A stretch of 64,000 bases of DNA from contig NZ_CP128847.1 of the NCBI RefSeq assembly GCF_030388665.1, forward strand, positions 1-64,000. Reading direction: 5' to 3'. Made by a program: the position numbers and the translations under genes. The notes beneath the pieces are model-generated. The model did no database searches. It had not been told where the DNA came from and saw only the letters and a list, made by a program, of their open reading frames with translations. Shown here piece by piece: positions 1 to 64,000 of this stretch (its first letter is position 1; each line of letters starts with the position of its first letter). This stretch comes from Streptomyces flavofungini. Lineage in GTDB: Bacteria > Actinomycetota > Actinomycetes > Streptomycetales > Streptomycetaceae.

Positions 1-135
1 CGGACACCACTGGAGGAGGCGAGTAAGGAGGATGCGGCCCTGCTCGGTTGGCGCATGCCGCTGGCGGCGTGGCTGACCGCGATCTGCTCGTTTCATCGTA
101 GGTCACGGGCTACTCAGTTGCTTTGCGGCGAGTGA
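1..135 (+). other. Window edge, possible 3' end of a gene
   Basis: Frame 1 is open from the window edge to a TGA at 133-135 and could be the tail of a plus-strand gene cut by the window. The roughly 44 encoded residues show no recognisable domain. The stretch overlaps the 3' end of the convergent minus-strand gene that stops at 103, so this may be chance. Confidence 0.15.
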
Positions 136-2262
136 TCTGGCCTGCTGAAGGGTGAGGCCCCACAGGCTGATGAGCGAGATGCCGTCGGCGGACACTGTCT
201 CTCCCGCGCCCCAGTAGGGCATGAACTCATTCGTCAGATACGGCGGGAGAAGCAGCACCTCGCGCAGATGCCGTAGCACTGCCTGTTCGACGGCGATGGC
301 GTCGTCCACGGTCGCCCGGTTCAGCGTGCGGAAGAGGAGCCACCCTTCGCGGAGGTGGTTCTTGCGCCGCCGGGACCATGCTCCTTGTCCGGATATTCCG
401 ATCTTGTGGGCCAGGTGCACGGGCTGCGTGATCACGTATACAAGGCCGGGCTCGCCGTACTTGATACCGCCCACCGCGCAATAGCGACATCTGCCGCCGG
501 CTCGCACACGGGTCAGCGTCGGCCTCACCTCCCGGCCGCAGTGCATGCATCGACAACGCCAGGAAGCCCTGGCGTTGTCGTACGGTTCTAGCGGCTCCAG
601 CCCTGCCGACAGCATGACGTCCGCGGCGACGTCGTCAGTTATCCGCTGGCGACCTGCGCAGTACAAACACCCGCTCTCGCGGCGGAGTACGTTTCCGAGC
701 CGGGGTGACACGCGGTTTCCGCACCGCACGCACCGGCACGGCCACGGCAGGCCGCGGCCGGGGTAGGGGCCAAGTGGTTCCAGGCCCGCCGCCTGCATCG
801 TCTCCTCGGCCTCGGCGGAGTCCAGCCGGCGCTTCAGGCCTGCCCGGTCGCTGCCGCAGTAGCGGCAGCCGTTGCCCCGGCGTACCGTCTCCAGTCGGGG
901 ACTTACCTCCCGTCCGCAGGTCAGGCACCGGCAGCGCCATGGCATCCGCGCGTTCACATACGTCTCAAGCGGTTCGAGGCCCGCCGCTCGCATGTCCTGT
1001 TCGGCCTGGGCTCTGTCGGCGCGCAGGTTGTCGTTCCGAGTACGGCAGTGGCGGCAGCCGTGGCCCTGCCGGACAGTCGAGTACCGGGGCGTGACTTCGT
1101 GGCCGCAGGCAGTGCAGCGGCACCGCCAGCGGTCGTTGACGCCAGGAAACGGTTCAAGCGGTTCGAGGCCAGCTTCTCGCATCGCCGCATCGGCGGTCTC
1201 CGGGGCGGTCCGCGGCCCGAGCCGTCTTCCCCGTCTGGCTGTTGTGGAGCAGTGACGGCACCTCCCGCCCTTGCGGACCGCGCTCAGCCGAGGAGCCACC
1301 TCGTTGCCGCACTGCCTGCACCGGCACTTCCAGGCCGTGCTGCTGTTGGTGTACGGCTCCAGGGGTTCGAACCCGGCCGCACGCATTTGCTGGAGTGCCA
1401 CCTCGTGCGGGATTCGGGTGATGGCCTGGGCACACTGCGGGCAACCCCTACCCCTGCGGATGCGGCTCAGCGTAGGGGCTACTTCGTGTCCGCACGTGAG
1501 GCACCTGCACCTCCAGGCGGTGTTCCTGCTCTTGTACGGCTCCAGCGGTTCGAGGCCCGCCGAGTGCATGTCGCGCACGGCTTCCTCTTCGGAGATCCGT
1601 GGTCGGCCTCGGCGATTGCAGTGACGGCAGCCCATCCCCGACCGAACGTTGTCCAGGCGCGGTGAGACTTCGTTCCCGCAGTTCATGCAGCGGCAGCGCC
1701 ACGGAGTGCTCGTGGTGGACGGGTACGGCTGCAGCGGCTCGAATCCGGCCGACCGTATGTCGCGTTCCGCCGATTCAGCAGAGACGGGGCCAACGCCGGC
1801 ACAGAACCGGCACCCGCTCCCCCTTCTGATGGACTTCAGGACGGGTCGGACCTCGTTCCCGCACCGGGTGCACTGGGCACGCCAGGGGGTGTAGGTGTTC
1901 TTGAATGGCTCCAGGGGGCGCAGGCCAACTGCCAACATCTCTCGAACGGCGGCCGCCTCCGTAGTCGGTACATTGCCTGCACAAACAGGACAGCCCGCAC
2001 CGGATCGCACGCTGCCCAGGCGAGGGCGAACCTCGTCGCCGCACGTGTTGCACCGACAGCGCCACGGGGTCTTCGTGTTGGTGTACGGCTCCAAAGGCTC
2101 GAATCCGGCCGCGCGCATGGTCGCAGCGGCGTCAGCAGGCGAGATAGGAGCAGGCACAACGGGCAGGTTAGAGCGCTCTGGGGCGGCCTGGGACGCGACG
2201 GCTCTAGCGGCGCCCTTCCGCGAGTACCAGCAGGACAGGACATGCCTTCCCGGACCGTACAA
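103..2262 (-). CDS. Nine-repeat zinc-finger protein with C-terminal GIY-YIG-like nuclease domain
   Basis: The protein has 719 residues if read from the TTG at 2262, the most upstream possible start; no clear ribosome site fixes it. Residues 49-594 hold nine tandem units of 60-68 aa. Each has an entry helix (AGxEPLEPY), a W(R)CRCxxCGxEVxP motif and a closing GCxxC, so each offers one Cys4 zinc site; repeat 2 has AQC in place of CRC. Residues about 606-690 resemble the T5orf172/MUG113 branch of the GIY-YIG nuclease superfamily: VYVI near 608-611, KIGIS at 620-624, a basic stretch with H636, and a Glu near 659. By inference it is a modular DNA-binding nuclease, such as a homing-type or defence nuclease. 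It sits convergent to nothing visible and just downstream of the lasso cluster, separated from it by a hairpin. Both cellular role and target are unknown. Confidence 0.75.
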   Translation of the reverse strand: MYGPGRHVLSCWYSRKGAARAVASQAAPERSNLPVVPAPISPADAAATMRAAGFEPLEPYTNTKTPWRCRCNTCGDEVRPRLGSVRSGAGCPVCAGNVPTTEAAAVREMLAVGLRPLEPFKNTYTPWRAQCTRCGNEVRPVLKSIRRGSGCRFCAGVGPVSAESAERDIRSAGFEPLQPYPSTTSTPWRCRCMNCGNEVSPRLDNVRSGMGCRHCNRRGRPRISEEEAVRDMHSAGLEPLEPYKSRNTAWRCRCLTCGHEVAPTLSRIRRGRGCPQCAQAITRIPHEVALQQMRAAGFEPLEPYTNSSTAWKCRCRQCGNEVAPRLSAVRKGGRCRHCSTTARRGRRLGPRTAPETADAAMREAGLEPLEPFPGVNDRWRCRCTACGHEVTPRYSTVRQGHGCRHCRTRNDNLRADRAQAEQDMRAAGLEPLETYVNARMPWRCRCLTCGREVSPRLETVRRGNGCRYCGSDRAGLKRRLDSAEAEETMQAAGLEPLGPYPGRGLPWPCRCVRCGNRVSPRLGNVLRRESGCLYCAGRQRITDDVAADVMLSAGLEPLEPYDNARASWRCRCMHCGREVRPTLTRVRAGGRCRYCAVGGIKYGEPGLVYVITQPVHLAHKIGISGQGAWSRRRKNHLREGWLLFRTLNRATVDDAIAVEQAVLRHLREVLLLPPYLTNEFMPYWGAGETVSADGISLISLWGLTLQQARSLAAKQLSSP

Positions 2263-2268
2263 GCATCA

Positions 2269-2296
2269 GGGGGCGCCGGCTCTCGCCAGCGCCCCC
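2269..2296 (-). terminator. Hairpin after the lasso operon
   Basis: GGGGGCGC at 2269-2276 pairs perfectly with GCGCCCCC at 2289-2296 across a 12-nt loop, 17 nt beyond the stop of the methyltransferase gene. It probably ends the lasso transcript and insulates the downstream nuclease gene. Confidence 0.55.
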
Positions 2297-2312
2297 TTCC
2301 GTGCGGGAACTG

Positions 2313-3467
2313 CTACGCGTGCTTTGGGCAGTGGTCATTCAGGCGCCATTCGACCGGGTGGTACACCGGCTCGTCGGCCTCGGTGCGCTCGAAGACGGTG
2401 CGGTAGTCGGCGATGGCGGGTCGGCCGAGGTCGGTCCACTGCTGTACGAGGGTGGTGAGGTCGTCGGCGATGGCCGTGTCGCCGACGTGGTGGAGGTGGC
2501 CGGTGCGCTGGATCCAGGCGGTGCCACGGCTGGGGTCGTGGAGGCAGGCCATGCCCTGGGCGGGGTCGAGGCCGTTGATGTAGGCGCGGGTGGTGCGGCC
2601 GGTCTGGGCACCGAGGTGGAACCACAGGTCGTAGTAGGCGTCGCCGTCCAGGACGGGGCCGGTGTTCGTGCGGGTGACGAGGTCTTGGGCGGGCAGGGGT
2701 TCGGTCAGGGCCGGGGTCTGGCCGTCGGGCCAGGCGTACAGCGGTCCGGTCGCCGCCATGAAGTCGCTGGACATCACGCCGCGGCCGGTGAGCCGTTGCC
2801 CGTCGCGGTGGACGGTGAGGGTGGGGTGGAAGCCGCCGTGGGCGACGGGGACGACGATGAGGCCGTCGTCGGTGAGCTGGTCGAGCCAGTGGGGGGAGAT
2901 GCCGGTGACGCCGCAGGTGACCACGATCCGGTCGTAGGGGCCCTTGGCCGGGTGTCCGAGGTAGCCGTCGGCGGTGAGGGCGGTGACATTCTTCTCTCCG
3001 GCCCGTTCGGCGGCCTGGGCCGCTTCGGTGACGATGACCTCGGAGACGTCGATGGTGATGACCTCGGCGCCGGTGATGGCGGCGATCAGGGAGGCGTTGT
3101 AGCCGGTCCCGGCCCCGATCTCCAGGACCTTCATGCCGGGGGTGAGCTGGAGGGCTTCGAGCATGGCGGCGATGACGCGGGGCTGGGAGGTGGAGCTGTA
3201 GCGTCCGGCGGCGTCGCTGCTCTTGGGGACGTGGGTCATCAGGGCGGTGTCGGAGTAGATGCGGTCCAGCAGGTCGCCTGCGGGCTCGGCGGGCACGGGG
3301 ACGAAACGGCCGCTGGTGTAGTAGCCGCCGGGCAGGAACAGGTGCCGGGGCACAGTGGCGAAGGCCCGCTCCACCGGGGTGGTGCGGATCGCGCCGCGTT
3401 CGCGCAGGGCGGTCGCGTAGGCGGCCATGCGGGCGGTCAGGGACGGGCTGGTGCTCTGGTCGGTCAT
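2313..3467 (-). CDS. PIMT-like O-methyltransferase of the lasso cluster
   Basis: This 384-aa protein is homologous to protein-L-isoaspartate O-methyltransferases. It has the pre-motif SSTSQP (about 91-96), SAM motif I VLEIGAGTGYNAS (about 114-126) and an acidic beta-2 end (ITIDVS). Ordinary PIMTs have about 210-230 aa; here about 160 extra residues follow the catalytic domain, as in enzymes tied to modified peptides. Its ATG overlaps the stop of the leader-peptidase gene, so it is the last gene of the lasso operon. PIMT homologues in known lasso clusters (lihuanodin, cellulonodin-2) methylate an Asp side chain of the threaded peptide, which then closes to an aspartimide. By inference this enzyme does the same to an Asp in the adjacent core peptide. 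Confidence 0.88.
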   Translation of the reverse strand: MTDQSTSPSLTARMAAYATALRERGAIRTTPVERAFATVPRHLFLPGGYYTSGRFVPVPAEPAGDLLDRIYSDTALMTHVPKSSDAAGRYSSTSQPRVIAAMLEALQLTPGMKVLEIGAGTGYNASLIAAITGAEVITIDVSEVIVTEAAQAAERAGEKNVTALTADGYLGHPAKGPYDRIVVTCGVTGISPHWLDQLTDDGLIVVPVAHGGFHPTLTVHRDGQRLTGRGVMSSDFMAATGPLYAWPDGQTPALTEPLPAQDLVTRTNTGPVLDGDAYYDLWFHLGAQTGRTTRAYINGLDPAQGMACLHDPSRGTAWIQRTGHLHHVGDTAIADDLTTLVQQWTDLGRPAIADYRTVFERTEADEPVYHPVEWRLNDHCPKHA

Positions 3468-3901
3468 CGGCTTCCTCCGGGTGGGACGGCCAGGGTGATG
3501 GTGAACGTGGCGATGTACGGGGGGTCTTCACCGATCGCGGCGCCGTCGGCTTCGACCCATGCGTGGGAGGCCAGGGGCGGGAAGCGCACGCCGCTCTTCC
3601 AGGTGGGCCAGGTACCGGCGAGGCGGCACAGCAGGGCGGTGGCGATCGAGCGGGGCAGGCAGCCGTAGCCGCTGCCGCAGCGCGGGCTGAGAGTCGTCAC
3701 CACCGCGCGGGCCCGAGCGGCCTGGTCACCGGTGGCGGGTGCGGCCCGGCGGGCGAGGAAGCTCAGGAGGCTGCGCAGCCGGTCCGGGCGGGCGGCGAGG
3801 GCGGCGGTGACCAGGTGGGCCGCCCCGACGGCGAGATGTCCGGTGATCTGTTCGGTGCGGGTGAGGCGGACACGTTCGGGCAGGGCGACGAGGGTGCTCA
3901 C
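3464..3901 (-). CDS. Lasso leader peptidase B2 (transglutaminase-like)
   Basis: This 145-aa protein belongs to the lasso B2 family, cysteine proteases with a transglutaminase-like fold. A likely triad is visible: Cys81 in GCLPRSIA, His113 in SHAWVEADG and Asp119 just after it. It removes the leader from the lasso precursor after the RRE protein presents it to the peptidase. The ATG overlaps the stop of the RRE gene (ATGA), and the next gene starts inside its own stop, indicating translational coupling. Length and motif order are normal for a split actinobacterial B protein. Confidence 0.92.
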   Translation of the reverse strand: MSTLVALPERVRLTRTEQITGHLAVGAAHLVTAALAARPDRLRSLLSFLARRAAPATGDQAARARAVVTTLSPRCGSGYGCLPRSIATALLCRLAGTWPTWKSGVRFPPLASHAWVEADGAAIGEDPPYIATFTITLAVPPGGSR

Positions 3902-4155
3902 CGCGCCTCCAGCAACTGCAGGCCAGTCAGGCTGGCGGTCAGTACGCGGACGTCGGTGGCCGCCTGGTCGGCGCTGATGCCGTAGGCGGCGACCAGGGCC
4001 GCGGCTCCCTCTTGTTCGCTGTGGCCGAGCAGGGCGGTGAGGGCGGTGGCGGCGGAGTCGTTGAGGGTGAAGTAGCCGCCGGTGCGGGTGTTGAAGAGCA
4101 TCGGTGAGCCGTCGGCGTCTATGCGTTCGACGCCGCGGGCGAGGCGATAGGTCAT
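3898..4155 (-). CDS. Lasso RRE protein B1 (PqqD-like)
   Basis: This 85-aa protein has the PqqD/RiPP-recognition-element fold: an N-terminal beta hairpin with ADGSPMLFNTRTGGYFTLN, then helices. It binds the YxxP...GxF segment of the precursor leader and delivers it to peptidase B2 and the cyclase. The ATG at 4155 is preferred over upstream codons because AGGAGGCC lies just before it and the family consensus begins about here. It follows the cyclase gene by 20 nt and overlaps the B2 start. Confidence 0.92.
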   Translation of the reverse strand: MTYRLARGVERIDADGSPMLFNTRTGGYFTLNDSAATALTALLGHSEQEGAAALVAAYGISADQAATDVRVLTASLTGLQLLEAR

Positions 4156-4175
4156 GCTCGCTGGCCTCCTATCGG

Positions 4176-5996
4176 TCAGGGGCGGGCGGCCCGGAGCCAC
4201 AGCTCCAGGGCGACGGTCTCGGTGATGAACGCGGGCGCAAGGCGGCGGGTGGCGGCCTCGGCCAGGTGCTGGCGGAGGGCCTTCTCGTCGATCAGCCCAG
4301 CCTGGCTCAGGGCGGATCCGTGGAAGAGCTCGGCGAGTTCGCCGTGGTGGGCTGCGAGGCCGGTCCAGATCTCGTGGTTGTAGTGGCCCTTGTCCCGCCT
4401 GATCAGTAGGCCCGGCGGGGCGAGCGGGGTGACGGCCGCCGTCAGCAGCGGCTTGGGGGCCCAGGGATCGGTCCGTTCCTCCGGCAGTGTTGCCAGGGCC
4501 GTCTCGATCACCGACCGGTCCAGGTAGGGGAAGTGGCCGGGTACCCCGGCTGCGTGCATCGCGTCCCGGTACAGGCTCGCGCGGCGGGCGACGGACCGGA
4601 TCCGCGCCACCGTCCCGTGGGTGGCGATGTCCCCGCAGACCGGCTCGGCCGCCTCCGCTGCGGCCCGCAGCTCCTGCCGCAGATCACGGATCACCTCGGG
4701 CGCCGTCCACGGCGGAAGGCGCGGTGGTGCCTCCCAGCCGGCCAGGGCGGCCGCCGGGCTGGCCGGGGCGATGAGCTGGTCGGCGCCCCGGATGAGCCAC
4801 TGCCGGTAGGTACCCGCCGTGGCCGCCGCCCGTGCCAGGCTCAGGCTGCTGGTGCGGTTGAGGGCCGCGTGGCCGCGCAGGTGCCACCACGCGCGGTGGA
4901 CACTGCGGGCGGCGGCCCGGGGCAGGTAGGACAGCGGGGCAAGGAGAGCTTCGTCGCCGCCCTGGCCGTTGAGGTGCGCGCTGCTTCCCCGTTCGGCCAG
5001 CACCCGCAGGGTGTGGCGGAAGCGGGCCGCCGAGGCGGCGAACGGGGCGGGCTCTGCCAGCGCGAACTGCGAGCTCTGGAGGTCCTGGAAGATACGCGGA
5101 TAGGAGCCGGGGTCCAGGACCAGGTGGTCCACCCCTTCAAGCAGCCCGGCTGTGCGGCGGGCCCACCGCTCATCGGGGTTGTCCGCTGCCCGCGAGCCGA
5201 TGGTGACCAGCACGGTGGTGGCCGTCGGGCGGGCGCGGGCGGCCAGGGCCGCTAGCGCCGCCGAGTCCAGCCCACCCGACAGTTGCACGCTCGCCACCGG
5301 CGGGGAGGCCACCCGGGCGGCGACCGCCCGGGCCAGCGCCTCCCGCAGCCGCTCAGCCCCGGCATCGAGCGGGAGAACGGGCTCGGGCGGTGTCCAGTAG
5401 CGGGTGACGGCCACCGGGCGGGACGGGCTCAACACTGCCTTGGACCCCGGGGGGATCGGTGTGACGCCCTGGTACGGACTGCGGCTGAACACCAGCGGTG
5501 ACGGCGCGCTCGGAGCCAGCAGCCGCAGGGCCGCCCACCGTCGGTCTACCCCGGTGCCCGCCGCGTCCGCCAGATGCTGCGGGCTGTTGGACAGCACCCA
5601 CCCGCCCTCGACGCACGCGTAGTACAGCCGGTTCAGGCCCGCAACGTCCCCCCGCGCACTGCGGACGCCCCGGCGTGCGGTGATCAGGTAGTAGCTGCCG
5701 GGCAGCGCGGCCAGCTCCTCGTCCTGGCCGGTCCCGGCTGCCCTGGTGGCCAGGTCCCGCAGGCGGGCGGTGCTGACCGGGCAGGACCCGATCAGCACCG
5801 CCTTCAGCGGACCGGCCGTGGCCGTTCGCAGTTGCTTCCCCCACCCGGACGCGATCAGCCAGGGCCGACCGGAGGTGTGCTTGAAGGTGCGGGCCGCCTC
5901 CTGCCCCGAAAGCCGCCGGGCCAAAGGCCCGGCGGCGTCGTCATCGGGCAGAACGCAGAACCACGGCGGCCTGTACGCACCGGCCGCCTCGGTCAC
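4176..5996 (-). CDS. Lasso peptide cyclase C (asparagine-synthetase-like)
   Basis: This 606-aa protein has a degenerate glutaminase-like N-terminal domain followed by an ATP-pyrophosphatase domain with the signature SGGLDS at about residues 240-245. It adenylates the side chain of the acceptor Asp/Glu in the core and joins it to the new N-terminus, closing the macrolactam ring around the tail. The GTG start at 5996 overlaps the precursor stop codon (GTGA). A longer reading frame runs upstream through the precursor gene but is not a plausible start. Length is typical for actinobacterial cyclases. No dedicated ABC exporter is found beside it. Confidence 0.93.
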   Translation of the reverse strand: MTEAAGAYRPPWFCVLPDDDAAGPLARRLSGQEAARTFKHTSGRPWLIASGWGKQLRTATAGPLKAVLIGSCPVSTARLRDLATRAAGTGQDEELAALPGSYYLITARRGVRSARGDVAGLNRLYYACVEGGWVLSNSPQHLADAAGTGVDRRWAALRLLAPSAPSPLVFSRSPYQGVTPIPPGSKAVLSPSRPVAVTRYWTPPEPVLPLDAGAERLREALARAVAARVASPPVASVQLSGGLDSAALAALAARARPTATTVLVTIGSRAADNPDERWARRTAGLLEGVDHLVLDPGSYPRIFQDLQSSQFALAEPAPFAASAARFRHTLRVLAERGSSAHLNGQGGDEALLAPLSYLPRAAARSVHRAWWHLRGHAALNRTSSLSLARAAATAGTYRQWLIRGADQLIAPASPAAALAGWEAPPRLPPWTAPEVIRDLRQELRAAAEAAEPVCGDIATHGTVARIRSVARRASLYRDAMHAAGVPGHFPYLDRSVIETALATLPEERTDPWAPKPLLTAAVTPLAPPGLLIRRDKGHYNHEIWTGLAAHHGELAELFHGSALSQAGLIDEKALRQHLAEAATRRLAPAFITETVALELWLRAARP

Positions 5997-6172
5997 GAGC
6001 GGCTGGTCGGCGCGAACTCGGGCGTGTAGTACTGCCCGGCATCCGAATCGTCGCTCTGCCCGATGCTGACGTCCCCGAGGGTGTCGGCGGCGAACGACCC
6101 CACCGCCACCACCTTCGGCGCCTCGTACGCGGGCGAACCCGTCGACTGCTCGCCGCTGGTCACCTTGCTCAT
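5993..6172 (-). CDS. Lasso peptide precursor A
   Basis: This 59-aa precursor was called from its context and motif. The ATG at 6172 has AGGAG seven bases upstream; a GTG six bases earlier is too close to that site. The leader carries the actinobacterial recognition pattern Y16-x2-P19-x-V-x3-G25-x5-T31-x, predicting cleavage after Leu32. The core is then 27 residues beginning Gly-Asp-Val-Ser-Ile-Gly. Gly1 and Asp9 fit a nine-membered class II ring. Asp2, Asp10 and Asp12 are further acidic residues, and Tyr16-Tyr17 could be steric plugs; the tail ends Thr-Ser-Arg-Ser. Asp10 or Asp12, if not the ring acceptor, is a candidate for methylation and aspartimide formation by the clustered methyltransferase. 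Ring size and modification site are inference. Confidence 0.88.
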   Translation of the reverse strand: MSKVTSGEQSTGSPAYEAPKVVAVGSFAADTLGDVSIGQSDDSDAGQYYTPEFAPTSRS

Positions 6173-6202
6173 AGCCACTCTCCTGTTGTGCCGGTGGCGG
6201 AC

Positions 6203-6247
6203 GGCGGGCGCCCGCCACGGTGGCCGCCCGGCCGGTCGGCCGGGCGG
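6203..6247 (-). terminator. GC-rich hairpins between the ATPase operon and the lasso precursor
   Basis: A perfect 14-bp palindrome (6203-6216) is followed by an 11-bp stem with a 2-nt loop (6224-6234 with 6237-6247). They lie 3' of the small gene ending at 6316 and 5' of the lasso precursor. They probably terminate the upstream transcript, though a role in the lasso mRNA leader cannot be excluded. Confidence 0.4.
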
Positions 6248-6315
6248 TGGTGCAGGGTGGTGCGGCCTGACCGGCCGGGTCCCAGCGGGATGTCACCGGC
6301 GGGGCAGGAGCTTGG

Positions 6316-6645
6316 TCAGGGGCGGCTGTCGCCACGGAGGATGGCGCCGACCGGCACCGTGCTGGCCGGGTCGGACAGGGCCCTGACAGCGGCCTGGAGT
6401 CGCTTGGGGTCGGCCCCCAGGTGCGTGATCGCCGCATGGGCCAGCTCGTTGGCGAGGCGGGCCTGCAGGAACGACTCGTGCTGATGCTCGGCGACCGCGA
6501 TAACGGTGGCCTCCAGGGAGGTGTAGACCTTGCGGCGGGTGGTCTGCCGGGGGCCTGCGCCGAAGGTCATCCACACGATGATGGCACCGCTGTCCATGTC
6601 GTAGCCGACACGGAACGGCAGTTCGTCCGGGGCTATCTCAGGCAT
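6316..6645 (-). CDS. Hypothetical protein coupled to an anti-sigma-like ATPase
   Basis: This 109-aa protein is not recognised. It has a predicted beta-rich N-terminal half and a helical C-terminal half, with no Cys cluster or membrane segment. The ATG overlaps the end of the upstream ATPase gene by eight bases, so the two are co-translated. Its position next to an ATPase/XRE/DUF397 locus suggests a regulatory partner, but nothing in the sequence shows what it does. Confidence 0.7.
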   Translation of the reverse strand: MPEIAPDELPFRVGYDMDSGAIIVWMTFGAGPRQTTRRKVYTSLEATVIAVAEHQHESFLQARLANELAHAAITHLGADPKRLQAAVRALSDPASTVPVGAILRGDSRP

Positions 6646-7108
6646 GCACGTCTCCTTCGGCAAGCGGCAGGCGGCAGCAGATCTGCTTGCCGATGGGGGT
6701 GAGCACGGCCTGCCAGCCCGGGGCCAGCAGATCCACCAGCAGCAGGCCTCGGCCGGACTCGGAGTGCGGATCATCCAGCGGGCCGCAGCCGCGGCGGGGC
6801 AGATGCTCGCCGTCCGGGTCGTGCACGCTGACCGCGACGGCATCCGCCCCGGCCTGGACGTCGACGACCAGCGGGGCGAACGGGCCGCAGGCCCGCACTG
6901 CGTTGCCCACCAGTTCGCTGGCCACCAGCTCAGCGCTGTGCGCGATGTCGGCTCCGACTCCGGCGCCGTCCAGCGTGCGCGCGGTCAGTTCGCGTATGCG
7001 CCGGACATGCTCGGCGGACGCGTGCAGGTGGACGGTGAATCCACCGGTCCGGGCCTTGAGGTAGAACCCCGGCGCCATCGGGGCTTCCTTGTCCACCATG
7101 ATGGTCAT
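6638..7108 (-). CDS. ATP-binding anti-sigma-factor-like regulator (HATPase_c)
   Basis: This 156-aa protein resembles RsbW/SpoIIAB-type kinases common in Streptomyces. The N box is seen as ELVGNAVRACG and the G1 box as VHDPDGEHLP, with a second Gly-rich motif ESGRGLLLVDLLA. Start at ATG 7108 is chosen for GGAGG five bases upstream. It is transcribed away from the XRE/DUF397 pair across a 200-bp intergenic region. This arrangement is typical of the whiJ/abaA-like loci that influence development and antibiotic production. By family it would bind ATP and sequester or phosphorylate a partner; the partner is not visible here. Confidence 0.85.
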   Translation of the reverse strand: MTIMVDKEAPMAPGFYLKARTGGFTVHLHASAEHVRRIRELTARTLDGAGVGADIAHSAELVASELVGNAVRACGPFAPLVVDVQAGADAVAVSVHDPDGEHLPRRGCGPLDDPHSESGRGLLLVDLLAPGWQAVLTPIGKQICCRLPLAEGDVHA

Positions 7109-7308
7109 GGCCCCCTCCACCGCACGGCCTTCGGCCGTGCACGACGGGATCAAGTGCCCTTGTAGCGCGGCGACTTCACCGCCCAGGGCGACCTTTCCAA
7201 CGAGGATGGACCCAACTCGCCTTGGGTCGCAAGGTTTCCACCTTCTTCGGTTCGATCGAGTGAGAAAAGGCCTCGTCTTCCTCCTGCGGTGGGTGGAACA
7301 CTGCGCAT

Positions 7309-8178
7309 ATGCCCAACTCGCCCGTGGTCCCCACGATCCGGCGCCGCCGCCTCGGCTCGACGCTGCGCAGGCTCCGCAACGACGCCGGTCTCACCCTGGA
7401 CGATGCGGCCGCCGCCATGGGCTGGAAGGGCCCGAAGATGTCGAAGGTCGAGAACGCGGCGGCCGGCATCCGCCCGGCCCAGGTCACCGACCTGCTCAAG
7501 GCATACGGCGTCACCGACCCCGAAGTGTTCGCCGCGCTGGAGAACCTGGCGAAGGACGCGGGCAAGAGGGGCTGGTGGCAGACCTACAGCGGCGTCGTCA
7601 CCTCGGCGTACGCGGACTACATCGCCTTGGAATCGGACGCCGAGAAGGTCTGCGAGTGGTCGCCGCTGCTGGTGCCCGGCCTGCTGCAGACCGCCGCGTA
7701 CGCCCGTGAGGTCATCGGCGGCATCACCCTGGACCGCGCGCCGGAGGAGATCACCGCGCTCGCCGAGGTCCGCCAAGCCCGCCAGGCCGTCCTCTCCCGT
7801 CCCGGGCATCCACTGGAAGTCTGGGCGATCATTCACGTAGCCGCCCTGCACCAGCGCTTCGCGATCCGCCCGGCCACCATGCGCGAACAGCTCCGCCGCC
7901 TGCTGGACGTCGCCGAACTACCCAACGTCACCGTCCAGGTGATGCCCTTGGACGCCACCGTCCATCCCGGCACCGTGGGAGCCTTCACGCTCGTCGGCTT
8001 CCCGGGCCCCACCCCAGACGTCGTGTCCCTGGAGAACCTCCGCGGCGCCACCTACCTGGAAGGCGACGAGGACACGGCTCCCTTCGCCAAAGCGTTTGAG
8101 CGCATCCGCGCCGCCGCGCTGTCGGTGGAGGATTCACTCGCACTGATCGCGGATCTGGAAGAAGGACACCGGAAGTGA
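7309..8178 (+). CDS. XRE-family regulator with DUF5753 domain
   Basis: This 289-aa protein has an N-terminal helix-turn-helix (LGSTLRRLRNDAGLTLDDAA, about 16-70) followed by the DUF5753 ligand-type domain, recognisable from LLVPGLLQTAAYAREVI and the later WxIIHVAALH segment. Proteins of this type, such as WhiJ, bind DNA and are modulated by the small DUF397 protein encoded next to them. Its stop overlaps the GTG of the DUF397 gene, so the pair is co-translated. It stands divergent from the ATPase gene and probably autoregulates from the shared intergenic region. No operator was identified by eye. Confidence 0.9.
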   Translation: MPNSPVVPTIRRRRLGSTLRRLRNDAGLTLDDAAAAMGWKGPKMSKVENAAAGIRPAQVTDLLKAYGVTDPEVFAALENLAKDAGKRGWWQTYSGVVTSAYADYIALESDAEKVCEWSPLLVPGLLQTAAYAREVIGGITLDRAPEEITALAEVRQARQAVLSRPGHPLEVWAIIHVAALHQRFAIRPATMREQLRRLLDVAELPNVTVQVMPLDATVHPGTVGAFTLVGFPGPTPDVVSLENLRGATYLEGDEDTAPFAKAFERIRAAALSVEDSLALIADLEEGHRK

Positions 8179-8393
8179 ACGATCCCAAGGCGGAGCTGTA
8201 CGTGCACGACCTCTCCGCCGCCAGTTGGCGCAAGTCCTCGTTCAGCGGCGCGGAACACAACTGCGTCGAGATCGCCGACCTGCCGGGCGGCCGGGCGGCG
8301 CGCGACTCCAAGCACCCCGAGCGCGGCCCCCTGCGGTTCACAGCCCTCGCATGGGCGGCATTCCAGAGGGGAGTCATCACCGGAGAACTGTGA
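8175..8393 (+). CDS. DUF397 small protein, partner of the XRE regulator
   Basis: This 72-aa protein shows the DUF397 signature: WRKSSFSG near residues 19-26, NCVEIADLPGG, RDSKHP, and a final segment LRFTALAWAAF. Such proteins are believed to act as small antagonists or co-factors of the neighbouring XRE/DUF5753 regulator. It starts at GTG 8175, inside the stop of the upstream gene, and is followed by a hairpin at 8407-8453. Confidence 0.9.
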   Translation: MNDPKAELYVHDLSAASWRKSSFSGAEHNCVEIADLPGGRAARDSKHPERGPLRFTALAWAAFQRGVITGEL

Positions 8394-8406
8394 CCCAACG
8401 AGCCAG

Positions 8407-8453
8407 GCGGCGCCTGCCTTCCCCCGACCGAACCAGGGGAACACAGGCGCCGC
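8407..8453 (+). terminator. Terminator hairpin of the XRE/DUF397 operon
   Basis: GCGGCGCCTG (8407-8416) pairs with CAGGCGCCGC (8444-8453); inner CCCC/GGGG bases extend the structure. It lies 14 nt after the DUF397 stop and lacks a U tract, as is usual in Streptomyces. Confidence 0.55.
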
Positions 8454-8513
8454 TGACTGCAAGCCCTACCCCGCCCGCCCCTCGATGTCACACCCTCGCG
8501 CCAGCATGGGGGC

Positions 8514-8918
8514 ATGAAGGCGCCGCACGACACCACCGCCCGCCAGATCCCCGCCTGGAGCGAGACCGTCGGCCCCGGCTGGGCCAGCCTGCTCGACCGG
8601 CTCCACCACGACCTGCAGGCCATCGATGCCGACTACCGCATCGAGTCCTTCGCCGTGAAACTCGGCGGCCTGCGGGTCAGTGTCGCCGACCGCTTTGACG
8701 AACACGGCGAGTTCGACGGCGAGTTCGCGGACTGCGTCACCGCTCTGACGGACTCCGCCGAGACCGCATCCGAGCACACCTGCGAGACCTGCGGGTCCGA
8801 AGGCCGCATCCGCCTGCGCGGCGACGACCAGCACACCTGGATGCAGGCCATCTGCGACGCCTGCCGCACCACCCGCCCGCCCCATGTACTCCCGACCGCC
8901 GCCCACGGCGCCGGATAG
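8514..8918 (+). CDS. Hypothetical protein with a CxxC...CxxC pair
   Basis: This 134-aa protein is not recognised. The C-terminal part has CETC (about 86-89) and CDAC, about 28 residues apart, suggesting one structural zinc site. The first 75 residues are predicted mixed alpha/beta, rich in Asp and Glu. It is monocistronic, lying between a terminator and a 180-bp gap. No function is proposed. Confidence 0.65.
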   Translation: MKAPHDTTARQIPAWSETVGPGWASLLDRLHHDLQAIDADYRIESFAVKLGGLRVSVADRFDEHGEFDGEFADCVTALTDSAETASEHTCETCGSEGRIRLRGDDQHTWMQAICDACRTTRPPHVLPTAAHGAG

Positions 8919-9099
8919 GTCCCCACCTGCCCATCCCCCACACGAGCGGTATCTCCAGGTGTCGGCACCTTGGCTCCCCCGTCCTGCTTCCCCCCAAAGG
9001 CGTCAACACCGGTTTCTCCGACGCCAGTTGCGAACGATCGCGCCGTGATTATCTGATTACACTGCGCGGCCGTTGAGTTGACTGCGATGGGACATCCAT

Positions 9100-9930
9100 A
9101 TGAGTTACACAGACCAGGACGTGCGCGAAGGCCGGGCGCTGATGAACGAGGGCTGCGAGAACCGCCTCGTCATCGGTGACAAGCTGCAGGCCGTCACCGC
9201 CATCGGCGGGGACGGTGTCTTTGACCGATTCTGCGAAGAGATCAGCCTCAACCCGCGTACCGCCCGCGGCTACCGGCACACCGCCCGCATCTGCACCCCT
9301 CCCGTGCGGCAGCTCGTCGCCGACAGCGGCGTCCACGTCAGCTACAGCGCGCTTCGTGAAGGCGCCCGCCTGGCTCCCTCCGGCAAGCCCTACGACGAGG
9401 ACTACGGCACGCTGCGGGCCCTGCTCAAGGAGGCCGCCGAGACGGGGCTGGGCCGCATCAGCGTGGCCCAGTACCAGCGAGCCCTGGGCATCGGGCCGGG
9501 CCTGCAGGACCTCCTGGACCCCAGCTCCACTACATCGATGACCGACTACCTGGCCTCGCTCGCCCCCGAGGAACGCGAGAAGGCCCTGCGCGATCTGGTG
9601 GAGGACGACGCCGAGGTCCACGACGCCATCAGGCGGGTCCTGGACGAAAAGCGCCGCAAGGACCGCGAGACGCGCGGCCCCGACTGCGGCGGAGACAAGC
9701 CCGACAAGGCTCAGAAGCTCGCCCAGGACCTCGTGCGACTGCGGGATATGGCCGTCGCCTGCATGAACCGGTACCCGCGCTCGGTCACGTTCAGCGACGA
9801 ACAGCAGGCCGCCTGCGAGGAAGCACTCGGCACCCTCGAAGTCCTCACCATGTGGATCAGGGTCAAGGTCGGCGACCGGGAGCCGGCCGCCACCCGGGTG
9901 GCCAAGGCCCGTGACCTGGTGACGGCCTGA
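9100..9930 (+). CDS. Hypothetical DNA-binding-type protein, first gene of a coupled trio
   Basis: This 276-aa, largely helical protein opens with a segment (EGRALMNEGCENRLVIGDKL) resembling the start of proteins fused to ParB-like or DUF3102-type helix-turn-helix regions. NPRTARGYRHTARIC around 65-80 looks like a recognition helix. The C-terminal half is charged and may form a coiled coil. The stop overlaps the next ATG (TGATGG at 9928-9933). Together with the two following genes it forms a translationally coupled operon, which resembles plasmid or island maintenance loci. The function is inferred only from context. Confidence 0.7.
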   Translation: MSYTDQDVREGRALMNEGCENRLVIGDKLQAVTAIGGDGVFDRFCEEISLNPRTARGYRHTARICTPPVRQLVADSGVHVSYSALREGARLAPSGKPYDEDYGTLRALLKEAAETGLGRISVAQYQRALGIGPGLQDLLDPSSTTSMTDYLASLAPEEREKALRDLVEDDAEVHDAIRRVLDEKRRKDRETRGPDCGGDKPDKAQKLAQDLVRLRDMAVACMNRYPRSVTFSDEQQAACEEALGTLEVLTMWIRVKVGDREPAATRVAKARDLVTA

Positions 9931-10940
9931 TGGCGACGACCGCCGACGACGGCGAGGACCGCCTCAACGCCGACATCCAGGAGTTCTCCATCCACGACAA
10001 CAAGGGCGGCTGGGCCAGGGCCCTGCTGATCGCCCGCCGGGTCGAACCCGGGGAAGGCGATGGAGTACGGACCGAATACCAGTCCAGGCGGTTCGGTCGA
10101 ACCGCCTTCCGCCGTGTCAGCGCACGGGAGTTCGCCCGCCGGTCCAAGAGCAGTCACAAGCGGATCATGGCGATCCTGCAGGCATGGGAGCGCGCTGCCG
10201 CCGATGGCGTCGTTCCTCCTGCCGAGGAGCTGAGTCCTGATACTGCGGTGGAACTGCCCGACGCGGACGCCGTTCCGTTCTTCGGGCAGAACGGCTATTA
10301 CCGCAGTTGGGAGGCGAGCAACCTGAAGCGGGAACGCAGCGAGGCGATCCTGGCCGAGGCAGAACGTGCCGGGGTGAAGCCCGGCAGTACCGCCTATATC
10401 GCCGGACATCCGACGGCTCTGACGACGGCGATCCTGGCGGACGAGACAGCCCGCAGTGCCGCACAGAGGGGCATCGACGAATTCAACAGGCGCCAGGATC
10501 TGGGCGATTCCGAGATCCGATCGGCAGCCGGGCAGCCCGCCAGGGAGCCAGACCGGAAGTTCGACCTGGCCCCAACACCGGACACCCCGCCGGAGTCTGA
10601 TGCGGAGGCTGAGGAGGTGGAACCGGCTTCAGAGTCGGATGACCTCTCACAGATCCAGCGAGCCGTCCGTGCCACCTCCCAGCAGACCGAACCGGATGTG
10701 GCCTTGCAGGTGTTCACCGAGATGACCGATGTCCGCCTGGGCACACTGCGGGCGCTGTCGCTGCTGCAGCGCAATCAGGTGCAGTTCACCGGGGAAAGGA
10801 GCCGGGCCATCGCCGAGCTGTGCGGGGCTGCGCAGGCCGCACTGGAGTTCATCCGCGACCTGGCCTCCGGCCCGTACACCGCGCTGAACGACGACGCCCT
10901 GCAGGCGTTCTTGGCAGAGAGCGAGAGGAAGCTGGGATGA
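9930..10940 (+). CDS. Hypothetical protein, second gene of the trio
   Basis: This 336-aa protein is not recognised. The N-terminal about 130 residues contain a basic segment (SAREFARRSKSSHKRIMAIL) that could be a helix-turn-helix. A middle part (about 190-240) is acidic and Pro-rich, probably a flexible linker. The C-terminal about 100 residues are helical. It is coupled at both ends by 4-base overlaps with its neighbours. The basic/acidic layout would suit a DNA-bound adaptor, but this is inference. Confidence 0.68.
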   Translation: MATTADDGEDRLNADIQEFSIHDNKGGWARALLIARRVEPGEGDGVRTEYQSRRFGRTAFRRVSAREFARRSKSSHKRIMAILQAWERAAADGVVPPAEELSPDTAVELPDADAVPFFGQNGYYRSWEASNLKRERSEAILAEAERAGVKPGSTAYIAGHPTALTTAILADETARSAAQRGIDEFNRRQDLGDSEIRSAAGQPAREPDRKFDLAPTPDTPPESDAEAEEVEPASESDDLSQIQRAVRATSQQTEPDVALQVFTEMTDVRLGTLRALSLLQRNQVQFTGERSRAIAELCGAAQAALEFIRDLASGPYTALNDDALQAFLAESERKLG

Positions 10941-11506
10941 GCCGCAAGCGTGACGATGCCCCCTCCCAGGAGGAGCAGGACACCATCGACGTACTGATGT
11001 GGCTGCGGCACAACGTCGGCCGTGAGCTGTCCTATGCGGACATCGCCCGCGGCACCGGCATCCCCGCCCGCCGTCTGCGGCGGGCGGTGCCGAAGGCGAG
11101 GATGGCCGCCCACCAACTCGGCAACCGGCTGGAGCAGTTCATGCACTCCCGTGACCCGCTCAAGCGCGGAGCTCGGGTGACACGGTTCCACACCTGCGGC
11201 CAGGGCGACGAGTTCGGCGCCCGGGACGCGTTGCTCGCCTGCCGCAAGGCCGTGGCCTACATGGGCGACATGCACAGGGCCTGCGCGTTCGAGGCCCACA
11301 ACCCCAACAGCCTCGACCAGGAAGCGTTCGGGCAGATGGCGGCCGCCGCCGAGGGCAGCATCAGGACCTTCAGCGGCGTGGAAAGACTCGGCAGCAAGAT
11401 CGTGAAGAACCACGGGACCATGCGCCGCCAGGCAGAGCGGATCGCGGACCTGGAGGCCCAGATCGCCGAGCTGACCTCCGGCGAGTCACCGGCCGCTTCG
11501 GCCTGA
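10937..11506 (+). CDS. Hypothetical HTH/coiled-coil protein, third gene of the trio
   Basis: This 189-aa protein has a likely helix-turn-helix at about 30-55 (LSYADIARGTGIPARRLRRA), followed by a helical body and a short C-terminal coiled coil (RRQAERIADLEAQIAELT). ATG 10937 overlaps the preceding stop; reading frames upstream of it run through the previous gene. The operon ends at the perfect inverted repeat 11555-11601. Its small size and HTH fit a regulatory or segregation role. Confidence 0.68.
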   Translation: MSRKRDDAPSQEEQDTIDVLMWLRHNVGRELSYADIARGTGIPARRLRRAVPKARMAAHQLGNRLEQFMHSRDPLKRGARVTRFHTCGQGDEFGARDALLACRKAVAYMGDMHRACAFEAHNPNSLDQEAFGQMAAAAEGSIRTFSGVERLGSKIVKNHGTMRRQAERIADLEAQIAELTSGESPAASA

Positions 11507-11554
11507 GACAGCCCCGCGTCCGGGGGATGACGGCCGCAGGACACCCCCGGCCGG

Positions 11555-11601
11555 GGGTACCGCTTGCTCCCAGCCCGGCAGGCCGGGAGCAAGCGGTACC
11601 C
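11555..11601. terminator. 17-bp perfect hairpin between convergent genes
   Basis: GGGTACCGCTTGCTCCC at 11555-11571 is exactly repeated in inverse at 11585-11601, with a 13-nt loop. It sits between the convergent ends of the three-gene operon and the small membrane protein gene, so it can serve both strands. Confidence 0.7.
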
Positions 11602-11609
11602 AGCCCCTG

Positions 11610-11855
11610 TCAGGTCTGCTGCCTGCGACGGATCTTGATCTTCAGCGCGACGACGGCGTACACCCCGACGATAGAGGCCAGACGCCATCCCGTGTGCTGG
11701 TCCGGCACGGCCTGGGCAGCCATCAGTGCGCCGAGTCCGCTGAGGTAGCTGCGTCCCGGCTCCGTGCGCAGGTGGATCCCGATCAGCGGTTCCTCGGCGG
11801 CGGTCGGCGGACGTCGCGGCGGCTGTGATGCGGGTCCGGGCTGTGCGATGCTCAT
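11610..11855 (-). CDS. Small single-span membrane protein
   Basis: This 81-aa protein has a Pro-rich N-terminus and one hydrophobic segment (about 56-72, LASIVGVYAVVALKI) followed by a basic tail KIRRRQQT. The start at ATG 11855 is chosen for GGAG nine bases upstream. It is probably an N-out or N-in single-pass protein. No family is recognised. Confidence 0.6.
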   Translation of the reverse strand: MSIAQPGPASQPPRRPPTAAEEPLIGIHLRTEPGRSYLSGLGALMAAQAVPDQHTGWRLASIVGVYAVVALKIKIRRRQQT

Positions 11856-12245
11856 GGGCGTCTCCGAAAGTGCTGGGCCGGTAGGCGTTGCTGTCACCCC
11901 GGCCCGTTGGTGGCAAGGCGGGCCGTCACGCGACGACGGCCCGCTCGCCGCCCACTCGGGTGAGCGGGCACAGCCACAGTAAGTGACGAACTCCGGGACC
12001 GATGACCGCACTTGGACCTATGGCACTGCCTCTAGGCCGTATGACAACGTATGCCCCTCACCTGCAGTTACCCGGCCGGGTGGCCGGGTTGGACGGTCCT
12101 GGAAGAGCCGATGCCGACCAGCCTGGAGACACCACGCTCCGTCACCGTCTACCTGGGCAGCGGGGGATCGCGCCGATAGCCCCTGAGTCATCACTGGCTG
12201 TAGCGGATGCGTGAGCAGCAGGGGCGAGGTATCGATTCGGTAACG
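11856..12245. other. Gap without a supported gene
   Basis: These 390 bases contain short open frames only. A GC-rich inverted repeat (CCGGCCGGGTGGCCGGG around 12070-12090) is the only structure seen. The left boundary of the Tn554-like element probably lies near the right end of this gap, but no repeat marks it. Confidence 0.4.
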
Positions 12246-12824
12246 TCAGGGTGAGGCTGGGCGGTTGACTTGCTTCAGCATGCGCCTCCCCGCCTCGCGG
12301 GCGGCGGCCAGGTCGTCCTCGGTCTCGGTGAGTTTGCGCTGGAGCGCGTCCCGTTCGGCGCGTATCTCGTCGCGCTCCAGGGCGGTCCGCTCGACGGCCG
12401 CCAGGAGCTCGTTGACCCGCGTGGTCAGCTCTCTGGTCCCGGTCTGGTCGAGCTGGGCTCCCAGGGAGCGCTGGACGGCCTTCTTGAGGCGGTCCCGTTC
12501 CTCGCGCAGGGCCTTGTTCTCCTCCCGGACCAACGCCAGGTCGGTCGCCAGGCTCGCCGCCGAGGCGTCCCGGCCAGCCTGCTTCGCACGGCGCTCTCCC
12601 TTGGTCTGGGAGGTGATGGCGGCCTCGACGTGCTCGCGCAGACCTTCGGTGTACAGCAGCCACCGGGAGACCCCGGCGGCACGGGCGACGGCGGCGAACG
12701 TGACCGACTCGCCCTTGGCCTTCATCGCGTCCACCGTGGCCAGGACCTTGGTCCGCTTGGACCGGCTGTCCGCCTTGCGGCTCTCGCGCAGGACGTCGCC
12801 CGGAGTGCGCTTGGCCTTACTCAT
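12246..12824 (-). CDS. tnpC: TnpC-like accessory protein (DUF6262 type)
   Basis: This 192-aa protein has an N-terminal helix-turn-helix-like region (VTFAAVARAAGVSRWLLYTE, about 40-60) followed by a long Glu/Arg/Leu-rich coiled coil to the C-terminus. This is the layout of the third protein of Tn554-type transposition modules, which modulates the orientation or frequency of insertion. The ATG overlaps the stop of the large recombinase (ATGA). Its frame is intact, unlike those of its two partners. Confidence 0.75.
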   Translation of the reverse strand: MSKAKRTPGDVLRESRKADSRSKRTKVLATVDAMKAKGESVTFAAVARAAGVSRWLLYTEGLREHVEAAITSQTKGERRAKQAGRDASAASLATDLALVREENKALREERDRLKKAVQRSLGAQLDQTGTRELTTRVNELLAAVERTALERDEIRAERDALQRKLTETEDDLAAAREAGRRMLKQVNRPASP

Positions 12825-15356
12825 GCCGTGCTCCCGCCCCGCTGGCCGGGAAAGCCCGGCATGCCCAGGGCCACGGCGGAGCCGTGGCCCTGGGCGGCCC
12901 GGACCTTGCGCAGGACGGCCGACGCCTCCTCCACCTCGTCCCGCTCCTGTGGCTCCATGGCATCCACCAGCTTCCGCAGTGTCTCGGTGATCCCCTTGAA
13001 CGACGTGATCTGGTCGTCCAGGTTTCTCACCACGAATTCGTCCGCCTCCATCATGACCGCCGTCTCCTTGTCGGCCTTCAGCGAGCGGATGTGGTCCTCG
13101 ATGACGGGCAGATAGGAGGGGTCGGGCCGGTAGAACGGGCAGCCGGAGCACTGGAAGCGGATCTTGCAGGCCTTTCCACCCGCCTTGACGTTGGAGGGTT
13201 CGGTGCAGTTGCCGAACGGCACCGCCACCGAGCGGGCCTCGTACGCGGCAGCGGACGCCATCGGCGCGGACCTGCCTTTGCGGTCCACGGTGCGCAGGCG
13301 CATCACGTTGACCGCCTCCCGCTTCCGCTTGTGACTGATCCTGTAGTAGCGCTGGGTGGTTTGCATGGATTTGTGGTCCATCAGCTCCCGCAGCACCTCG
13401 CTCCGCACCCCCGCGTCCGCGTACCGCTGGCAGTACGAGTGACGGAAGGCGTAGGGGTAGATCAGCGAGCGGTCGAACGGTACCCGGTCGCCGTTGCGGT
13501 CGAACTCTTCAGACAGCAGGACGGGCACGCTGTCGGCCCATTTGCGGATCATCGGCGCGATCTGCTCGGAGCGCAGGTGTCGGATCTTGCCGTTCTCACC
13601 GGCCGGGGGGGAACAGGAATCCTTCGCTGCCCGTGGGCAGGTCGAGTGTGTCCCGCACCTCCCGCCAGGTGCGGATGGTCTCCACGGTGTCGCGCTCAAG
13701 TTCCAGGCGCCGGTTCAGGCGCCGCCCCTTGCGGTTGTCCCAGATCAACAGCCATTCGCCGTCGACATGTTCGAGGCAGTCCGCCCTCAGCTCGGCGATC
13801 TCATAGGGGCGGCGTCCGGTGTCCCGCAGCAGCTCGTAGACCGCGCGGGCCATGGCCTGCACCTGTCCGGGCGTCATCTTCCCGTGCGACATGCCCTGGC
13901 CAAGGAGGTCCACGTGGTCATCGAGCTGGGCGATGACCGACTCGGGCAGGGCCTTGCCGACATCGTCCTCGTCCACGGCTTCGGACTTGATGACGTGGCT
14001 GGAGTGCCGGGCGAAGCTCGCGGACATGCCGTCCAGGTGCCCCGCTGCCCGGTTGTAGTCGAGGATCTTGAAGAAGAACGACAGCAGGGCCCCGCGCTGC
14101 CTGCTCGACATGGCCGTGCCGTCCAGCTTGGGCAGCACCCGGAAGGCGTCGACCACGGCGTTCATATCGGCGAAGACCAGCTCCGCGGGCTCCATGCCGC
14201 CCCCGGGCCGCACGTCCAGGGCCCGGGAGGCGGCCTCGCACACCCGCAGACCCCGTTTGGCCTCGCTGGTGTTCGGCTTCGTCTCGGCGATGAAGGTGAC
14301 CAGGATCTGCCGCAGCCACGGCTGGCGGATGCCGGTCACGTCCAGGCCGAGCGGCCGGGCCGTAGTGCCCCCGTGCAGGCTCTGCACGCCGAGTTCGGAC
14401 AGGTCCAGCACGTCCCGGCTGGTCGGGTCGACGCCCTCGAAGCGGTCGAACGCCGAGCGCAGGACGCGGTGCGTCTCGCGCACCAGGGCATCGACGTTGG
14501 CCTGCATCCGGCCCGGCAGTTCCTCGGCCATCGCGACGGCGATGGAGTCGACCTTCTCCGCAAGGTGCGAGACGGCCTGGCGCACGGCCACGGGATCGAT
14601 CTTCTGGCCGCGTACGTCGCGCTGCTGAAGCGCGTACAGCATCTCCAGACGGGCCACCGGATGCAGCGGGGCCAGCGAGAACTGGTGGACGTTCAAGAAC
14701 GGCATCTGGCGGTCCAGCCACGCCGACGTCGGCGCGGACCGCCGCCCCCGGGACGCGGCCGTCTCCTTCTTCCAGCGGCTCTGGTGTATGCCGCACAGCC
14801 CGAAGGTGGACCGGGCGTCGTAACGGCAGCCCGCAACGAGACAGGCGGGCGAGGGCGGATACGGGCTCTGCCGCTCAATCCACGCCGCCAGGTCGGAGTC
14901 GGCCTCGCGCTGCAGGTGCTTCTGTCGCAGCGAGCCGTGCGCGTTGCACAGGCCCCACACGGCCACGTCACGCGGGCATCTGCGGACACGGCAGGCGGCC
15001 CGCTCGCCGGAGATCACCCGGTTGCGGTCCGGCACGTAGACCGCCTTGAACTCCTTCAGCGACAGGCTTCCGGCGCGATGCGTCTTCTCACACGTGGCGC
15101 ACAGCCCCCGCCGGACGCGGGTGAGCGCGTCACAGGCGGCCACGTCACACCGGTAGACGGCCGTGCCCGCGTGCTCGACGTCCCCGCTGAACAGGCGGGC
15201 CTCGCCGTCCCATTCGCCGGGCCGCCAGGCCGGATCGATCCGCTCGCGCAGCCACGCACTCCACTCGGTGAGGATCTTCAGCTGCGGGCCGTCCGCCGCC
15301 TGGTCGGCGTCCCGCCGGGGCTGGTGGAGCGGGACAACCTTGCCCAACGCCGTCAC
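12821..15356 (-). pseudogene. tnpB: TnpB-like tyrosine recombinase, frameshifted
   Basis: A GTG start at 15356 overlaps the stop of tnpA. The first frame (586 aa) has three C-x4-5-C...CxxC/H segments (about 45-200) and catalytic box I (DTGRRPYEIAELR), then stops at 13596 just after a run of seven C (13605-13611 on the plus strand reads G7). Removing one C lets FLFPP continue into the second frame, which holds box II: FRHSYCQRY, LMDHKS and the catalytic Tyr in TTQRYYRIS. The full product would be about 840 aa, normal for the large Tn554-type recombinase. A C-rich Cys cluster (CKIRFQCSGCPFY) follows the catalytic domain. The homopolymer position means a sequencing error, a real mutation or slippage could each explain the break. 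Confidence 0.8.
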
Positions 15357-16535
15357 GTGCGGGCTTCCTTCCTCTTGGCGGCCACCAGCTGCACGGCGTC
15401 GCGCTTGTCCTGGCCGGTTGCGTGGGTGTAGGGGTCCATCGACTGCGGCGCCTGGTGCCCGGCCATGTTCTGGGCCACATCACGCTCCACCCCGGAGCGC
15501 AGCCACCGGGTGATCGCCGAGTGCCGCAGCATGTGCGGGCGGGCCCGGAACCCGGCCCGGAACGCGAGCCGCTTGAACAGCTCATACGTGCTCGGGTACT
15601 TCATCGGCTCACCGAGCGGAGCGCGGAACAGGTTCACGAACACCATGTCGCAGCCCTCCGCCTCCGGTACCGCGTCGCGTTCGTAGCGGTAGGCGGTGTA
15701 CAGCTCCACGGTCTGGGCTTCCCACCGGAATCCACCGCGGATAGTGCGACTTGGCGTACGCGTTGTTGCTGTTCAGACGGCGCCGCACATGCACGTGCGG
15801 CCCGCCGACCCGGCAGCCCAGCGAGGTGGAGTCCGGCAGGAGGTGCATGTCCTCGCGCCGCAGCCCCAGCCCCTCGCCGATGCGCATGCCGGTGGCCGCC
15901 AGCAGGGCCACCAGGAATCGGTCGCGGGCGTGCGTCGTGCAGTCCAGGAGCTGCTCGATCTGGTCGTCCGACAGCCACTCGTAACCCGGCACCGCGACGC
16001 GGTACTTGATCCTGCGGGCCTGGATCGTGCGGTGCTGGCCGTCTTCACCTGGATCGAACCCGGACGGGGCGTAGTGCAGGAACTTCGGCTGAACGAGCTG
16101 GCTCACCACCGTTTGCGGGACCCAGCCCTGCAGCGCGGACCAGGTCAGGAACTCCCCGACCGTGCCCATGATCTTGTTCGCCGTTCCCTTGTCCCGGAAG
16201 CGCGGCTCAGGGTTCGGGCGGCGCCCCCTCGGCGGCAGCGGTTCATCGACCAGCCACCGCATCATCGCCATCAGCTGAGCCAGGGAGGGAGAAGTCCAGT
16301 CGACCGCGTTCTCGGTGCAGTACGACAAGTACAGGGCGATCTGTCCCGCGTACGTGCGCTGGGTGTTGTAGGCACGGTCGTTGCTCTTGAGGCCCGCCAG
16401 CCAGGCACACGCCTCGGTGTGCAACTCGAAGGCGTCGTTGACCACGACCCAGCTCGTAGAACCATCCCCCGATATGGCCCGCTCGGCTCGGTAGTGCCGG
16501 TACAGGACAGCAGACGTAGCCAACGTGCCTAACAC
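15353..16535 (-). pseudogene. tnpA: TnpA-like tyrosine recombinase, frameshifted
   Basis: The upstream frame carries a SAM-like core-binding domain and box I (AATGMRIGEGLGLRRED). It runs out of frame after HYPRWIPV, where a GGG run (CCC at 15721-15723 on the plus strand) has one base too many. The correct frame then encodes VELYTAYRYERDA and box II: LRHSAITRW, MAGHQ and the catalytic Tyr in MDPYTHAT. The joined product would be about 390 aa, typical for this family. The GTG at 16535 is the most upstream start, but a later GTG (VVVNDAFEL) is also possible. First gene of the module. Confidence 0.8.
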
Positions 16536-16548
16536 CCCTTGAATACCC

Positions 16549-16583
16549 GTAAGGCAAGTACGGAACTACCCTACTTGCCTTAC
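16549..16583. repeat. 12-bp perfect inverted repeat upstream of tnpA
   Basis: GTAAGGCAAGTA (16549-16560) and TACTTGCCTTAC (16572-16583) form a perfect inverted repeat with an 11-bp spacer. It lies just 5' of tnpA in unusually AT-rich sequence. It could be a recombinase core-type site at the element boundary or an operator controlling tnpA. Confidence 0.6.
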
Positions 16584-16612
16584 ATGACTAACGCACTTGA
16601 GTAACCCAAGAT

Positions 16613-16967
16613 AAGATCCGATTCGAGGCCGACCCGGCCCAGCGGCGCGACCAGGACGACACCCAGGCCCTGGACCTGGCCGAGGTGCTGCTCCCCCGCG
16701 CCGAGGAGTACGGCGACATCAAGGGCGTACCCGGGGCCCGTACCCACATCGAGGACGGGCAGGTGGTGCTGCGCATGCTGGACACATCCGCCTCCGTCAC
16801 TCTGCTGGGGCTGGATCCTGACGAGTGGCTGCGCGCGGCCGAGGTCCGGGACCAGGTGCTGGGCAGCTACGGCATGGCGCCGTGCCCGGGTCCTGCCGAC
16901 CCGGTGGCACCCGGCCGAGCGCCCCCACCAGCGCCCGGGCCGCCGTGGCACTGCGGCGTCGGCCTGG
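16613..16967 (+). pseudogene. 5'-truncated reading frame beside the element
   Basis: The frame is open from the TGA at 16598 but has no start codon where coding character begins (KIRFEADPAQRRDQDD). The residues up to about VTLLGLDPDEWLRAAEV look like an ordinary soluble protein, then a Pro-rich tail loses coding character near 16900. This suggests the C-terminal part of a gene cut by insertion of the Tn554-like element. The family is not recognised. A start at GTG 16685 is possible but would discard clearly coding-like residues. Confidence 0.4.
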
Positions 16968-17450
16968 ATGACCAGCGGACTACTGCGCCGTCTCGGCCTG
17001 ATCCGCACTCTGGGGGTGCCGCTGGCCGTCACCGGCTGGCTCGGCCGCCACGAACTCGACGGTGGCGAGCGCTGGATCATCGACCCCATGTTCGCGAACG
17101 GGTGCGGCGCCACCGGCCATCGGCGGCTGATGGCCCTGCTCGCGGCACCTGGCTGGGGCCTGCCCCTATCCGCGTCGGACGAGCACTGCAACTGCCATTT
17201 GCCGCCCGGATACAACGACCAGTGCACCACCCTCGCCGCCGGTCTGGCCGACCGGCGTGGTGTGCTGGAGATCCGCGCCATCCAGCGGCGCGGCGACACC
17301 CTGAAGCAGATCCAGGAGTACGACCCAGCGATCTATGCTGCCCAGCAGCAGCTCGCCTTCCCGGTACCCGCCTGGGTCGACCGCTGGCTCGAGCGCGGTG
17401 ACCGGCTCGCTCCGGACGTGCCGGTCGGCGTCTTCACCAACCAGGACTGA
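16968..17450 (+). CDS. Hypothetical protein
   Basis: This 160-aa protein is not recognised. It begins MTSGLLRRLG and contains a compact CNCHLPPGYNDQC cluster (about 78-90), which may bind metal, and a Trp/Pro-rich C-terminus. No signal peptide or membrane segment. The ribosome site is weak. After its stop the same frame continues open for about 340 bases to a TGA at 17793-17795 without a good start codon, so a nonsense mutation in a longer gene cannot be excluded. Confidence 0.5.
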   Translation: MTSGLLRRLGLIRTLGVPLAVTGWLGRHELDGGERWIIDPMFANGCGATGHRRLMALLAAPGWGLPLSASDEHCNCHLPPGYNDQCTTLAAGLADRRGVLEIRAIQRRGDTLKQIQEYDPAIYAAQQQLAFPVPAWVDRWLERGDRLAPDVPVGVFTNQD

Positions 17451-17791
17451 GCCCTGTGGCACGCGGACGCGCTCGTCTCTGCCGAGGGCGAGGAGGGGAC
17501 CGGAACGCCGCACCACGACGACGCCAGCTGTGGCCGTGCTGCGGAGGACTGGGCCTACCTCACAGCAGTCGACTCCCGAGGCGCACTCGCCTACGGCGGC
17601 GTGAGCCGAGAGCGCAGGAGGGTCCTTCAACGCGACGTTCTGCCGAGCCGAAGACGCCGGTGGCCGGTGACACCGGATCGGGCCGGCTTCGACCGAGTTG
17701 GACAGCAGCCGCCCTCACCCTGGTCCTCCGTAGCGGTGGAATCGCAGGGGAAAGCCGCTGCCGCTGCCGCGGGTCCGCTAGAAGGGGAGGC

Positions 17792-18265
17792 ATGACGGCA
17801 ACGAAGAACGACCCTTGGTTGATCGAGGCGATCTGGCGGTCGGCCGACCTGACGCAGGCCTACCTCGTCCAGGACCGTGTTCAGGTCGCGGTGTGCCTCG
17901 AGGGCATGGACACCGTCCGGCTCGAGCGCGTCCTGATGTGGCTGGTCCTCGAGCACGACGCCCTGTTCGACGAGCTGGGGGAACCGTCCATGCTGGTGCG
18001 TCAGCTCGATGCCGTGGGTGCCCTGGCACCGCCGGAGACCGAGCTGACGATGATGGCGGCCGTCCACCGGGTCGCCGCCGGGGAGAAGGGGCTCACCGCA
18101 GCGCTGGAGGGCCTGGCGCTGCCGGATCGCGTGCACGCTCTCGCGGTCTGCACCGTCGTCATGCTGCTGGACGCCCTTGGCCGCACCAAGGCCCTGGAGC
18201 ACCTCGACGCCCAGGCGGCGCGATACGAGCAGATGGGCCACCCCCGGCCCTACACGCCCCTGTGA
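17792..18265 (+). CDS. Hypothetical soluble protein
   Basis: This 157-aa protein starts at ATG 17792, with GGGGAGG three bases upstream of GC. It is Leu- and Asp-rich and mostly helical, with segments like RLERVLMWLVLEHDALFDEL. There is no signal peptide, metal cluster or known motif. The 340 bases upstream of it hold no supported gene. Confidence 0.6.
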   Translation: MTATKNDPWLIEAIWRSADLTQAYLVQDRVQVAVCLEGMDTVRLERVLMWLVLEHDALFDELGEPSMLVRQLDAVGALAPPETELTMMAAVHRVAAGEKGLTAALEGLALPDRVHALAVCTVVMLLDALGRTKALEHLDAQAARYEQMGHPRPYTPL

Positions 18266-18306
18266 CCGCCCCCGCCGAATTCCTCCGCAACCGCAGGCAC
18301 CCGTGG

Positions 18307-18687
18307 TCAAGCCGGACCGGGGTCACTCTCGCACCGCGGATGGATCACGCCGCGGCTGACCAGCCAATCCGTCAGATCTCCAGGGCGCAGCAGCGGGAGC
18401 TGTCCCTGCCACGGCTGCCAGGCCAGTCCTCCGCCCAGGTGGTAGGTCAGCACCCCCAGTACGGTGCCGAGTTCGCCTCGGACCGTGAAACGGACGTCGC
18501 CCAGGCACATGCACTCGAAGGGATGGGGTTCGAGGTCGACTTCCAGGAGGCCGGCCAACTCGGCGATCTCATCGAAACCTCCTACCATGACGGACCGTTG
18601 GCCTCCCTCAGCTTCCCAAGGAGAAACCTCGACGGAGCGGACCGACGCCCACAGAGCATCCACGCGTCTCAATGCGATGGAAGCCAC
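18307..18687 (-). CDS. Hypothetical protein
   Basis: This 126-aa acidic protein starts at GTG 18687 with a G-rich site upstream. The sequence alternates beta-prone segments (VRFTVRGELGTVLGVLTYHL) and ends with a WLVSRGVI segment. It resembles small cytoplasmic immunity-like or SMI1-type proteins only in general character. It is convergent with the gene ending at 18265. Confidence 0.5.
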   Translation of the reverse strand: MASIALRRVDALWASVRSVEVSPWEAEGGQRSVMVGGFDEIAELAGLLEVDLEPHPFECMCLGDVRFTVRGELGTVLGVLTYHLGGGLAWQPWQGQLPLLRPGDLTDWLVSRGVIHPRCESDPGPA

Positions 18688-18874
18688 CCCAACCCCCCTG
18701 GGCTAGAACTCGTGGGCCTGGATGGCCTTGAGGCCGCTGCCCTTCTCCGACCATCCTCGCCGGGGACACGACGCCACTCAATGCAGCGGTGCGCCAGGCT
18801 CAACCCCAAACCCGGCCCCCGCGTCCGACAGGGCCTTGCGAAACCAGCCTCACCAGCCCCGCGAGCAGGTTCGC

Positions 18875-19927
18875 CTACGGGATCTGGGCGGGGCGCCGGG
18901 ATCCTCTGCGTGCATCGCCGAGGTGCTCGAGCAGCTCGGCCGGCTCCGGCCGGATGCTGCCGCACAGGTAGCGGATCCCGTCGCCCTCGGGAGGAAACCC
19001 TGCGGTGTCCTTGCCGATCGGGTGACGCCGGCTCGTCGCCGTGCGCCATCCATACCGCTCGTCCCAGACGAGCGCGGGCGCGCGCTGTCCCTCGGCGAGC
19101 AGGACCGCGGCCGCCACGAAGCCGCCCTCGAGCTGCCGTGTCTCGACCCGGGCCGGCTCGGCGACGCCGGCCTCGGCCAGGCCATCGAACAGGCGCTGCA
19201 GATACGGGCGCAGGCCGCGGGCGTGGAGCTCGGCCTCGGCGATCACCGCGGCACCGCGATGGGTCACCGTGGGGTAGCCCAGGCGCTCGGCGGCTTCCAC
19301 GGGATCGAGTTCGGGGTGGGCCTCGATCAGGTCGGCGATGCGCTGGCCGCGGAGCTGGGCGAGGCCGGCCTGGGCGGTGGGGAACCGCGCGATCCCCAGG
19401 GTGTCGGCGACCTCGGCGAGCGTGATCGCGGGGTTGGCGTCGAGGAGCTCGGCGATCCGGGGCAGGATCTCATCGCGGGGCACCATGTCGCCGCTGCCGG
19501 TGCGGCGGCCGCCGCCGGCGCCCTTGCCCGGGCGGGCGGCCTTGAACGCGCGCACCACGTGCCGCGGCCAGTGCTCGGTGCCGCCCTCGGCCGGGACCAG
19601 GACGACGTGCTCGGCCAGCCGCCGATCGCGCTTGTAGGTGTTCCAGGTGCCCGCGGTCACGCCGAGCTCGCCGGCGGCCTCGTGACGGTCCAGCAGGTCC
19701 TGGTCGTCTTCGGCCGCCGGCAGGGGCGGCACCGGCTTGTCGGCGTAGAACGCGTCGGTCTGCTCCCCGTCCCACAGCTGCGCCCTCGAGGAGGGCGAGC
19801 TGATCGGCGCGGGGTGTCCGTCTTGGAGGTGCGGCGCCTTGTTGCGGAAGCCGCCGAGGCTGATACCCAGATCGGAGGCCAGGTCAGCCATGGTCTTCAC
19901 GTGCTGTAGGCGTCCGGCGCGGATCAT
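18875..19927 (-). CDS. Multi-HTH protein with a DUF6292-like C-terminal domain
   Basis: This 350-aa protein is read from ATG 19927 because GGAG lies eight bases upstream; an open frame further upstream is low-complexity. Several segments look like helix-turn-helix units: MADLASDLGISLGGFRNKA (about 15-33), HEAAGELGVTAGTWNTYKRD, and ITLAEVADTLGIARFPTAQA. The last about 100 residues (YLQRLFDGLAEAGVAEPARV... WGWR-like core ... LRPEPAELLEHL) resemble the DUF6292 domain of Streptomyces accessory proteins. A Gly-rich linker separates the HTH parts. Probably a DNA-binding regulator. Confidence 0.65.
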   Translation of the reverse strand: MIRAGRLQHVKTMADLASDLGISLGGFRNKAPHLQDGHPAPISSPSSRAQLWDGEQTDAFYADKPVPPLPAAEDDQDLLDRHEAAGELGVTAGTWNTYKRDRRLAEHVVLVPAEGGTEHWPRHVVRAFKAARPGKGAGGGRRTGSGDMVPRDEILPRIAELLDANPAITLAEVADTLGIARFPTAQAGLAQLRGQRIADLIEAHPELDPVEAAERLGYPTVTHRGAAVIAEAELHARGLRPYLQRLFDGLAEAGVAEPARVETRQLEGGFVAAAVLLAEGQRAPALVWDERYGWRTATSRRHPIGKDTAGFPPEGDGIRYLCGSIRPEPAELLEHLGDARRGSRRPAQIP

Positions 19928-20213
19928 GATCGGGTCTCCATCACGGGGGCGGGCGCAGACCAGGGCGCTCTGCGCGCGGGGCAGGGGCGGGGCGGGCAGC
20001 GGGAACAGCTCGTTCGGCCGCCAGGGGCCGGCGCGATGTTGCCCGCGGCCGCGGGCTGCCGCCCTGCTGGGCGACCGTCGGCAGGCTGCAGCGTGGGCGA
20101 TGGGCCGGTGCCGGAGTGCTGCCACGACATGCCGAACGATAGAACATTAACCCTATTGCGTCACGGAGGCAAGGGAGGCCATGCCGGACGGGCGCCGCGC
20201 TGTCCGGTCCCAG

Positions 20214-20260
20214 ATAAGTCGAGGCACCGCGAGGCGCTGACCTGGGGTGCCTCGACTTAT
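20214..20260. repeat. 15-bp perfect inverted repeat
   Basis: ATAAGTCGAGGCACC (20214-20228) is inverted exactly at 20246-20260 with a 17-nt loop. It lies in the 560-bp gap (19928-20490) between divergent genes, which otherwise shows only an AT-rich patch at about 20136-20158. It may be a regulator or recombinase site; being between divergent promoters, it is an unlikely terminator. Confidence 0.5.
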
Positions 20261-20490
20261 GCGGGATGACGTTTCGGCACTTCGTGTCCAACCGCAGGCC
20301 GTAGACCTGCGTGCCTACAGAACTTCGGGACTGCCCACACTTCGCCGGGATCGGACACGCGCGGCGTGCGGTGTGTGGTGCGCCGGCCGGTCTCGCTGCT
20401 GTTGTGGCCAGCCGCGGCGGTGGGCGGCGACGCGCGCGGCGGTGCACCGGGGTGTATCCGCGCGCCCAGTTGTCAGTCCGGTGGTTCATC

Positions 20491-21750
20491 ATGGGCCGCA
20501 TGAGTGGAAATGCGCGCAAGCGCAGCTCGTTCAGCGCGGCGTCGGTGTACGAGTCGGCCAGCCGCAATGCACGGTTCGTAGCGCCGAAGACGCCGCTCCT
20601 GGATGAGCTGTACGGAAGGTCTCCCGCTTCCGCTCTGGGCAAGTCCGTGGCCTCCGAGATGCTCCGCGAGTCGCTGCTGTCCAAGATGCTGCCTCCACGG
20701 CAGATGGCGGCCGGGGTACATGTCAGCGCGGTGTCCGCCGTGCTGGGCGAGGGATACCTCAAGACCGTCCTGGGGCCCGACCCCTTCGGGTTCGGCAAGA
20801 GCCTGCCCCGGTCCTCGGCGAGCCGAGCTTCTGTTTTCGCCTCGGTGTACGGCAAGCACATGCTGACGTCCGACCTGCTCGGTCTCGCCAACGGGCTGTC
20901 CGGCTTTCCTGTCCTGTCGGCGCTGGGAGTGTCCGTCACGGGGTCCATGAAGACCCCGTGGGAACGCCTGGAGGGTTACCCGGGCCGCGGCGGCGGCCTG
21001 CCGCTGGCCCTCGCCAGCTTCGTGACGAAGCCGCTGACGCCGAAACTTCCCCAGCTCGCGGAGGAGTTCGCCGAGCTGCTGTTCCCCGAGAACCTTCAGG
21101 GGTTCAGCGACGACGAATGGTCGCGACTGATCGAGATGTGCGTTCAGGACGGCATCGGACTGCTCGGGGCACCGGGCAAGGCGCATCTGCAGTCGCTGCT
21201 GGCGGCGCCCGACCGAGCAGCCCGCTATGCCTATCTGCTCGAGCAGAAGGACGCAATTCTCGACGAGCTCGAGGAGGGCCTGGACCAGGTTCACGACGAG
21301 GAGCTGGAAGACCTCGCAGAACTGGCCCGGCAGGCGGTCGCATGCGCTCGCGCGGGCGTCTGGGAAGGCGCCCTGGCACTGGCCGCCAATGTCCTCACCA
21401 CGGCCATGGATCATCACGGAATCCCCTGGTACCGGGCGGAGTTCGACGGCCTGGTCAACTCAGGCCGCCAGCCGATCACCGGATTCACCGGCGCTGGAGC
21501 GACCATCCGGTGGGTGCTCGACGCCGTCCCGCTGCCCGAGCGGGCCGTCGGCATTTTCGATCTTCGGGCGCACCTGGTCATTCGTCCGCTGGCCGAGGTG
21601 TTCCTCAAGGACGTGCCGACACAGGACACGTTCAACCGGCACCTGGTGGCGCATCACTCGTCGTACGACTCCTTTCGCGAAGAGTTCGTACTGCCGGCCC
21701 TGCTGAACGCCCACGCCCTCCTGCGAGGGATCGACGACCGCGTGGTCTAG
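20491..21750 (+). CDS. HEPN-like protein, candidate abortive-infection factor
   Basis: This 419-aa protein is read from ATG 20491; MSGN at 20500 is an alternative. The N-terminal half is Ala/Leu/Ser-rich without clear motif. The C-terminal about 140 residues are helical and end with FNRHLVAHHSS, which contains an R-x4-H HEPN ribonuclease-type motif, followed by a final helix (PALLNAHALLRGI). In many bacterial proteins a NRHxxxHG motif at this place marks HEPN domains linked to RNA cleavage and phage defence. A defence role is inference. No antitoxin-like partner is immediately adjacent. Confidence 0.5.
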   Translation: MGRMSGNARKRSSFSAASVYESASRNARFVAPKTPLLDELYGRSPASALGKSVASEMLRESLLSKMLPPRQMAAGVHVSAVSAVLGEGYLKTVLGPDPFGFGKSLPRSSASRASVFASVYGKHMLTSDLLGLANGLSGFPVLSALGVSVTGSMKTPWERLEGYPGRGGGLPLALASFVTKPLTPKLPQLAEEFAELLFPENLQGFSDDEWSRLIEMCVQDGIGLLGAPGKAHLQSLLAAPDRAARYAYLLEQKDAILDELEEGLDQVHDEELEDLAELARQAVACARAGVWEGALALAANVLTTAMDHHGIPWYRAEFDGLVNSGRQPITGFTGAGATIRWVLDAVPLPERAVGIFDLRAHLVIRPLAEVFLKDVPTQDTFNRHLVAHHSSYDSFREEFVLPALLNAHALLRGIDDRVV

Positions 21751-21913
21751 CGCGGGCGCGGCGGGCACCACGGCGCTCACGCGCGCCACCAGAGGGTGTA
21801 GCCCCGCTGGGGTGAACCCGTGATCTGGTCGTTGCCGACCGGGGTGGTGCGGGGCTGCATTCCGCCGAGCAGCCTCGTCCCGCGGAGGGGCAGCCGCCCG
21901 GGTCAGGCCCGTA

Positions 21914-22381
21914 TCAGGCCCGTACGAGCGGGCCGACGGCGGTGACGAAGGCGTTGTGCGCGGCCCGGGCGAGGGCACCGCGCCGGTCGCGGTCGGCTCG
22001 GTCGGGGGCCTCGTGCAGAGTGAAGGTGAGATCGACGATCCGATCGGCGAGCTGACGGACACGCGGGTCGTCGGTCAGGAGCTGGAGTTCCGCCAGGGCC
22101 TCGCCGGCGGTGGTGCGTGCCTCGAGCGCGGCGTGCTTGGCGGCGGCCTGCTCTGCTTCGGGTGCACCGGCCTCCCGCAGTTCGGAGCGCCGGTTCTGCA
22201 GGCGTCGCATCGCGGCGAGCCGGGCGAGGAAGAGGACGCACACCTGACGGAGTTCGGCACGGCGCCGATCCTGCCGGGTGTACCGGTCGGGGCGGGCCGC
22301 GGACCGCTCCTGCAGATGGAATCCGAGCACGGTCGCCAGCAGTGCGATCGTGGCGGCGACGGCGGACGATGCCAGTTCCAT
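21914..22381 (-). CDS. Membrane-anchored coiled-coil protein
   Basis: This 155-aa protein starts at ATG 22381, with GGGAG seven bases upstream. A short hydrophobic N-terminal span (about 3-20) is followed by a highly charged Arg/Glu/Ala-rich helix, likely a coiled coil facing the cytoplasm. No family is recognised. It follows the 236-aa gene by 98 bases on the same strand and may share its transcript. Confidence 0.6.
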   Translation of the reverse strand: MELASSAVAATIALLATVLGFHLQERSAARPDRYTRQDRRRAELRQVCVLFLARLAAMRRLQNRRSELREAGAPEAEQAAAKHAALEARTTAGEALAELQLLTDDPRVRQLADRIVDLTFTLHEAPDRADRDRRGALARAAHNAFVTAVGPLVRA

Positions 22382-22479
22382 GATCTGTCTCCCTCGGTGC
22401 GGATGGGCGGGTCGGGCGAGGCCCCGGCCGTGCCGGAGGATTCGGGCAGGGCTGTCGGCTCGGGGCCCGATCAGGCCGA

Positions 22480-23190
22480 TCAGACCTCTGGGTGCACGTT
22501 CTCGGCGGGCTGGCTGCGCAGCGTGATGCTGTCGGGGTCCGTGCCGGCGGGGCCGTTCGCGATGCGCGTGGCCAGGTCGCAGAAGTAACGGTCCTGGTTC
22601 CGGCCGGTCCGCACGTCGGCCACGGCCAGCTCTCCGAGGAACTGGCAGAACTCCCATGGGCTCAGGTTCTGCACGTACTCCAGCACCGTGTCCGTGGCCA
22701 GCTCCTGATAGATGAACCGGTGCCAGGCGCGTGCCGCGGTGACGCCGGACGCGAGGATGTCGTCGCCCTGCAGCGCGGCCTGGTCCTGGACGCGCTCGTG
22801 GGCGAGCCGGATGAGCCGGTCGGCGCGCAGGTGCTGGTCGTGCCCCTGGTGGAACCGGGGTGTGTCCGGGGCCAGCGTGAGCAGCTCCCGCAGCTGGCCG
22901 CAGAAGGCGTCGGCCACGGCGCGGTCGGCCGCGCGGGCCGCCCGGTTCGACAGGTGGACATCGACCTGGGCCTGCTCGGCATCCTCACGGGTGCGCCATC
23001 CCATCTGCAGGCCGGCGGGCCCGTAGGACGCCCACCTTGCGCCGTTCTTGATGCTCTGTCCAGAGCTCCAGTAGGTGCCGCCGATGCGGACACCGTCGAC
23101 GAGGAGGTGGTAGTCCTCGCCCCGGTGTTCGGGCTCGCGGGTGACGACTGCCCTGACGGCGGGGGTGGTGGTGCGGGGCTCGGTGCTCAT
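22480..23190 (-). CDS. Hypothetical protein under the twin-operator promoter
   Basis: This 236-aa protein has a clear GAGGGAGG ribosome site. Its first 80 residues (EDYHLLVDGVRIGGTYW ... WASYGPAGLQMGWRTREDA) are beta-rich, the remainder helical with many Arg and Asp. No catalytic motif is recognised. It diverges from a ribbon-helix-helix-like small gene, and both start sites flank two identical palindromes, so the pair is probably co-regulated. Confidence 0.65.
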   Translation of the reverse strand: MSTEPRTTTPAVRAVVTREPEHRGEDYHLLVDGVRIGGTYWSSGQSIKNGARWASYGPAGLQMGWRTREDAEQAQVDVHLSNRAARAADRAVADAFCGQLRELLTLAPDTPRFHQGHDQHLRADRLIRLAHERVQDQAALQGDDILASGVTAARAWHRFIYQELATDTVLEYVQNLSPWEFCQFLGELAVADVRTGRNQDRYFCDLATRIANGPAGTDPDSITLRSQPAENVHPEV

Positions 23191-23205
23191 CGCGCCTCCC
23201 TCGTA

Positions 23206-23259
23206 AAGTGGCTTGCCACTTATAAGGTAGCGCGGGGCATTGAAAGTGGCAAGCCACTT
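23206..23259. promoter_or_regulatory. Two 16-bp palindromic operators in a divergent promoter
   Basis: AAGTGGCTTGCCACTT (23206-23221) and AAGTGGCAAGCCACTT (23244-23259) differ only in the two central bases and are 38 bp apart centre to centre. They occupy most of the 86-bp space between the divergent starts at 23190 and 23277. They are strong candidates for binding by a dimeric repressor, perhaps the ribbon-helix-helix-like product of 23277-23525. Confidence 0.7.
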
Positions 23260-23276
23260 ATGGGAGGGTCTTCCTC

Positions 23277-23525
23277 ATGAGCGACAGGCACAGAAACCCA
23301 CCCCTCACCGTGCGGCCGCCCGCCGCGCTCAAAGCGGACGCCCAGAAGAAACTCAAAGACCGGAACCGCGAAACCCAGGCCTTCGTCATCGCCTGCCTGA
23401 ACGCCCTGGCCGCCGACCCGGACGGCTTCCTGGACCGACTCGCCGAGCACTGGCCCAAGGACACCCCCCGCGGCCGCCCACGCAGAACCGCAGCACCCAG
23501 CCCGTCCACTCCCACGCAGGACTGA
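23277..23525 (+). CDS. Small ribbon-helix-helix-like protein
   Basis: This 82-aa basic protein starts with a strand-like segment (NPPLTVRPPAALKADAQKKL) followed by two short helices (NRETQAFVIACLNALAAD), compatible with a ribbon-helix-helix DNA-binding fold, then a basic Pro-rich tail. GGGAGG lies upstream of the ATG. By position it is the natural candidate repressor for the twin palindromes. A CopG-type autoregulator is inferred, not shown. Confidence 0.55.
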   Translation: MSDRHRNPPLTVRPPAALKADAQKKLKDRNRETQAFVIACLNALAADPDGFLDRLAEHWPKDTPRGRPRRTAAPSPSTPTQD

Positions 23526-23667
23526 CAAGACGCGCCCGGGGGCCGCCGGGCCTGCCACCGAAGCCCGGAATCAGCCCGGGGCCGCCGCGCTCCACGCGCT
23601 GTCGCGGTGTGAGCGTTGCGGCCACCGCCGAGTTCAGACCCGTACGCTCCACTCCTGGGAGGAAACC

Positions 23668-24129
23668 GTGGCAGGCGTGGTGACGCTGGTGATCTCGATC
23701 GTGTCCCTCTGCACCTCGATGGCCGTCTTCTACTGGCAACGACGGCACGGAGACTTCGATTTGGCACGCATGCTCCATGCGGACCTGACGACAGGCGAGG
23801 TCGCGAGGGCCCGTGATGTGCTGGGCACATTCATCCACGACCCGCGCACCCTCGACAGCGAGGACCTGCGCGACGTACGGACGGCCTACTTCACGGTTCT
23901 GTGGTGCTTCGAGCGGCTGTACGCCGGGCGGCGCGCAATACGGGACGGCGGCGCGGCAAGCCGACGTCCACTGCGGTTCCTGGACCACATGATCAGCGGG
24001 CAGGTGTCCTACTGGGATCAGAACCTCCCCTGGATCAGGGAGGAACTGGAGCAGCATCCGGGAGGAGTCCACGACAGCGAATCACTGCGCGCCTTCACCG
24101 AGCTCCGGCACGCCGTCCTGCGCCGCTAG
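23668..24129 (+). CDS. Membrane-anchored hypothetical protein
   Basis: This 153-aa protein starts at GTG 23668 with GGGAGG upstream. An N-terminal hydrophobic helix (VVTLVISIVSLCTSMAVFYW) is followed by a soluble, mostly helical domain. This layout occurs widely in Streptomyces proteins of unknown function (often called DUF4760-like). No catalytic motif is visible. Confidence 0.6.
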   Translation: MAGVVTLVISIVSLCTSMAVFYWQRRHGDFDLARMLHADLTTGEVARARDVLGTFIHDPRTLDSEDLRDVRTAYFTVLWCFERLYAGRRAIRDGGAASRRPLRFLDHMISGQVSYWDQNLPWIREELEQHPGGVHDSESLRAFTELRHAVLRR

Positions 24130-24295
24130 CGCTGCGGCGCCGACCGGCGACTGCGGCCTTCGCCACGTCACTTCAACGGAACCGCACCCAATGAGTTTCG
24201 GCCCTGCCCGAAAGTCCTGGTGACGGCCCTCGCGATCGCCCTAACGTCGGGCCTGCCGGTCCATGAGGGCCGGCCACCGTACAAGGGGGAAGACC

Positions 24296-24751
24296 GTGAC
24301 CGTGTCCACAAAGCCCGTGCTCAAGCGCGCCAGGACTGCGGCCGCTGTGGTGGCCATCGGGACCGCCGCCACCCTGGCGGGCCCGGCGCCCGATGCGAGC
24401 GCGGGCGGTTCGTGCGATCCGGGCTGGTGCTCTCAGACCTGGAACGACAGCGGGAAGGGCTTCTACGCTCGGAAGAACTGGTGCAAGGACACTGGGAGCA
24501 CCGGCGCTTGGACCGCCGAGAAGCCAACCTGCAACAACCAGAAGGAGACCTGGCTCTCCCCCGGGGAGCGGACCAACGGCAAGCGGGACTGGGACGTCTT
24601 CCAGGTGAAGAAGGGACGCTGCTTCAAGGTCGACTTCGAGGTCCACCTGGGCCGCGACTTCTCGAAGAAGTACAACCGCAAGGACAAGAAGACCATCTAC
24701 GTCAAGGTCGAGAACGACGCCTTCGCCAAGGTCCGCAGCTCCACCTGCTGA
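24296..24751 (+). CDS. Small secreted protein
   Basis: This 151-aa protein starts at GTG 24296 after AAGGGGGA. It has a classical Sec signal: a basic N-region (KPVLKRAR), an Ala/Val hydrophobic core and a likely cleavage after ASA near residue 40. The mature part is Lys-, Trp- and Asp-rich with about seven Cys, suggesting two or three disulfides outside the cell. No enzyme motif is recognised. It stands alone between gaps of 160-230 bases. Confidence 0.65.
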   Translation: MTVSTKPVLKRARTAAAVVAIGTAATLAGPAPDASAGGSCDPGWCSQTWNDSGKGFYARKNWCKDTGSTGAWTAEKPTCNNQKETWLSPGERTNGKRDWDVFQVKKGRCFKVDFEVHLGRDFSKKYNRKDKKTIYVKVENDAFAKVRSSTC

Positions 24752-24984
24752 TCCGGCCGCAAGTGCCGCAGCGGGCACGTGGGCCAGCGGTTCGCGGTGC
24801 CTGCGCTGTGCAGCCCTGGCACTCGTTGCGCCCGGCGGGCAACGCGCGGGACCCGCGCGGCTACGACGCGTCCATGATCCCCATGCGGTAGACCGTCCCC
24901 GCGCACGCTTCGGGGATCGTCACGGCTGCCGTTCGAACCTTGGTCGTGAGTCAGTGACTGACTCCGTGCCGATCAACCTCCGAG

Positions 24985-25168
24985 GGGCGTAGCTCTCCCT
25001 GAGTGAGATCGGCGTGGTGGGCTGTTGCTGCCGCGGATCATTCGCCGGATCGCCGTGACCAGGTTCGGGGCTCGGGCGGCGATGGCGTTGTGCTGCTCCA
25101 CCCCACCGACCAGCACAACGACAGCCTCTCGGCCTGATCGGCGAGCTCACTCAGGAAGAGCTACTCCC
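24985..25168. repeat. MITE-like element with 27-bp imperfect terminal repeats
   Basis: Bases 24985-25011 and 25142-25168 are inverted copies with 24 of 27 matches; the core is CTCACTCAGG(G/A)AGAGCTAC. They bound 184 bp without a convincing gene. This matches a small non-autonomous transposon or the residue of an IS element. No target duplication could be confirmed by eye. Confidence 0.45.
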
Positions 25169-25351
25169 TTCGCCAACCGTGCTGCTGTCCACCACAGGAA
25201 TGCCACCACGCACTTGCTGGCGGCGTGTGACGAAAACAGCGCCTACGGCTGGTACGCACTCTTTACGGTGTCCGGCTTCGCGCTCACCATCTGTGACCAG
25301 GGGGTGCGGCTGGCACTTGCCAGCACGTCACCAGGCCTGGAGGGGGCAGGG

Positions 25352-26347
25352 ATGGGCGTGTTGTGGAAGCTGGAGCGGGCGACCGCGGCCAAGCACCGGC
25401 TGTATCAGCGCTATCTGGACGCCTGGTGGCCGATCCTGCTCCAGACCTCCCAGAGGAACGGATACACCCGGCCCCGCGTCACCCTCCTGGACGCTTTCGC
25501 CGGGCCCGGCCGCTACCAGGACGGAGAACCCGGCTCCCCTGTGATCATCCTGGACCGGCTCCTCCAGCACGACGCGATCGCCCGCATGCAGCTGAGCCCG
25601 CAGCGGGTGCACCTGGTGTTCATCGAGAAGGACCGCGCCCGGTACGAGCACCTGATGGCCGAACTCCACACCCGCTTCGGTCCCCTGGCCGACCTGCCCG
25701 TACGGGTCGAGGTACGGCGCGGCGAAGCCGGCCTCGACAGCCTCCCGCTGCTGACCGAGCTCGGCGCCTGGGGCCATCCGATCCTGGGCATCTTCGACAG
25801 CTGGGGGAGCGTGAACGTCCCCCTGGACGTGATGCGCCGCATCGCCGGCAACCGCTCGAGCGAGGTCATCACCACCTTCGGCCCCAACTGGTTCAGCCGC
25901 CGCGAGGACTTGAACCCCGACATGCTCGACACCGTGTTCGGCGGCCGCGCCTTCTGGACGCCGGCCGACGAGGAACTGCGCTCCGACGAACGCTGGCGGA
26001 TCTGGCTGACCACCTACCGCGGTGCGGTGCGCCGGGCCGGCTTCGGCTACCAGCTCCAGTTCCAGCTCGTGCCCCGCACCGGGCAGCCCCTCTACCTGGT
26101 GTTCGGCACCGGGAATCCCGCGGGCCTGAAGGCCATGAAGGAGGCCATGTGGAAGGTCGACGACCGCGACGGTGAAAGCTTCCGCGACCCCCGCACCCGC
26201 GGAGCCGAGACTGACGGGCAGCTCAACTTCTTCCAGATGGACGACCTGTGCGACCCCGAACTCGTCGAACTGGTCACCCAGCGCCTGCAGACCGGACCCA
26301 CCGTCGTGGAGACGATAGGCGACTGGCAGGAGCCGGTACCGGTCTGA
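25352..26347 (+). CDS. tcmP: TcmP-like three-Cys-motif partner protein
   Basis: This 331-aa protein starts at ATG 25352 behind GGAGGGGG. It matches the TcmP family: a Rossmann-like N-terminal core with LLDAFAGPGRYQDGEPGSP (about 48-66), HLVFIEKD, LPLLTEL and later GIFDSWGSVNVP and FNPxW-like segments (TTFGPNWFSRRED). Family members are usually found beside a three-Cys-motif DUF5131 protein, and their reaction is unknown, although the fold resembles methyltransferases. No partner gene is within this window, so this is an orphan copy. Longer in-frame sequence upstream (from 25025) crosses the MITE-like element and lacks a ribosome site. Confidence 0.75.
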   Translation: MGVLWKLERATAAKHRLYQRYLDAWWPILLQTSQRNGYTRPRVTLLDAFAGPGRYQDGEPGSPVIILDRLLQHDAIARMQLSPQRVHLVFIEKDRARYEHLMAELHTRFGPLADLPVRVEVRRGEAGLDSLPLLTELGAWGHPILGIFDSWGSVNVPLDVMRRIAGNRSSEVITTFGPNWFSRREDLNPDMLDTVFGGRAFWTPADEELRSDERWRIWLTTYRGAVRRAGFGYQLQFQLVPRTGQPLYLVFGTGNPAGLKAMKEAMWKVDDRDGESFRDPRTRGAETDGQLNFFQMDDLCDPELVELVTQRLQTGPTVVETIGDWQEPVPV

Positions 26348-26505
26348 GGCACCGTCGGCCCACCGGGCGCGAGGGACACCCGAGCCACGCCTCCGCCCGC
26401 CAGTGAAGTTCATCGTGCGGCGGTAGGTGCTGCCTTTCAGGGGAGCGGGAACGAATCTGGCAAGCACGAGCCGTGTGACGCTGGAAAATCGTAGGTTAGG
26501 TGGTC

Positions 26506-27159
26506 ATGACCACGGATCCTGGTAGCTCCGCGTCGCGCACTCCTTCGGCGCCGCCTCCGCCGCCCCCACTTCCTTTACCGCCTCCAGCGCCACCTCACCA
26601 GCCCAGGTGGGCATGGTGGTTGATGGGGATCGTGATCCCTGTGGTGGGAATCATTGTGACCGTACTGGTCAGCAGGGGGTCATCCTCCTCGGACTCGGAG
26701 CCGTCCGGCGGAGGTGCCGCAAGCAAGCAGACAACGCCTTCTGCAGCGGACAGCCAGGAGGACGAGGGCGCGTCTCCAAAAGTCAGGTACGCCGGGATGA
26801 TCCGCATCACCTTCGGCAGCGGTGGCGAAGACGTCGACCTCGATTCCAAGCCGCCACTGGTCGGCCCCGAGAACGAGGGTTCAGACATCTTCATCGGCTC
26901 CAACACCGATGCACCGAACATTGGCACCAACGACAGCTCTCTGACCATGGCGCTGCTTCCCGGGTCCGGCCCCGCTCCCAGCGAGCGTGAGTGCAGTGAG
27001 AAGATCGAAAAGAACGGGATCTACAACACCCCGCTGACCCGGGGCTCCCGGTTGTGCATCCAAAGCAAAGACGGGCGCACGGCCTATCTGCGCACCGTGG
27101 CCGCTCCGACAGCGGGCCCTGTGCAGTTCGCCGTCACTGTATGGGAGCAGCCGCGCTAG
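26506..27159 (+). CDS. Single-pass membrane protein with extracellular domain
   Basis: This 217-aa protein has a Pro-rich cytoplasmic tail (about 12-32), one transmembrane helix (WWLMGIVIPVVGIIVTVLV, about 38-57), a Ser/Gly/Thr-rich linker, and a beta-rich extracellular domain with two Cys that could form a disulfide. Start ATG 26506 is chosen over GTG 26500 for spacing. The architecture resembles surface-exposed sensor or binding proteins of Streptomyces; no ligand is known. Confidence 0.65.
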   Translation: MTTDPGSSASRTPSAPPPPPPLPLPPPAPPHQPRWAWWLMGIVIPVVGIIVTVLVSRGSSSSDSEPSGGGAASKQTTPSAADSQEDEGASPKVRYAGMIRITFGSGGEDVDLDSKPPLVGPENEGSDIFIGSNTDAPNIGTNDSSLTMALLPGSGPAPSERECSEKIEKNGIYNTPLTRGSRLCIQSKDGRTAYLRTVAAPTAGPVQFAVTVWEQPR

Positions 27160-27243
27160 CTCCGGCGTGCTCCGCGGTGTCGTGTGCGGGGATTGCGCTG
27201 CTGAGGATGGCTGGAAGTGCCGGTTTGCTCGAGGGAGTTGCGT

Positions 27244-27849
27244 ATGGGTTCGTGGCGTTCGGCGGGAGCACTGGTGCTCGTGGTCGGGGTGGGGGCAGCG
27301 GCGTGTGGCAGCGAGGCGCAGCCCGCGAAGGAATCGGCTGCTGGCGCCTCTGCCCGTGTGACGAAGACTTTAGGGGAGCAGGAAGTGCGCGGAGTGCTGC
27401 CAGGCCCATCGGATGTTCCTGAGGGCTGGCGGCCGCGCAGAGCACCTGAGGTCCGCGGCCAGGGCGAGGGCGGCAGCGTCGGCTTCGCGCGAAGGGGTTA
27501 TCAGGCCCCGGACCTTGATGGTGTCGTTGGCTTCGGGCTCCACTCCTTCAGCAGTGCGAAGACGTCCCGAGTCGAGTTCGCCGGCATGCAAAAGCGCTCT
27601 GAAAGCTCGCTGGTGAAGCCTGTGAGGCTTGATGCCGTTGATGAGGTAATTGCCTCGAAGTACTGCCTCGGCCCGGGGTGCTTCACGTTTGTTCAGTTTC
27701 GTATCGGTGCCGTGAACGGGTGGGTGAATCTGAACGTGGATGACCACCCTGCAGCGGACCCGAAGGTGCTGAATCCGCTGGTTCGCATGTTCGCGGAGCG
27801 GGTGCGACAGGTGCAGCAGGGCGAAGAACCGACAGCGAGCGCGCGGTAG
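27244..27849 (+). CDS. Putative lipoprotein
   Basis: This 201-aa protein starts at ATG 27244 with GGGAG six bases upstream. The N-terminus (GALVLVVGVGAAACGSE) is a signal peptide with a possible lipidation Cys at residue 23; the residue three before Cys is Ala rather than Leu, so the lipobox is weak. The mature protein is a beta-rich extracellular domain similar in style to Streptomyces sensor-domain lipoproteins. It lies 84 bases after the membrane protein gene and may be co-transcribed with it. Confidence 0.6.
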   Translation: MGSWRSAGALVLVVGVGAAACGSEAQPAKESAAGASARVTKTLGEQEVRGVLPGPSDVPEGWRPRRAPEVRGQGEGGSVGFARRGYQAPDLDGVVGFGLHSFSSAKTSRVEFAGMQKRSESSLVKPVRLDAVDEVIASKYCLGPGCFTFVQFRIGAVNGWVNLNVDDHPAADPKVLNPLVRMFAERVRQVQQGEEPTASAR

Positions 27850-28008
27850 GCGCGTCCGACGTGCGGCCGCCGTCCGCACGCCTCGCCGAGCTTTCGGCGG
27901 TGCCGGGGCGAAGGCCTGTCCCGATGCCCGCGTTACCGGACAGCGTCGGCACGAATGATCCCGCTCGGGTGAGGTGCCGGTCGCCGTGGGGGCGGGTAGC
28001 TCTCGGGG

Positions 28009-28746
28009 ATGGCGAAGAAGAGGGCCGGTTCCACCGGACTGACACGTCTTACGAGGCAGAAGGTGATCGAGGGCTTACCCGGGCCCGATGGCACACGGAT
28101 TCGGTATGCAGTACCGGAGGAGGCCGGCGCGGTCGCCGTGCTGCTCAAGGATGCCGCCGACGACCTCGAGACCGGACACCTCGAGGCGCTCGCTGACGGA
28201 CAGTGCGGGACATGGCTGCTCGACGGGATCGCGGGCACCGACCTGATGTCGCCGCTCGTGCGGGCGGCCGCCTCCGGTAACCTCCAGCCGGCGGCGGCCT
28301 CGATGTCGCTGCCGTTGGTCGCCCAAGACCGGGACGGCCAGGTGGTCGGAGCGCTGTTGGCTGTCCCGTCCGGATCGGTCATCTCCCAGGTCTCCCGGCT
28401 GCCAGGCCACGAGCAGTACGCGCTGCTGTCGATGCTGAAGTACGCGAAGATCAAGGCGGTTGCGGTGCGGCAGGATGCCCGCGGGCGCGGGATCGGGGTC
28501 GCGCTCTTGAAACGGTGCGTGGAGGTGTACTGGCAGTTGGACTATGTGCTGTTGTTCGGCGGGTTCGAGACCGGGCGCGACCTCGGGACGTACTACACAC
28601 GGCAGGGCTTCACCGTGCTGCGGCCAGGGCAGGCGATCGATGTCGGCACCCTGCTGGTCGGCGTGCCCATCCAGCTCGGTTCGGGGCCGGGCGAGACCTT
28701 CTTCTACCGGTGGCGCGGTCGCCTAAGACGTTGTCCTATGTGGTGA
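28009..28746 (+). CDS. GNAT acetyltransferase with 3' end replaced by an IS
   Basis: This 245-aa protein has the GNAT acetyl-CoA site: AVRQDARGRGIGVALLKRC (about 151-169), preceded by the beta-4 strand and followed by the long GFxTGRDLGTYYTRQGF segment typical of motif B. The last six or so residues (RRCPMW) are encoded by the left end of the IS5-family element at 28727, so the native C-terminus has been lost or altered. The substrate is unknown. Whether the truncated protein is active is uncertain because the acetyl-CoA fold is complete. Confidence 0.8.
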   Translation: MAKKRAGSTGLTRLTRQKVIEGLPGPDGTRIRYAVPEEAGAVAVLLKDAADDLETGHLEALADGQCGTWLLDGIAGTDLMSPLVRAAASGNLQPAAASMSLPLVAQDRDGQVVGALLAVPSGSVISQVSRLPGHEQYALLSMLKYAKIKAVAVRQDARGRGIGVALLKRCVEVYWQLDYVLLFGGFETGRDLGTYYTRQGFTVLRPGQAIDVGTLLVGVPIQLGSGPGETFFYRWRGRLRRCPMW

Positions 28747-29592
28747 GGCGGAGTAGTACTTCAACATGGGGCAGCAAACGTGGAGTTGGATCGTTCCGGA
28801 TGGGCTGTGGGAGATCGCGAAGCCGTTGATCCCGCCGTCGAGAGTGCGGCCGCAGGGCGGCGGGACGCCGGATACGCCTGATGAGACGCTGTTCGCGGCC
28901 ATCATCTACGTGCTGGTCAGCGGATGCGCCTGGCGGTATCTGCCGCCCTGCTTTGGGATCTCCAAGTCGACTGCTCATCGGCGGTTCCTGATCTGGTCCA
29001 GAGCCGGCGTCTGGGGCCGACTGCACGAGACTGTGCTCCACCGACTCGATGACGCCGGCCTTATCAACGTCACCCGCGTCGTGCTCGACACCGCCCACGT
29101 CCGGGCTAAAGAGGGGGCGAACACACAGGTCCGAGCCCCGTGGACCGGCGCAAGCCGGGTACCAAGCTGCACGTCCTGTCGGACGCGAACGGACTGCCCC
29201 TGGTCGTCGGGATCTCTGCGGCGAACGTCCACGACAGCGAAGGGCTGAAGCCGATGATGGCGGGACTCCAAACGCAACACGACCCGCATCGCGGCCGCTG
29301 CTTCAAGCCCCAACGCCTCCATGCGGACAAGGCTTACGACGTCCCCCACCTGCGGCGATGGCTCTGGGGAAAACACATCGGTGTCCGTGTCGCCCGCAAG
29401 GGCATCGAATCCAGCGAACGATTAGGGCGTCGCAGGTGGGTGATCGAGCGGACCCTGTCCTGGCTGACCGGCTATCACCGGCTCAGCCCCCGCTACGAAC
29501 GCTACCCCTCCAACTACCTGGCCTTCCTCGGCCTGGCAGCCGCCCTGTGCTGCTACAAGCGACTACTCCGCCTCACCACATAGGACAACGTC
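28727..29592 (+). mobile_element. Intact IS5-family (IS427-like) insertion sequence
   Basis: The element is 866 bp with 31-bp perfect terminal inverted repeats (28727-28757 and 29562-29592, starting GACGTTGTCCTATGTGG). It is flanked by TAA on both sides (28724-28726 and 29593-29595), which fits the 3-bp TNA target duplication of the IS427 group. It carries a two-frame transposase. Insertion replaced the end of the GNAT gene. Its fragment relative is at 34562-34667. Confidence 0.92.
28766..29583 (+). CDS. IS5-family transposase, expressed through a -1 frameshift
   Basis: The first frame (from 28766) carries the N-terminal part with the first catalytic Asp (VVLDTAHVRA). The second frame (open to 29583) carries the second Asp (SDANGLPLVVG) and the Glu (WVIERTLSWL), completing the DDE triad. 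At 29105-29112 the sequence GCTAAAGAG lets the ribosome re-read one A: RAK then continues as RGGEHTGPSPVDRRKPG, which is the family consensus. This is the programmed frameshift expected for IS427-type elements, giving a product of about 272 aa. Starts ATG 28766. Confidence 0.88.
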
Positions 29593-29596
29593 TAAG

Positions 29597-30834
29597 TGCT
29601 GTGACCGCGAAGGTTCACCGGGCTACTCGTTGTGCGGCTTGGAAATGAGTTCTCCAAGCAGCGTGGGGAGGCGGGATGGCGAAACCGGTCTGGGTTCGCG
29701 GTCTGACCGAGCAGGAGGGACAGAAACTCCAGCGCATCGTCCGGCGGGGTAGCACGAGTGCGGTGCGGTTTCGGCGGGCGATGATGCTCCTGGCCTCGGC
29801 CGGCGAAAGCACGGTCCCCGTCATAGCCCGCCTGGTCCAGGCGGACGAGGACACCGTCCGCGATGTGATCCACAAGTTCAACGAGATCGGGCTCGCATGC
29901 CTGAACCCTCGCTGGGCGGGAGGCCGTCCCCACCTTCTCGATCGTGACGACGAGGACTTCGTCGTCCAGACGGCCACCACCCGCCCGACCGTCCTGGGTA
30001 AGCCCTTCACCCGCTGGTCGATCCGTAAGCTCGCCGATCACCTGAGACGAACCCATGCCCACCCCGTCCTCATCGGACGGGAGGCCCTGCGGTGTTTACT
30101 CGCCCGCCGCAGGATCTCCTTCCAGCGTACGAACACCTGGAAGGAGTCCCCGGACCCCGACTTCGACGCCAAGCTGGCCCGGATCAAGTACGCGATCAAC
30201 GAGCGGCCGGACCGCACTTTCGCGTTCGACGAGTTCGGGCCCTTGGGAATCCGCCCCACCGCCGGCTCCTGCTGGGCCAAGCAGACCCGGCCCGAGCGTC
30301 TGCCGGCCACCTACCGGCGCACCCACGGCATCACCTACTTCCACGGCTGCTACTCCGTCGGTGACGATCAGATGTGGGGCATCAACCGGCGCCGCAAAGG
30401 CATCGACCACACCTGGGCCGCGCTGAGAACGATCCGCACGGCCCGCCCGGACGGAGCCCCGATCTACGTGATCCTGGACAACCTCTCCGCCCACTTGAAC
30501 TGGCGAATCCGCAGGTGGGCGGCCCGCGAGAAGGTCGAGCTGTGCTTCACTCCGACCTACGCGTCCTGGGCCAACCCCATTGAGGCCCACTTCGGACCAC
30601 TACGGCAGTTCACCCTGGCCAACTCGAACCATCCCCACCACACCATCCAGACCAGGGCCCTGCATGCCTACTACCTGCGCTGGCGCAACCAGAACGCCCG
30701 CCACCCCGACGTCCTGGCCGCCCAACGACGCGAACGTGCCCGAATCCGCAGTGAAAGAAGCATCCGCTGGGGCGGCAGACCTCTACCCACCGCGGTCTGA
30801 CCACTCAACCCGGTGAACCTTCCTGGTCACATCA
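29597..30834 (+). mobile_element. IS630-family insertion sequence
   Basis: Imperfect 26-bp terminal repeats (29597-29622 and 30809-30834, 23 of 26 matching) bound a single transposase gene. The core is TGTGACC..GAAGGTTCACCGGG. The IS5-family element lies only four bases to the left. A TA target duplication is not evident, so one flank may have been rearranged. A 24-bp exact copy of the left end recurs in inverse at 32209-32232. Confidence 0.8.
29676..30800 (+). CDS. IS630-family transposase
   Basis: This 374-aa protein has an N-terminal helix-turn-helix region (VIARLVQADEDTVRDVIHKF), then the DDE domain: FAFDEFGPLG (about 181-190), YVILDNLSAH (about 265-274) and PIEAHFGPLR with the Glu. The frame is full-length and undamaged, so the protein is probably active. 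The ATG follows GGGAGGCGGG. Confidence 0.92.
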   Translation: MAKPVWVRGLTEQEGQKLQRIVRRGSTSAVRFRRAMMLLASAGESTVPVIARLVQADEDTVRDVIHKFNEIGLACLNPRWAGGRPHLLDRDDEDFVVQTATTRPTVLGKPFTRWSIRKLADHLRRTHAHPVLIGREALRCLLARRRISFQRTNTWKESPDPDFDAKLARIKYAINERPDRTFAFDEFGPLGIRPTAGSCWAKQTRPERLPATYRRTHGITYFHGCYSVGDDQMWGINRRRKGIDHTWAALRTIRTARPDGAPIYVILDNLSAHLNWRIRRWAAREKVELCFTPTYASWANPIEAHFGPLRQFTLANSNHPHHTIQTRALHAYYLRWRNQNARHPDVLAAQRRERARIRSERSIRWGGRPLPTAV

Positions 30835-30954
30835 CAAGCCGCAGCCGGAACGTGACGGAGCCCGGGAGCATGTCCAGCTCCCGGGCTCCAGCTTGCCACC
30901 CATTTGCGCACACCGGCGGCGTTTAAGAACCGCGGGTCATGTTGAGATCGACGT

Positions 30955-31160
30955 GTTCTGCCTTTGAACTACAGCGCCACGAGAGAGGCGCCGGAGGGAC
31001 TTGAACCCCCATCCGTCGATGTTCGCCCACGCTCGGTTGATCCGGTGTTCGGCGGCGAATACTGAGACTGGAGCGAGAATCTGAGTTTCATGGGGCCGCC
31101 TCTGCCAGGCTTGGGCCACCCCCGCACGTGGTGCGGGGAGAGGGATTCGAACCCCCAACT
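30955..31160 (-). other. Cluster of tRNA-like fragments
   Basis: Four pieces on the minus strand look like tRNA halves. Two are 3' ends with a T arm and acceptor strand: 30987-31011 (GGTTCAAGTCC) and 31129-31160 (GGTTCGAATCC followed by an encoded CCA). Two are 5' halves with a normal D arm: 30955-30978 (GGCGCTGTAGTTCAAAGGCA) and 31092-31125 (GGTGGCCCAAGCCTGGCAGA). No fold joining a 5' half with a 3' half gave a proper cloverleaf by eye; the acceptor strands do not match. They may be decayed or rearranged tRNAs of a phage-type array, or tRNAs interrupted by introns. Confidence 0.45.
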
Positions 31161-31244
31161 GACGCCCCTTCATCAGCTTCAACATCAGTTTCAGCTTGCG
31201 CTCATCGCGCACCCTCCGCTCGCGACGGAGGGCGTATGTGGGGG

Positions 31245-31976
31245 CTACCGGAAGAGGTAGCCGAATACCGCGTCGCCGACCCGCTGGTCGGTGACCTCGG
31301 TGTTGTTCGCCTCCTCGCGGGCGAACTTGACGGACTGCTGGAGCTTCTCGACACGGTCGAGGAGCTCGTTGACCCGCCGGGCGGGCAGCGCGCCGGAGAA
31401 CTTCACCGTAGTCCAGTAACCGACCGGGACATCCTCGTAGTACACCTCGACCTGCGCCGGGTGCTTCTCCGTGGCCTCGGCCTTCACGTGGTTGCGCGGA
31501 ACCTTCTTCGTGCGGATGGTCCGCACCGGGTCCGTCTTCCACGAGTCCGTCGAGGGGTCCAGGTTCCACGACTCGGAGGCGTCGAGCACCGGCAGCTTGC
31601 GCACGAAGGTGTGCAGGTCGGTGAGTTGCTTCTCCAGGAACAACAGGTACGGGACGGGCACCTGGGGCAACAGCACCGTACCGTCAACCACCACGTCCGC
31701 GACCGCGGACCGGTTCGCCCAGTCCTTCGTCGCGGTCACGTCGAAGAGCCGCGTCAGCGTCCCGGCGGTCGCCCGCAGAGCGTCCTCGGCCTTGATCTGC
31801 ACTCGCGTGGACTCTGGCGGCAGCTGCTCGCCCTCTTCGTCCTTGGGCTGGTAAGTCCGGGAGATGCCGGCCAGCAGGGCGGGCTTCTGCACATCCTGGT
31901 GAGCCTGGGTGAGCTCCTGGAGAGCCTTGGACTTGACGCCCTTTTCGACTGCGATGATCTGATTCAGCTTCGGCAC
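31245..31976 (-). CDS. Conserved actinobacterial/phage hypothetical protein (DUF7873-like)
   Basis: This 243-aa protein starts at GTG 31976 with the characteristic beginning MPKLNQIIAVEKGVKSK. The body is hydrophilic with a conserved VVVDGTVLLPQVPVPYLLFLEKQLTDL region. Homologues recalled from Streptomyces islands and phages have no known function. It is bounded by the tRNA-like fragments on its 3' side and a solo IS630 end on its 5' side, consistent with horizontally acquired DNA. Confidence 0.7.
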   Translation of the reverse strand: MPKLNQIIAVEKGVKSKALQELTQAHQDVQKPALLAGISRTYQPKDEEGEQLPPESTRVQIKAEDALRATAGTLTRLFDVTATKDWANRSAVADVVVDGTVLLPQVPVPYLLFLEKQLTDLHTFVRKLPVLDASESWNLDPSTDSWKTDPVRTIRTKKVPRNHVKAEATEKHPAQVEVYYEDVPVGYWTTVKFSGALPARRVNELLDRVEKLQQSVKFAREEANNTEVTDQRVGDAVFGYLFR

Positions 31977-32208
31977 ACGGCGAACTTACCAACTCCGCAC
32001 CGTACGCACATCCGATTAAACGCCTGGCTGCGAGGGCGGGGCGGCGAGTGCGAGCCCGGACCGGGGCGCGAAGGTCACCAACCGTAAGGCGGCCGCCCGG
32101 CCGGCGACCCGTGCGGTGCATCGCAAGGCGGAGGGTCACGGCTCCTACCGGGGACGTACCTCGGTGGTCCGACGACGCGTCGAGGTGCAGTGTCGGCCGT
32201 CGCGACGT

Positions 32209-32232
32209 GGTGAACCTTCGCGGTCACAGCAC
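32209..32232 (-). repeat. Solo IS630 terminal repeat
   Basis: The complement of these 24 bases is identical to 29596-29619, the left end of the IS630 element, in inverted orientation. No transposase is attached. It is either the relic of a second copy or the outer end of a composite unit spanning 29597-32232. Confidence 0.7.
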
Positions 32233-32395
32233 TAGCGCACCTGCCCGGAACATGCCATACCGGGCTTGGTTCCGGCCACAGCTCTCGGTATGTGCAGAAG
32301 CGAAAACCGGGCGCGCATAGCGTCGTGGGCCTGCCGTTGCCGCTGAAGCGCACCGGGCGCTTCGGGGAGGAGCGTGGCAGGAGAGGGGTTCGCTG

Positions 32396-33427
32396 GTGTT
32401 ACACAGATGGGCACTAGGTGCGGCGTCGGGCGTCGCGGCGCTCGCGCTTACCGGGGGGCTGATGACGGCAGCTCATGCGGCACCCGTCTCTGATCAGTCG
32501 TCGCTGCAGGTGAGCGTGGGCGCGGTCCGGCAGCAGGCGGCTTCGACGGAGCGGGCGGCTGCTGCGGTGCCGTGCGAGCGGGGCAAGGCCATCTACAACC
32601 GTTTCGAGAGCTGCACCGTGGTGTCCGCGAAGGTGAATGTGCTGAAGAACGGCCGTCCGGTCGGCAGCGCAACATTCGACATCACGCACAAGATGACGCT
32701 GAAGCGCAAGTCGCTGAAGTGGTCGGAGTCGGTCAAGGTCGGCACGGCGCGGCTGGTCGGCAATGCCCGCGGGGTGAAGGTCGGGCTGTCGGTGAAGTGT
32801 GGCGGCAAGTGCAAGGCCACCAACCGCTTCCCGCGCGGCCGCAGTCTCGGCGCGAGCATCTCCGGCAAGGTCGCCTACCAGGACAAGGTCGCCAAGCTGA
32901 AGAAGGACAGCACGTCCTCGAAGTACACCTACACCTTCACCAAAGCCGGATACACCCCCGGCGGCTTCAACTACCGCACGGTGCCCTACCGCTGTGATGA
33001 CACCTTCTGGAGCGGCTCCGCCCTGCTGATGAAGGCAGGCTGCGTGTTCCACACGTACATCCCGGTGATGACGACGATGAGCACCTTGCCGGACATCGCC
33101 CGCAACATTCGCACCGTCCAGGCCGGCGGCGGCCACTACGGGCGGATCGGCTCGGGCAAACCGCTGCACCGTGAGGCCGACAAGGTGATCGCCAAGAAGA
33201 ACCGCGACAAGGTGTGCCCGCCTGGGCAGACGCCGCCCAGGCCGGGGCTGTCGTGCGACGAGTATCCCTTCGCCAGCACCCGTGAAGGCGGGCACAACGT
33301 CTCCGCGGACAGCCGTGGCACCGCCTGGGTACCTGAGGATCAGCAGGACGCACAAGGCGGCCGGATCCAAGGCTTCCACAAGCAGGCGCGGGTCCTGAAC
33401 CGTGATGCCTACTGGGTGAAGGTCTGA
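32396..33427 (+). CDS. Secreted NucA/NucB-type deoxyribonuclease
   Basis: This 343-aa protein starts at GTG 32396 and has a Sec signal peptide (GVAALALTGGLMTAAHAAP, cleavage near residue 29). The middle 200 residues form a beta-rich domain with paired Cys (CGGKC, CDDTFW). The C-terminal about 80 residues match the NucA/NucB fold: SCDEYPFASTREGG, the Trp in TAWVPEDQQDAQGG, and a final FHKQARVLNRDAYWV. These enzymes cleave DNA outside the cell. The large N-terminal domain is unlike the Bacillus enzyme and may direct binding. A hairpin follows the gene. Confidence 0.8.
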   Translation: MLHRWALGAASGVAALALTGGLMTAAHAAPVSDQSSLQVSVGAVRQQAASTERAAAAVPCERGKAIYNRFESCTVVSAKVNVLKNGRPVGSATFDITHKMTLKRKSLKWSESVKVGTARLVGNARGVKVGLSVKCGGKCKATNRFPRGRSLGASISGKVAYQDKVAKLKKDSTSSKYTYTFTKAGYTPGGFNYRTVPYRCDDTFWSGSALLMKAGCVFHTYIPVMTTMSTLPDIARNIRTVQAGGGHYGRIGSGKPLHREADKVIAKKNRDKVCPPGQTPPRPGLSCDEYPFASTREGGHNVSADSRGTAWVPEDQQDAQGGRIQGFHKQARVLNRDAYWVKV

Positions 33428-33440
33428 CCACCTGAAACCA

Positions 33441-33489
33441 GCATCCTAGGATGCGGGTGCCGTGCCAGGCGTATGGGGCACGGCACCCG
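33441..33489 (+). terminator. Palindrome and hairpin after the nuclease gene
   Basis: A perfect 14-bp palindrome GCATCCTAGGATGC (33441-33454) is followed by a 13-bp perfect stem (33454-33466 with 33477-33489; 10-nt loop). It lies 13 bases after the nuclease stop and would separate it from the following gene. Confidence 0.6.
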
Positions 33490-33531
33490 TCCTACCCCGC
33501 AACCAACGGCGCAGAGAGGGTCGAGACGGTC

Positions 33532-34149
33532 ATGCAGGTTCCTGTTTCGCACCACCAGTACGTCCTGCTCGACACCGACGCGGAAGCCCCCTTCGAAGAC
33601 ATCGACGACAGGCGCGCCGGCAGTGGTCTGGTCAGCGTGAACGCCCAGGGCACCTACGCGAGCGTGAAGACCGGCACCCCGCACGGCGACCTCGACGTCA
33701 CCTTCGACATCCAACCCGCCGAAGCACAGGCTGACTTCGAAGGGTGGGACGAGGTCGTCGAAGTCAGCCTGCACTTCAGCGGCGATGGCCCGCTGGCGGG
33801 CGACCCCGTCAGCGACGACTACGTCAACGTCCCCCTCCTCGGCGAGGAAGACGACTTTCAGTGGTGGCGCTTTCGCATCCACGCCCGCGGCCGCGACACT
33901 GCCCATGACCCGTCAACCCCGCCAGAGCAGCACCTCATCCAGATCTGGCCCGCCCCCCGGGCACCGGAGATCCGGCACAAGCTCACCGACCAGACCGGCC
34001 ACCGTCGCCGTGACCCCGACCCGGACTACTACGCCCGGGCCAAAGCCGCTGAGGCCGCCGCGGGCAACCTGCCCGAAGGCGCGGCCTACACCAGTCAGCG
34101 GGTGACCCCGCTGGTGGCCAGTCTCGAAGAGGAAGATCAGCGACCTTAA
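33532..34149 (+). CDS. Acidic hypothetical protein, possible nuclease immunity factor
   Basis: This 205-aa protein lacks a signal peptide and is strongly acidic (EDIDDRRAG, GEEDDFQWWRF, final EEEDQRP). It is beta-rich in its first 120 residues, ending in an Arg/Glu-rich helix. It follows a secreted nuclease gene by about 100 bases in the same direction. Acidic proteins encoded next to secreted nucleases are often inhibitors protecting the producer; that role is inference here, and the hairpin between them argues for separate transcription. Confidence 0.5.
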   Translation: MQVPVSHHQYVLLDTDAEAPFEDIDDRRAGSGLVSVNAQGTYASVKTGTPHGDLDVTFDIQPAEAQADFEGWDEVVEVSLHFSGDGPLAGDPVSDDYVNVPLLGEEDDFQWWRFRIHARGRDTAHDPSTPPEQHLIQIWPAPRAPEIRHKLTDQTGHRRRDPDPDYYARAKAAEAAAGNLPEGAAYTSQRVTPLVASLEEEDQRP

Positions 34150-34431
34150 GCGCAGAGAATCCGCAAGGCGCAACGGCCGGGCCTGGCACACGCCTTGGTG
34201 TGGTGGTCGGCGGGGTCTTCCTCCGTGGGCCGCACCGCGGCCTTCTTCCCGTGCGAGCGCGTCGCATGGCAGGGCCGGGGCGGCGGGCAGGGGGCCGAAG
34301 CGACACGGGCCCTGAGCCGGTCGCGGACACACGCGGCGAGGCCCGCGTCACGGCGGGTCGCCCGACCGCCGAGCGTTCTTGGCAGACTGCCAGGGCGGAG
34401 GCTGTCCGGGCGTGGGTGAGAGGCGGCATGA

Positions 34432-34671
34432 GTGAAGAGAAGGAGACGATGGTGGGCGTCGGCCATCGCGGTGTGGGCGGCCCTCGTGGTCGTGGGCGGG
34501 CTCCTCACGCTGTATCTGCAGGGCGGTGAGGGCACGGCGGCTGACCCGGGCAGCCCGCCCTCCGCCGCTACGAACGCAACCCCCGCAACTACCTGGCGTT
34601 TCTCGGCCTGGCGGCCGCCCTGTGCTGCTACAAGCGACTACTCCGCCTCGCCACATAGGACAACGTCTTAG
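34432..34671 (+). pseudogene. Small membrane protein truncated by an IS remnant
   Basis: GTG 34432 follows GAGAGG and encodes a basic N-terminus (KRRRRWW), one transmembrane helix (ASAIAVWAALVVVGGLLTLYL) and a short acidic segment. After about residue 44 the sequence passes into the 3' end of an IS5-family transposase in a different frame, so the native C-terminus is gone. The parent gene probably encoded a small membrane-anchored protein. Confidence 0.5.
34562..34667 (+). mobile_element. 3' fragment of an IS5-family element
   Basis: These 106 bases closely match the right end of the intact IS at 29487-29592, including the last transposase codons (YERNPRNYLAFLGLAAALCC) and the outer terminal repeat ending GGACAACGTC. 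The copy carries several substitutions, so it is an older or sister element. The rest of the IS is missing. TTA follows, which is also the stop codon (TAA) of the convergent gene. Confidence 0.85.
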
Positions 34672-36182
34672 CGTGTACGGGGTGGGGTCATGCGGGCGTG
34701 CAGCAGGGTGCTTCGGGTGAGTTCGGCGCCGTGCTGGTGTTCCTCGTTGAACAGCTTGGTCAGGCCCTTGGGGGCGTTCCAGTGCTCGCGCAGGTTGATG
34801 GTGGCGCCGAGGTCGTCTAGGAGCGCGTCGACGACGGTCGCGGCCTCGCTGGGCCGGTCGCCCCAGCCGTCGCCCCACCACAGGTGCTCGGTCGGTGTGC
34901 AGGGCGCGGGGTGGACGTGCCCGTCGCTGGTGGTGGCCCAGACGGTGTGGTGCAGCACGACCGAGGCGAGTTCCGCGCCGCCGTCCGGGAGGGACAGCGG
35001 GGCGTAGAACCGCCAGGCCGGCTTGCCGCCGTCGCCGGGGGTGCGCAGGACGGGCATGTCGGTGAGCGGGTCGATGAAGAAGGCCTCCGCCGTGTCGCCG
35101 TGGGCGAGGACGGCGTGGGCGGCGGTTGGGTCGCACATGGTCAGTCGCCGGGCCCATCGCTCGCTGATTGCGCCGGGCTGTACGGGGACTTCGGTGACCG
35201 TTCCGAACGGCAGCAGGTCCGGATCGCGGCCGACGGCGACCTCGAGGGCTGCGACGGCGTCCGGGTGGCTGCTCAGGGCGAGCTTGTGCCAGCCGTCCTT
35301 GAGCGCTTGGCGGTCGCCGTCGCACGGCAGGGGGTGGCGGGTGGTGTCGGGCACGGCGCCGATGACGACGGGGTTCGGGCGCTCGCCGTACCCCTCTCTG
35401 CCGAAGATCTCGTTGTCGTGGGCGGTGTGGTCGATCCGGTTGTTGCGGATGCTGTTGGCCATGTCGGTCACGGCCGCCCGTGCGGCGGTGTCGAAGGTGT
35501 TGTTGCGGGCAGCCCGGCGCAGGGTCTTCTCGTTTTCGTTGGGCGGTACCTCGGCCACGGCCGCAGGGGCTCCGGGCTGCCACTGACGGATCAGCTGCGG
35601 CAGGCGCAGCAAGTCGGGCCACCAGGGCAGGTCGTGGCCGGCGAGGGCTGCGACGTTGCCCCAGCTGGCTTCGTACTCGATGCCCGGGTGGGCGGTGTCC
35701 GCGGCGACCAGGGCCGGCCCGTGGAAGCCCATGTCCCCGTACAGGGCGCAGACGGTGGTGACACCGTCCGGGTTGCCGCTGCCGGCGAGGGCGGAGGCGA
35801 CGTCCGTGGCGACCTGGCGGTCGTCGCTGTGCACGATGCGGATCACACCGAGGGCGGTCTGCCAGTCCAGCGCCGGTCCCCGCACCGTGTCCTTGTAGCC
35901 GGCCCACCGGCCCGGCGCCGGGTTCTCGGGCAGCGGACGCACCAGCACGGCGCCGCGGTGAGAGAACTCCGGTGTCTCGGCCGCCCACCGGGAGACCTGG
36001 GTACCGTCCCAGACCTCCTCGGGCTCCTTCTTGTCGCGGAGTGCCGCGAACGGGTCGTGAGGCGGCTCGGTCGGCTGCGGAAAGTTGTCGTACTTCCGCA
36101 CCAGCCGCCACAGCCCGAAGGCGTTGACCCCCAGCAACCGCTGGACCTCCGCCTTCGACAGGTAGCTGCTGCTGACGCCCAT
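34668..36182 (-). CDS. Large hypothetical protein with N-terminal HTH-like segment
   Basis: This 504-aa protein starts at ATG 36182 with GAGGAG upstream; the open frame beyond it is Pro-rich and unlikely to be coding. The first about 45 residues (YLSKAEVQRLLGVNAFGLWRLV) look like a MerR/excisionase-type helix-turn-helix. The rest is Trp- and Pro-rich and soluble, with no recognised catalytic motif. The TAA stop is the first base triplet after the IS fragment, so the original end may have been lost. Such proteins occur on Streptomyces plasmids and islands. Confidence 0.6.
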   Translation of the reverse strand: MGVSSSYLSKAEVQRLLGVNAFGLWRLVRKYDNFPQPTEPPHDPFAALRDKKEPEEVWDGTQVSRWAAETPEFSHRGAVLVRPLPENPAPGRWAGYKDTVRGPALDWQTALGVIRIVHSDDRQVATDVASALAGSGNPDGVTTVCALYGDMGFHGPALVAADTAHPGIEYEASWGNVAALAGHDLPWWPDLLRLPQLIRQWQPGAPAAVAEVPPNENEKTLRRAARNNTFDTAARAAVTDMANSIRNNRIDHTAHDNEIFGREGYGERPNPVVIGAVPDTTRHPLPCDGDRQALKDGWHKLALSSHPDAVAALEVAVGRDPDLLPFGTVTEVPVQPGAISERWARRLTMCDPTAAHAVLAHGDTAEAFFIDPLTDMPVLRTPGDGGKPAWRFYAPLSLPDGGAELASVVLHHTVWATTSDGHVHPAPCTPTEHLWWGDGWGDRPSEAATVVDALLDDLGATINLREHWNAPKGLTKLFNEEHQHGAELTRSTLLHARMTPPRTR

Positions 36183-36407
36183 ACCGGTACTCCTCACCGT
36201 CCCCGGGCCCCGATGACAGCCCAGGCCAGGATGGGACGGACAGGCCTGGCCGCACACGGAGAGTGCCGCGCCCTGCCCGGTTCCCCACCCGCATTGGCCG
36301 AGAAGCCCCCTTTGCGGGGTCCAACCTGCCGCTGGAGTTGCTGCCGGTGCATTCCGCGACGGAGGCGGAACGCCAAGGTCGGCCATGGGCCCTGAGCAGG
36401 CTCAGGC

Positions 36408-37820
36408 TCATTCCGTGCTCTTTCTGGCGTGATGGGCGGCGAGTTCGTCCGCATAGCGAGCGGTGACGTTCTGCCAGGCGGCCGAGGCTGCGGCCAGCTG
36501 ACGCCGACGCTGCCGTCCGGAGATATCCGGATCATCGGTTCCGGCGGGCTCGGAGTAGAGCACGTCTGCCGCCCGCTCAGCCACGGGAACAACCTGCGGA
36601 GCGATCTCGACGAGAGCGGTGAGGATCTCCCGCACCGGGCCCGGCAACACCGGCACCTCTGCCGCTTCCTTCGCCCGCTTCTCGGCAACCCACGCTGCCC
36701 AGGCCGGGTTGCGCATCGCTGCAGCCGCGTGCTCGAGAGCAGTTGTCCGCTCCGAGGCTGCCGGAGTCGTCCGCTGAGGGCTGGCGTCGGCGGCGAGGCG
36801 GGCCCGGATGAACTGATCCGGCCGCTCGGGCCGCCACCGCACACCAGCGCACATGCCGGTCAGCTCGGCAGCGATCTCGCAGGCGTCCAGGCCCCGGTCG
36901 GTCAGTGGACGCAGCACGAACTCAAGACGCCGCAGCGGCACCGTCTGCGTCCAGTTCACCAGAGACCGCACCAGCCGCACCGTGCGCGCTGCCCGCCGCA
37001 CATCCCCCGCCGTGCGACGGCGGCCGTTGACTGGACTGCTCTGATGGGGGATCTCGCTTCGGCGGCACGCGCCCTGGCGCGGGGTGTAGTTACAACCCCC
37101 CACTACCTCAACTTTCTCCGCCTCCTTAACCAAGGTCAGGGAAGGGGTCTCAACCCCCTGCGAGCAGGAGGTTTCCACAGGCGAGTTATCCACAGGATTC
37201 CCAGCAGAATCAGCTGCACCAGCCGCAGGGGCGGAGCGGGGCGAGGGCAGCACACGGCGCGCAGCTGCCGCAGGGTCCGCGGGCACCCGGCGGTGGTCGA
37301 CGACGATCCGCGCCGTGTAGCCGGAGCCGACCACCACGTGGCCCAGGGCGCGGTCGTAGACCGGCGGGATCACCGCCGCGTAGACCGTCGCAGTCGCCGC
37401 GTACCCACCCAGCCCTCGTGCGCGGCGGACGTTGGCACGACTACCGCGCACCACCCACGCCAGAGCCCCCAGTTCCCTCAGATAGCCCACATGCCGGGCC
37501 ACCGTCGCCCGCGACAGGCCCAGCCGCCCCACCATCCCCTCCACGCAGTACCGGACATGACCAGTGTCGTAATCCATCCGCTCGGCCAGATCACGCGCCA
37601 CCCGCACCGTCGTCACGGAAACACGCGGATGCACGCCTTGGGCGACCAGCCACTCCACCGCCCGCAGCCACCGCCGCGGCCCCGAACGCCGAGACCGCGT
37701 CGCCCCCACCTCCTGCTCCCCCGCAGGCACCAGCCCCACCGGAAGCACCACCACCGACCGTGCGAAGGACGCAACCTCGGCGGGAGCGAGAACCCCAGGC
37801 TCGGGAGCAACAGCGCTCAC
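36408..37820 (-). CDS. Plasmid-replication-like winged-helix protein
   Basis: This 470-aa protein is read from GTG 37820 (G-rich site upstream); the open frame continues further but looks non-coding. Residues about 65-150 form a helix-turn-helix region: ERMDYDTGHVRYCVEGMVGRL followed by SRATVARHVGYLRELGALAWV, a classic winged helix as in Rep and MarR-type proteins. The middle is a long Ala/Pro/Ser linker, and the C-terminus (about 330-470) is helical and Arg-rich. It resembles helix-turn-helix replication or maintenance proteins of Streptomyces linear plasmids. A replication role is inference. Confidence 0.6.
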   Translation of the reverse strand: MSAVAPEPGVLAPAEVASFARSVVVLPVGLVPAGEQEVGATRSRRSGPRRWLRAVEWLVAQGVHPRVSVTTVRVARDLAERMDYDTGHVRYCVEGMVGRLGLSRATVARHVGYLRELGALAWVVRGSRANVRRARGLGGYAATATVYAAVIPPVYDRALGHVVVGSGYTARIVVDHRRVPADPAAAARRVLPSPRSAPAAGAADSAGNPVDNSPVETSCSQGVETPSLTLVKEAEKVEVVGGCNYTPRQGACRRSEIPHQSSPVNGRRRTAGDVRRAARTVRLVRSLVNWTQTVPLRRLEFVLRPLTDRGLDACEIAAELTGMCAGVRWRPERPDQFIRARLAADASPQRTTPAASERTTALEHAAAAMRNPAWAAWVAEKRAKEAAEVPVLPGPVREILTALVEIAPQVVPVAERAADVLYSEPAGTDDPDISGRQRRRQLAAASAAWQNVTARYADELAAHHARKSTE

Positions 37821-38296
37821 CAGCCGCCCCCGAGAACGGTCCGCTTCGCCGGCAGAGCAGCCGCCGCTGTACCTGTGGGAGCGAGCCGCGGCGCGCAGGC
37901 GCACCGCAGCTGTACCCATCCGAGGACGGTCCCGGGGCCACCCGAGCGGAGGCGCGGGGGGCAAACCTCAGCCCAATCAAGGCGCGTTTCCCGCAATTCG
38001 AGCCCAGAGTGACCCGGCCCACGCGCACAAAAATGGACCAACCGGGCGTGAGTGGGGTGGAAAACGGCGCGGCAGTACTGCAAAATGGCTCCTGTTGTTG
38101 AGGCAGGGCCTCGACGGCATGACGAAGCCCGACTCGGTGCTTCGTGGTTCCGGTCAGAACCAGTACTGCTCAGGCCAATCGGGGTGGTAGCCGATGGTCA
38201 GAGCCTTCGCCGGGTGGTAGCCCGGCGGTGGGATTCGGCCGCAGGATCTGCGCGGTGGTGTAGGAGCCACCAAGCGGACGCGGCCCGCTTTTTGCC
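37821..38296. other. 476-bp gap without a supported gene
   Basis: The gap lies upstream of the replication-like gene. No clear iterons, AT-rich origin block or RNA gene were seen. It contains the expected promoter region of 36408-37820, but no promoter could be called. Confidence 0.35.
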
Positions 38297-38458
38297 TTAG
38301 ATCACATCAACCTCCGCAGGAGAGGTCTGCCCACGCCTGGACCAGCGCGGAAGCACAGAAAGGGCACCCGCCCGCCGGAGCGACGCATACGTCGTCGCTG
38401 CCACGGCGGAGGGTGCCTTGGTGTGTGTCTGTCGGAGGGTAGGGGTACCCTGAATCAC
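38297..38458 (-). CDS. Small basic peptide
   Basis: A GTG at 38458 with AAGGAAGG seven bases upstream opens a 53-aa peptide rich in Arg, Thr and Ala, ending ...SRRGQTSPAEVDVI. No membrane span or Cys pattern is seen. The same frame continues open upstream but lacks coding character. It could be a real small regulatory peptide or chance. Confidence 0.3.
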   Translation of the reverse strand: MIQGTPTLRQTHTKAPSAVAATTYASLRRAGALSVLPRWSRRGQTSPAEVDVI

Positions 38459-38683
38459 GACGTGACCTTCCTTGGAGATATAGGTCGCGTTCCTGCCCTG
38501 CGACTTGCTCAAGGTCGCAGGGCTTAAATCTGTATGGGGGATATGGGAGATCACTCTACCCCCGCGTCCTGCCTCAGACGCACGCCGCCCCATACTGTGT
38601 CGCACCCGTCTCAGGCACAGTTGACACACCGACAGCTCCACTAGAGAACCGGGCCTCAACGCCACCCGACACCCACCCACGGC

Positions 38684-39358
38684 ATGATGATCACCATGCA
38701 GACGCCCGACCAGCTGGCCACGAGCTACGCCCAACCGACGCGCCGCCGCGCGTACATCACCGGGATGCGCCAGCTCGCCGCCGCACGCCGCCCCGGCGAG
38801 CCTGTCCGCGTCTACCTCAGCGCCCCACCCGCCATCCAGGCCCGCCCCGGCTGGCCACGACGCGTCGACCGCATTGGCGCCGAACTGCCCGACGAAGTCG
38901 ACCTCGTGCACTTCCAGGACGTCTTCGACCCAGCGGCGGACTACTTTGAGCAGTGGGCCGCCATCGCCGACACCTTCGGCGGACTCATCGTCATCGGCGT
39001 CCACCGCGACCGCCGCCGCGGCCCCCGCGAGCAGACCCTCGGCCCCATCGCCCGCCAGGAACTCATCCACCTCGTCGCCGCGGGCAAACCGGTCCTGCTC
39101 CACAGCACGAAAGCCGGACTCGTACCCGTCGTCGACTGCAAGCCCCGCCGCGTCGGCGACGAACCACGCCAACGCCTCCGCCTCACCGTGCCGCCCGCCT
39201 GGCAGCCCCACGAGCCGACCCTCCAGGCCGCACTCGCCGCCCTCACACCAAAGCACGCCGAAACCAGCGGCGCCCCCACACAGCGCACCGCCGACCCCGA
39301 AGATGGACCGCGCCGTGCCAGCGGTCACCTGGCACACCCGTTCACCACCTGCCACTAA
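38684..39358 (+). CDS. Hypothetical protein with Rossmann-like core
   Basis: This 224-aa protein contains alternating strands and helices: VRVYLSAPPAIQARPGW (about 42-58), a DLVHFQDVF strand, FGGLIVIGVHRDRRRGP, ARQELIHLVAAGKPVLLHST. The pattern resembles nucleoside 2-deoxyribosyltransferase-like folds, in which a catalytic Glu/Asp lies in a similar place, but no diagnostic motif is certain. The C-terminal 40 residues are disordered. It is monocistronic. Confidence 0.55.
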   Translation: MMITMQTPDQLATSYAQPTRRRAYITGMRQLAAARRPGEPVRVYLSAPPAIQARPGWPRRVDRIGAELPDEVDLVHFQDVFDPAADYFEQWAAIADTFGGLIVIGVHRDRRRGPREQTLGPIARQELIHLVAAGKPVLLHSTKAGLVPVVDCKPRRVGDEPRQRLRLTVPPAWQPHEPTLQAALAALTPKHAETSGAPTQRTADPEDGPRRASGHLAHPFTTCH

Positions 39359-39533
39359 CAGTGCAGCCATCACACTCAGCACACCCGCCCCAATCTCAAC
39401 ACCCGGCGGGCACACCACACGTAGGACCGCACGACAAGCCACGACGACTCCCACGCCACGGGAACCAACAACGTCAACTCCCACCAGACGGGAAGCGGCG
39501 CACACGCTCGGCCGGTCCCCGTGTGATCGGGCC

Positions 39534-39979
39534 GGCACGCATCCCGCGCCCGGCCCTTCTTCTTGAACCGCGGATAGCCCATCGCACGGCCTGTTCGCTT
39601 TCCCGACAGCGAGCCCAGCCAGTTTTGCCACGCCCGGCGTCGATGAACGCCGACTGGAACGTGTACGTGTTCACCTCATACCACCACGGACACGGCCGCC
39701 CCGGCCCCAACGCGCCCTCGGGCAGCTCGCCCTTCCGTGAATCACCCTTGATCAAATTCAGGTGCTTCTGGATGGCCAGCTTCGACGGCACCGGCACCTT
39801 CACCCGCCGCCGCGCCTCCGACTCCGGCACGCCCTGGTCGACGAGCACCTGTACCTGGCGCCGCCACTCCGGGTGCGCGGACACGTTCATCCCCAGCGCA
39901 TGGTTGAACGCCCACCGCGCTGCTCCAGCGTGAACCGGAACGCTTTGAGGGCCTCCTGCTGCACGGCTTCGCCCCTCAC
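39534..39979 (-). pseudogene. tnpB: Decayed N-terminal fragment of an IS605-type TnpB
   Basis: Three frames together spell the N-terminal third of a TnpB RNA-guided nuclease: VQQEALKAFRFTL, then RWAFNHALG, TYTFQSAFIDA and finally NWLGSLSGKRTGRAMGYPRF followed by KKKGRARDA. Breaks between them are a deletion of about 45 bases and a short one near 39635. The RuvC-like catalytic part, the tnpA partner and a recognisable reRNA end are absent. Non-functional relic. Confidence 0.75.
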
Positions 39980-40212
39980 CTCATGCTCAGGACAGTGGCG
40001 TTGGGGACTTTAGACCAGGGCACTGACATTACGGGCTTCCCTCCGTAGGCCACCGACTCACACGGGGTGTCGATCAGATAGCCGGGTTTCGCGAACGCGG
40101 TGTGAATCACGGTGCACACGTGCGGGCTCCCTCTGGCGTTGCCCAAGACGCTGGTCGCCTCGTGAAGGCGCTCATCAGCATCGGGGGAAGCACATCCGGA
40201 AAGGAGGATCGG

Positions 40213-40326
40213 ATGTGGAACCAGCGTGGAAAAGGCGTGGCACTTCACCGGCAGCACAGACGCAACAGCACGACGGATCCCGCGTCGTCTCGGCCGCGCT
40301 ACGGGCGGGGCAGCGCCAGGTCGTAG
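40213..40326 (+). CDS. Possible 37-aa basic peptide
   Basis: A near-perfect ribosome site (AAAGGAGG) lies seven bases before ATG 40213. The predicted peptide is very rich in Arg, Gln and Ser and overlaps the 3' end of the convergent oxidoreductase gene. Nothing else supports translation. Confidence 0.2.
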   Translation: MWNQRGKGVALHRQHRRNSTTDPASSRPRYGRGSARS

Positions 40327-41210
40327 TACACGGAGAGCGAGGCCTCGGCGCCCGAACCCTGCGAGGTGACGATACGCTGGTAGCGGCCCGATCGGATGTC
40401 CCCCACGGTCAGGATCCGGGGACGCTGCAGGCGGGGCGGGCAGTAGCCGTCGGCGTCCTGGACGAGTCCGTCGAACGCGGTCGGCTTGGTGCCGAGGTTG
40501 TTCAGCACCGTGTCGACGGCGTACGAGGTCTCCTTGCCTTCCCGGTCCTTGACCCGCACCGTCCACTCAGGCCCGTACGCGGAGCGCGCGAGGGCGACAT
40601 GGGCGACGGGAACTATGCGAACTCGGTCGTCGGCGGCGACTTCGGCTGTCTTGTAGTCGTCGCCGGGCGGGCACAGCACATGCAGCTGCTTCCGGGTGTC
40701 GGAGTAGGCGCGCAGCCACGTGCCCAGCGGCCGGTCCCCGCCGAGCACGTACGTGCGCCCCGCGAGGTCCTGCGGAACGGCTCGCCATAGCGGGGCCGGT
40801 ACGAAGTCGTCCGGCGCAGACAGCCAGGCCGCATCGGACGGGACCAGCTCGGCCACGCCGGCAGCGACGACCACGGCTCGCCCGCACAACAACTGCCCGT
40901 CATCCAAGGTGAGTTCCGCCTGCTTATCCCGCGCGGCGACGGCTGCGGCGCGAGCGCGAACGACGGAGCACCGGCCCGCAGTCTGAAGCCGCTCCAGATC
41001 GCGTTCCAGGGCGTGGGCCAGCTCGGGGCCTGTCGACCAGTTGCCCGGAACGTTCTCCACGGGGCCGATGCGGTGCAGCTTCTCGCCGACCCGCTCGGCT
41101 TCCACCACGAGCGTGCGCAGCTGCAGGCTGGCCGCCATCACCGCGGCCGCGACGCCGGCAGGGCCCGCCCCGACGATCAGAAGGTCCGCGTCGTACGACG
41201 GAGAGCTCAT
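40299..41210 (-). CDS. FAD-dependent pyridine-nucleotide oxidoreductase lacking the CxxC centre
   Basis: This 303-aa protein has the thioredoxin-reductase-like fold: the FAD motif DLLIVGAGPAGVAAAVM near the N-terminus, the NAD(P)-binding middle (TYVLGGDRPLG) and the C-terminal TVGDIRSGRYQRIVTS segment that contacts FAD. The redox-active CxxC of true thioredoxin reductases is absent, as in ferredoxin/flavodoxin reductases of this fold. Its ATG overlaps the stop of the isochorismatase-type gene. The electron acceptor is unknown; context suggests a step in small-molecule metabolism with its two operon partners. Confidence 0.85.
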   Translation of the reverse strand: MSSPSYDADLLIVGAGPAGVAAAVMAASLQLRTLVVEAERVGEKLHRIGPVENVPGNWSTGPELAHALERDLERLQTAGRCSVVRARAAAVAARDKQAELTLDDGQLLCGRAVVVAAGVAELVPSDAAWLSAPDDFVPAPLWRAVPQDLAGRTYVLGGDRPLGTWLRAYSDTRKQLHVLCPPGDDYKTAEVAADDRVRIVPVAHVALARSAYGPEWTVRVKDREGKETSYAVDTVLNNLGTKPTAFDGLVQDADGYCPPRLQRPRILTVGDIRSGRYQRIVTSQGSGAEASLSVYYDLALPRP

Positions 41211-41791
41211 GCGCAGGCCCCCTGGTGGCCGAGCTGCTCGAGCACGTCCTTGCTGGTGACGAGCTGGGCCGCGCTGATATTGCGGGCGGCCAGGAGCAGC
41301 GCTGCATCGTGGTACTGCGTCCCTCCGGTGGAGGCGCAGGCATCGGTGACGATCCACGGACGGTACCCCGCCTGGTAGGCGGCCACCGCCGAGTCGTACA
41401 CGCAGGAGTCGGTGTCGATGCCGCAGAGCACCAGATCACTCCACCCGGCGTCCCGGATCATCCGGGCGCCCTCCGTGGTGAAGACGCTTGACTGCCCCTT
41501 GTCGATGACTGCGGCAGCCGCCCCCGCGTACGGCTCAAGCTCGGCCACCAGGGCCTGCTCCTCCGCCGTCCGCAGGTTCGTCCAGCCGGTGATCCGCTCG
41601 TACGGCGAGCCTGGTTCGTTGTGGAAGCGGGCGAACACCACCGGGGCGTCGGTCTCCTGCCACCGCTTCACCAGATGCGCGATCGCGGGAACCACGGAAC
41701 GGCTGTGCTTGTTGACGAAGCCGTTCTGCACATCAATGACGATGAGCGCCGTCCTGCGAGGATCCACCCAGTCCGCCTTCCTCAGAGCCAT
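41207..41791 (-). CDS. Isochorismatase-family cysteine hydrolase
   Basis: This 194-aa protein has all three catalytic positions: Asp in LIVIDVQNGF (about 17-26), Lys in DKGQSSVF (about 96-103) and Cys in GIDTDSCVYDSA (about 125-136). Family members hydrolyse C-N bonds (nicotinamidase, N-carbamoylsarcosine amidase) or vinyl ethers (isochorismatase). The substrate cannot be told from the motif. ATG 41791 overlaps the stop of the regulator, and its own end overlaps the oxidoreductase start, so all three are translationally coupled. Confidence 0.88.
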   Translation of the reverse strand: MALRKADWVDPRRTALIVIDVQNGFVNKHSRSVVPAIAHLVKRWQETDAPVVFARFHNEPGSPYERITGWTNLRTAEEQALVAELEPYAGAAAAVIDKGQSSVFTTEGARMIRDAGWSDLVLCGIDTDSCVYDSAVAAYQAGYRPWIVTDACASTGGTQYHDAALLLAARNISAAQLVTSKDVLEQLGHQGACA

Positions 41792-42948
41792 CACGGATTT
41801 CCGTCTCGAAGAGCATCCTGGGCGGCGCGCAGCCGGTCCGGAAGCTCGCTGGTCGCCAAGATCGCCTCACGCATCACGCGGTGCTGCGCCGTCTCCGTGG
41901 GCCGGGCAGCAGTGAGCCGGGAGTACGCGCCACGCAGGTACCGCCAGCCGTAGCCGTCCGGCATCACCGGATCCCGGCCGTCTTCGACCATGTGCAGGAT
42001 GTGCGACGACAGAGCCCACAACGCCTGCGCATCGAGTTCGAGGTCGACGATCTCGCTCATCGTCAGCGCCCGCTCGTCCTGCTGCGGGTGGTACGACACC
42101 CCGGACCAGCCGGCCACCCCCTGCGACACTCCGCCGCCGAAAGAGATCGCTTCAGGGTGCTTCCAGCCCTCGGCGAACTTGGCGTCTTCCACACCAGACC
42201 CCAGGGGCGACACGTTCTCCGGGTCCTGCCGGTTGACCAGGACGGACGGGGTCGTCAAAAGTTGCAGCGCGGTCTCCAGCCCCGGCCCCGCCCACGAGTG
42301 CTCCCGCAGTTCGTACGCCGACAGCACGTACTCCGGGCTCGCATCGACCGCCACCGCGACGGAGTGCTCGACTAGGAGCTCCCGAAGCCGCTTCCCCGCC
42401 CAGGACCGGTCCTTCAGATAGGAGCGGTACCGCCACACCGCCAGCTCGGTCATCGACTCGACCCGGCGGTGCTCCTCCAGGTGCACCACGGCGATCCCGC
42501 ACGTGTAGACATGCACAGCCGAGGCGTGCGCCGTGCGATGACCACCCGGCAGGACCCGCCTCTCAAGTCCGCCCGGCCCCGCCGACTGCGGCACCCCCGC
42601 GGCATACAGCGGCGCCAGCCTCTCCCCGACGTGCACGGGCAGAAACTTGTGCGACACCACCGAGCACGGCCCCGGCCGCGCGGCGGCAAGGTCCCCCAGT
42701 GCGCTCTCGCCCCGCAGCGTCGCCAACCGCACACGGAAAGCCTCTTGTTCCTCCGCCGTGCACTGCGCCAGGGCGGCATCAAGAATCTGCTGCGTCCCCG
42801 CACGGCACACCCGCCCGGGGCGCTTCTTCCAATACGTGACCGTACGAGGGTCGATCCCCAGACGCCCGGCGAACTCACGGACGGACTCCCGCTTCACCGA
42901 CCGCAGCAGCAGCGCCTCCTCGCCCGTCCACTCGCTCACGGTGATCAC
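41791..42948 (-). CDS. Transcriptional regulator with N-terminal HTH
   Basis: This 385-aa protein starts at GTG 42948 after GGGGGTGT. The N-terminal about 65 residues carry an XRE-like helix-turn-helix (SVREFAGRLGIDPRTVTYWK). The remaining about 320 residues form a sensor or effector region with no recognised domain, containing a Phe/Trp-rich part (MTELAVWRYRSYLKDRSW) common to Streptomyces regulators of this type. It is the first gene of the operon with the isochorismatase and the oxidoreductase and probably controls it. Confidence 0.75.
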   Translation of the reverse strand: MITVSEWTGEEALLLRSVKRESVREFAGRLGIDPRTVTYWKKRPGRVCRAGTQQILDAALAQCTAEEQEAFRVRLATLRGESALGDLAAARPGPCSVVSHKFLPVHVGERLAPLYAAGVPQSAGPGGLERRVLPGGHRTAHASAVHVYTCGIAVVHLEEHRRVESMTELAVWRYRSYLKDRSWAGKRLRELLVEHSVAVAVDASPEYVLSAYELREHSWAGPGLETALQLLTTPSVLVNRQDPENVSPLGSGVEDAKFAEGWKHPEAISFGGGVSQGVAGWSGVSYHPQQDERALTMSEIVDLELDAQALWALSSHILHMVEDGRDPVMPDGYGWRYLRGAYSRLTAARPTETAQHRVMREAILATSELPDRLRAAQDALRDGNP

Positions 42949-43182
42949 TACACACCCCCTCGCCAGGCCGGACCAGCCCAGATTCCACGCTGTTTCCACA
43001 GCAGTTCTACACCGGGCCCTCTCGCCCAACACCCGCCATCCGGAACCTATTTGACGGCTATCCATCGGGTCAGGGCCGACGAGCTCGCGCTACTCGGCCG
43101 CGCGAAGGGGCATTAAGTGATCGAGGCAAACGGCTGCCGGATGCAGGGCGTTCCCGCCAGTGCAAGCGCGGCTGACCAACTT

Positions 43183-43554
43183 TCAGTTGAACCAGGCCCT
43201 CAGGGTGGAAGCGATCTGCCGCACGTCCAGGCCGACGGTTGCGACTTGCTCCACGAGTGCGATTGCCTGGTCGGCCTTCACCTGGAGAGTGAGGCCGCTG
43301 GCCTCCAGGAACGCGAGAGCCACGGCCGTCGCGTACAGCTCGTTGGAGTGCTCCAGGGCCGGGACTCGGACCAGCGACTGGAGCAGAGCGGCCGCCCGGT
43401 GGTGCGGCTCGGCGTACACCGGCGTATCCATGACCTTGAAGCAATGACGGGCGCGGGCACCCTCCAGAGCGCCCCAGTCCACAACTTCGGGATCTCCCGG
43501 AAGACGCTGGCGCGCGACCTCCAGCAGCCACGGCAGGTCCACGCTCAACTCCAC
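43183..43554 (-). CDS. Fic/Doc-like toxin component with degenerate motif
   Basis: This 123-aa helical protein starts at GTG 43554. The layout matches Doc-type toxins: VMDTPVYAEPHHRAAALLQSL precedes the place of the Fic motif, and YATAVALAFLEASGL matches the helix that follows it. The usual HPFxDGNKR residues are replaced by PALEHSNELYA, so the catalytic His and the phosphate-binding Asn/Lys/Arg are largely lost. Similar Streptomyces proteins are still annotated as Fic-family toxin components. It follows an RHH antitoxin by 15 bases. Confidence 0.7.
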   Translation of the reverse strand: MELSVDLPWLLEVARQRLPGDPEVVDWGALEGARARHCFKVMDTPVYAEPHHRAAALLQSLVRVPALEHSNELYATAVALAFLEASGLTLQVKADQAIALVEQVATVGLDVRQIASTLRAWFN

Positions 43555-43569
43555 GAAAATGGCCTCGTC

Positions 43570-43797
43570 TCAGGCAGCGTCGCGCTGAACCCCGGAGCCG
43601 GCACCGAACCGCTCGGCGAAGGCCGGCCCGAACTCGTCGATGTACCGCTGCGCCGCGCCGAGGAAGCGCTCCCTCGTCAGATCCTCATTGAGGATCTTGC
43701 CCGCGTAGGTCGCGGCATCGAGGTGCTGCTGCTCAGCAGACTGCCGAAGCTGCTCGTACGCCTCGTCACTGATCTCGATGCGAATCTCCTGGGCCAT
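43570..43797 (-). CDS. Ribbon-helix-helix antitoxin
   Basis: This 75-aa protein begins with a short strand (QEIRIEISDEAYEQLRQSAE) and two helices, typical of CopG/ParD-like antitoxins that bind DNA as dimers. The C-terminal half (ERFLGAAQRYIDEFGPAF) probably wraps the toxin. GTAGGAGGC precedes the ATG. It is the first gene of the toxin-antitoxin pair and likely autorepresses it. Confidence 0.75.
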   Translation of the reverse strand: MAQEIRIEISDEAYEQLRQSAEQQHLDAATYAGKILNEDLTRERFLGAAQRYIDEFGPAFAERFGAGSGVQRDAA

Positions 43798-43845
43798 GCC
43801 TCCTACGGTAGCGGGACACGTCCCCCAGCGGGGATGGGGCGAGGT

Positions 43846-44604
43846 TCAGGCGTCGAATTCGTAGTCGAGGACGTACGCAGCGGAGTCCATGGTCATCTCG
43901 TTGACTTCCACTGTGCGTCCATCGGAGTCGAAGGCGGTCCTGGCCACCTTGATGACAGACCTGCTGGCGGGGATGCCCAGTCGGTCTGCCTCCTCGGCCG
44001 ATGGCATGCGCACTCGGATCTCTTCCCGGAAGCGCGCGGGCGCGTGGCCGAGCTCGGCGAGCCGGGCGTAGATGCCGCCGGGGCCGGTGTCGGCCTGGGT
44101 GATGAGCGAACCGGTGACCAGTGCCTGGGGGAGGTAGGACGCCGCGAGCATGACGGGGCGCTCCTCCATGACGTACCGCCGGCTGCGCACGCAGACGGTC
44201 CCGTCTGCCTCCAGGTCGAGTACGTCGGCGATGTGCTGGGGTGGAGTGACGTCCTCGGCCACCGTGATCTGGTCGACGTCGGGTGCACGGTGGTCGTCTG
44301 CGGACCAGATGGTCCGCCCGCTCCCCCACTGGCCGCGGGCCAGGCGTGGGATGCCGCGGCGCCGGATGGGGTGGAACGATTCGACGAACCATCCGGACCC
44401 CTTGCGGGATCCGACCAGGCCCTCGCTACGGAGCACTCCAAGTGCCTGGCGCATGGTCAGGGGTGCAACGCCGAAGTCGGCCGCCAGGGTGTTCTCGCCA
44501 GGGAGACGGTCCCCGGGCTGGTAGTCGCCACGTTTGAGTGCCGCCCTCAGCTCTGCGGCGATGCGCAGGTACTTGGGCTGGCCGGGCTGACCCTCGCGGC
44601 TCAT
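43846..44604 (-). CDS. GntR-family repressor with UTRA domain (KorSA-like)
   Basis: This 252-aa protein has a winged-helix GntR domain (LRAALKRGDYQPGDRLPGEN ... VAPLTMRQALGVLRSEGLV, about 18-70) and a C-terminal UTRA effector domain (RRYVMEERPVMLAASYLPQ ... RTAFDSDGRTVEVNEM). HutC-subfamily regulators of this size repress transfer functions on Streptomyces plasmids and integrative elements such as pSAM2. It is divergent from the transfer operon that begins at 45120, and palindromes CTCTATAGAG and CTCTATAAAGAG lie in between. Confidence 0.82.
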   Translation of the reverse strand: MSREGQPGQPKYLRIAAELRAALKRGDYQPGDRLPGENTLAADFGVAPLTMRQALGVLRSEGLVGSRKGSGWFVESFHPIRRRGIPRLARGQWGSGRTIWSADDHRAPDVDQITVAEDVTPPQHIADVLDLEADGTVCVRSRRYVMEERPVMLAASYLPQALVTGSLITQADTGPGGIYARLAELGHAPARFREEIRVRMPSAEEADRLGIPASRSVIKVARTAFDSDGRTVEVNEMTMDSAAYVLDYEFDA

Positions 44605-45119
44605 CTGACTCCTCGTCGTTCGCTCTCTATAGAGCTGATCGTACGGGCGTATGGCGAGGGCTGGCTAAGGCGTGTGCGCGCCACTCTACAGTTCTCACTG
44701 TCGATCTCTTGACCTCTATAAAGAGATTTGCTTCACTAGTGACACGCCGAGGTCACGACAAGTGATCAGGCAGTCACGTAGTGCCCGCTGTCAGACGCGG
44801 CCTGATGGCCGCCCGACCTCTACCGGGTCGTCGCGGACCCGGCTCTCCCACTTGGAACTGCCTTCGGGCGGCGCCGGATGAGGGAGCCGGAACCACGGTT
44901 TCCCTGAGCACCACCGCAGCAAGTCGTCTGCCCCTCGCGGGTGGCCGGGGTTTCAGAGAGCTTCACCAAACTCCCCCGGGTTTCTCGACTGATCTGTGTG
45001 TACGTCGCACCGCAGATGCGATGTCCGTCCGTCAGGACGCCAGGCCCTGGCCTGCGCACCTGGCGGGCGGAGAGAGCACCGCGACGCAGCCCCTGCCACT
45101 CCCCCGCGAGGAGTTCTGC
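44605..45119 (+). promoter_or_regulatory. Transfer-operon leader with GntR-type palindromes
   Basis: This 515-bp region has no supported gene. CTCTATAGAG (44625-44634), 21 bases from the GntR start, and CTCTATAAAGAG (44714-44725) are the likely operators. TTGACC at 44709-44714, overlapping the second palindrome, could be the -35 of the rightward promoter, placing repressor binding over it; no convincing -10 was seen. The remaining about 390 bases would be a long untranslated leader. Confidence 0.5.
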
Positions 45120-45932
45120 ATGTCCGTTCCGCCCCGTGAGCGCACCGCCCGATACCGGAAGAGCCGGGCTCGTTCCCGGAACATCAGCGCCCGCCCGGCG
45201 CTCGCCCTCTCCGTGCTCCGCCCTCATCAGTACGACCTGCGGCCCGACTGCGTGTCGTTGATCTGCCCTGACTGCAGGACGTGGGTGCCCATCACCGCCT
45301 TCAACGGCAAGAAGCCGAAGCTCGTCCCCCATGACACCGGCGTCGCACGACAGGATGCGGCCGTCCGCTGCCAGGGCAGCAACCGTCTGGTGAACATCGA
45401 CGTTCGGGTCACGGCGTGGGAGAAGCGCTTGGAGACCGGCGGCACGGAGGCCAACGCGTGCCGCTCCGCTCGCCAGCACTACAAGCCGCTCCCGGCCCCG
45501 GCCAGGCCCATCACCAAGATGGCTTCGGAGTCGGCGAACGCGGAGGACGCGCTTACCGCCTACCGCGAGCACATCAAGACGTGCCGCTCCAGCAAGGTGA
45601 TTGGTCGCTGCGGCGGCACGCACCGCTGCACGCGCGGTGCGCAGCTTGCTGCCCTGTACGCGCAGTTGAAGCGCTCCCAGCCGACCCGGGACCATGAGGC
45701 CCGCGTCGACGCGCTGCTTGCTCGCCACCGGACATCACGGGTGTGGACCGAGCAGAGCGAGGGCGTGGTCGACAGGGAGGCGACGGCCAAGCGTTCCGGA
45801 GCGCCGATCGAGGAGGTCAACAACTCCTGCCGCCGCCACCCTGCCGAGGCGGTCTCGGAATTCCGCAGCCCCGAGGTACCGCTTGCCCCGGTACGCATCA
45901 ACACCAACGCCTCCTCGAGGCGTTCCTGCTGA
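45120..45932 (+). CDS. Zinc-binding-type hypothetical protein at the head of the transfer region
   Basis: This 270-aa protein starts at ATG 45120, with GAGGAG six bases upstream. The N-terminal part is very basic (RERTARYRKSRARSRN); CPDCRTWVPITAFNGK (about 50-65) and a later set of Cys (CRSSKVIGRCGGTHRCTR, about 157-174) could bind zinc. It may be a nucleic-acid-binding protein. Being the first gene after the GntR-controlled leader, it is probably the first transfer or regulatory gene. Two hairpins follow it. Confidence 0.65.
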   Translation: MSVPPRERTARYRKSRARSRNISARPALALSVLRPHQYDLRPDCVSLICPDCRTWVPITAFNGKKPKLVPHDTGVARQDAAVRCQGSNRLVNIDVRVTAWEKRLETGGTEANACRSARQHYKPLPAPARPITKMASESANAEDALTAYREHIKTCRSSKVIGRCGGTHRCTRGAQLAALYAQLKRSQPTRDHEARVDALLARHRTSRVWTEQSEGVVDREATAKRSGAPIEEVNNSCRRHPAEAVSEFRSPEVPLAPVRINTNASSRRSC

Positions 45933-45948
45933 AGCAGCCTGCGCTGCC

Positions 45949-46062
45949 CTCTCCAGCCGCCACGATGCCGGGCGGCTGGAGAGGAGTGCGCAGGGCGCAC
46001 TGCCCCGCGATCGTGCGGGGCTCTTAAACGACGAACCCCCAGGGATGCAGCCCTGGGGGTTC
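45949..46062 (+). terminator. Tandem terminator hairpins
   Basis: A 13-bp perfect stem (45949-45961 with 45971-45983) is followed by a 12-bp perfect stem (46033-46044 with 46051-46062, loop of six). The second is followed by TTGT, the best rho-independent terminator in the window. Confidence 0.75.
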
Positions 46063-46095
46063 TTGTCGCAGGTCACCTGACGAAAGGAACGACCC

Positions 46096-46512
46096 ATGCA
46101 GAGCATGGCATCCCCGCCGGTGATGGAGGCCAGGACCCCGCTGCCGAGGCGACCCGCGCCGCATGAGCGTGACGGCCGTCAGCCCGCGCCCGACGCCGGT
46201 GCGCGTCCGCACCCCCAGCACCGCCTCGCAGTGACCGCGATTGTCGACCGAGAGGTCGGCCCTCGCCGCCCCGGCGCGATCTACCAGAACGTCGGCGGGC
46301 GCTTCGAGGTCCTGGCCCTGGTAACCAACCCGAACGAGGCCGCAGCGCTGCTGCGCCGGGACAGCGCCCGGTGGGCGGTCATCGTCCGCGACACCCTGCG
46401 CCCTGACGGCCAGCCCTTCGCGGTCGGCAGCGTGTGGACCACGTCGGACCACCTCATCCGCTCCGCTCCGGCTGGAGCCCCCGGCCGAGCCGGGTACGGC
46501 CCGGCCGCCTGA
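46096..46512 (+). CDS. Hypothetical protein of the transfer region
   Basis: This 138-aa protein starts after AAAGGAACGACCC. The first about 45 residues are Pro/Arg-rich and probably disordered; residues about 45-120 form a compact domain with GRFEVLALVTNPNEAAALL and WAVIVRDTLRPDG. No family recognised. It is the first gene downstream of the tandem terminators, so it needs its own promoter or readthrough. Confidence 0.6.
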   Translation: MQSMASPPVMEARTPLPRRPAPHERDGRQPAPDAGARPHPQHRLAVTAIVDREVGPRRPGAIYQNVGGRFEVLALVTNPNEAAALLRRDSARWAVIVRDTLRPDGQPFAVGSVWTTSDHLIRSAPAGAPGRAGYGPAA

Positions 46513-46532
46513 CCCAAGTCCCGGAGGACACC

Positions 46533-46616
46533 ATGCCGTTCCTGCTGACCATCGCGTTTCTGCTCCCGGCCATCGTGCTCACCCTGGCTGTCGTCGGGCT
46601 TCCGGCCCGTCGTTGA
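46533..46616 (+). CDS. 27-residue transmembrane peptide (Spd-like)
   Basis: GGAGG seven bases upstream of ATG 46533 drives a peptide that is almost entirely a transmembrane helix (LLTIAFLLPAIVLTLAVVGL) with an Arg-Arg end. Tiny membrane proteins of this kind accompany spread (spd) genes on Streptomyces plasmids. A pore or membrane-anchor role is inference. Confidence 0.5.
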   Translation: MPFLLTIAFLLPAIVLTLAVVGLPARR

Positions 46617-46635
46617 CCGCCACCGGATGAACGCC

Positions 46636-46678
46636 CACGGTCCCGGCCACTCCGAAGTCCAGGGTGGCCGGGGCCGTG
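46636..46678 (+). terminator. 15-bp hairpin
   Basis: 46636-46650 pairs with 46664-46678 (one G-U-type mismatch; 13-nt loop). A second GC-rich stem follows at about 46700-46740. Together they separate the tiny membrane peptide from the next gene. Confidence 0.5.
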
Positions 46679-46763
46679 GCTGCTCGTCCGAGCAGCCATA
46701 CAGCGGCAGCCCCCGAAGGTGGAAGTTCCGGGGCTGCTGAACAGAGACCAATAGGGGGTCGCT

Positions 46764-47180
46764 GTGATCGACAGCATGACACGCGCCCAGGAGCGTGACG
46801 AGACCGATACCCGGCAACTGCGCACGCTCGTGCGCGATCTGGTCGTCGAGAGCGACCAGATCGCAGCGGCCGCGGGCCGCAAGGCACGCCGTACGTTGCA
46901 GGAGATGGCGCCCGGACACAAGCGGCAGCCCGTCCTGATCCTGCACCGGCCGCTGATGACGGATGGCCACCAGCCCCGCAGGCTCCGACAGGACGCCGAG
47001 GACTCCTGTCCGCTGTGCGGCTGGTGGAAGTGCCGCTGCGACCAGATCCTGACCGTCGCCCCGGCCCTCTCCACGGCGCCCGCCACCGCCTCCGGCGAGG
47101 GCCAGTGCTCGAGCTGCGGCCAGTGGTTCCGCGAGTGGAACGGCGGCGTCTGCGAGGCCTGCGGGGCCCTCGGCCACTGA
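46764..47180 (+). CDS. Zinc-ribbon-type hypothetical protein
   Basis: This 138-aa protein starts at GTG 46764 after AGGGGG. The N-terminal 50 residues form a charged helix. Two Cys groups follow: CPLCGWWKCRC (about 82-92) and CSSCGQWFREWNGGVCEAC (about 115-133), so one or two zinc sites are likely. Probably a small DNA- or RNA-binding accessory protein of the transfer module. Confidence 0.65.
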   Translation: MIDSMTRAQERDETDTRQLRTLVRDLVVESDQIAAAAGRKARRTLQEMAPGHKRQPVLILHRPLMTDGHQPRRLRQDAEDSCPLCGWWKCRCDQILTVAPALSTAPATASGEGQCSSCGQWFREWNGGVCEACGALGH

Positions 47181-47441
47181 TGCCGCATCTGCCGCAGACG
47201 GCCCGTGAGGCGCAGCCACGTGCCGCCCGGGCCGCCGTCGCATTCGGCGCCGGACAGCCCGGACCGGATCCCGCGCCCCCTCCGCGCGCGGTTCAGCGAG
47301 GCCGTCCCATCGCCGGGGGACGACGACCTCGCCACGAACAGCCTCTTGGCCGACCGCCCGATCCGCGGGCCCTCAGCCCTTCTTCGCTCGCTCGCGCGGC
47401 TCGCCCACGGCGCTGTGCGCGAGCACCCATCGGAGGTCCAC

Positions 47442-47702
47442 ATGACCCGCACCGTTGCCTTGGCCCAGGCCCTGGACGACTCCCACCTGCCCCGCCGACT
47501 GCCGCCGTCCCTGTGCACGCACACCCCGCCATGCCCCACGGCCGAAAGCCCCGATCGCGAAGCCGCGGCCGTCGTTGCGAGCCACGCGGAGCAGGGCTGG
47601 AGCCTGCTGTGCAACGAGCTCGTGCTCTTCGAGGACACCGGCGCGCTGCTGCCCAACGGGGAATGCGTCGCCCCGCACCGGCCCCTCGCGGCTAAGGACT
47701 GA
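47442..47702 (+). CDS. DUF5999-type small protein
   Basis: This 86-aa protein starts at ATG 47442 with GGAGG upstream. It matches the DUF5999 pattern: CTHTPPCPTAESPDREAA, VASHAEQGWSLLCNELVLFE and DTGALLPNGECVAPHRP. The family is abundant in Streptomyces and has no known function. An in-frame extension to 47205 exists but is disordered and lacks a ribosome site. The 261 bases before it hold no other gene. Confidence 0.8.
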   Translation: MTRTVALAQALDDSHLPRRLPPSLCTHTPPCPTAESPDREAAAVVASHAEQGWSLLCNELVLFEDTGALLPNGECVAPHRPLAAKD

Positions 47703-47804
47703 CGGCTCCCCGCCTCCGCCCGCACCGATCGCTGCACACCGGCGGCCGGGACGGGCGGCGAAGGGGAGCCGGACAGCCCGGCCGATCATGAGAAGGGGAC
47801 CACC

Positions 47805-47951
47805 ATGACGCCTCGCCGTACCGCACGAGATGCCGGCCGCCACGCCACGCTCGGCTGGGATTGCACGGGCAGCGGGGGCTGCGGTCAGTCCAACTCGGAC
47901 ACCGCCAGTTCCTGCGAGGGCTGCGGACGCTCGTGGGGATGCGGCTCGTAA
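47805..47951 (+). CDS. 48-aa Cys-rich peptide
   Basis: ATG 47805 opens a small protein with CTGSGGC (about 20-26) and CEGCGRSWGC (about 38-47), a likely zinc ribbon or knuckle. The TAA stop overlaps the next ATG (TAATG at 47949-47953), so translation is coupled. Conserved gene order with the following genes would support it. Confidence 0.6.
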   Translation: MTPRRTARDAGRHATLGWDCTGSGGCGQSNSDTASSCEGCGRSWGCGS

Positions 47952-48133
47952 TGAGCGCCCGTCCGACCGACGACCTGTTCGTCCGCTACATGACCGCGTT
48001 CCAGGCCTCCACCGAGCACACCACCGGATGCCCGGCCTGCCAGGCCGACCAGCCGTGCGAGTCCGGCGCCCCGCTCTACGAGCGGTTCGCCCGGCTGCAG
48101 GACGCCTACAACGCCCGCAAGAAGCAGCGCTGA
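47951..48133 (+). CDS. 60-aa CxxC-containing peptide
   Basis: ATG 47951 overlaps the preceding stop. The helical protein has CPACQADQPCESGAPLYERF in the middle, with three Cys, and a basic C-terminus (NARKKQR). Probably a small metal-binding partner of the preceding gene. A hairpin follows at 48235. Confidence 0.6.
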   Translation: MSARPTDDLFVRYMTAFQASTEHTTGCPACQADQPCESGAPLYERFARLQDAYNARKKQR

Positions 48134-48234
48134 ATCCGACCCTGCCCGTCGACCCCGAGCCCTCACGGTCGGGGGCGGCGGAGAGCGCCGGGAGCTCCCG
48201 CCTGCTCTGGCCGTCCGGCCGCCACACACGCAAC

Positions 48235-48260
48235 AGCCCCGGGGTGGCCGCCCCGGGGCT
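48235..48260 (+). terminator. 10-bp perfect hairpin
   Basis: AGCCCCGGGG (48235-48244) pairs with CCCCGGGGCT (48251-48260) across six bases, with AAC/GGTT beyond. It lies 31 bases before the WhiB gene and after the small Cys-rich genes. Confidence 0.55.
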
Positions 48261-48291
48261 GGTTGTTCGCTCGGACCTCTGGGAGGCCCTG

Positions 48292-48600
48292 ATGAATCGC
48301 CACGTCATCGTACGCACCTCGAACTACGGCCCCGTCACCCCGAACGTCGTCGACCAGCCCCGCCCGCTGTGCGCCGACGACCCCGAACTGTTCTTCCCCA
48401 TCGGCGAGACCGGCCCGGCGCTGCTGCAGATCGAGGAGGCCAAGGCCGTCTGCCACAGCGGCTGCCCGCTGCTGGAGAGCTGCCTGCGCACCGCCCTGGA
48501 CCGCAACGAGTTCGGGGTGTGGGGCGGCACCGGCGAGGACGAACGCCGCGCGATGAAGCGCCGAGCCGCCCGCCAGCGCACCGCCCATACCGGCGCGTGA
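48292..48600 (+). CDS. WhiB-family iron-sulfur regulator
   Basis: This 102-aa protein has the four Wbl cysteines (C26 in RPLCADDPELFFP, then CHSGCPLLESC at about 53-63) that hold a [4Fe-4S] cluster, followed by the Gly-rich turn FGVWGGTGEDER and a basic C-terminal tail that contacts DNA. Wbl proteins bind the principal sigma factor and act on promoters. Wbl genes on mobile elements probably tune element or host gene expression. GGGAGG precedes the ATG. Confidence 0.9.
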   Translation: MNRHVIVRTSNYGPVTPNVVDQPRPLCADDPELFFPIGETGPALLQIEEAKAVCHSGCPLLESCLRTALDRNEFGVWGGTGEDERRAMKRRAARQRTAHTGA

Positions 48601-48768
48601 TCCGCTCCGCAGGCTGCCTACTCCGCCCGCTCCACCGGGGCGCCGGGCAGCTGCTCGTCCGCACCACGGCAGCACCGCACACCGGGCGCCCGGACCACGG
48701 GCCGACCCGCTGCACCGCCTTCCGCTTCTGGTGAGTGTCCAGGAGCCCAGACCTTCAAGGGAGTCTCC

Positions 48769-48966
48769 ATGACGTTCCTTCAGCGCCTCGTCAGCCCGCT
48801 GCGCCGCATAGACGCCGACCCCGACAAGCTGGTCGAAGACGCGTACTGGCTGCTCAAGGAAGCCGAGAAGAACAAGGGTGTCTGGCCGGTGATGACCGCC
48901 TTCACCAGCATGGCCACGGCGAAGGTCCAGATCGCCCAGTACCTCAAGGAGCACCGCGACTCGTGA
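48769..48966 (+). CDS. 65-aa helical hypothetical protein
   Basis: ATG 48769 follows AAGGGAG. The protein is a pair of amphipathic helices (DPDKLVEDAYWLLKEAEKNK and TAFTSMATAKVQIAQYLKEH) without Cys or membrane span. Function unknown; it belongs to the run of small genes before the Spd-type operon. Confidence 0.6.
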   Translation: MTFLQRLVSPLRRIDADPDKLVEDAYWLLKEAEKNKGVWPVMTAFTSMATAKVQIAQYLKEHRDS

Positions 48967-49100
48967 TCGGTGCCCGCCCCTGACACGCCGCGGCCCCGGC
49001 CGGAGACAACCTCCGCGCCGGGGCCGGCGGTTCTCCCGCTCTGCCAGGACCGAGCAGGCCGTGGCGGAGCCGGAGAGCCGAATCAGGCTCGGCAAAGGAA

Positions 49101-49125
49101 AGAGGCCCCGCTGCCCGGGGCCTCT
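49101..49125 (+). terminator. Strong hairpin before the Spd operon
   Basis: AGAGGCCCCG (49101-49110) pairs with CGGGGCCTCT (49116-49125); AAAGGA/TCCTTT flanks lengthen the stem with one bulge, and TTTG follows. A good terminator for the preceding small genes. Confidence 0.65.
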
Positions 49126-49192
49126 CCTTTGTTCTCGCGACCCGCTGACAAGGAGCGTTTCGCATGGTCAACGCTACCAGCGGGGGTGCCCG

Positions 49193-49456
49193 GTGAGTAC
49201 CACGAAGGCCGCCCCGACTCCGAGCAAGACGACGGACGCCGTCTACGTCTCGCGCAACCCGCTGCCCGCCCTGCTGGCCACGGTCATCGCCGTGGTCGCC
49301 ACCGTCTTCACCCTGTTCGACCTGTTCGCGAACGGGCTGGCGCCCACCCTGCTGCACTTGGCCGTCGGCCTCGCTGTGTTCGGCGTGGTCCGCCTGTGCG
49401 TGGGCCTGGCCCTGGACCCGTTCTTCCCGACCGAAGACCCGGAGAGCACGACATGA
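49193..49456 (+). CDS. Small two-span membrane protein (Spd-like)
   Basis: This 87-aa protein starts at GTG 49193. Two hydrophobic helices (PALLATVIAVVATVFTLFDL and LLHLAVGLAVFGVVRLCVGL) are joined by a short loop. The stop overlaps the ATG of the DUF2637 gene (ATGA). Small membrane proteins in this position are typical of plasmid-spread operons. Confidence 0.7.
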   Translation: MSTTKAAPTPSKTTDAVYVSRNPLPALLATVIAVVATVFTLFDLFANGLAPTLLHLAVGLAVFGVVRLCVGLALDPFFPTEDPESTT

Positions 49457-51186
49457 CCGCCGTCGACATCCGCAAGCCCGACGTGATCCGCCCGGACGGC
49501 GACGACATCCAGCGCTCCTGGAACGTCCCCACCCCAGCCGATCACCACGACCAGGAGCTGCCCGAGCAGGACGACTTGGACGACGACGCTCCGAAGAGCG
49601 ATCCGGGCACCATGCAGTTGCTCGCCTTCATCGCGGGCATCGGCGGCCTGGTCCTTGCCGGGATCGGCTTCACCGGCTCGTACAACACGCTGCGCCACCT
49701 CGCGGAGGGCAAGGGCTTCGGCGTCTTCTCCTACGCGTTCCCCGTCGGCATCGACGCCGGCATCCTCGTGCTGCTCGCGCTCGACCTGTACATGATGCGC
49801 AAGCGGATGCCGTGGCCGATGCTGCGCTGGACGGCGCACGGCCTGACCGTCGCCACGGTCGCCTTCAACGCCGCCGCCCCGCCGGGGCCGGTCTCGGCCG
49901 ACCCGCTCGCGGCGTCCATGCACGGCGTCATCCCGGTGCTGTTCATCATCGCCGTGGAGGCCGCCCGCCACTACGTCGGCCGGATGGCCGACCTGCTGGC
50001 AGGTGAGGCTCCGCTCGGGTCGGTCCCGCTGGCCCGCTGGTTCCTCGCTCCGCTGTCCACGGCGCGCCTGGCCCGCCGGATGCGGCTGTACCACCTCCCC
50101 TACAAGGAGGCCACCGCTCAGCATCAGGCGCTGCGGATCTACCGCGAGGGCCTGCGCCAGAAGTACGCGAGTGACCCGCTCGACTGGCGCAAGGCGGCGA
50201 CGCCGGACGAACTGCTGCCGTTCAAGCTCGCCCCGTTCGGGTTCAGCGTGGAGGACGCCCTGGAGGTACCTCTTCAGGAAGAGACCAAGCGGGTCGAACG
50301 GCAGGCCCGGGCGGCTGTTCAACGAGCCGAAGCCGAGATTCAACGCGTGCGCACCGATGTTCAACTGGGCGAGACCCGCATTCAAGCGGAGGTCGACAAG
50401 ATCCGCGGCGAAGGCCGCCTGAAGATCGCCCGCGCCGAAGCGGAACGCGAGGCTCAGGCCGAGATTCAACAGGCCGAAGCCGATGCTCAACTGCGCGAGG
50501 CGCAGCGTCAGCACGCGCTCAAGCTCGCAGAGGACAAGGCCGCAGCCGAAGCGCAAGAGCTCGCCGACGAGACCGAGAAGCGCCGCACTCTCTCCCGGAT
50601 CGAACGGGAGAAGGCGCAGGCCAGTTGGGGCCTGGAGAAGCAGCAGATGGCCACCGAGGCCACCGAGCACGAGCGTCGCATCCAGGCTGATTCGGCCGCC
50701 CGTGCGCAGCGCGAAGAGGCCGCCCGGCAGGCCGGCATCGCGGAGCAGGCTGAGCGGCGCGCGCGGGCGCTGGCCGGTGAGAAGCACGCCCTGGAAAAGG
50801 CTGCTGAACACGAGCGGAAGGAGGCTGAACACCGTGCCGCGACGGTGAACGCGGCCCGCAAGGAGCAGATCGCGGCTGAAGAGATCGCCGCGTCGATGGT
50901 CCGTGAGGAGACCGCACTCGAGGAGGCCGCTGAGCGTCAGGCGCGTGCGGCTGAACACGAGGCGCGCGCGGTTGAAGCCGCCGCGATGGCTCGTCTGTCC
51001 CAGATCGACTGGGACGTACGCCGGGTCGCCGCGATGATCCAGGCCCGGGGCGAGAGCGCGGTCACCGTCCGCGTCATTGCCGACGAACTGGGCGTCTCCA
51101 CCGGCTCCGCGCAGGACCGCAAGACCAGGGCCGTCGCCCTGCTCAAGGGCGGTACCACCGGTGCTCCGGAGCAGGCCGCAGCCTGA
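49453..51186 (+). CDS. DUF2637 membrane protein with long coiled coil and HTH (SpdB-like)
   Basis: This 577-aa protein has a soluble acidic N-terminus (about 1-50), four transmembrane helices (about 55-180) of the DUF2637 type (GIDAGILVLLALDLYMMRKR), a coiled coil of some 250 residues built from Glu/Arg/Ala (about 270-530), and a C-terminal helix-turn-helix (VTVRVIADELGVSTGSAQDR). DUF2637 proteins include SpdB-like factors needed for intramycelial plasmid spread. The HTH suggests DNA or clt binding at the membrane. It is coupled to the preceding small membrane gene. Confidence 0.8.
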   Translation: MTAVDIRKPDVIRPDGDDIQRSWNVPTPADHHDQELPEQDDLDDDAPKSDPGTMQLLAFIAGIGGLVLAGIGFTGSYNTLRHLAEGKGFGVFSYAFPVGIDAGILVLLALDLYMMRKRMPWPMLRWTAHGLTVATVAFNAAAPPGPVSADPLAASMHGVIPVLFIIAVEAARHYVGRMADLLAGEAPLGSVPLARWFLAPLSTARLARRMRLYHLPYKEATAQHQALRIYREGLRQKYASDPLDWRKAATPDELLPFKLAPFGFSVEDALEVPLQEETKRVERQARAAVQRAEAEIQRVRTDVQLGETRIQAEVDKIRGEGRLKIARAEAEREAQAEIQQAEADAQLREAQRQHALKLAEDKAAAEAQELADETEKRRTLSRIEREKAQASWGLEKQQMATEATEHERRIQADSAARAQREEAARQAGIAEQAERRARALAGEKHALEKAAEHERKEAEHRAATVNAARKEQIAAEEIAASMVREETALEEAAERQARAAEHEARAVEAAAMARLSQIDWDVRRVAAMIQARGESAVTVRVIADELGVSTGSAQDRKTRAVALLKGGTTGAPEQAAA

Positions 51187-51392
51187 AACGGAACCTGATC
51201 AAGAGTGCTCCTGGCCCTCACGGTCGCCCCTCGCACCGCCCCGCACGGCACACCGCCGGACGGGGCGGCGCGAGGGGCTGGCCTTGGCCGCCAGGCCGAC
51301 CGTGTCACCCGCTCCACCATGCTCGGTCCGGCCCCCAACAGGGCCCGGAATAAACCCCTTTGTGCCCCCACCCCCGCCGTTCACAGAAGGTA

Positions 51393-51518
51393 GCGGCGAG
51401 GCGAGGCGGAGCGAGGCGAGGCGAGAGGGTCACCCCCCTCTACGGCCCCGCGAGGCCCTCTACATGGGGGTTTCAGAGGGCTTCTCGCCCGCCTCGCGCC
51501 TCCTCGCCTCGCCTCGCC
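51393..51518. repeat. GGCGA-repeat block, candidate transfer locus (clt)
   Basis: Bases 51393-51429 contain about seven near-exact GGCGA pentamers in 5-bp phase. Bases 51481-51518 carry the same pentamers in inverted orientation, and CCCTCTAC occurs twice between. The region lies in the 357-bp gap between the DUF2637 and Gly/Arg-rich genes, 2.3 kb upstream of traB. Cis-acting transfer loci recognised by TraB contain short direct repeats, so this is a candidate. Confidence 0.5.
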
Positions 51519-51543
51519 ACTTCGCAACGTGAGGAGAATCGTC

Positions 51544-53688
51544 GTGGCAGACACCGCGACCGCACCCCCCGAGACCACCCCCGACATCACCGGCGGCGGC
51601 AGCAGGGACACCGCCGAATTCACCGGCGTCAACGAGCCCCCGGACACCACCGACCCGGCCCCGGCGAAGCCGAAGCCCAGCCGCTCACGGCCCCGGGCGA
51701 TGCCGCTGCTGATCCACGGCGGCAACGCAACCGGAATCACAGCAGGCGTCGCCTACGGCGTTGCTGGAGTGCCCGGACTCATCGCCGCCGGAGCCGCCGG
51801 AGCAGCGGTCGGCGCCGCCGCGCTGGTCGGCCGCAAGAAGCGCTCGAAGGTCTCCGCCGCCCGCAGGCCGGCCCCGAACAACCGCTCCGGCGGCGGTTCG
51901 GGCCGGGCCGGAGGCGGCGCGGGCAAGGGCGGCCTGCTCGGACTCGGACGCGGCGGTGGCCGCGGCCGGGGCGGCGGCGGTCCGGGCGCTGGTGGCGGCC
52001 GCGGGCGCGGCGGCCGGATGAACGGCGGCGGCACCGGGACCGGCACGAAGAACCGGCCCAGCGGCGGCCGCCACGGCGCAAGTGGCGGCGGGCGCGGCCC
52101 CGGCGGCAAAGGCGGCGCCAAGCACGGCCGCGGCAGCCGAGGCCCGGGCGGGGCGAGCAGCCCCGGTGCGAACACGCCCAAGGGCACGAACCGCGGCAGG
52201 AACAGCGGGGGCGGCACGAACAGCCCTGGCAGGAACTCCGGGGCCAACCGGCAGTCCCGCACCGGCAGGGCCTGGCAGACCGTCAAGGGCCTGGGGAGCA
52301 GGTTGCGCCGTAACAGTGGCGGCGCGAACACCGGCTCGGGCGGCGCCGGATCCCCTGGCGGGAACGCGGGGGCCAATCGGCCGTCTCGCACCGGCAGGGC
52401 CTGGCAGACCCTCAGGGGCTTGGGGAGCAGGTTGCGCCGTAACAGTGGCGGCGCGAACACCGGCTCGGGCGGTGCCGGACCCTCCGGCGGCTCGGGCCCC
52501 GGCGGCGCCGGCACCAGGACCCGCCTCGGTCGCGCACTGCAGAAGATGCGCGGCTGGGCGGGCAGGATGCGCCGCTCGAAGAAGAGCGGCTCCCCCAACT
52601 CCGGGAGCGGCAGTCCGGCTTCGGGCCGCTTCTACCGGATGCGCCGCCTGGCCGTCCGCAAGCTCGGGCACTGGGTGCGCTGCGCTGGCGCCGGGCTCCT
52701 CGCCGGACTCGCAGGGCTGCTCACGCTGCCCTTCGGACTCCTGTGGGGGCTGGCGCTGATGCCCTTCAAGCGCCGCGACCCGCTCCGCGGGTTCGCACTG
52801 CCCTTCCGCGTCGCCGGACGGATCTGGCGGTTCTTCTTCCGCCGCTCCAAGGCCCGCCACGACAAGGAAGCCAAGGCGGACACGCTCACCCTCAAGGTCG
52901 ACAACCCTCGAAAGGACACCGATCCCGTGACCGGACCCTCTCTGGCCGCAGGCACCACAGTGCTGGACGGCAACACATCCAAGTTCGCGATGGCCATGCG
53001 CGCCGCGTACTCCTCCTACACCGGCTCCAGCCCGCGCAGCATGATGGAGGTCGCTGCCGAGTACGCCGGACTGCCCAACGGCATCCGCGCCGCGGCGATG
53101 GCCGTGCAGGAGATGGCCGTCAACGCCGACCAGAAGTACCCGTGCAGCAAGAAGGCGCTGAACAAGCTGAACGAGGCCTGCGCGAGGCTGATCGCCGCCG
53201 CCGCCCGCGCGGACAACATGGTCGCCCTCTTCCGCATGGCCCACGCGTTCGACATCGAGCGGATCGTCGCCCCGAGGACGAACGAGTGGATGTGGAACGT
53301 CACCCCGACCGGGGCCGATGCTCCCGAGGGCGCGATGTTCCAGCCCGGCCGCATCGAGTCCGGATGCGTCCTGATGGCCGTGCTGTACCGGACGTTCGAG
53401 CCGGTCCACATGATGCAGGTCGGTTCCGAGTTCCAGGGCATGTCCTACGGGTTGACCGCCCTGGCCGACTGCGTGCAGGTGCTGCACGAGCGCAGCCGCG
53501 ACCTGTACCCGGTCGACGACCGCGTCACCGACGAGATCGGCCTCCTCGTCTCGATGATCCGGGCGGCAGCCGACGACGCGGACATGGCCGCGAAGCTGTT
53601 CGTGGAGGACCACCACCGCGAGATCAGCCACAACATCAACCCCCGCAAGGGCCCGGCTGCCGAGTCCATGTGGAACACCCCCCGCTGA
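51544..53688 (+). CDS. Gly/Arg-rich membrane protein of the transfer operon
   Basis: This 714-aa protein starts at GTG 51544, with GAGGAG nine bases upstream. Residues about 110-330 are a Gly/Arg/Ser-rich disordered domain with two copies of a 43-residue unit (SRTGRAWQT(V/L)(K/R)[16 protein letters not shown]). Residues about 370-410 contain a transmembrane hairpin ([20 protein letters not shown]), and the C-terminal 280 residues are a folded, helical domain. The basic domain probably binds DNA and the C-terminus a partner. By position it should work with TraB or SpdB at the membrane. Family unknown. Confidence 0.7.
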
Positions 53689-53726
53689 CCCCAGCGGCCT
53701 CGAGCACGACCCGCACCACCAGCAGT

Positions 53727-53760
53727 CGGTGGCCGACCCCGAACCCGGGGCCGGCCACCG
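53727..53760 (+). terminator. 15-bp hairpin before traB
   Basis: 53727-53741 pairs with 53746-53760 (one mismatch, 4-nt loop). It lies 39 bases after the preceding stop and 68 bases before traB, and may attenuate or punctuate the message. Confidence 0.55.
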
Positions 53761-53827
53761 GCTGTCCTGCTGCCCCTCTCTTCCTCGCCGACCCGCCCCT
53801 CGCCTGCGCGAACAGGAGCCCTCCCCC

Positions 53828-56263
53828 ATGTCGATGCGTCACTGGGACTGGTCGCTGCCCAGCGGCCACACCACCTTCCTCGGATACGCCACTGAGACGG
53901 CCATCACCACGGTGGCGCTCGCCCCGATCACCGGACTGCCCTGGCAGGCCGCCGCTCTCACCCTGGGCGGCGCGGCCGCGGCTGGAGCCGTCCACGACCT
54001 GCGCGCGGGCACCACCATCGGCACCATCACCACCCGGGCCGTCTCCTGGCTGACGGCGACCACCTGGGCGTCCTGGGCGCTGGCGACCGCGCCGCTGACC
54101 TCCACCGGCTGGGCGACCGGCCTGGGCCTGGCCACCGTCGGCATCGCCGCGAACGCGTCCGCGAACCGCACCGAGTCCACCCGCTCCGAACGCAAGAAAC
54201 TCCTTCAGCTGCGTCGCGACTCCGTCGGCATCCTGCGCGACTGGGAAGGCCGCATGGCCCGCGTCGCCCGGATCGAGAAGTGCGTCGGCAAGGACGTACA
54301 GCACTGGCCCGGCAAGGTCGGCTACACCGTGGAGATGGACCTGCCCTCCGGCGGGACCACCGTCGAGGACCTCAACGGCTATGGCCCCAAGTTCGCCGGC
54401 GACCTGCGCCTGCCCGACGGCTGCGGCGTCGAGATCTTCCCCGGCGCCAACCGCGGCTCGATCCTGATCGAGGTCACCCTCAAAGACGTCATCACCGAGG
54501 ACATCCCCTACCCCGAGGACTACTCCGAGATCACCCTCACCGAGCGGTTCCCGTTCGGCCTGTACCGCAACGGCGAGCACGCGCTCGGCGGCCTCTGCAA
54601 CGACTGCGGCATCCTCGTGGGCGAGACCGACGCGGGCAAGACCAACACCCTGCGCGTAGTCACCGCCCAACTCGCCCGCATGCCCGACGCCCTGATCTGG
54701 GCCATCGACACCACCGGCGGCGGCGTCGCCCTCCCCTGGATCACCCCGTGGGCCACCGAGGGCCTCGCCTCCGCGCCGATCGTCGACTGGATCGCGCACA
54801 CCGACAACGAAGCCCGCCTCATGCTCAAGATGGCCGCCGAGATCATCGCAGCCCGCAAGGCCGGCTACCAGCAGCTCATGCGCGAACAGAAGACCGACAA
54901 CAAGCTCCCCATCAGCGCGGAGATCCCCGGCATCGTCATCATCTGCGACGAGACCGCCTCCCTGCCGTACGACATCAAGGAGATGATCGACAAGGTCGAT
55001 CAGGAGGGCCGCGCGATGCGCGTGCGCACCCTCAAGGCAGCGCTGCGCGCCACGCAGGACGCCATCACCGCGATGATGAAACTGATGTCGAAGTGGCGCG
55101 TCGGCATGACCGTCTCCGACGCCGAAGAGCTCGCCTACCTCTTCCCCGGCTACGTCAAGATCGATCCGAAGGACGCGCCCGTCGCCGGGTCCGGGTGGAA
55201 CATGCACACCCGGCTCGGGCCGAAGAAGCCCACAGCGATGAAGGTGTGGCGCCTGGTCGACGAACTGATGGACACCATCTGCGCAGCCACCGCCGCACGG
55301 CGCCCCAAGCTCGATGAGCTGTCCGCCGCCGTCGACGGCGGCGAGCACTACCCGCAGCGGTGGGCGCGCACCCTGCCCGACCTGTACAAGGGGCAGAAAC
55401 TCACCGAGTCCGCGCAGCACGCCGTCGACAACGCCGGAGAGATCATCGCCGCCGCGACACTGCTCGCCTCCGACCCGGCCCCGCCTGCGGCGGCTGGCAC
55501 CCCGGCGGCCCCGGCTGCGCCCGTCGGCTTCGAAGGCTTCGGCGGCGCGGCGGAGATGTTCGCCGCTGTCACCGCGAGCCTGGACCCGACCGCCAAGCAA
55601 GTAGCCTTCTCCGCCAGCCCGGCACCGGCCCCCGAGGGGCAGGCCGCCGGGCTGGCACCACTCCCCCGCCCCACCCGCCCGGTCGACCCGCGCGAGCAGG
55701 GCTGGGAACTCCTGGCCGCCGCAGGACAGACCGGGTACACGCCCAAGCTCCTGCACGAGGCGCTCAAGCAGCTCCTGGGCGAGGCCACGCCCGCCTCACG
55801 CACGGTCAGCGGCTGGCTCCAGGGGTGGGCCAAGGACGGCAAGGCCATCAAGGACGACTCCGGGCAGTACACCCGCTACATCGCCCGCGAGGCCGCCGCC
55901 GCACCGGCAAGCATCACCCCGGCCGCCCCGGCCGGAGCGAAAACCACGGTGCTGCCCGACGGCGTCGACGGGGCCCTGGTCCTCCAGGCCACCGAGCTGC
56001 TCGTCACTACCCAGTTCGGGTCGACGTCGATGCTGCAGCGCAAGCTGCGCCTCGGCTTCGCCCCCGCCGGAAACCTGATGGACTTCCTCCACCAGCTCGG
56101 CATCGTCGGCCCCGCCGACGGCTCCAAGGCACGCGAAATCCTGGTCTCGACGTCAGACCTGGACGCGACCATGATGAGGCTGGCCGACGAACTCGGCTAC
56201 ACCACCCGCGACTTGGGCGCGCTGGGCCTCGCGGCTGCCGCCGCTTCGCATGCCAAGGAGTGA
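53828..56263 (+). CDS. traB: TraB/FtsK-type DNA translocase
   Basis: This 811-aa protein has two to three N-terminal membrane helices (about 20-108), an FtsK-like motor with Walker A GETDAGKT (265-272) and Walker B GIVIICDE (368-375), an Ala/Pro linker and a C-terminal winged-helix domain (about 712-775; [20 protein letters not shown], then [17 protein letters not shown]) of the FtsK gamma type. TraB proteins transport plasmid DNA between mycelia as double strands and read the clt site with the gamma domain. The gamma helix should recognise short repeats such as those at 51393-51518. It is the key transfer gene of the module. Confidence 0.93.
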
Positions 56264-56265
56264 AC

Positions 56266-56571
56266 ATGGCTGAGACCGCGGACGAGGAGATCGAGCGCCT
56301 GGAGGCCGAACGGCACTCCTACAGCGAGACCTTCAAGAACACGTCCACCACGGACACGGTCACGCGCGCGCACCTCCAGGCGGAAATGGACCGGCGCACC
56401 ACCCGTATCCAGGAACTCCAGCAGCACCAGCCACTGGGCCTCCTCCCCCGCTGGGGACTGCGCACAGCCTCCCTCGCCCTGCTCTGGGGTGCCTGGGGGA
56501 TCGGCCCCTGGTGGGCCAAGCTCGGCTGCGTCCTCCTCGCTGCGTTCCTCGCCCTCTACAGCCTCGGCTGA
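56266..56571 (+). CDS. Small membrane protein with N-terminal coiled coil
   Basis: This 101-aa protein starts at ATG 56266, two bases after the traB stop. The N-terminal about 55 residues form a Glu/Arg coiled coil (DEEIERLEAERHSYSETF); two hydrophobic helices follow (LRTASLALLWGAWGIGPWW and LGCVLLAAFLALYSL). It is probably co-expressed with TraB and may contact it. A hairpin follows. Confidence 0.65.
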   Translation: MAETADEEIERLEAERHSYSETFKNTSTTDTVTRAHLQAEMDRRTTRIQELQQHQPLGLLPRWGLRTASLALLWGAWGIGPWWAKLGCVLLAAFLALYSLG

Positions 56572-56604
56572 CCCACCGCACCACCCCGGCCCTCTCCCGT
56601 CGCC

Positions 56605-56640
56605 CAGGACCCGCCCCGCCATCCGGCAGGGCGGGTCCTG
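56605..56640 (+). terminator. 12-bp perfect hairpin
   Basis: CAGGACCCGCCC (56605-56616) pairs with GGGCGGGTCCTG (56629-56640), 12-nt loop, 34 bases after the preceding stop. Confidence 0.6.
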
Positions 56641-56684
56641 CGCGTTCCCGCACAACCCCTCTCCCCCCCGTGCAAGGAGCCCCC

Positions 56685-57317
56685 GTGGACCCCCGCGACC
56701 TCACGATCACCGGAACCACCCAGACCCCCGGAGCAGCGCCGACCGGCATGCCGACCGTCGGCCTCCCTTACGAAGGCCTGGAGAAGATCTGGGAGTTGTT
56801 CCCCGACGCCCGCCCGGGCGCCGTACCGGCCCCGCACGGCGCAGCTGGCCTGCACACCGACGAGGAGTACATGGCTCGGGTCTACGACCTGGTCCGCAGG
56901 GAGGAAGCCCTCCGCCAGATCCAGGCCCAGTACCAGCAGGCGGCCGCGCACGTCGCCCTCGCCCCGGCCCCGGTCTACCCGCAGATCGTCGCCGCGGCCC
57001 CGGCGCCCGCGCTGCCGCCTGCCCCCGAGCCCGCGCTGCAGCGCGCGGTGCCCGCCTACGTGTGGCGGTACAGCGTGCTGTCTCTGTCGACCGGCGGCCT
57101 CATCGCGCTCACGGGAGTAGGTATCGGCGCCGCGGCCCCGACCGTTGCCCAGGTCCCCGCCATCCTCACCGCGGCCGGCCAGGTCGTCATGAGTGTGACC
57201 GGTCTGTTCGTCGCCGTCGTCCTCCTGCTCGCCCGCGGCGCCAAGGGCGCGGGCGGCGGCACCACCACGGTCAACATCCGCAAGGCGATCTTCCGGCGCA
57301 ACACGTTCCGCGGCTGA
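56685..57317 (+). CDS. Membrane protein with Pro/Ala linker
   Basis: This 210-aa protein starts at GTG 56685, with AAGGAGC upstream. An N-terminal soluble part contains a helix (LVRREEALRQIQAQYQQAAA); a Pro/Ala-rich linker (about 85-120) leads to two transmembrane helices (LSTGGLIALTGVGIGAAAP and VVMSVTGLFVAVVLLLA). The C-terminal tail is basic (NIRKAIFRRNTF). The architecture resembles Spd proteins; function is inferred from context only. Confidence 0.65.
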   Translation: MDPRDLTITGTTQTPGAAPTGMPTVGLPYEGLEKIWELFPDARPGAVPAPHGAAGLHTDEEYMARVYDLVRREEALRQIQAQYQQAAAHVALAPAPVYPQIVAAAPAPALPPAPEPALQRAVPAYVWRYSVLSLSTGGLIALTGVGIGAAAPTVAQVPAILTAAGQVVMSVTGLFVAVVLLLARGAKGAGGGTTTVNIRKAIFRRNTFRG

Positions 57318-57484
57318 GCCGGGCCGCCTGCCTCGCCCCCCCGGCTCCGCCCGGGCGCCGGGGACGGGACAGGCCGCCCGGTCCGCCGACGCCTCCCGCA
57401 GCAACGTCCGCAACACACCGAGCCGCCTGGTCCTGTACCGCCCACCAGACGGCACACCGCGCCACCGAACCCGAAGGGAAACCC

Positions 57485-57742
57485 ATGAAGCGGGAGCAGC
57501 AGATCGAGTTCTGGGCCGGCACCTATCACGGACGCCACGACGGCGCCCAGGTCACGACCATCGCCACCGCCACCTTCGACGGCACGTCCACCGTGCCCTA
57601 CTCCTGGACGTGCACCTGCGGGGCATCCAAGTGCTTCTCCGACAGGTGGGAGATGGACACCAGCGCCTGGCAGCACACGCACCCCACCGGCTGGGCCCGC
57701 CTGCGGCAGTGGGCCGCCCGGCTGCTCCAGCCCCGCAGCTGA
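57485..57742 (+). CDS. Small Cys/Trp-containing hypothetical protein
   Basis: This 85-aa protein has WTCTCGASKCFSDRW near the middle, three Cys in nine residues that may bind metal, and a Trp-rich C-terminal part with WQHTHPTGW. No family recognised. It stands between gaps of 170 and 70 bases. Confidence 0.55.
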   Translation: MKREQQIEFWAGTYHGRHDGAQVTTIATATFDGTSTVPYSWTCTCGASKCFSDRWEMDTSAWQHTHPTGWARLRQWAARLLQPRS

Positions 57743-57810
57743 GACCGCACGCCCTGCCGGGCCGCCCCGCATCGCCGCTCCCCCGCCACCGACCTGCTGG
57801 AGGACCGCCC

Positions 57811-57918
57811 GTGCTCACCCCCCGTCCGCGCCGCCGGATCGGCAGACCGCGCCCGCCGCGTCCCGGCCCGCGCTACCCGCACCGCCCCGACCGGCTGCCC
57901 GGCGCCTGGAGCAGGTGA
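57811..57918 (+). CDS. 35-aa Arg/Pro-rich peptide
   Basis: GTG 57811 follows GGAGGACCGCCC. The peptide is almost only Arg, Pro and Gly. Its TGA overlaps the next ATG (TGATG), so it may serve mainly to couple translation of the next gene. Support is limited to the ribosome site and overlap. Confidence 0.35.
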   Translation: MLTPRPRRRIGRPRPPRPGPRYPHRPDRLPGAWSR

Positions 57919-58379
57919 TGCCGAGCCCGAGGAAGAAGCGCCGCCGCGAGGTGACCCGGGTGCCGCGCAGTGACGCGGCGCTGCCCGAGTACGACCGCAG
58001 CACGGTGCCCAAAGGGCTCGTGACCAGGCGGCAGTTACGGAATATGGGGCTGAGCCCCGGCGCCAACGAGGGCCCGGTCGCGATCCTGCGCTGCAAGCTG
58101 TGCGCCACCCGCCCGCAGTGGTCCTGCCGTCACCCCACCCGCGGCTACCTGATCCGCGTCGACCTGGCCAAGCCCAAGAGGATTCCGACGCTCGCTCAGG
58201 AGCGGGCCCTCGACCAGGCGATGGCAGCTCGGCAGACCTGTGGCCAGTGTGCGAGGCGGTTCTACATCTGCCTCTCGAAGAAACTCGGCTGCTGCCTGGA
58301 GTGCTTCGACGGCACACCCGTCGACCCCAGCAGCCTCATGACCCTCCCGGCCCCGGCCGTTCACCGGCTGGCCGCATGA
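57918..58379 (+). CDS. RRQRL-motif zinc-binding protein
   Basis: This 153-aa protein opens with a basic stretch (SPRKKRRREVTR), then TRRQLRNMGLSPG (about 36-48), which fits the RRQRL-motif zinc-binding family of Streptomyces mobile elements. Cys groups CKLCATRPQWSC (about 60-71) and CGQCARRFYIC...CCLEC (about 110-135) supply several metal sites. Probably nucleic-acid binding. ATG overlaps the stop of a short Arg-rich peptide. Confidence 0.75.
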   Translation: MPSPRKKRRREVTRVPRSDAALPEYDRSTVPKGLVTRRQLRNMGLSPGANEGPVAILRCKLCATRPQWSCRHPTRGYLIRVDLAKPKRIPTLAQERALDQAMAARQTCGQCARRFYICLSKKLGCCLECFDGTPVDPSSLMTLPAPAVHRLAA

Positions 58380-58495
58380 GCCAGCCCGTCCCGGCCGTCC
58401 GGATTGGGACGGGGACCGCCCCATCGGGCAGCCGCAGCACCGGCAAAGACCGGCCGCCCACTCCTTCACCCCTTCGAGCTCAGGAGAGATCCAGC

Positions 58496-59005
58496 ATGCA
58501 GCATCGTCCCGCCGTCTTCGCCGCCCTTCTCGGACTGATCCGCGCCGGGAGCGCGATCGGAGATTTCTGGGTCCAGTCCGACTTCTGCGCCCGTGTGAAG
58601 GGCGCCTCCGACGACCACCCGGTCACCTACCAGGACCCGGTCACCGAGGAGAAGACGACCCACGGCACGGTCGACGGCCGTAGGGCGTGCCTCCAGCACT
58701 GCCTGACCTACACCGCCACGCAGGCGATCGTCGCCGGGGTCGGCGCCCGCGCGCTCGGCATCAAGGTCCACCCGGGCGCCGCCGCGGCCGCGCTCGTGAT
58801 CTCCTTCGGCACCCACTACGCCGCGGACCGACGCGTCCCGGGCAAGGGCCTGCTGGAGCGGATCGCCACCAAGACCGGCAAGGGCGGCTTTTACAAGCTC
58901 GCCGACTTCGGCATGAACGGCGCCTTCCACCTCGACTCCGCCTGGCACCACGGCTGGGAAACGGTCGCGGCCGTGGTCGCCACCACCAAGGCGACCCCCC
59001 GATGA
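58496..59005 (+). CDS. Membrane-associated hypothetical protein (DUF3307-like)
   Basis: This 169-aa protein starts after CAGGAGA. It has a pattern of His, Asp and hydrophobic helices: GDFWVQSDFCARVKG (about 22-36), CLQHCLTYTATQAIVAGV (about 68-85), ALVISFGTHYAADRR (about 103-117) and SAWHHGWETVAAVVA. This resembles DUF3307 integral membrane proteins, often found in phages and islands. The biochemical role is unknown. The stop overlaps the next ATG. Confidence 0.6.
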   Translation: MQHRPAVFAALLGLIRAGSAIGDFWVQSDFCARVKGASDDHPVTYQDPVTEEKTTHGTVDGRRACLQHCLTYTATQAIVAGVGARALGIKVHPGAAAAALVISFGTHYAADRRVPGKGLLERIATKTGKGGFYKLADFGMNGAFHLDSAWHHGWETVAAVVATTKATPR

Positions 59006-59346
59006 CCAGCCGCACACGCCTGGACCGGGTGCGCGCCTCGCTCGGCATCGCCCAGCTCGCCCTCCAGCAGGTGCACGACGACCTGAACGCCGACGACGTC
59101 GACGCCCGCGAGCTCGCCGCGATCCTGCGCGAGCTCCAGGAGGACATCGACGTCCCCGGCGGCCTCTTCCCGATGCTCGCGCAGGTGGTCAGCACCGCAG
59201 CGCGCCGGGCGGAGCAGATCGAGCCGGACCGGGACGGCGACGCCTCCTGCCCGCTGCACGAGGCCGCCGCCCTGATCACCGACAACGCCGGGCAGCGCCT
59301 GAACTGGGCTGCCCGCTCCCTCGACCCGCAAGGACATCTCGAATGA
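59002..59346 (+). CDS. Helical hypothetical protein
   Basis: This 114-aa acidic helical protein starts at ATG 59002, overlapping the previous stop, and its own stop overlaps the kinase start (ATGA). It has VRASLGIAQLALQQVHDDLN and similar amphipathic helices, with one Cys-His pair (CPLHEAAALI). It is likely a partner of one of the coupled neighbours. Confidence 0.6.
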   Translation: MTSRTRLDRVRASLGIAQLALQQVHDDLNADDVDARELAAILRELQEDIDVPGGLFPMLAQVVSTAARRAEQIEPDRDGDASCPLHEAAALITDNAGQRLNWAARSLDPQGHLE

Positions 59347-60299
59347 CCTCGGTGCTGTACCCGGACCTGCCCGAGAACGGGCTGATCGTGCTGATTGGAG
59401 CCTCTGGTGCGGGCAAGTCCACGTTGGCCCGCACCTGGCCGGCCTCCCAGGTCCTCTCCCTCGATGGCCTGCGGGGCACGGTCAGTGACGACCCCGGTCG
59501 GCAGGACGCCACGGCCGATGCCTCCCAGGTCCTCAAGCTGATCCTGGAGCGCCGGATGGCCCGGAAGATCAATACGGTCATTGACGCGACGAACGTCGAA
59601 CAGCCCGTGCGGGTGGAGCTGGTGATGGCCGCTAAGCGGCACGGCATGCCGACCGTCGCGGTCGTCGTCGCCACGCCGCTGCCGGTCTGCCTGGAGCGGC
59701 AGGGCCCGCGGCCGGACAACCGGCGCGTGCCCGAGGACATCGTCCGCGCCCAGCACCGGGCCATGGTCCACTCGCACCAGCGGCTGACCGCCGAAGGCTT
59801 CACCACGGTCGTCTTCGCCGACGCCCTGTACCGCCTGGAGCCGTTCCTCAAGCGGCTCTCGCAGGTGAGGGAGGCCGACCTCGGGCACGACGGCAGCGAC
59901 GGCCTGGGTGATCTGCTGCTGGTCCGCCGCTTCTTCGGTCCGGAGATCCTGCCGCTGTGGCGGTGGCGGCCGGGCTCGGACCTGGTGACCGGCCGGGACC
60001 GCATCGCAGAGATCCGCCTCGGGCAGCAGTACCTCACCCTGGCCTACCGCGACGACGTCGACGGCGAGGGCGACTTCGGCTTCGACGTCCTGCTGCCCTG
60101 CCCCTTCGACCCGGAGTGCACCGGGCAGGCGTGGACGCCGGTCTACTCGGTCACCGACCTGCACAAGGCGCTGACCGGCGCCATGGACAGCGACCCGGAC
60201 ATCGTCTGCACCGTCCACGGCGGCCCCGACGACGTCGACCAGGAGGCCGACGACCCCGAGGGCCGCGCCGACCTGGAAGCGCAGTACGCGGTCGCGTGA
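59343..60299 (+). CDS. P-loop kinase-like protein (polynucleotide-kinase type)
   Basis: This 318-aa protein has Walker A GASGAGKSTLAR (about 18-29), a catalytic Asp region LSLDGLRGTVSDD (about 38-50), VIDATNVEQPVR (about 79-90) and the lid Arg segment RPDNRRVPEDIVR. This order matches the kinase domain of Pnkp/PNK-like proteins that phosphorylate 5' ends of RNA or DNA. A C-terminal domain of about 130 residues with CPFDPECTG is unfamiliar. It is the last gene of a three-gene coupled set in the transfer region, so it might repair or process nucleic acid during transfer. That is inference. Confidence 0.75.
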   Translation: MTSVLYPDLPENGLIVLIGASGAGKSTLARTWPASQVLSLDGLRGTVSDDPGRQDATADASQVLKLILERRMARKINTVIDATNVEQPVRVELVMAAKRHGMPTVAVVVATPLPVCLERQGPRPDNRRVPEDIVRAQHRAMVHSHQRLTAEGFTTVVFADALYRLEPFLKRLSQVREADLGHDGSDGLGDLLLVRRFFGPEILPLWRWRPGSDLVTGRDRIAEIRLGQQYLTLAYRDDVDGEGDFGFDVLLPCPFDPECTGQAWTPVYSVTDLHKALTGAMDSDPDIVCTVHGGPDDVDQEADDPEGRADLEAQYAVA

Positions 60300-60324
60300 C
60301 ACGCGCAGCCGACCGCCCGCACTC

Positions 60325-60360
60325 GCTGATCCCCGGCCGAACTCCCGGCCGGGGATCAGC
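60325..60360 (+). terminator. 14-bp perfect hairpin after the kinase gene
   Basis: GCTGATCCCCGGCC (60325-60338) pairs with GGCCGGGGATCAGC (60347-60360), 8-nt loop, 25 bases after the kinase stop. It is one of the best terminators in the window. Confidence 0.75.
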
Positions 60361-60396
60361 GGTGGCACGGCTGTCGGACTGCCACCAGCCGATCCA

Positions 60397-60570
60397 GGGC
60401 GGGGCCGTCGGCCTCGCCGCGCACCGCCGCACCGTCCACACCCCCGCCGGTTGACCCCCGGCTGCCCATCACGATTCAGCTCGACCACTGGCAAGGAGGC
60501 ACCCGTGAGCACCCAGACCAGGCCCGACACCTTCGCCGCGCTCCGCGACTGCTTCCCTACCGACCTCGCC
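60397..60570 (+). repeat. 174-bp direct repeat, copy 1
   Basis: This segment matches 62840-63013 at 172 of 174 bases. It covers an untranslated stretch, a GGAGG site, the GTG start and the first 22 codons of the gene at 60505. The two copies therefore give two different proteins the same beginning. Confidence 0.9.
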
Positions 60571-60840
60571 CTCGCGGTCGCCGCCGTGCTGCTCCTCCTG
60601 GTCGTGCGCCCCAACCTCGGCGGCCGCGGCCGCGTGGTCCGTGAGGGCTTCCCGTGCTGGGCCCAGCTCGACGAGGACGGCATCAGGGCCTCCATGGGCC
60701 GTGACACCCGGGCCACCCGCGTCAAGACACTGTCCACCATCGCCGTCGCCAAATACCAGCGCCTGACCCGCGCGGTCGACACCATCCTCGCCGCCCTCGC
60801 CCTGCTCCTCATCGCCGCCGTCCTCGCGGTCACCGGATGA
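60505..60840 (+). CDS. Membrane protein with a duplicated N-terminus
   Basis: This 111-aa protein starts at GTG 60505 behind CAAGGAGGCACCC. The first 22 residues (STQTRPDTFAALRDCF...) are almost identical to those of the protein at 62948. They then run into a hydrophobic helix (LALAVAAVLLLLVVRPN), a soluble loop and a C-terminal helix (ILAALALLLIAAVLAV). It looks like a fusion of a borrowed start onto a two-span membrane protein. Its stop overlaps the ATG of a 36-aa peptide. Confidence 0.65.
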   Translation: MSTQTRPDTFAALRDCFPTDLALAVAAVLLLLVVRPNLGGRGRVVREGFPCWAQLDEDGIRASMGRDTRATRVKTLSTIAVAKYQRLTRAVDTILAALALLLIAAVLAVTG

Positions 60841-60947
60841 GCAACTGCGCGTACGCGCTCGCCCTGGTCCTCACCGCCGAGGCGGCCACCTTCGCCGCCC
60901 GGCACACCCACCGCACCGACACCGACATCGACACCGACAAGGAGTAG
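60837..60947 (+). CDS. 36-aa peptide
   Basis: ATG 60837 overlaps the preceding stop (ATGA). The peptide has a hydrophobic N-terminal half (NCAYALALVLTAEAATFAA) and a Thr/Asp-repeat tail ending in DTDKE. The next gene starts five bases later. Its overlap and position support translation; function unknown. Confidence 0.45.
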   Translation: MSNCAYALALVLTAEAATFAARHTHRTDTDIDTDKE

Positions 60948-60951
60948 GCCC

Positions 60952-61533
60952 GTGGCCCTCACCCTCTTCCTCCGCCGCCCCGCCCCCACCGAACCACCGG
61001 CCGCCGAGCCCGAGCCGCGGCCCGAGACCGGCGAGACCTGGACACCCGAGGGCGTCACCATCGCCCAGCGCTACTACAACCAGGCCTACGCGGTCGTCCT
61101 CGTCTACACCACCGACGACGGGAAGACCGGCACCTACTACGCGGTCGCCTGCCTGGGCTGCCACTTCGCCTCCGCGCAGGACGGACGGCGCACCTACAAC
61201 ACGCGCTACGGCCTCACGCAAGCTGCGACGGCCGCCAACGAGCACGCCACGACCTGCCGCGCGCTGCCTCGCGACATCCCCGCCCGCCCGGACGACAACA
61301 CCGTGCGCGAGCGGCTGCAGACCTGGGCGAGCGGTGCCCGCCGCCGTGACGAGGACGTCCAACTGTGGCTCTCCGACCTGGCCCTGCTCCGCCTCACCCT
61401 CCAGCGCACCGACGACTGGATCACGAACGCGCTCCAGCAACTGGCCATCGACCAGCCGGAGATCCTGCGCACCGAACGCAGCCAGTACAGCGACTACGTC
61501 TCCTACTACGCACGCCGCCGCCCGCAGAACTGA
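60952..61533 (+). CDS. Hypothetical protein of the transfer region
   Basis: This 193-aa protein starts at GTG 60952. A Pro/Glu-rich N-terminus leads to a domain with YYNQAYAVVLVYTTDDGKTG, CLGCHFAS (CxxCH, about 64-71) and a later Cys at TTCRALP, giving a possible zinc site. The C-terminal half is helical and Arg-rich. No family recognised. A hairpin follows near 61550-61590. Confidence 0.6.
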   Translation: MALTLFLRRPAPTEPPAAEPEPRPETGETWTPEGVTIAQRYYNQAYAVVLVYTTDDGKTGTYYAVACLGCHFASAQDGRRTYNTRYGLTQAATAANEHATTCRALPRDIPARPDDNTVRERLQTWASGARRRDEDVQLWLSDLALLRLTLQRTDDWITNALQQLAIDQPEILRTERSQYSDYVSYYARRRPQN

Positions 61534-61638
61534 CCGGCGCCCTCCGTGCAGCCCCGGCCCGCCGGTCTCCCCGGCGGCCGGGGCCGCGCGGTGTCCGCCC
61601 GGTCACCCGGACCAGGCGACGGGCCCCCGGAGGTCCCC

Positions 61639-62022
61639 GTGCCCATGACCCGCCGCTCCCTGATGGACGCCGCCGCTGCGCGTTTCGGCTGGCGCCGCGC
61701 CTACGGCGACACCACCGAGGTCGACGCGCTGCTCACCGAGCAGTCCGAGACCGCGTACACCGCAGCCACCGAACACGCCGCGCTCGCCACCGGGAAGAAC
61801 CACGACGCCCTGGCCGTGCAGCCCGGAGTCCTGGACGTCCGCGGCCGGATCCTCGACGACGCCCTCTACCTGGAGGGCGTCCTGACCGGGGCCCGCAACC
61901 GCGGCCTGCCCAGCGAGGTCATCGAGCGCCTCGAGGACGTCGTCGACCACGCCCACGAGCTGACCGTGCTGCTCGCAGACGCCGCCCGCGCCACCACCGC
62001 CTATGCGGGCAGCGGCAACTGA
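61639..62022 (+). CDS. Helical hypothetical protein
   Basis: This 127-aa protein starts at GTG 61639, with GGAGG five bases upstream; ATG 61645 is the alternative. Strongly helical, with Ala/Glu-rich segments (QSETAYTAATEHAALATG, EVIERLEDVVDHAHELTV). No Cys or membrane span. A perfect 12-bp hairpin follows. Confidence 0.6.
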   Translation: MPMTRRSLMDAAAARFGWRRAYGDTTEVDALLTEQSETAYTAATEHAALATGKNHDALAVQPGVLDVRGRILDDALYLEGVLTGARNRGLPSEVIERLEDVVDHAHELTVLLADAARATTAYAGSGN

Positions 62023-62027
62023 GACGC

Positions 62028-62064
62028 CCGGGACGGCCGCTGGCGTGCGGCCCGGCCGTCCCGG
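62028..62064 (+). terminator. 12-bp perfect hairpin
   Basis: CCGGGACGGCCG (62028-62039) pairs with CGGCCGTCCCGG (62053-62064), 13-nt loop, six bases after the stop of 61639-62022. Confidence 0.65.
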
Positions 62065-62123
62065 AGCCCCAACCCCCTCCCCCACCAGAGCGCATCCGAC
62101 AGAAGAAGGAGCACCCCCCCATC

Positions 62124-62803
62124 ATGAGCCGAGCTGTTCGCCGCACCGCCCTCGCCGTCGCCGACGCCGCGACCGAGGGCCTTGGCATGGCCACCGTTGT
62201 GATCGGCGGCGCCACCGGAGCCTGGGCGGGCTACACCCAGTCGCCCGAAAACTGGTCCCACGACTGGCGCCTCGTCTTCGCCGGTGGCGTCGCAGTCGTG
62301 GCCGCCGTCGCAGTCAACTCCCTGGCCGAGCTGTTCCTGAACCCGCTGCGCCGCCTGCTCACCACAGCCCGCCGCCCCACCCGGCCGACCACCCGCGCAC
62401 CTCTCCGGCCGCTCCGGCACCTCCAGCCGCTCCGGCCACCCTGGCCGAGGGCCTGGCGCAGGTCGCCGCAGCCACCAGCAACGACGCCGCCTCCCGCGCC
62501 GCCTCGGCCGCATGGCGAATCGACCAGGGCGAAGACTTCCTGCGGGACGAGGACCGGTGGCGCGGCTATGAGAACGGCGAGGCCAGCTTCTTCCTCGCGC
62601 CCGGCGTCTGGCTCCACTACGCCAGCACCACGAGCAAGTACTCGGATGCCCAGTTCACGCTGCTGACCGGCGACAGCGACCAGCCGGTCCTCATCACCAG
62701 CATGGGGCAGATCCACCACCACCTCACCGCGCGCGCCGTCGGCCTCCCCGTCGCCGCTGACCCCGACGACCGCAACGCACCGCGCGAGCCCCTGAGCGCC
62801 TGA
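62124..62803 (+). pseudogene. Membrane-anchored protein split by a frameshift
   Basis: ATG 62124 opens a frame with a transmembrane helix (VFAGGVAVVAAVAVNSLAEL) up to about codon 90. Coding character then moves into the -1 frame (Ala/Pro-rich linker, then ATLAEGLAQVAAATSNDAAS, WRIDQGEDFLRDEDRWRGYE) and continues to TGA 62803. The shift lies within about 62340-62410. A missing base, sequencing error or translational slippage could explain it. The soluble domain with FFLAPGVWLHYASTTSKYSD is beta-rich; function unknown. Confidence 0.6.
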
Positions 62804-62839
62804 CCAGGCACCGTGCCGTCCCGGCCCCTCCCCGGTCCG

Positions 62840-63013
62840 GGGCGGGGCCGTCGGCCTCGCCGCGCACCGCCGCACCGTCCACACCCCCGTCGGTTGACCC
62901 CCGGCTGCCCATCACGATTCAGCTCGACCACTGGCAAGGAGGCACCCGTGAGCACCCAGACCAGGCCCGACACCTTCGCCGCGCTCCGCGACTGCTTCGC
63001 TACCGACCTCGCC
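62840..63013 (+). repeat. 174-bp direct repeat, copy 2
   Basis: Near-identical to 60397-60570 (two mismatches). It lies at the start of the 62948 gene. The copies are 2,443 bp apart in the same orientation, so recombination between them could delete or duplicate the intervening genes. Confidence 0.9.
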
Positions 63014-63253
63014 GCCCTCACCGGCGACCAGTCGCCGCGCGGCCACACCCCGAACGCCTTCATCGACCTGGTCGAAGAAGTCCGCGACCTCCTCGGAGCG
63101 TCCAGCCTCGGCAACTGGCAGGACGCCAGCGAGGACCTGCACTCCGCCGTCAGCTACCTCACCGACGCCCTGACCACCCCCGGCGGTGACCAGCCCTCGC
63201 TTCTGGCCCGGGCACGCACCCACCTGCGCGACGCCATCGCGACGGCTGGCTGA
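62948..63253 (+). CDS. Hypothetical helical protein
   Basis: This 101-aa protein starts at GTG 62948. Unlike the gene sharing its N-terminus, the sequence runs on as a soluble helical protein (AFIDLVEEVRDLLGASSLGN ... HSAVSYLTDALTTPGG). This is probably the original context of the shared start. A hairpin follows at 63277-63313. Confidence 0.65.
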   Translation: MSTQTRPDTFAALRDCFATDLAALTGDQSPRGHTPNAFIDLVEEVRDLLGASSLGNWQDASEDLHSAVSYLTDALTTPGGDQPSLLARARTHLRDAIATAG

Positions 63254-63276
63254 ACCGCGAGTTGAGCGCACTCTGT

Positions 63277-63313
63277 GCCGCCCCGACCCCGCCACCGCTG
63301 GGGCCGGGGCGGC
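63277..63313 (+). terminator. 14-bp hairpin
   Basis: GCCGCCCCGACCCC (63277-63290) pairs with 63300-63313 (one mismatch, 9-nt loop). Confidence 0.55.
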
Positions 63314-63360
63314 CGCAGCGGCCCCTCAACCCACGAGAAGCACGAAGGGAGATGGACGTC

Positions 63361-63663
63361 ATGGGCCTGCCCTACTACGAGGTAGACGTCCCGATCAGCA
63401 GCACCACCCAGCCCGGCCTGACCGGTGTACACGTCTTCACCGGCCCCGCCGACAGCCGTAGTGCCGCTGTACGGATCGCGCACGAGGTCTACGACGCGGC
63501 GTGCGCCGCGCAGGAGGCCGGACTCGAGATCCCCGACAAGAGGCCGGACGGCTGGGGAGCGAGCGGCTACCGGCCCGGCTGGGAGCCCGACTGGCTCTCC
63601 GCGACGGCCGGCCGCTGGGACGACCCGTACAGCTGGCTCCGCGTCAGCGACTTCGACCTGTAG
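63361..63663 (+). CDS. Small hypothetical protein
   Basis: This 100-aa protein is read from ATG 63361 because GGAG lies eight bases upstream; an ATG nine bases earlier is too close to that site. It is soluble and aromatic-rich (GLPYYEVDVPIS, RPDGWGASGYRPGWEPDWLS, DDPYSWLRVSDFDL). No family recognised. A hairpin follows. Confidence 0.6.
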   Translation: MGLPYYEVDVPISSTTQPGLTGVHVFTGPADSRSAAVRIAHEVYDAACAAQEAGLEIPDKRPDGWGASGYRPGWEPDWLSATAGRWDDPYSWLRVSDFDL

Positions 63664-63669
63664 CTACGC

Positions 63670-63716
63670 CCCGGGACAGGCGCTCAAGGCGTCCAAACCA
63701 GTTCGCCTGTCCCGGG
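63670..63716 (+). terminator. 13-bp perfect hairpin
   Basis: CCCGGGACAGGCG (63670-63682) pairs with CGCCTGTCCCGGG (63704-63716), 21-nt loop, six bases after the stop. Confidence 0.6.
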
Positions 63717-63755
63717 CCTACCCATCCCGTACGAGACGAGAGGGAGATCCTCAGT

Positions 63756-64000
63756 ATGGACTCCGTCCTGCGCGGACAGGCCCCGAATGGGCAGCGCGCA
63801 CCCCTACTGACTACCGCCGTCGCGCCGTTGACCGGCACAAGCCCGGCCGTCGGTGATCTGCCCGAAGGCGACTGGATTCGCGGCATCACGATCCGCCAGC
63901 CCTGGGCGACCTGCATCCTCGCCGGGAAGAGCCCGGAGAACAGGACCGGCAACTGGCCGTGGCGAGGCTGGGTCCTTCTGCACGCCGGGAAGAAGAAGCC
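63756..64000 (+). CDS. ASCH-domain protein, cut by the window edge
   Basis: ATG 63756 follows AGGGAG. About 80 residues are visible. After a disordered start the segment GITIRQPWATCILAGKSPEN followed by W..RGWVLLHAGKK matches the N-terminal strand and loop of ASCH/PUA-like domains, which bind RNA or modified nucleotides and include ribonucleases. The rest lies outside the window. Confidence 0.75.
   Translation, partial: MDSVLRGQAPNGQRAPLLTTAVAPLTGTSPAVGDLPEGDWIRGITIRQPWATCILAGKSPENRTGNWPWRGWVLLHAGKKK

Follow-up and report, generated by a model that had tools for sequence, protein, structure and literature searches.

Barth et al. (2023, PMC10448857) describe T5orf172 homing endonucleases with repeated fingers of the CapR, DUF723 and DUF4379 types from ICP1 and further phages. 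In plants, the EFFECTOR OF TRANSCRIPTION (ET) proteins are described as carrying a variable number of zinc/DNA-binding repeats together with a GIY-YIG nicking domain, and ET2 is said to be upregulated by ionising radiation (PMC6585611). The preliminary description of the locus analysed here had regarded such an arrangement as uncharacterised but, since the general architecture was already published for the phage enzymes (PMC10448857), the kind of system is to be considered known. Our literature search returned no paper on this actinobacterial array-nuclease subfamily, and the accessible text of the papers on the known relatives contained no description of how such finger arrays choose their DNA.

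Gene, finger array and nuclease domain

The window, i.e. the whole stretch of DNA that was analysed, corresponds to the initial 64 kb of contig C2 (160,719 bases), which belongs to a genome of 9.36 Mb in four contigs; the array gene is the sole match in this genome. As C2 encodes a ParA-type ATPase and an FtsK-gamma protein and shows matches to Streptomyces plasmids, it is most likely a plasmid; comparison of its first and last 6 kb returned no terminal repeats. The FtsK-gamma protein (844 aa, window 53729-56263, plus strand) is perhaps a plasmid transfer protein.

The array nuclease occupies a single stop-free frame of 719 aa (103..2262, minus strand) and consists of nine CxxC...CxxC units followed by a GIY-YIG-like domain of about 120 residues, confirming the arrangement originally reported. 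Since 61 of the 120 relatives have their first unit starting at residue 9, a position reproduced here by the GTG at 2155-2157, and the TTG at 2262 sits 5 bases past a strong hairpin, the gene probably starts at the GTG and encodes 684 aa. The features of the locus are the following:

103..2157, minus strand: array nuclease gene, likely extent (GTG start 2155-2157, 684 aa; the open frame continues to TTG 2262)
118..459, minus strand: GIY-YIG-like nuclease domain, C-terminal (residues 602-715)
286..288, minus strand: Glu659, invariant in 93/93 rows, putative equivalent of the metal-binding Glu by motif order
367..369, minus strand: Arg632, invariant in 93/93 rows, putative equivalent of the catalytic Arg by motif order
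475..627, minus strand: unit 9 (residues 546-596)
655..813, minus strand: unit 8 (residues 484-536)
853..1008, minus strand: unit 7 (residues 419-470)
1045..1194, minus strand: unit 6 (residues 357-406)
1246..1398, minus strand: unit 5 (residues 289-339)
1429..1584, minus strand: unit 4 (residues 227-278; the best Pfam DUF4379 stretch is 242-279)
1618..1770, minus strand: unit 3 (residues 165-215)
1798..1950, minus strand: unit 2 (residues 105-155; the extra Cys ahead of the first knuckle is missing)
1978..2133, minus strand: unit 1 (residues 44-95)
2268..2297, no strand: hairpin separating the array gene from the methyltransferase stop at 2313 (13-nt arms, 92% complementary; -34.7 kcal/mol, z -3.9)

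A lasso-peptide cluster lies at window 2313-6178 on the minus strand, where a leader peptide (NF033521) and a B2 protein (NF033537) scored above the cut-offs and PqqD-like, cyclase and isoaspartate-methyltransferase-like genes all scored below them. The hairpin, which perhaps marks the end of the lasso operon, has no T run and is absent from the terminator-like sites of the window.

The units follow the pattern W-x2-x-C/H-x2-C-G ... C-x2-C, with profile matches of 50-53 residues starting 60-68 residues apart, and eight aligned unit stretches (units 1 and 2 falling in one stretch) share 43-56% pairwise identity. The unit profile was seeded with the query's own units and its E-values are therefore circular; independent evidence was provided by the Pfam treble clef DUF4379 (PF14311), which scored 26.8 against a gathering score of 24.5, only two stretches passing alone, and by two PHROG families called endonuclease (1.3e-67 and 6.6e-56). 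The CapR homology domain (PF21817) failed with 14.2 against a gathering score of 24.2. The nine units look like a divergent DUF4379 subtype. Weak Pfam/NCBIfam matches to bMG10, HypA, CDC24_OB3 and Radical_SAM were put down to the Cys-rich repeats.

In the protein search, 1381 of 8000 scored candidates matched at E<=1e-3, so that a chance origin of the array is of no concern. Overall, 1104 units were collected from 130 proteins (120 relatives, nine plasmid proteins and the query) holding 5 to 10 units each, a range outside which array lengths are under-sampled because the search admitted only proteins of 0.55-1.75 times the query length. The preliminary description had seen the repeats as modular, varying at a few positions of an otherwise constant scaffold, and had suggested aligning the units and searching for homologues with different repeat counts; the alignment of the 1104 units and the column divergence reported below supported this view. 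At the metal-ligand positions, C occupies position 31 in 99% of the units and positions 49 and 52 in 100%, and position 28 carries C in 59% and H in 40%. This C/H choice changes in 1% of the comparisons between orthologue pairs and in 32% of those between units (540 pairs, 104 proteins).

In the C-terminal domain, none of the 93 aligned proteins (query included) departs from Tyr609, Lys620, Gly622, Arg632 and Glu659, and the residue test for the GIY-YIG superfamily (Tyr, (Y/K)-x-Gly, Arg and Glu, each invariant and in the order of the motifs) was passed in all the rows. By motif order, we take Arg632 and Glu659 to be the equivalents of the GIY-YIG catalytic Arg and metal-binding Glu respectively. 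The preliminary description had named a lack of the GIY-YIG catalytic residues in a structural model as one argument against its reading, and a GIY-YIG-like domain is supported by the expected invariant residues. Beyond the last unit, 129 of the 130 proteins extend by a tail of 110-148 residues.

The full-length predicted model was confident, with a pLDDT of 86; the nuclease domain folded alone reached 40 and was left out of the structure search. In the fold comparison, Slx1 nucleases came first among the solved folds with a moderate match, but tied with unrelated rows. Foldseek against the PDB returned a best E of 0.54, a sequence search of solved structures gave five weak matches (best E 0.09), and the structural neighbours among viral proteins include some annotated as zinc-ribbon, CapR, homing or restriction endonuclease. 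T5orf172 (PF10544) was the best sub-threshold Pfam match in the query, with 15.9 bits against a gathering score of 20, and was also matched in 6 of 10 relatives, always below the cut-off; as the gathering score was missed, the domain is named T5orf172-like and not a T5orf172 member. On the basis of the invariant residues and the order of secondary structure, the domain is GIY-YIG-like, its predicted fold being a moderate match. When searched alone against the protein database, the nuclease region returned 359 candidates, none at E<=1e-3; among 296 genomes of the phylum it matched 3, the own one included, and the full alignment matched 9.

Distribution of the relatives and promoter-like motif of a sister clade

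The relatives are patchily distributed, with any match in 56 of 199 genomes of the genus (own included), many of them over 40-100 of the 657 profile positions only. Matches were found in 49 of 72,556 named plasmid records, 31 of which are Streptomyces and 15 cover at least 80% of the query, and in 57 of 50,697 phage records, none at 60% identity or above. Single-protein searches in genome contigs and viral contigs confirmed nothing, a weak null since exact peptide patterns were used. Two equal-scoring copies lie near both ends of contig C1 of genome G397 (138232-139113 and 11985697-11986578), as if in terminal inverted repeats.

Eight linear plasmids (L042, L043, L045, L046, L050, L053, L054 and L055) carry a 6-unit orthologue in the same slot, on the far side of a gene for a Ser/Thr kinase. 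Farther along, past other variable genes, seven of them (not L053) have a gene of about 690 codons that is found after the kinase in pFRL4 (L051) and pSCL3 (L052) as well. The slot flanks are conserved in these last two plasmids, and the stretches of them that were read contained no array unit. In L051, 30 bases stand in place of some 2.0 kb of L050, and the slot of L056 holds a different 3-unit copy with nuclease, in reversed orientation. Presence and absence at an otherwise conserved site were observed for these relatives, and not for the query locus in the comparison with two genomes that keep the lasso cluster. A copy 77-80% identical to the slot orthologues is located elsewhere in L047. 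In a search for a target common to the L047 flanks and those of the slot orthologues, no BLAST match at E<=1e-3 started outside the gene, and a promoter-like motif was the only shared stretch detected by eye. Six slot pairs gave dN/dS values of 0.14-0.23, and two pairs involving L047 gave 0.18-0.37.

Three genomes (L036, L037 and L038) have the gene in common at 93-96% DNA identity over 2.9-3.4 kb, and outside this block no alignment exceeded 250 bases, the only matches at E<=0.01 being one of 65 bases in reverse and one of 29 bases. The L038 array is in decay, with one stop and a 250-base gap, and in L036 a transposase gene adjoins the array nuclease. The L036 block also holds a gene of 236 aa (L036:10322-11032) that looks PD-(D/E)XK-like by eye and has no Pfam or PADLOC match; an Avs3a defence protein (L036:12649-18942, PADLOC 1515 bits) is encoded 1.6 kb beyond the block.

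Nine plasmid loci (L042, L043, L045-L047, L050, L053-L055) display TGTCAGTG-N8-TANNNT 109-119 bases before the first unit, L047 being among them despite its unrelated flanks. On both strands of the collected loci (1.34 Mb), the motif occurred 17 times with a spacer of 7-9 allowed, motif loci included. Sufficient upstream sequence was available for 29 distinct array frames, of which 8 are preceded by the full motif (the ninth locus being a duplicate) and the three from L036-L038 have TGTCAGTG with a weaker second half; no such motif was found upstream of the query gene. The own genome contains 49 sites of the motif and 1 of the reversed pattern, and recA follows one of them. Thirty of these loci were fetched and ten were chosen by eye for testing, which showed that recA, xth, dnaX and recD2 pass the NCBIfam cut-offs and that DinG/YoaA-type and pcrA-type helicases match as fragments below the cut-offs; the remainder comprised ribosomal S6, a PhoH-like protein and two genes without match. 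Exact matches of the motif occur at window 40007-40028 (minus strand) and at two further sites on C2 (84513 and 117594). The letters presumably correspond to the RecA-NDp motif. Its attribution to PafBC is only a lead, since an initial search is reported to have pointed to a lack of conservation of the M. smegmatis PafBC motif in S. venezuelae (PMC9380542).

Candidate specificity positions and unit order

The divergence between orthologues was compared in the 25 columns that differ in at least 66% of the unit comparisons (200 draws, 45-49 independent pairs). Columns 47, 20, 41, 46, 51, 18, 50, 40 and 21 showed the least divergence (0.34-0.41), and the helix columns 3, 4, 7 and 8 and the knuckle columns 29 and 30 reached 0.49-0.64; the split was not clean, as helix columns 9 (0.42) and 5 (0.46) and column 43 (0.43) came close behind the least divergent ones. 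Once columns 18 and 51 were dropped for their lower unit divergence, columns 20, 21, 40, 41, 46, 47 and 50 were retained as differing between units and relatively kept between orthologues, 47 being an indel column with 21% gaps. In the predicted model, a short helix spans columns 39-43, and columns 44-48 make up the loop that leads to the second knuckle. This pattern is what specificity-setting positions would show, and packing residues could show it likewise.

Aligned unit by unit, the eight slot orthologues match at 87-100% and keep their order. When the query was compared with the 120 relatives, mean identity was 0.37-0.48 in every cell of the unit register and the diagonal was best in 23 of 120 for unit 1 from the nuclease and in 31 of 120 for unit 4, not generally, so that no clear register emerged. 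In L036 and L037, units occur on both sides of the nuclease.

A tentative proposal, which we consider possible rather than probable, is that the array would be a collinear, re-codable DNA reader, in which each treble-clef finger might read a few base pairs via the seven positions, families would gain targets by unit swaps, and the sister clade would be wired into the Streptomyces recA-type DNA-damage response. If true, this would represent a natural modular targeting system with a fold other than that of TALE or C2H2 arrays. Since the family comprises long arrays and sets of orthologues, together with candidate specificity positions and a slot that holds the gene in some plasmids and lacks it in others, a recognition code can be sought directly; such a code, if real, would provide a platform for modular nucleases based on a new type of fold and explain how these selfish genes find new sites.

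Proposed function and comparison with known systems

We lean towards a site-specific endonuclease of the homing type, free-standing and mobile, whose modular array would read DNA; a homing nuclease was among the options of the preliminary description. This reading is supported by the nine units with their metal-ligand pattern, the invariant GIY-YIG-type residues, the relatives in unrelated flanks, the presence and absence at the slot and the specificity-like variation of the fingers. The sub-threshold T5orf172 matches, the Slx1 rows at the head of the fold list, the decay of the L038 array, the patchy distribution and the viral structural neighbours likewise speak for it. The leaning rests on the invariant residues and the family pattern and is unaffected by the moderate fold match. 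The nine fingers, presumably zinc-binding treble clefs on short linkers, would lie along the DNA and jointly define one long site, the C-terminal domain of predicted GIY-YIG-like fold would nick or cut beside it, and repair from the gene-carrying copy would spread the gene among plasmids. By analogy, the query would work like the T5orf172 homing enzymes.

The other function considered in the preliminary description, a domesticated interference or defence effector whose array would recognise and cut competing plasmids or phages with no homing, appears doubtful. The purifying selection indicated by dN/dS, the retention in eight plasmids at one slot, the Avs3a gene near the L036 block and the HEPN, TIGR02391 and TcmP genes near plasmid copies, which we take to have a defence link, would all agree with it. 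However, the protein matches none of the PADLOC-DB families and no known partner gene adjoins the query; of the original idea there remains one relative beside an Avs3a gene, a single confirmed defence neighbour among the loci read being weak evidence, and carriage on moving blocks is equally expected of homing genes. A DNA-repair or structure-specific nuclease, in which the fingers would hold branched or damaged DNA for the GIY-YIG domain to nick as in Slx1 or UvrC, is unlikely: such an enzyme would have no need for a nine-unit array differing between families, the distribution is patchy and the query gene lacks the recA-type motif, although this motif precedes nine sister-clade genes in full and three more with its first half, as well as recA, xth, pcrA-, recD2- and dnaX-type genes in the own genome, and Slx1 stands first, if tied, in the fold list.

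Still less probable is a catalytically idle DNA-binding regulator, since Arg632 and Glu659 are invariant and the long tail after the last unit is almost always kept; a precedent exists in PLE CapR, thought to derive from such nucleases and published as their domesticated relative (PMC10448857), and the query contains the sub-threshold CapR match. A role as accessory gene of the adjacent lasso-peptide cluster is practically negligible. The array gene does lie directly beyond the methyltransferase gene on the same strand, but the strong hairpin separates the two. In addition, the cluster is conserved in two other genomes (84% identity over 4.1 aligned kb and 74% over 3.9 kb), where the similarity stops within the final 35 bases of the methyltransferase gene and the 9.4 and 7.7 kb that were read past this point contain no array gene; membership in the cluster was rejected on the basis of this conservation without the array gene.

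The query family represents a divergent variant of the known kind, located on plasmids and in metagenome contigs, whose nuclease domains score below the Pfam cut-offs. New here are the finger positions varying between units and relatively kept between orthologues, the unit order held by the slot orthologues next to a query in no clear register with its relatives, the variable presence of relatives at a plasmid slot and in a roughly 3-kb block lying between unrelated flanks, and the putative DNA-damage promoter motif of recA type in the sister clade, not in the query gene. Among the known systems, Slx1 is a structure-specific nuclease that differs from the query in having the partner Slx4 and no finger array. 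The plant ET proteins, compared by description only, share the variable repeats and the GIY-YIG nicking domain with the query, but are eukaryotic and are described with this domain in the N-terminal half (PMC6585611), unlike the C-terminal domain found here. PLE CapR resembles the query in a related finger type, named by the sub-threshold match, and is described as a repressor without nuclease having CxxC...CxC ligands (PMC10448857), in contrast to C/HxxC...CxxC here. The phage T5orf172 homing endonucleases are similar to the query in their tandem fingers with a GIY-YIG-type nuclease, their modular recombining arrays and their variable presence, as described by Barth et al. (PMC10448857), whereas the query resides on an actinobacterial plasmid-like contig, contains nine units (5-10 in the 130 proteins) and has a nuclease below the Pfam T5orf172 cut-off, and L036 and L037 differ further in the units flanking the nuclease on both sides.
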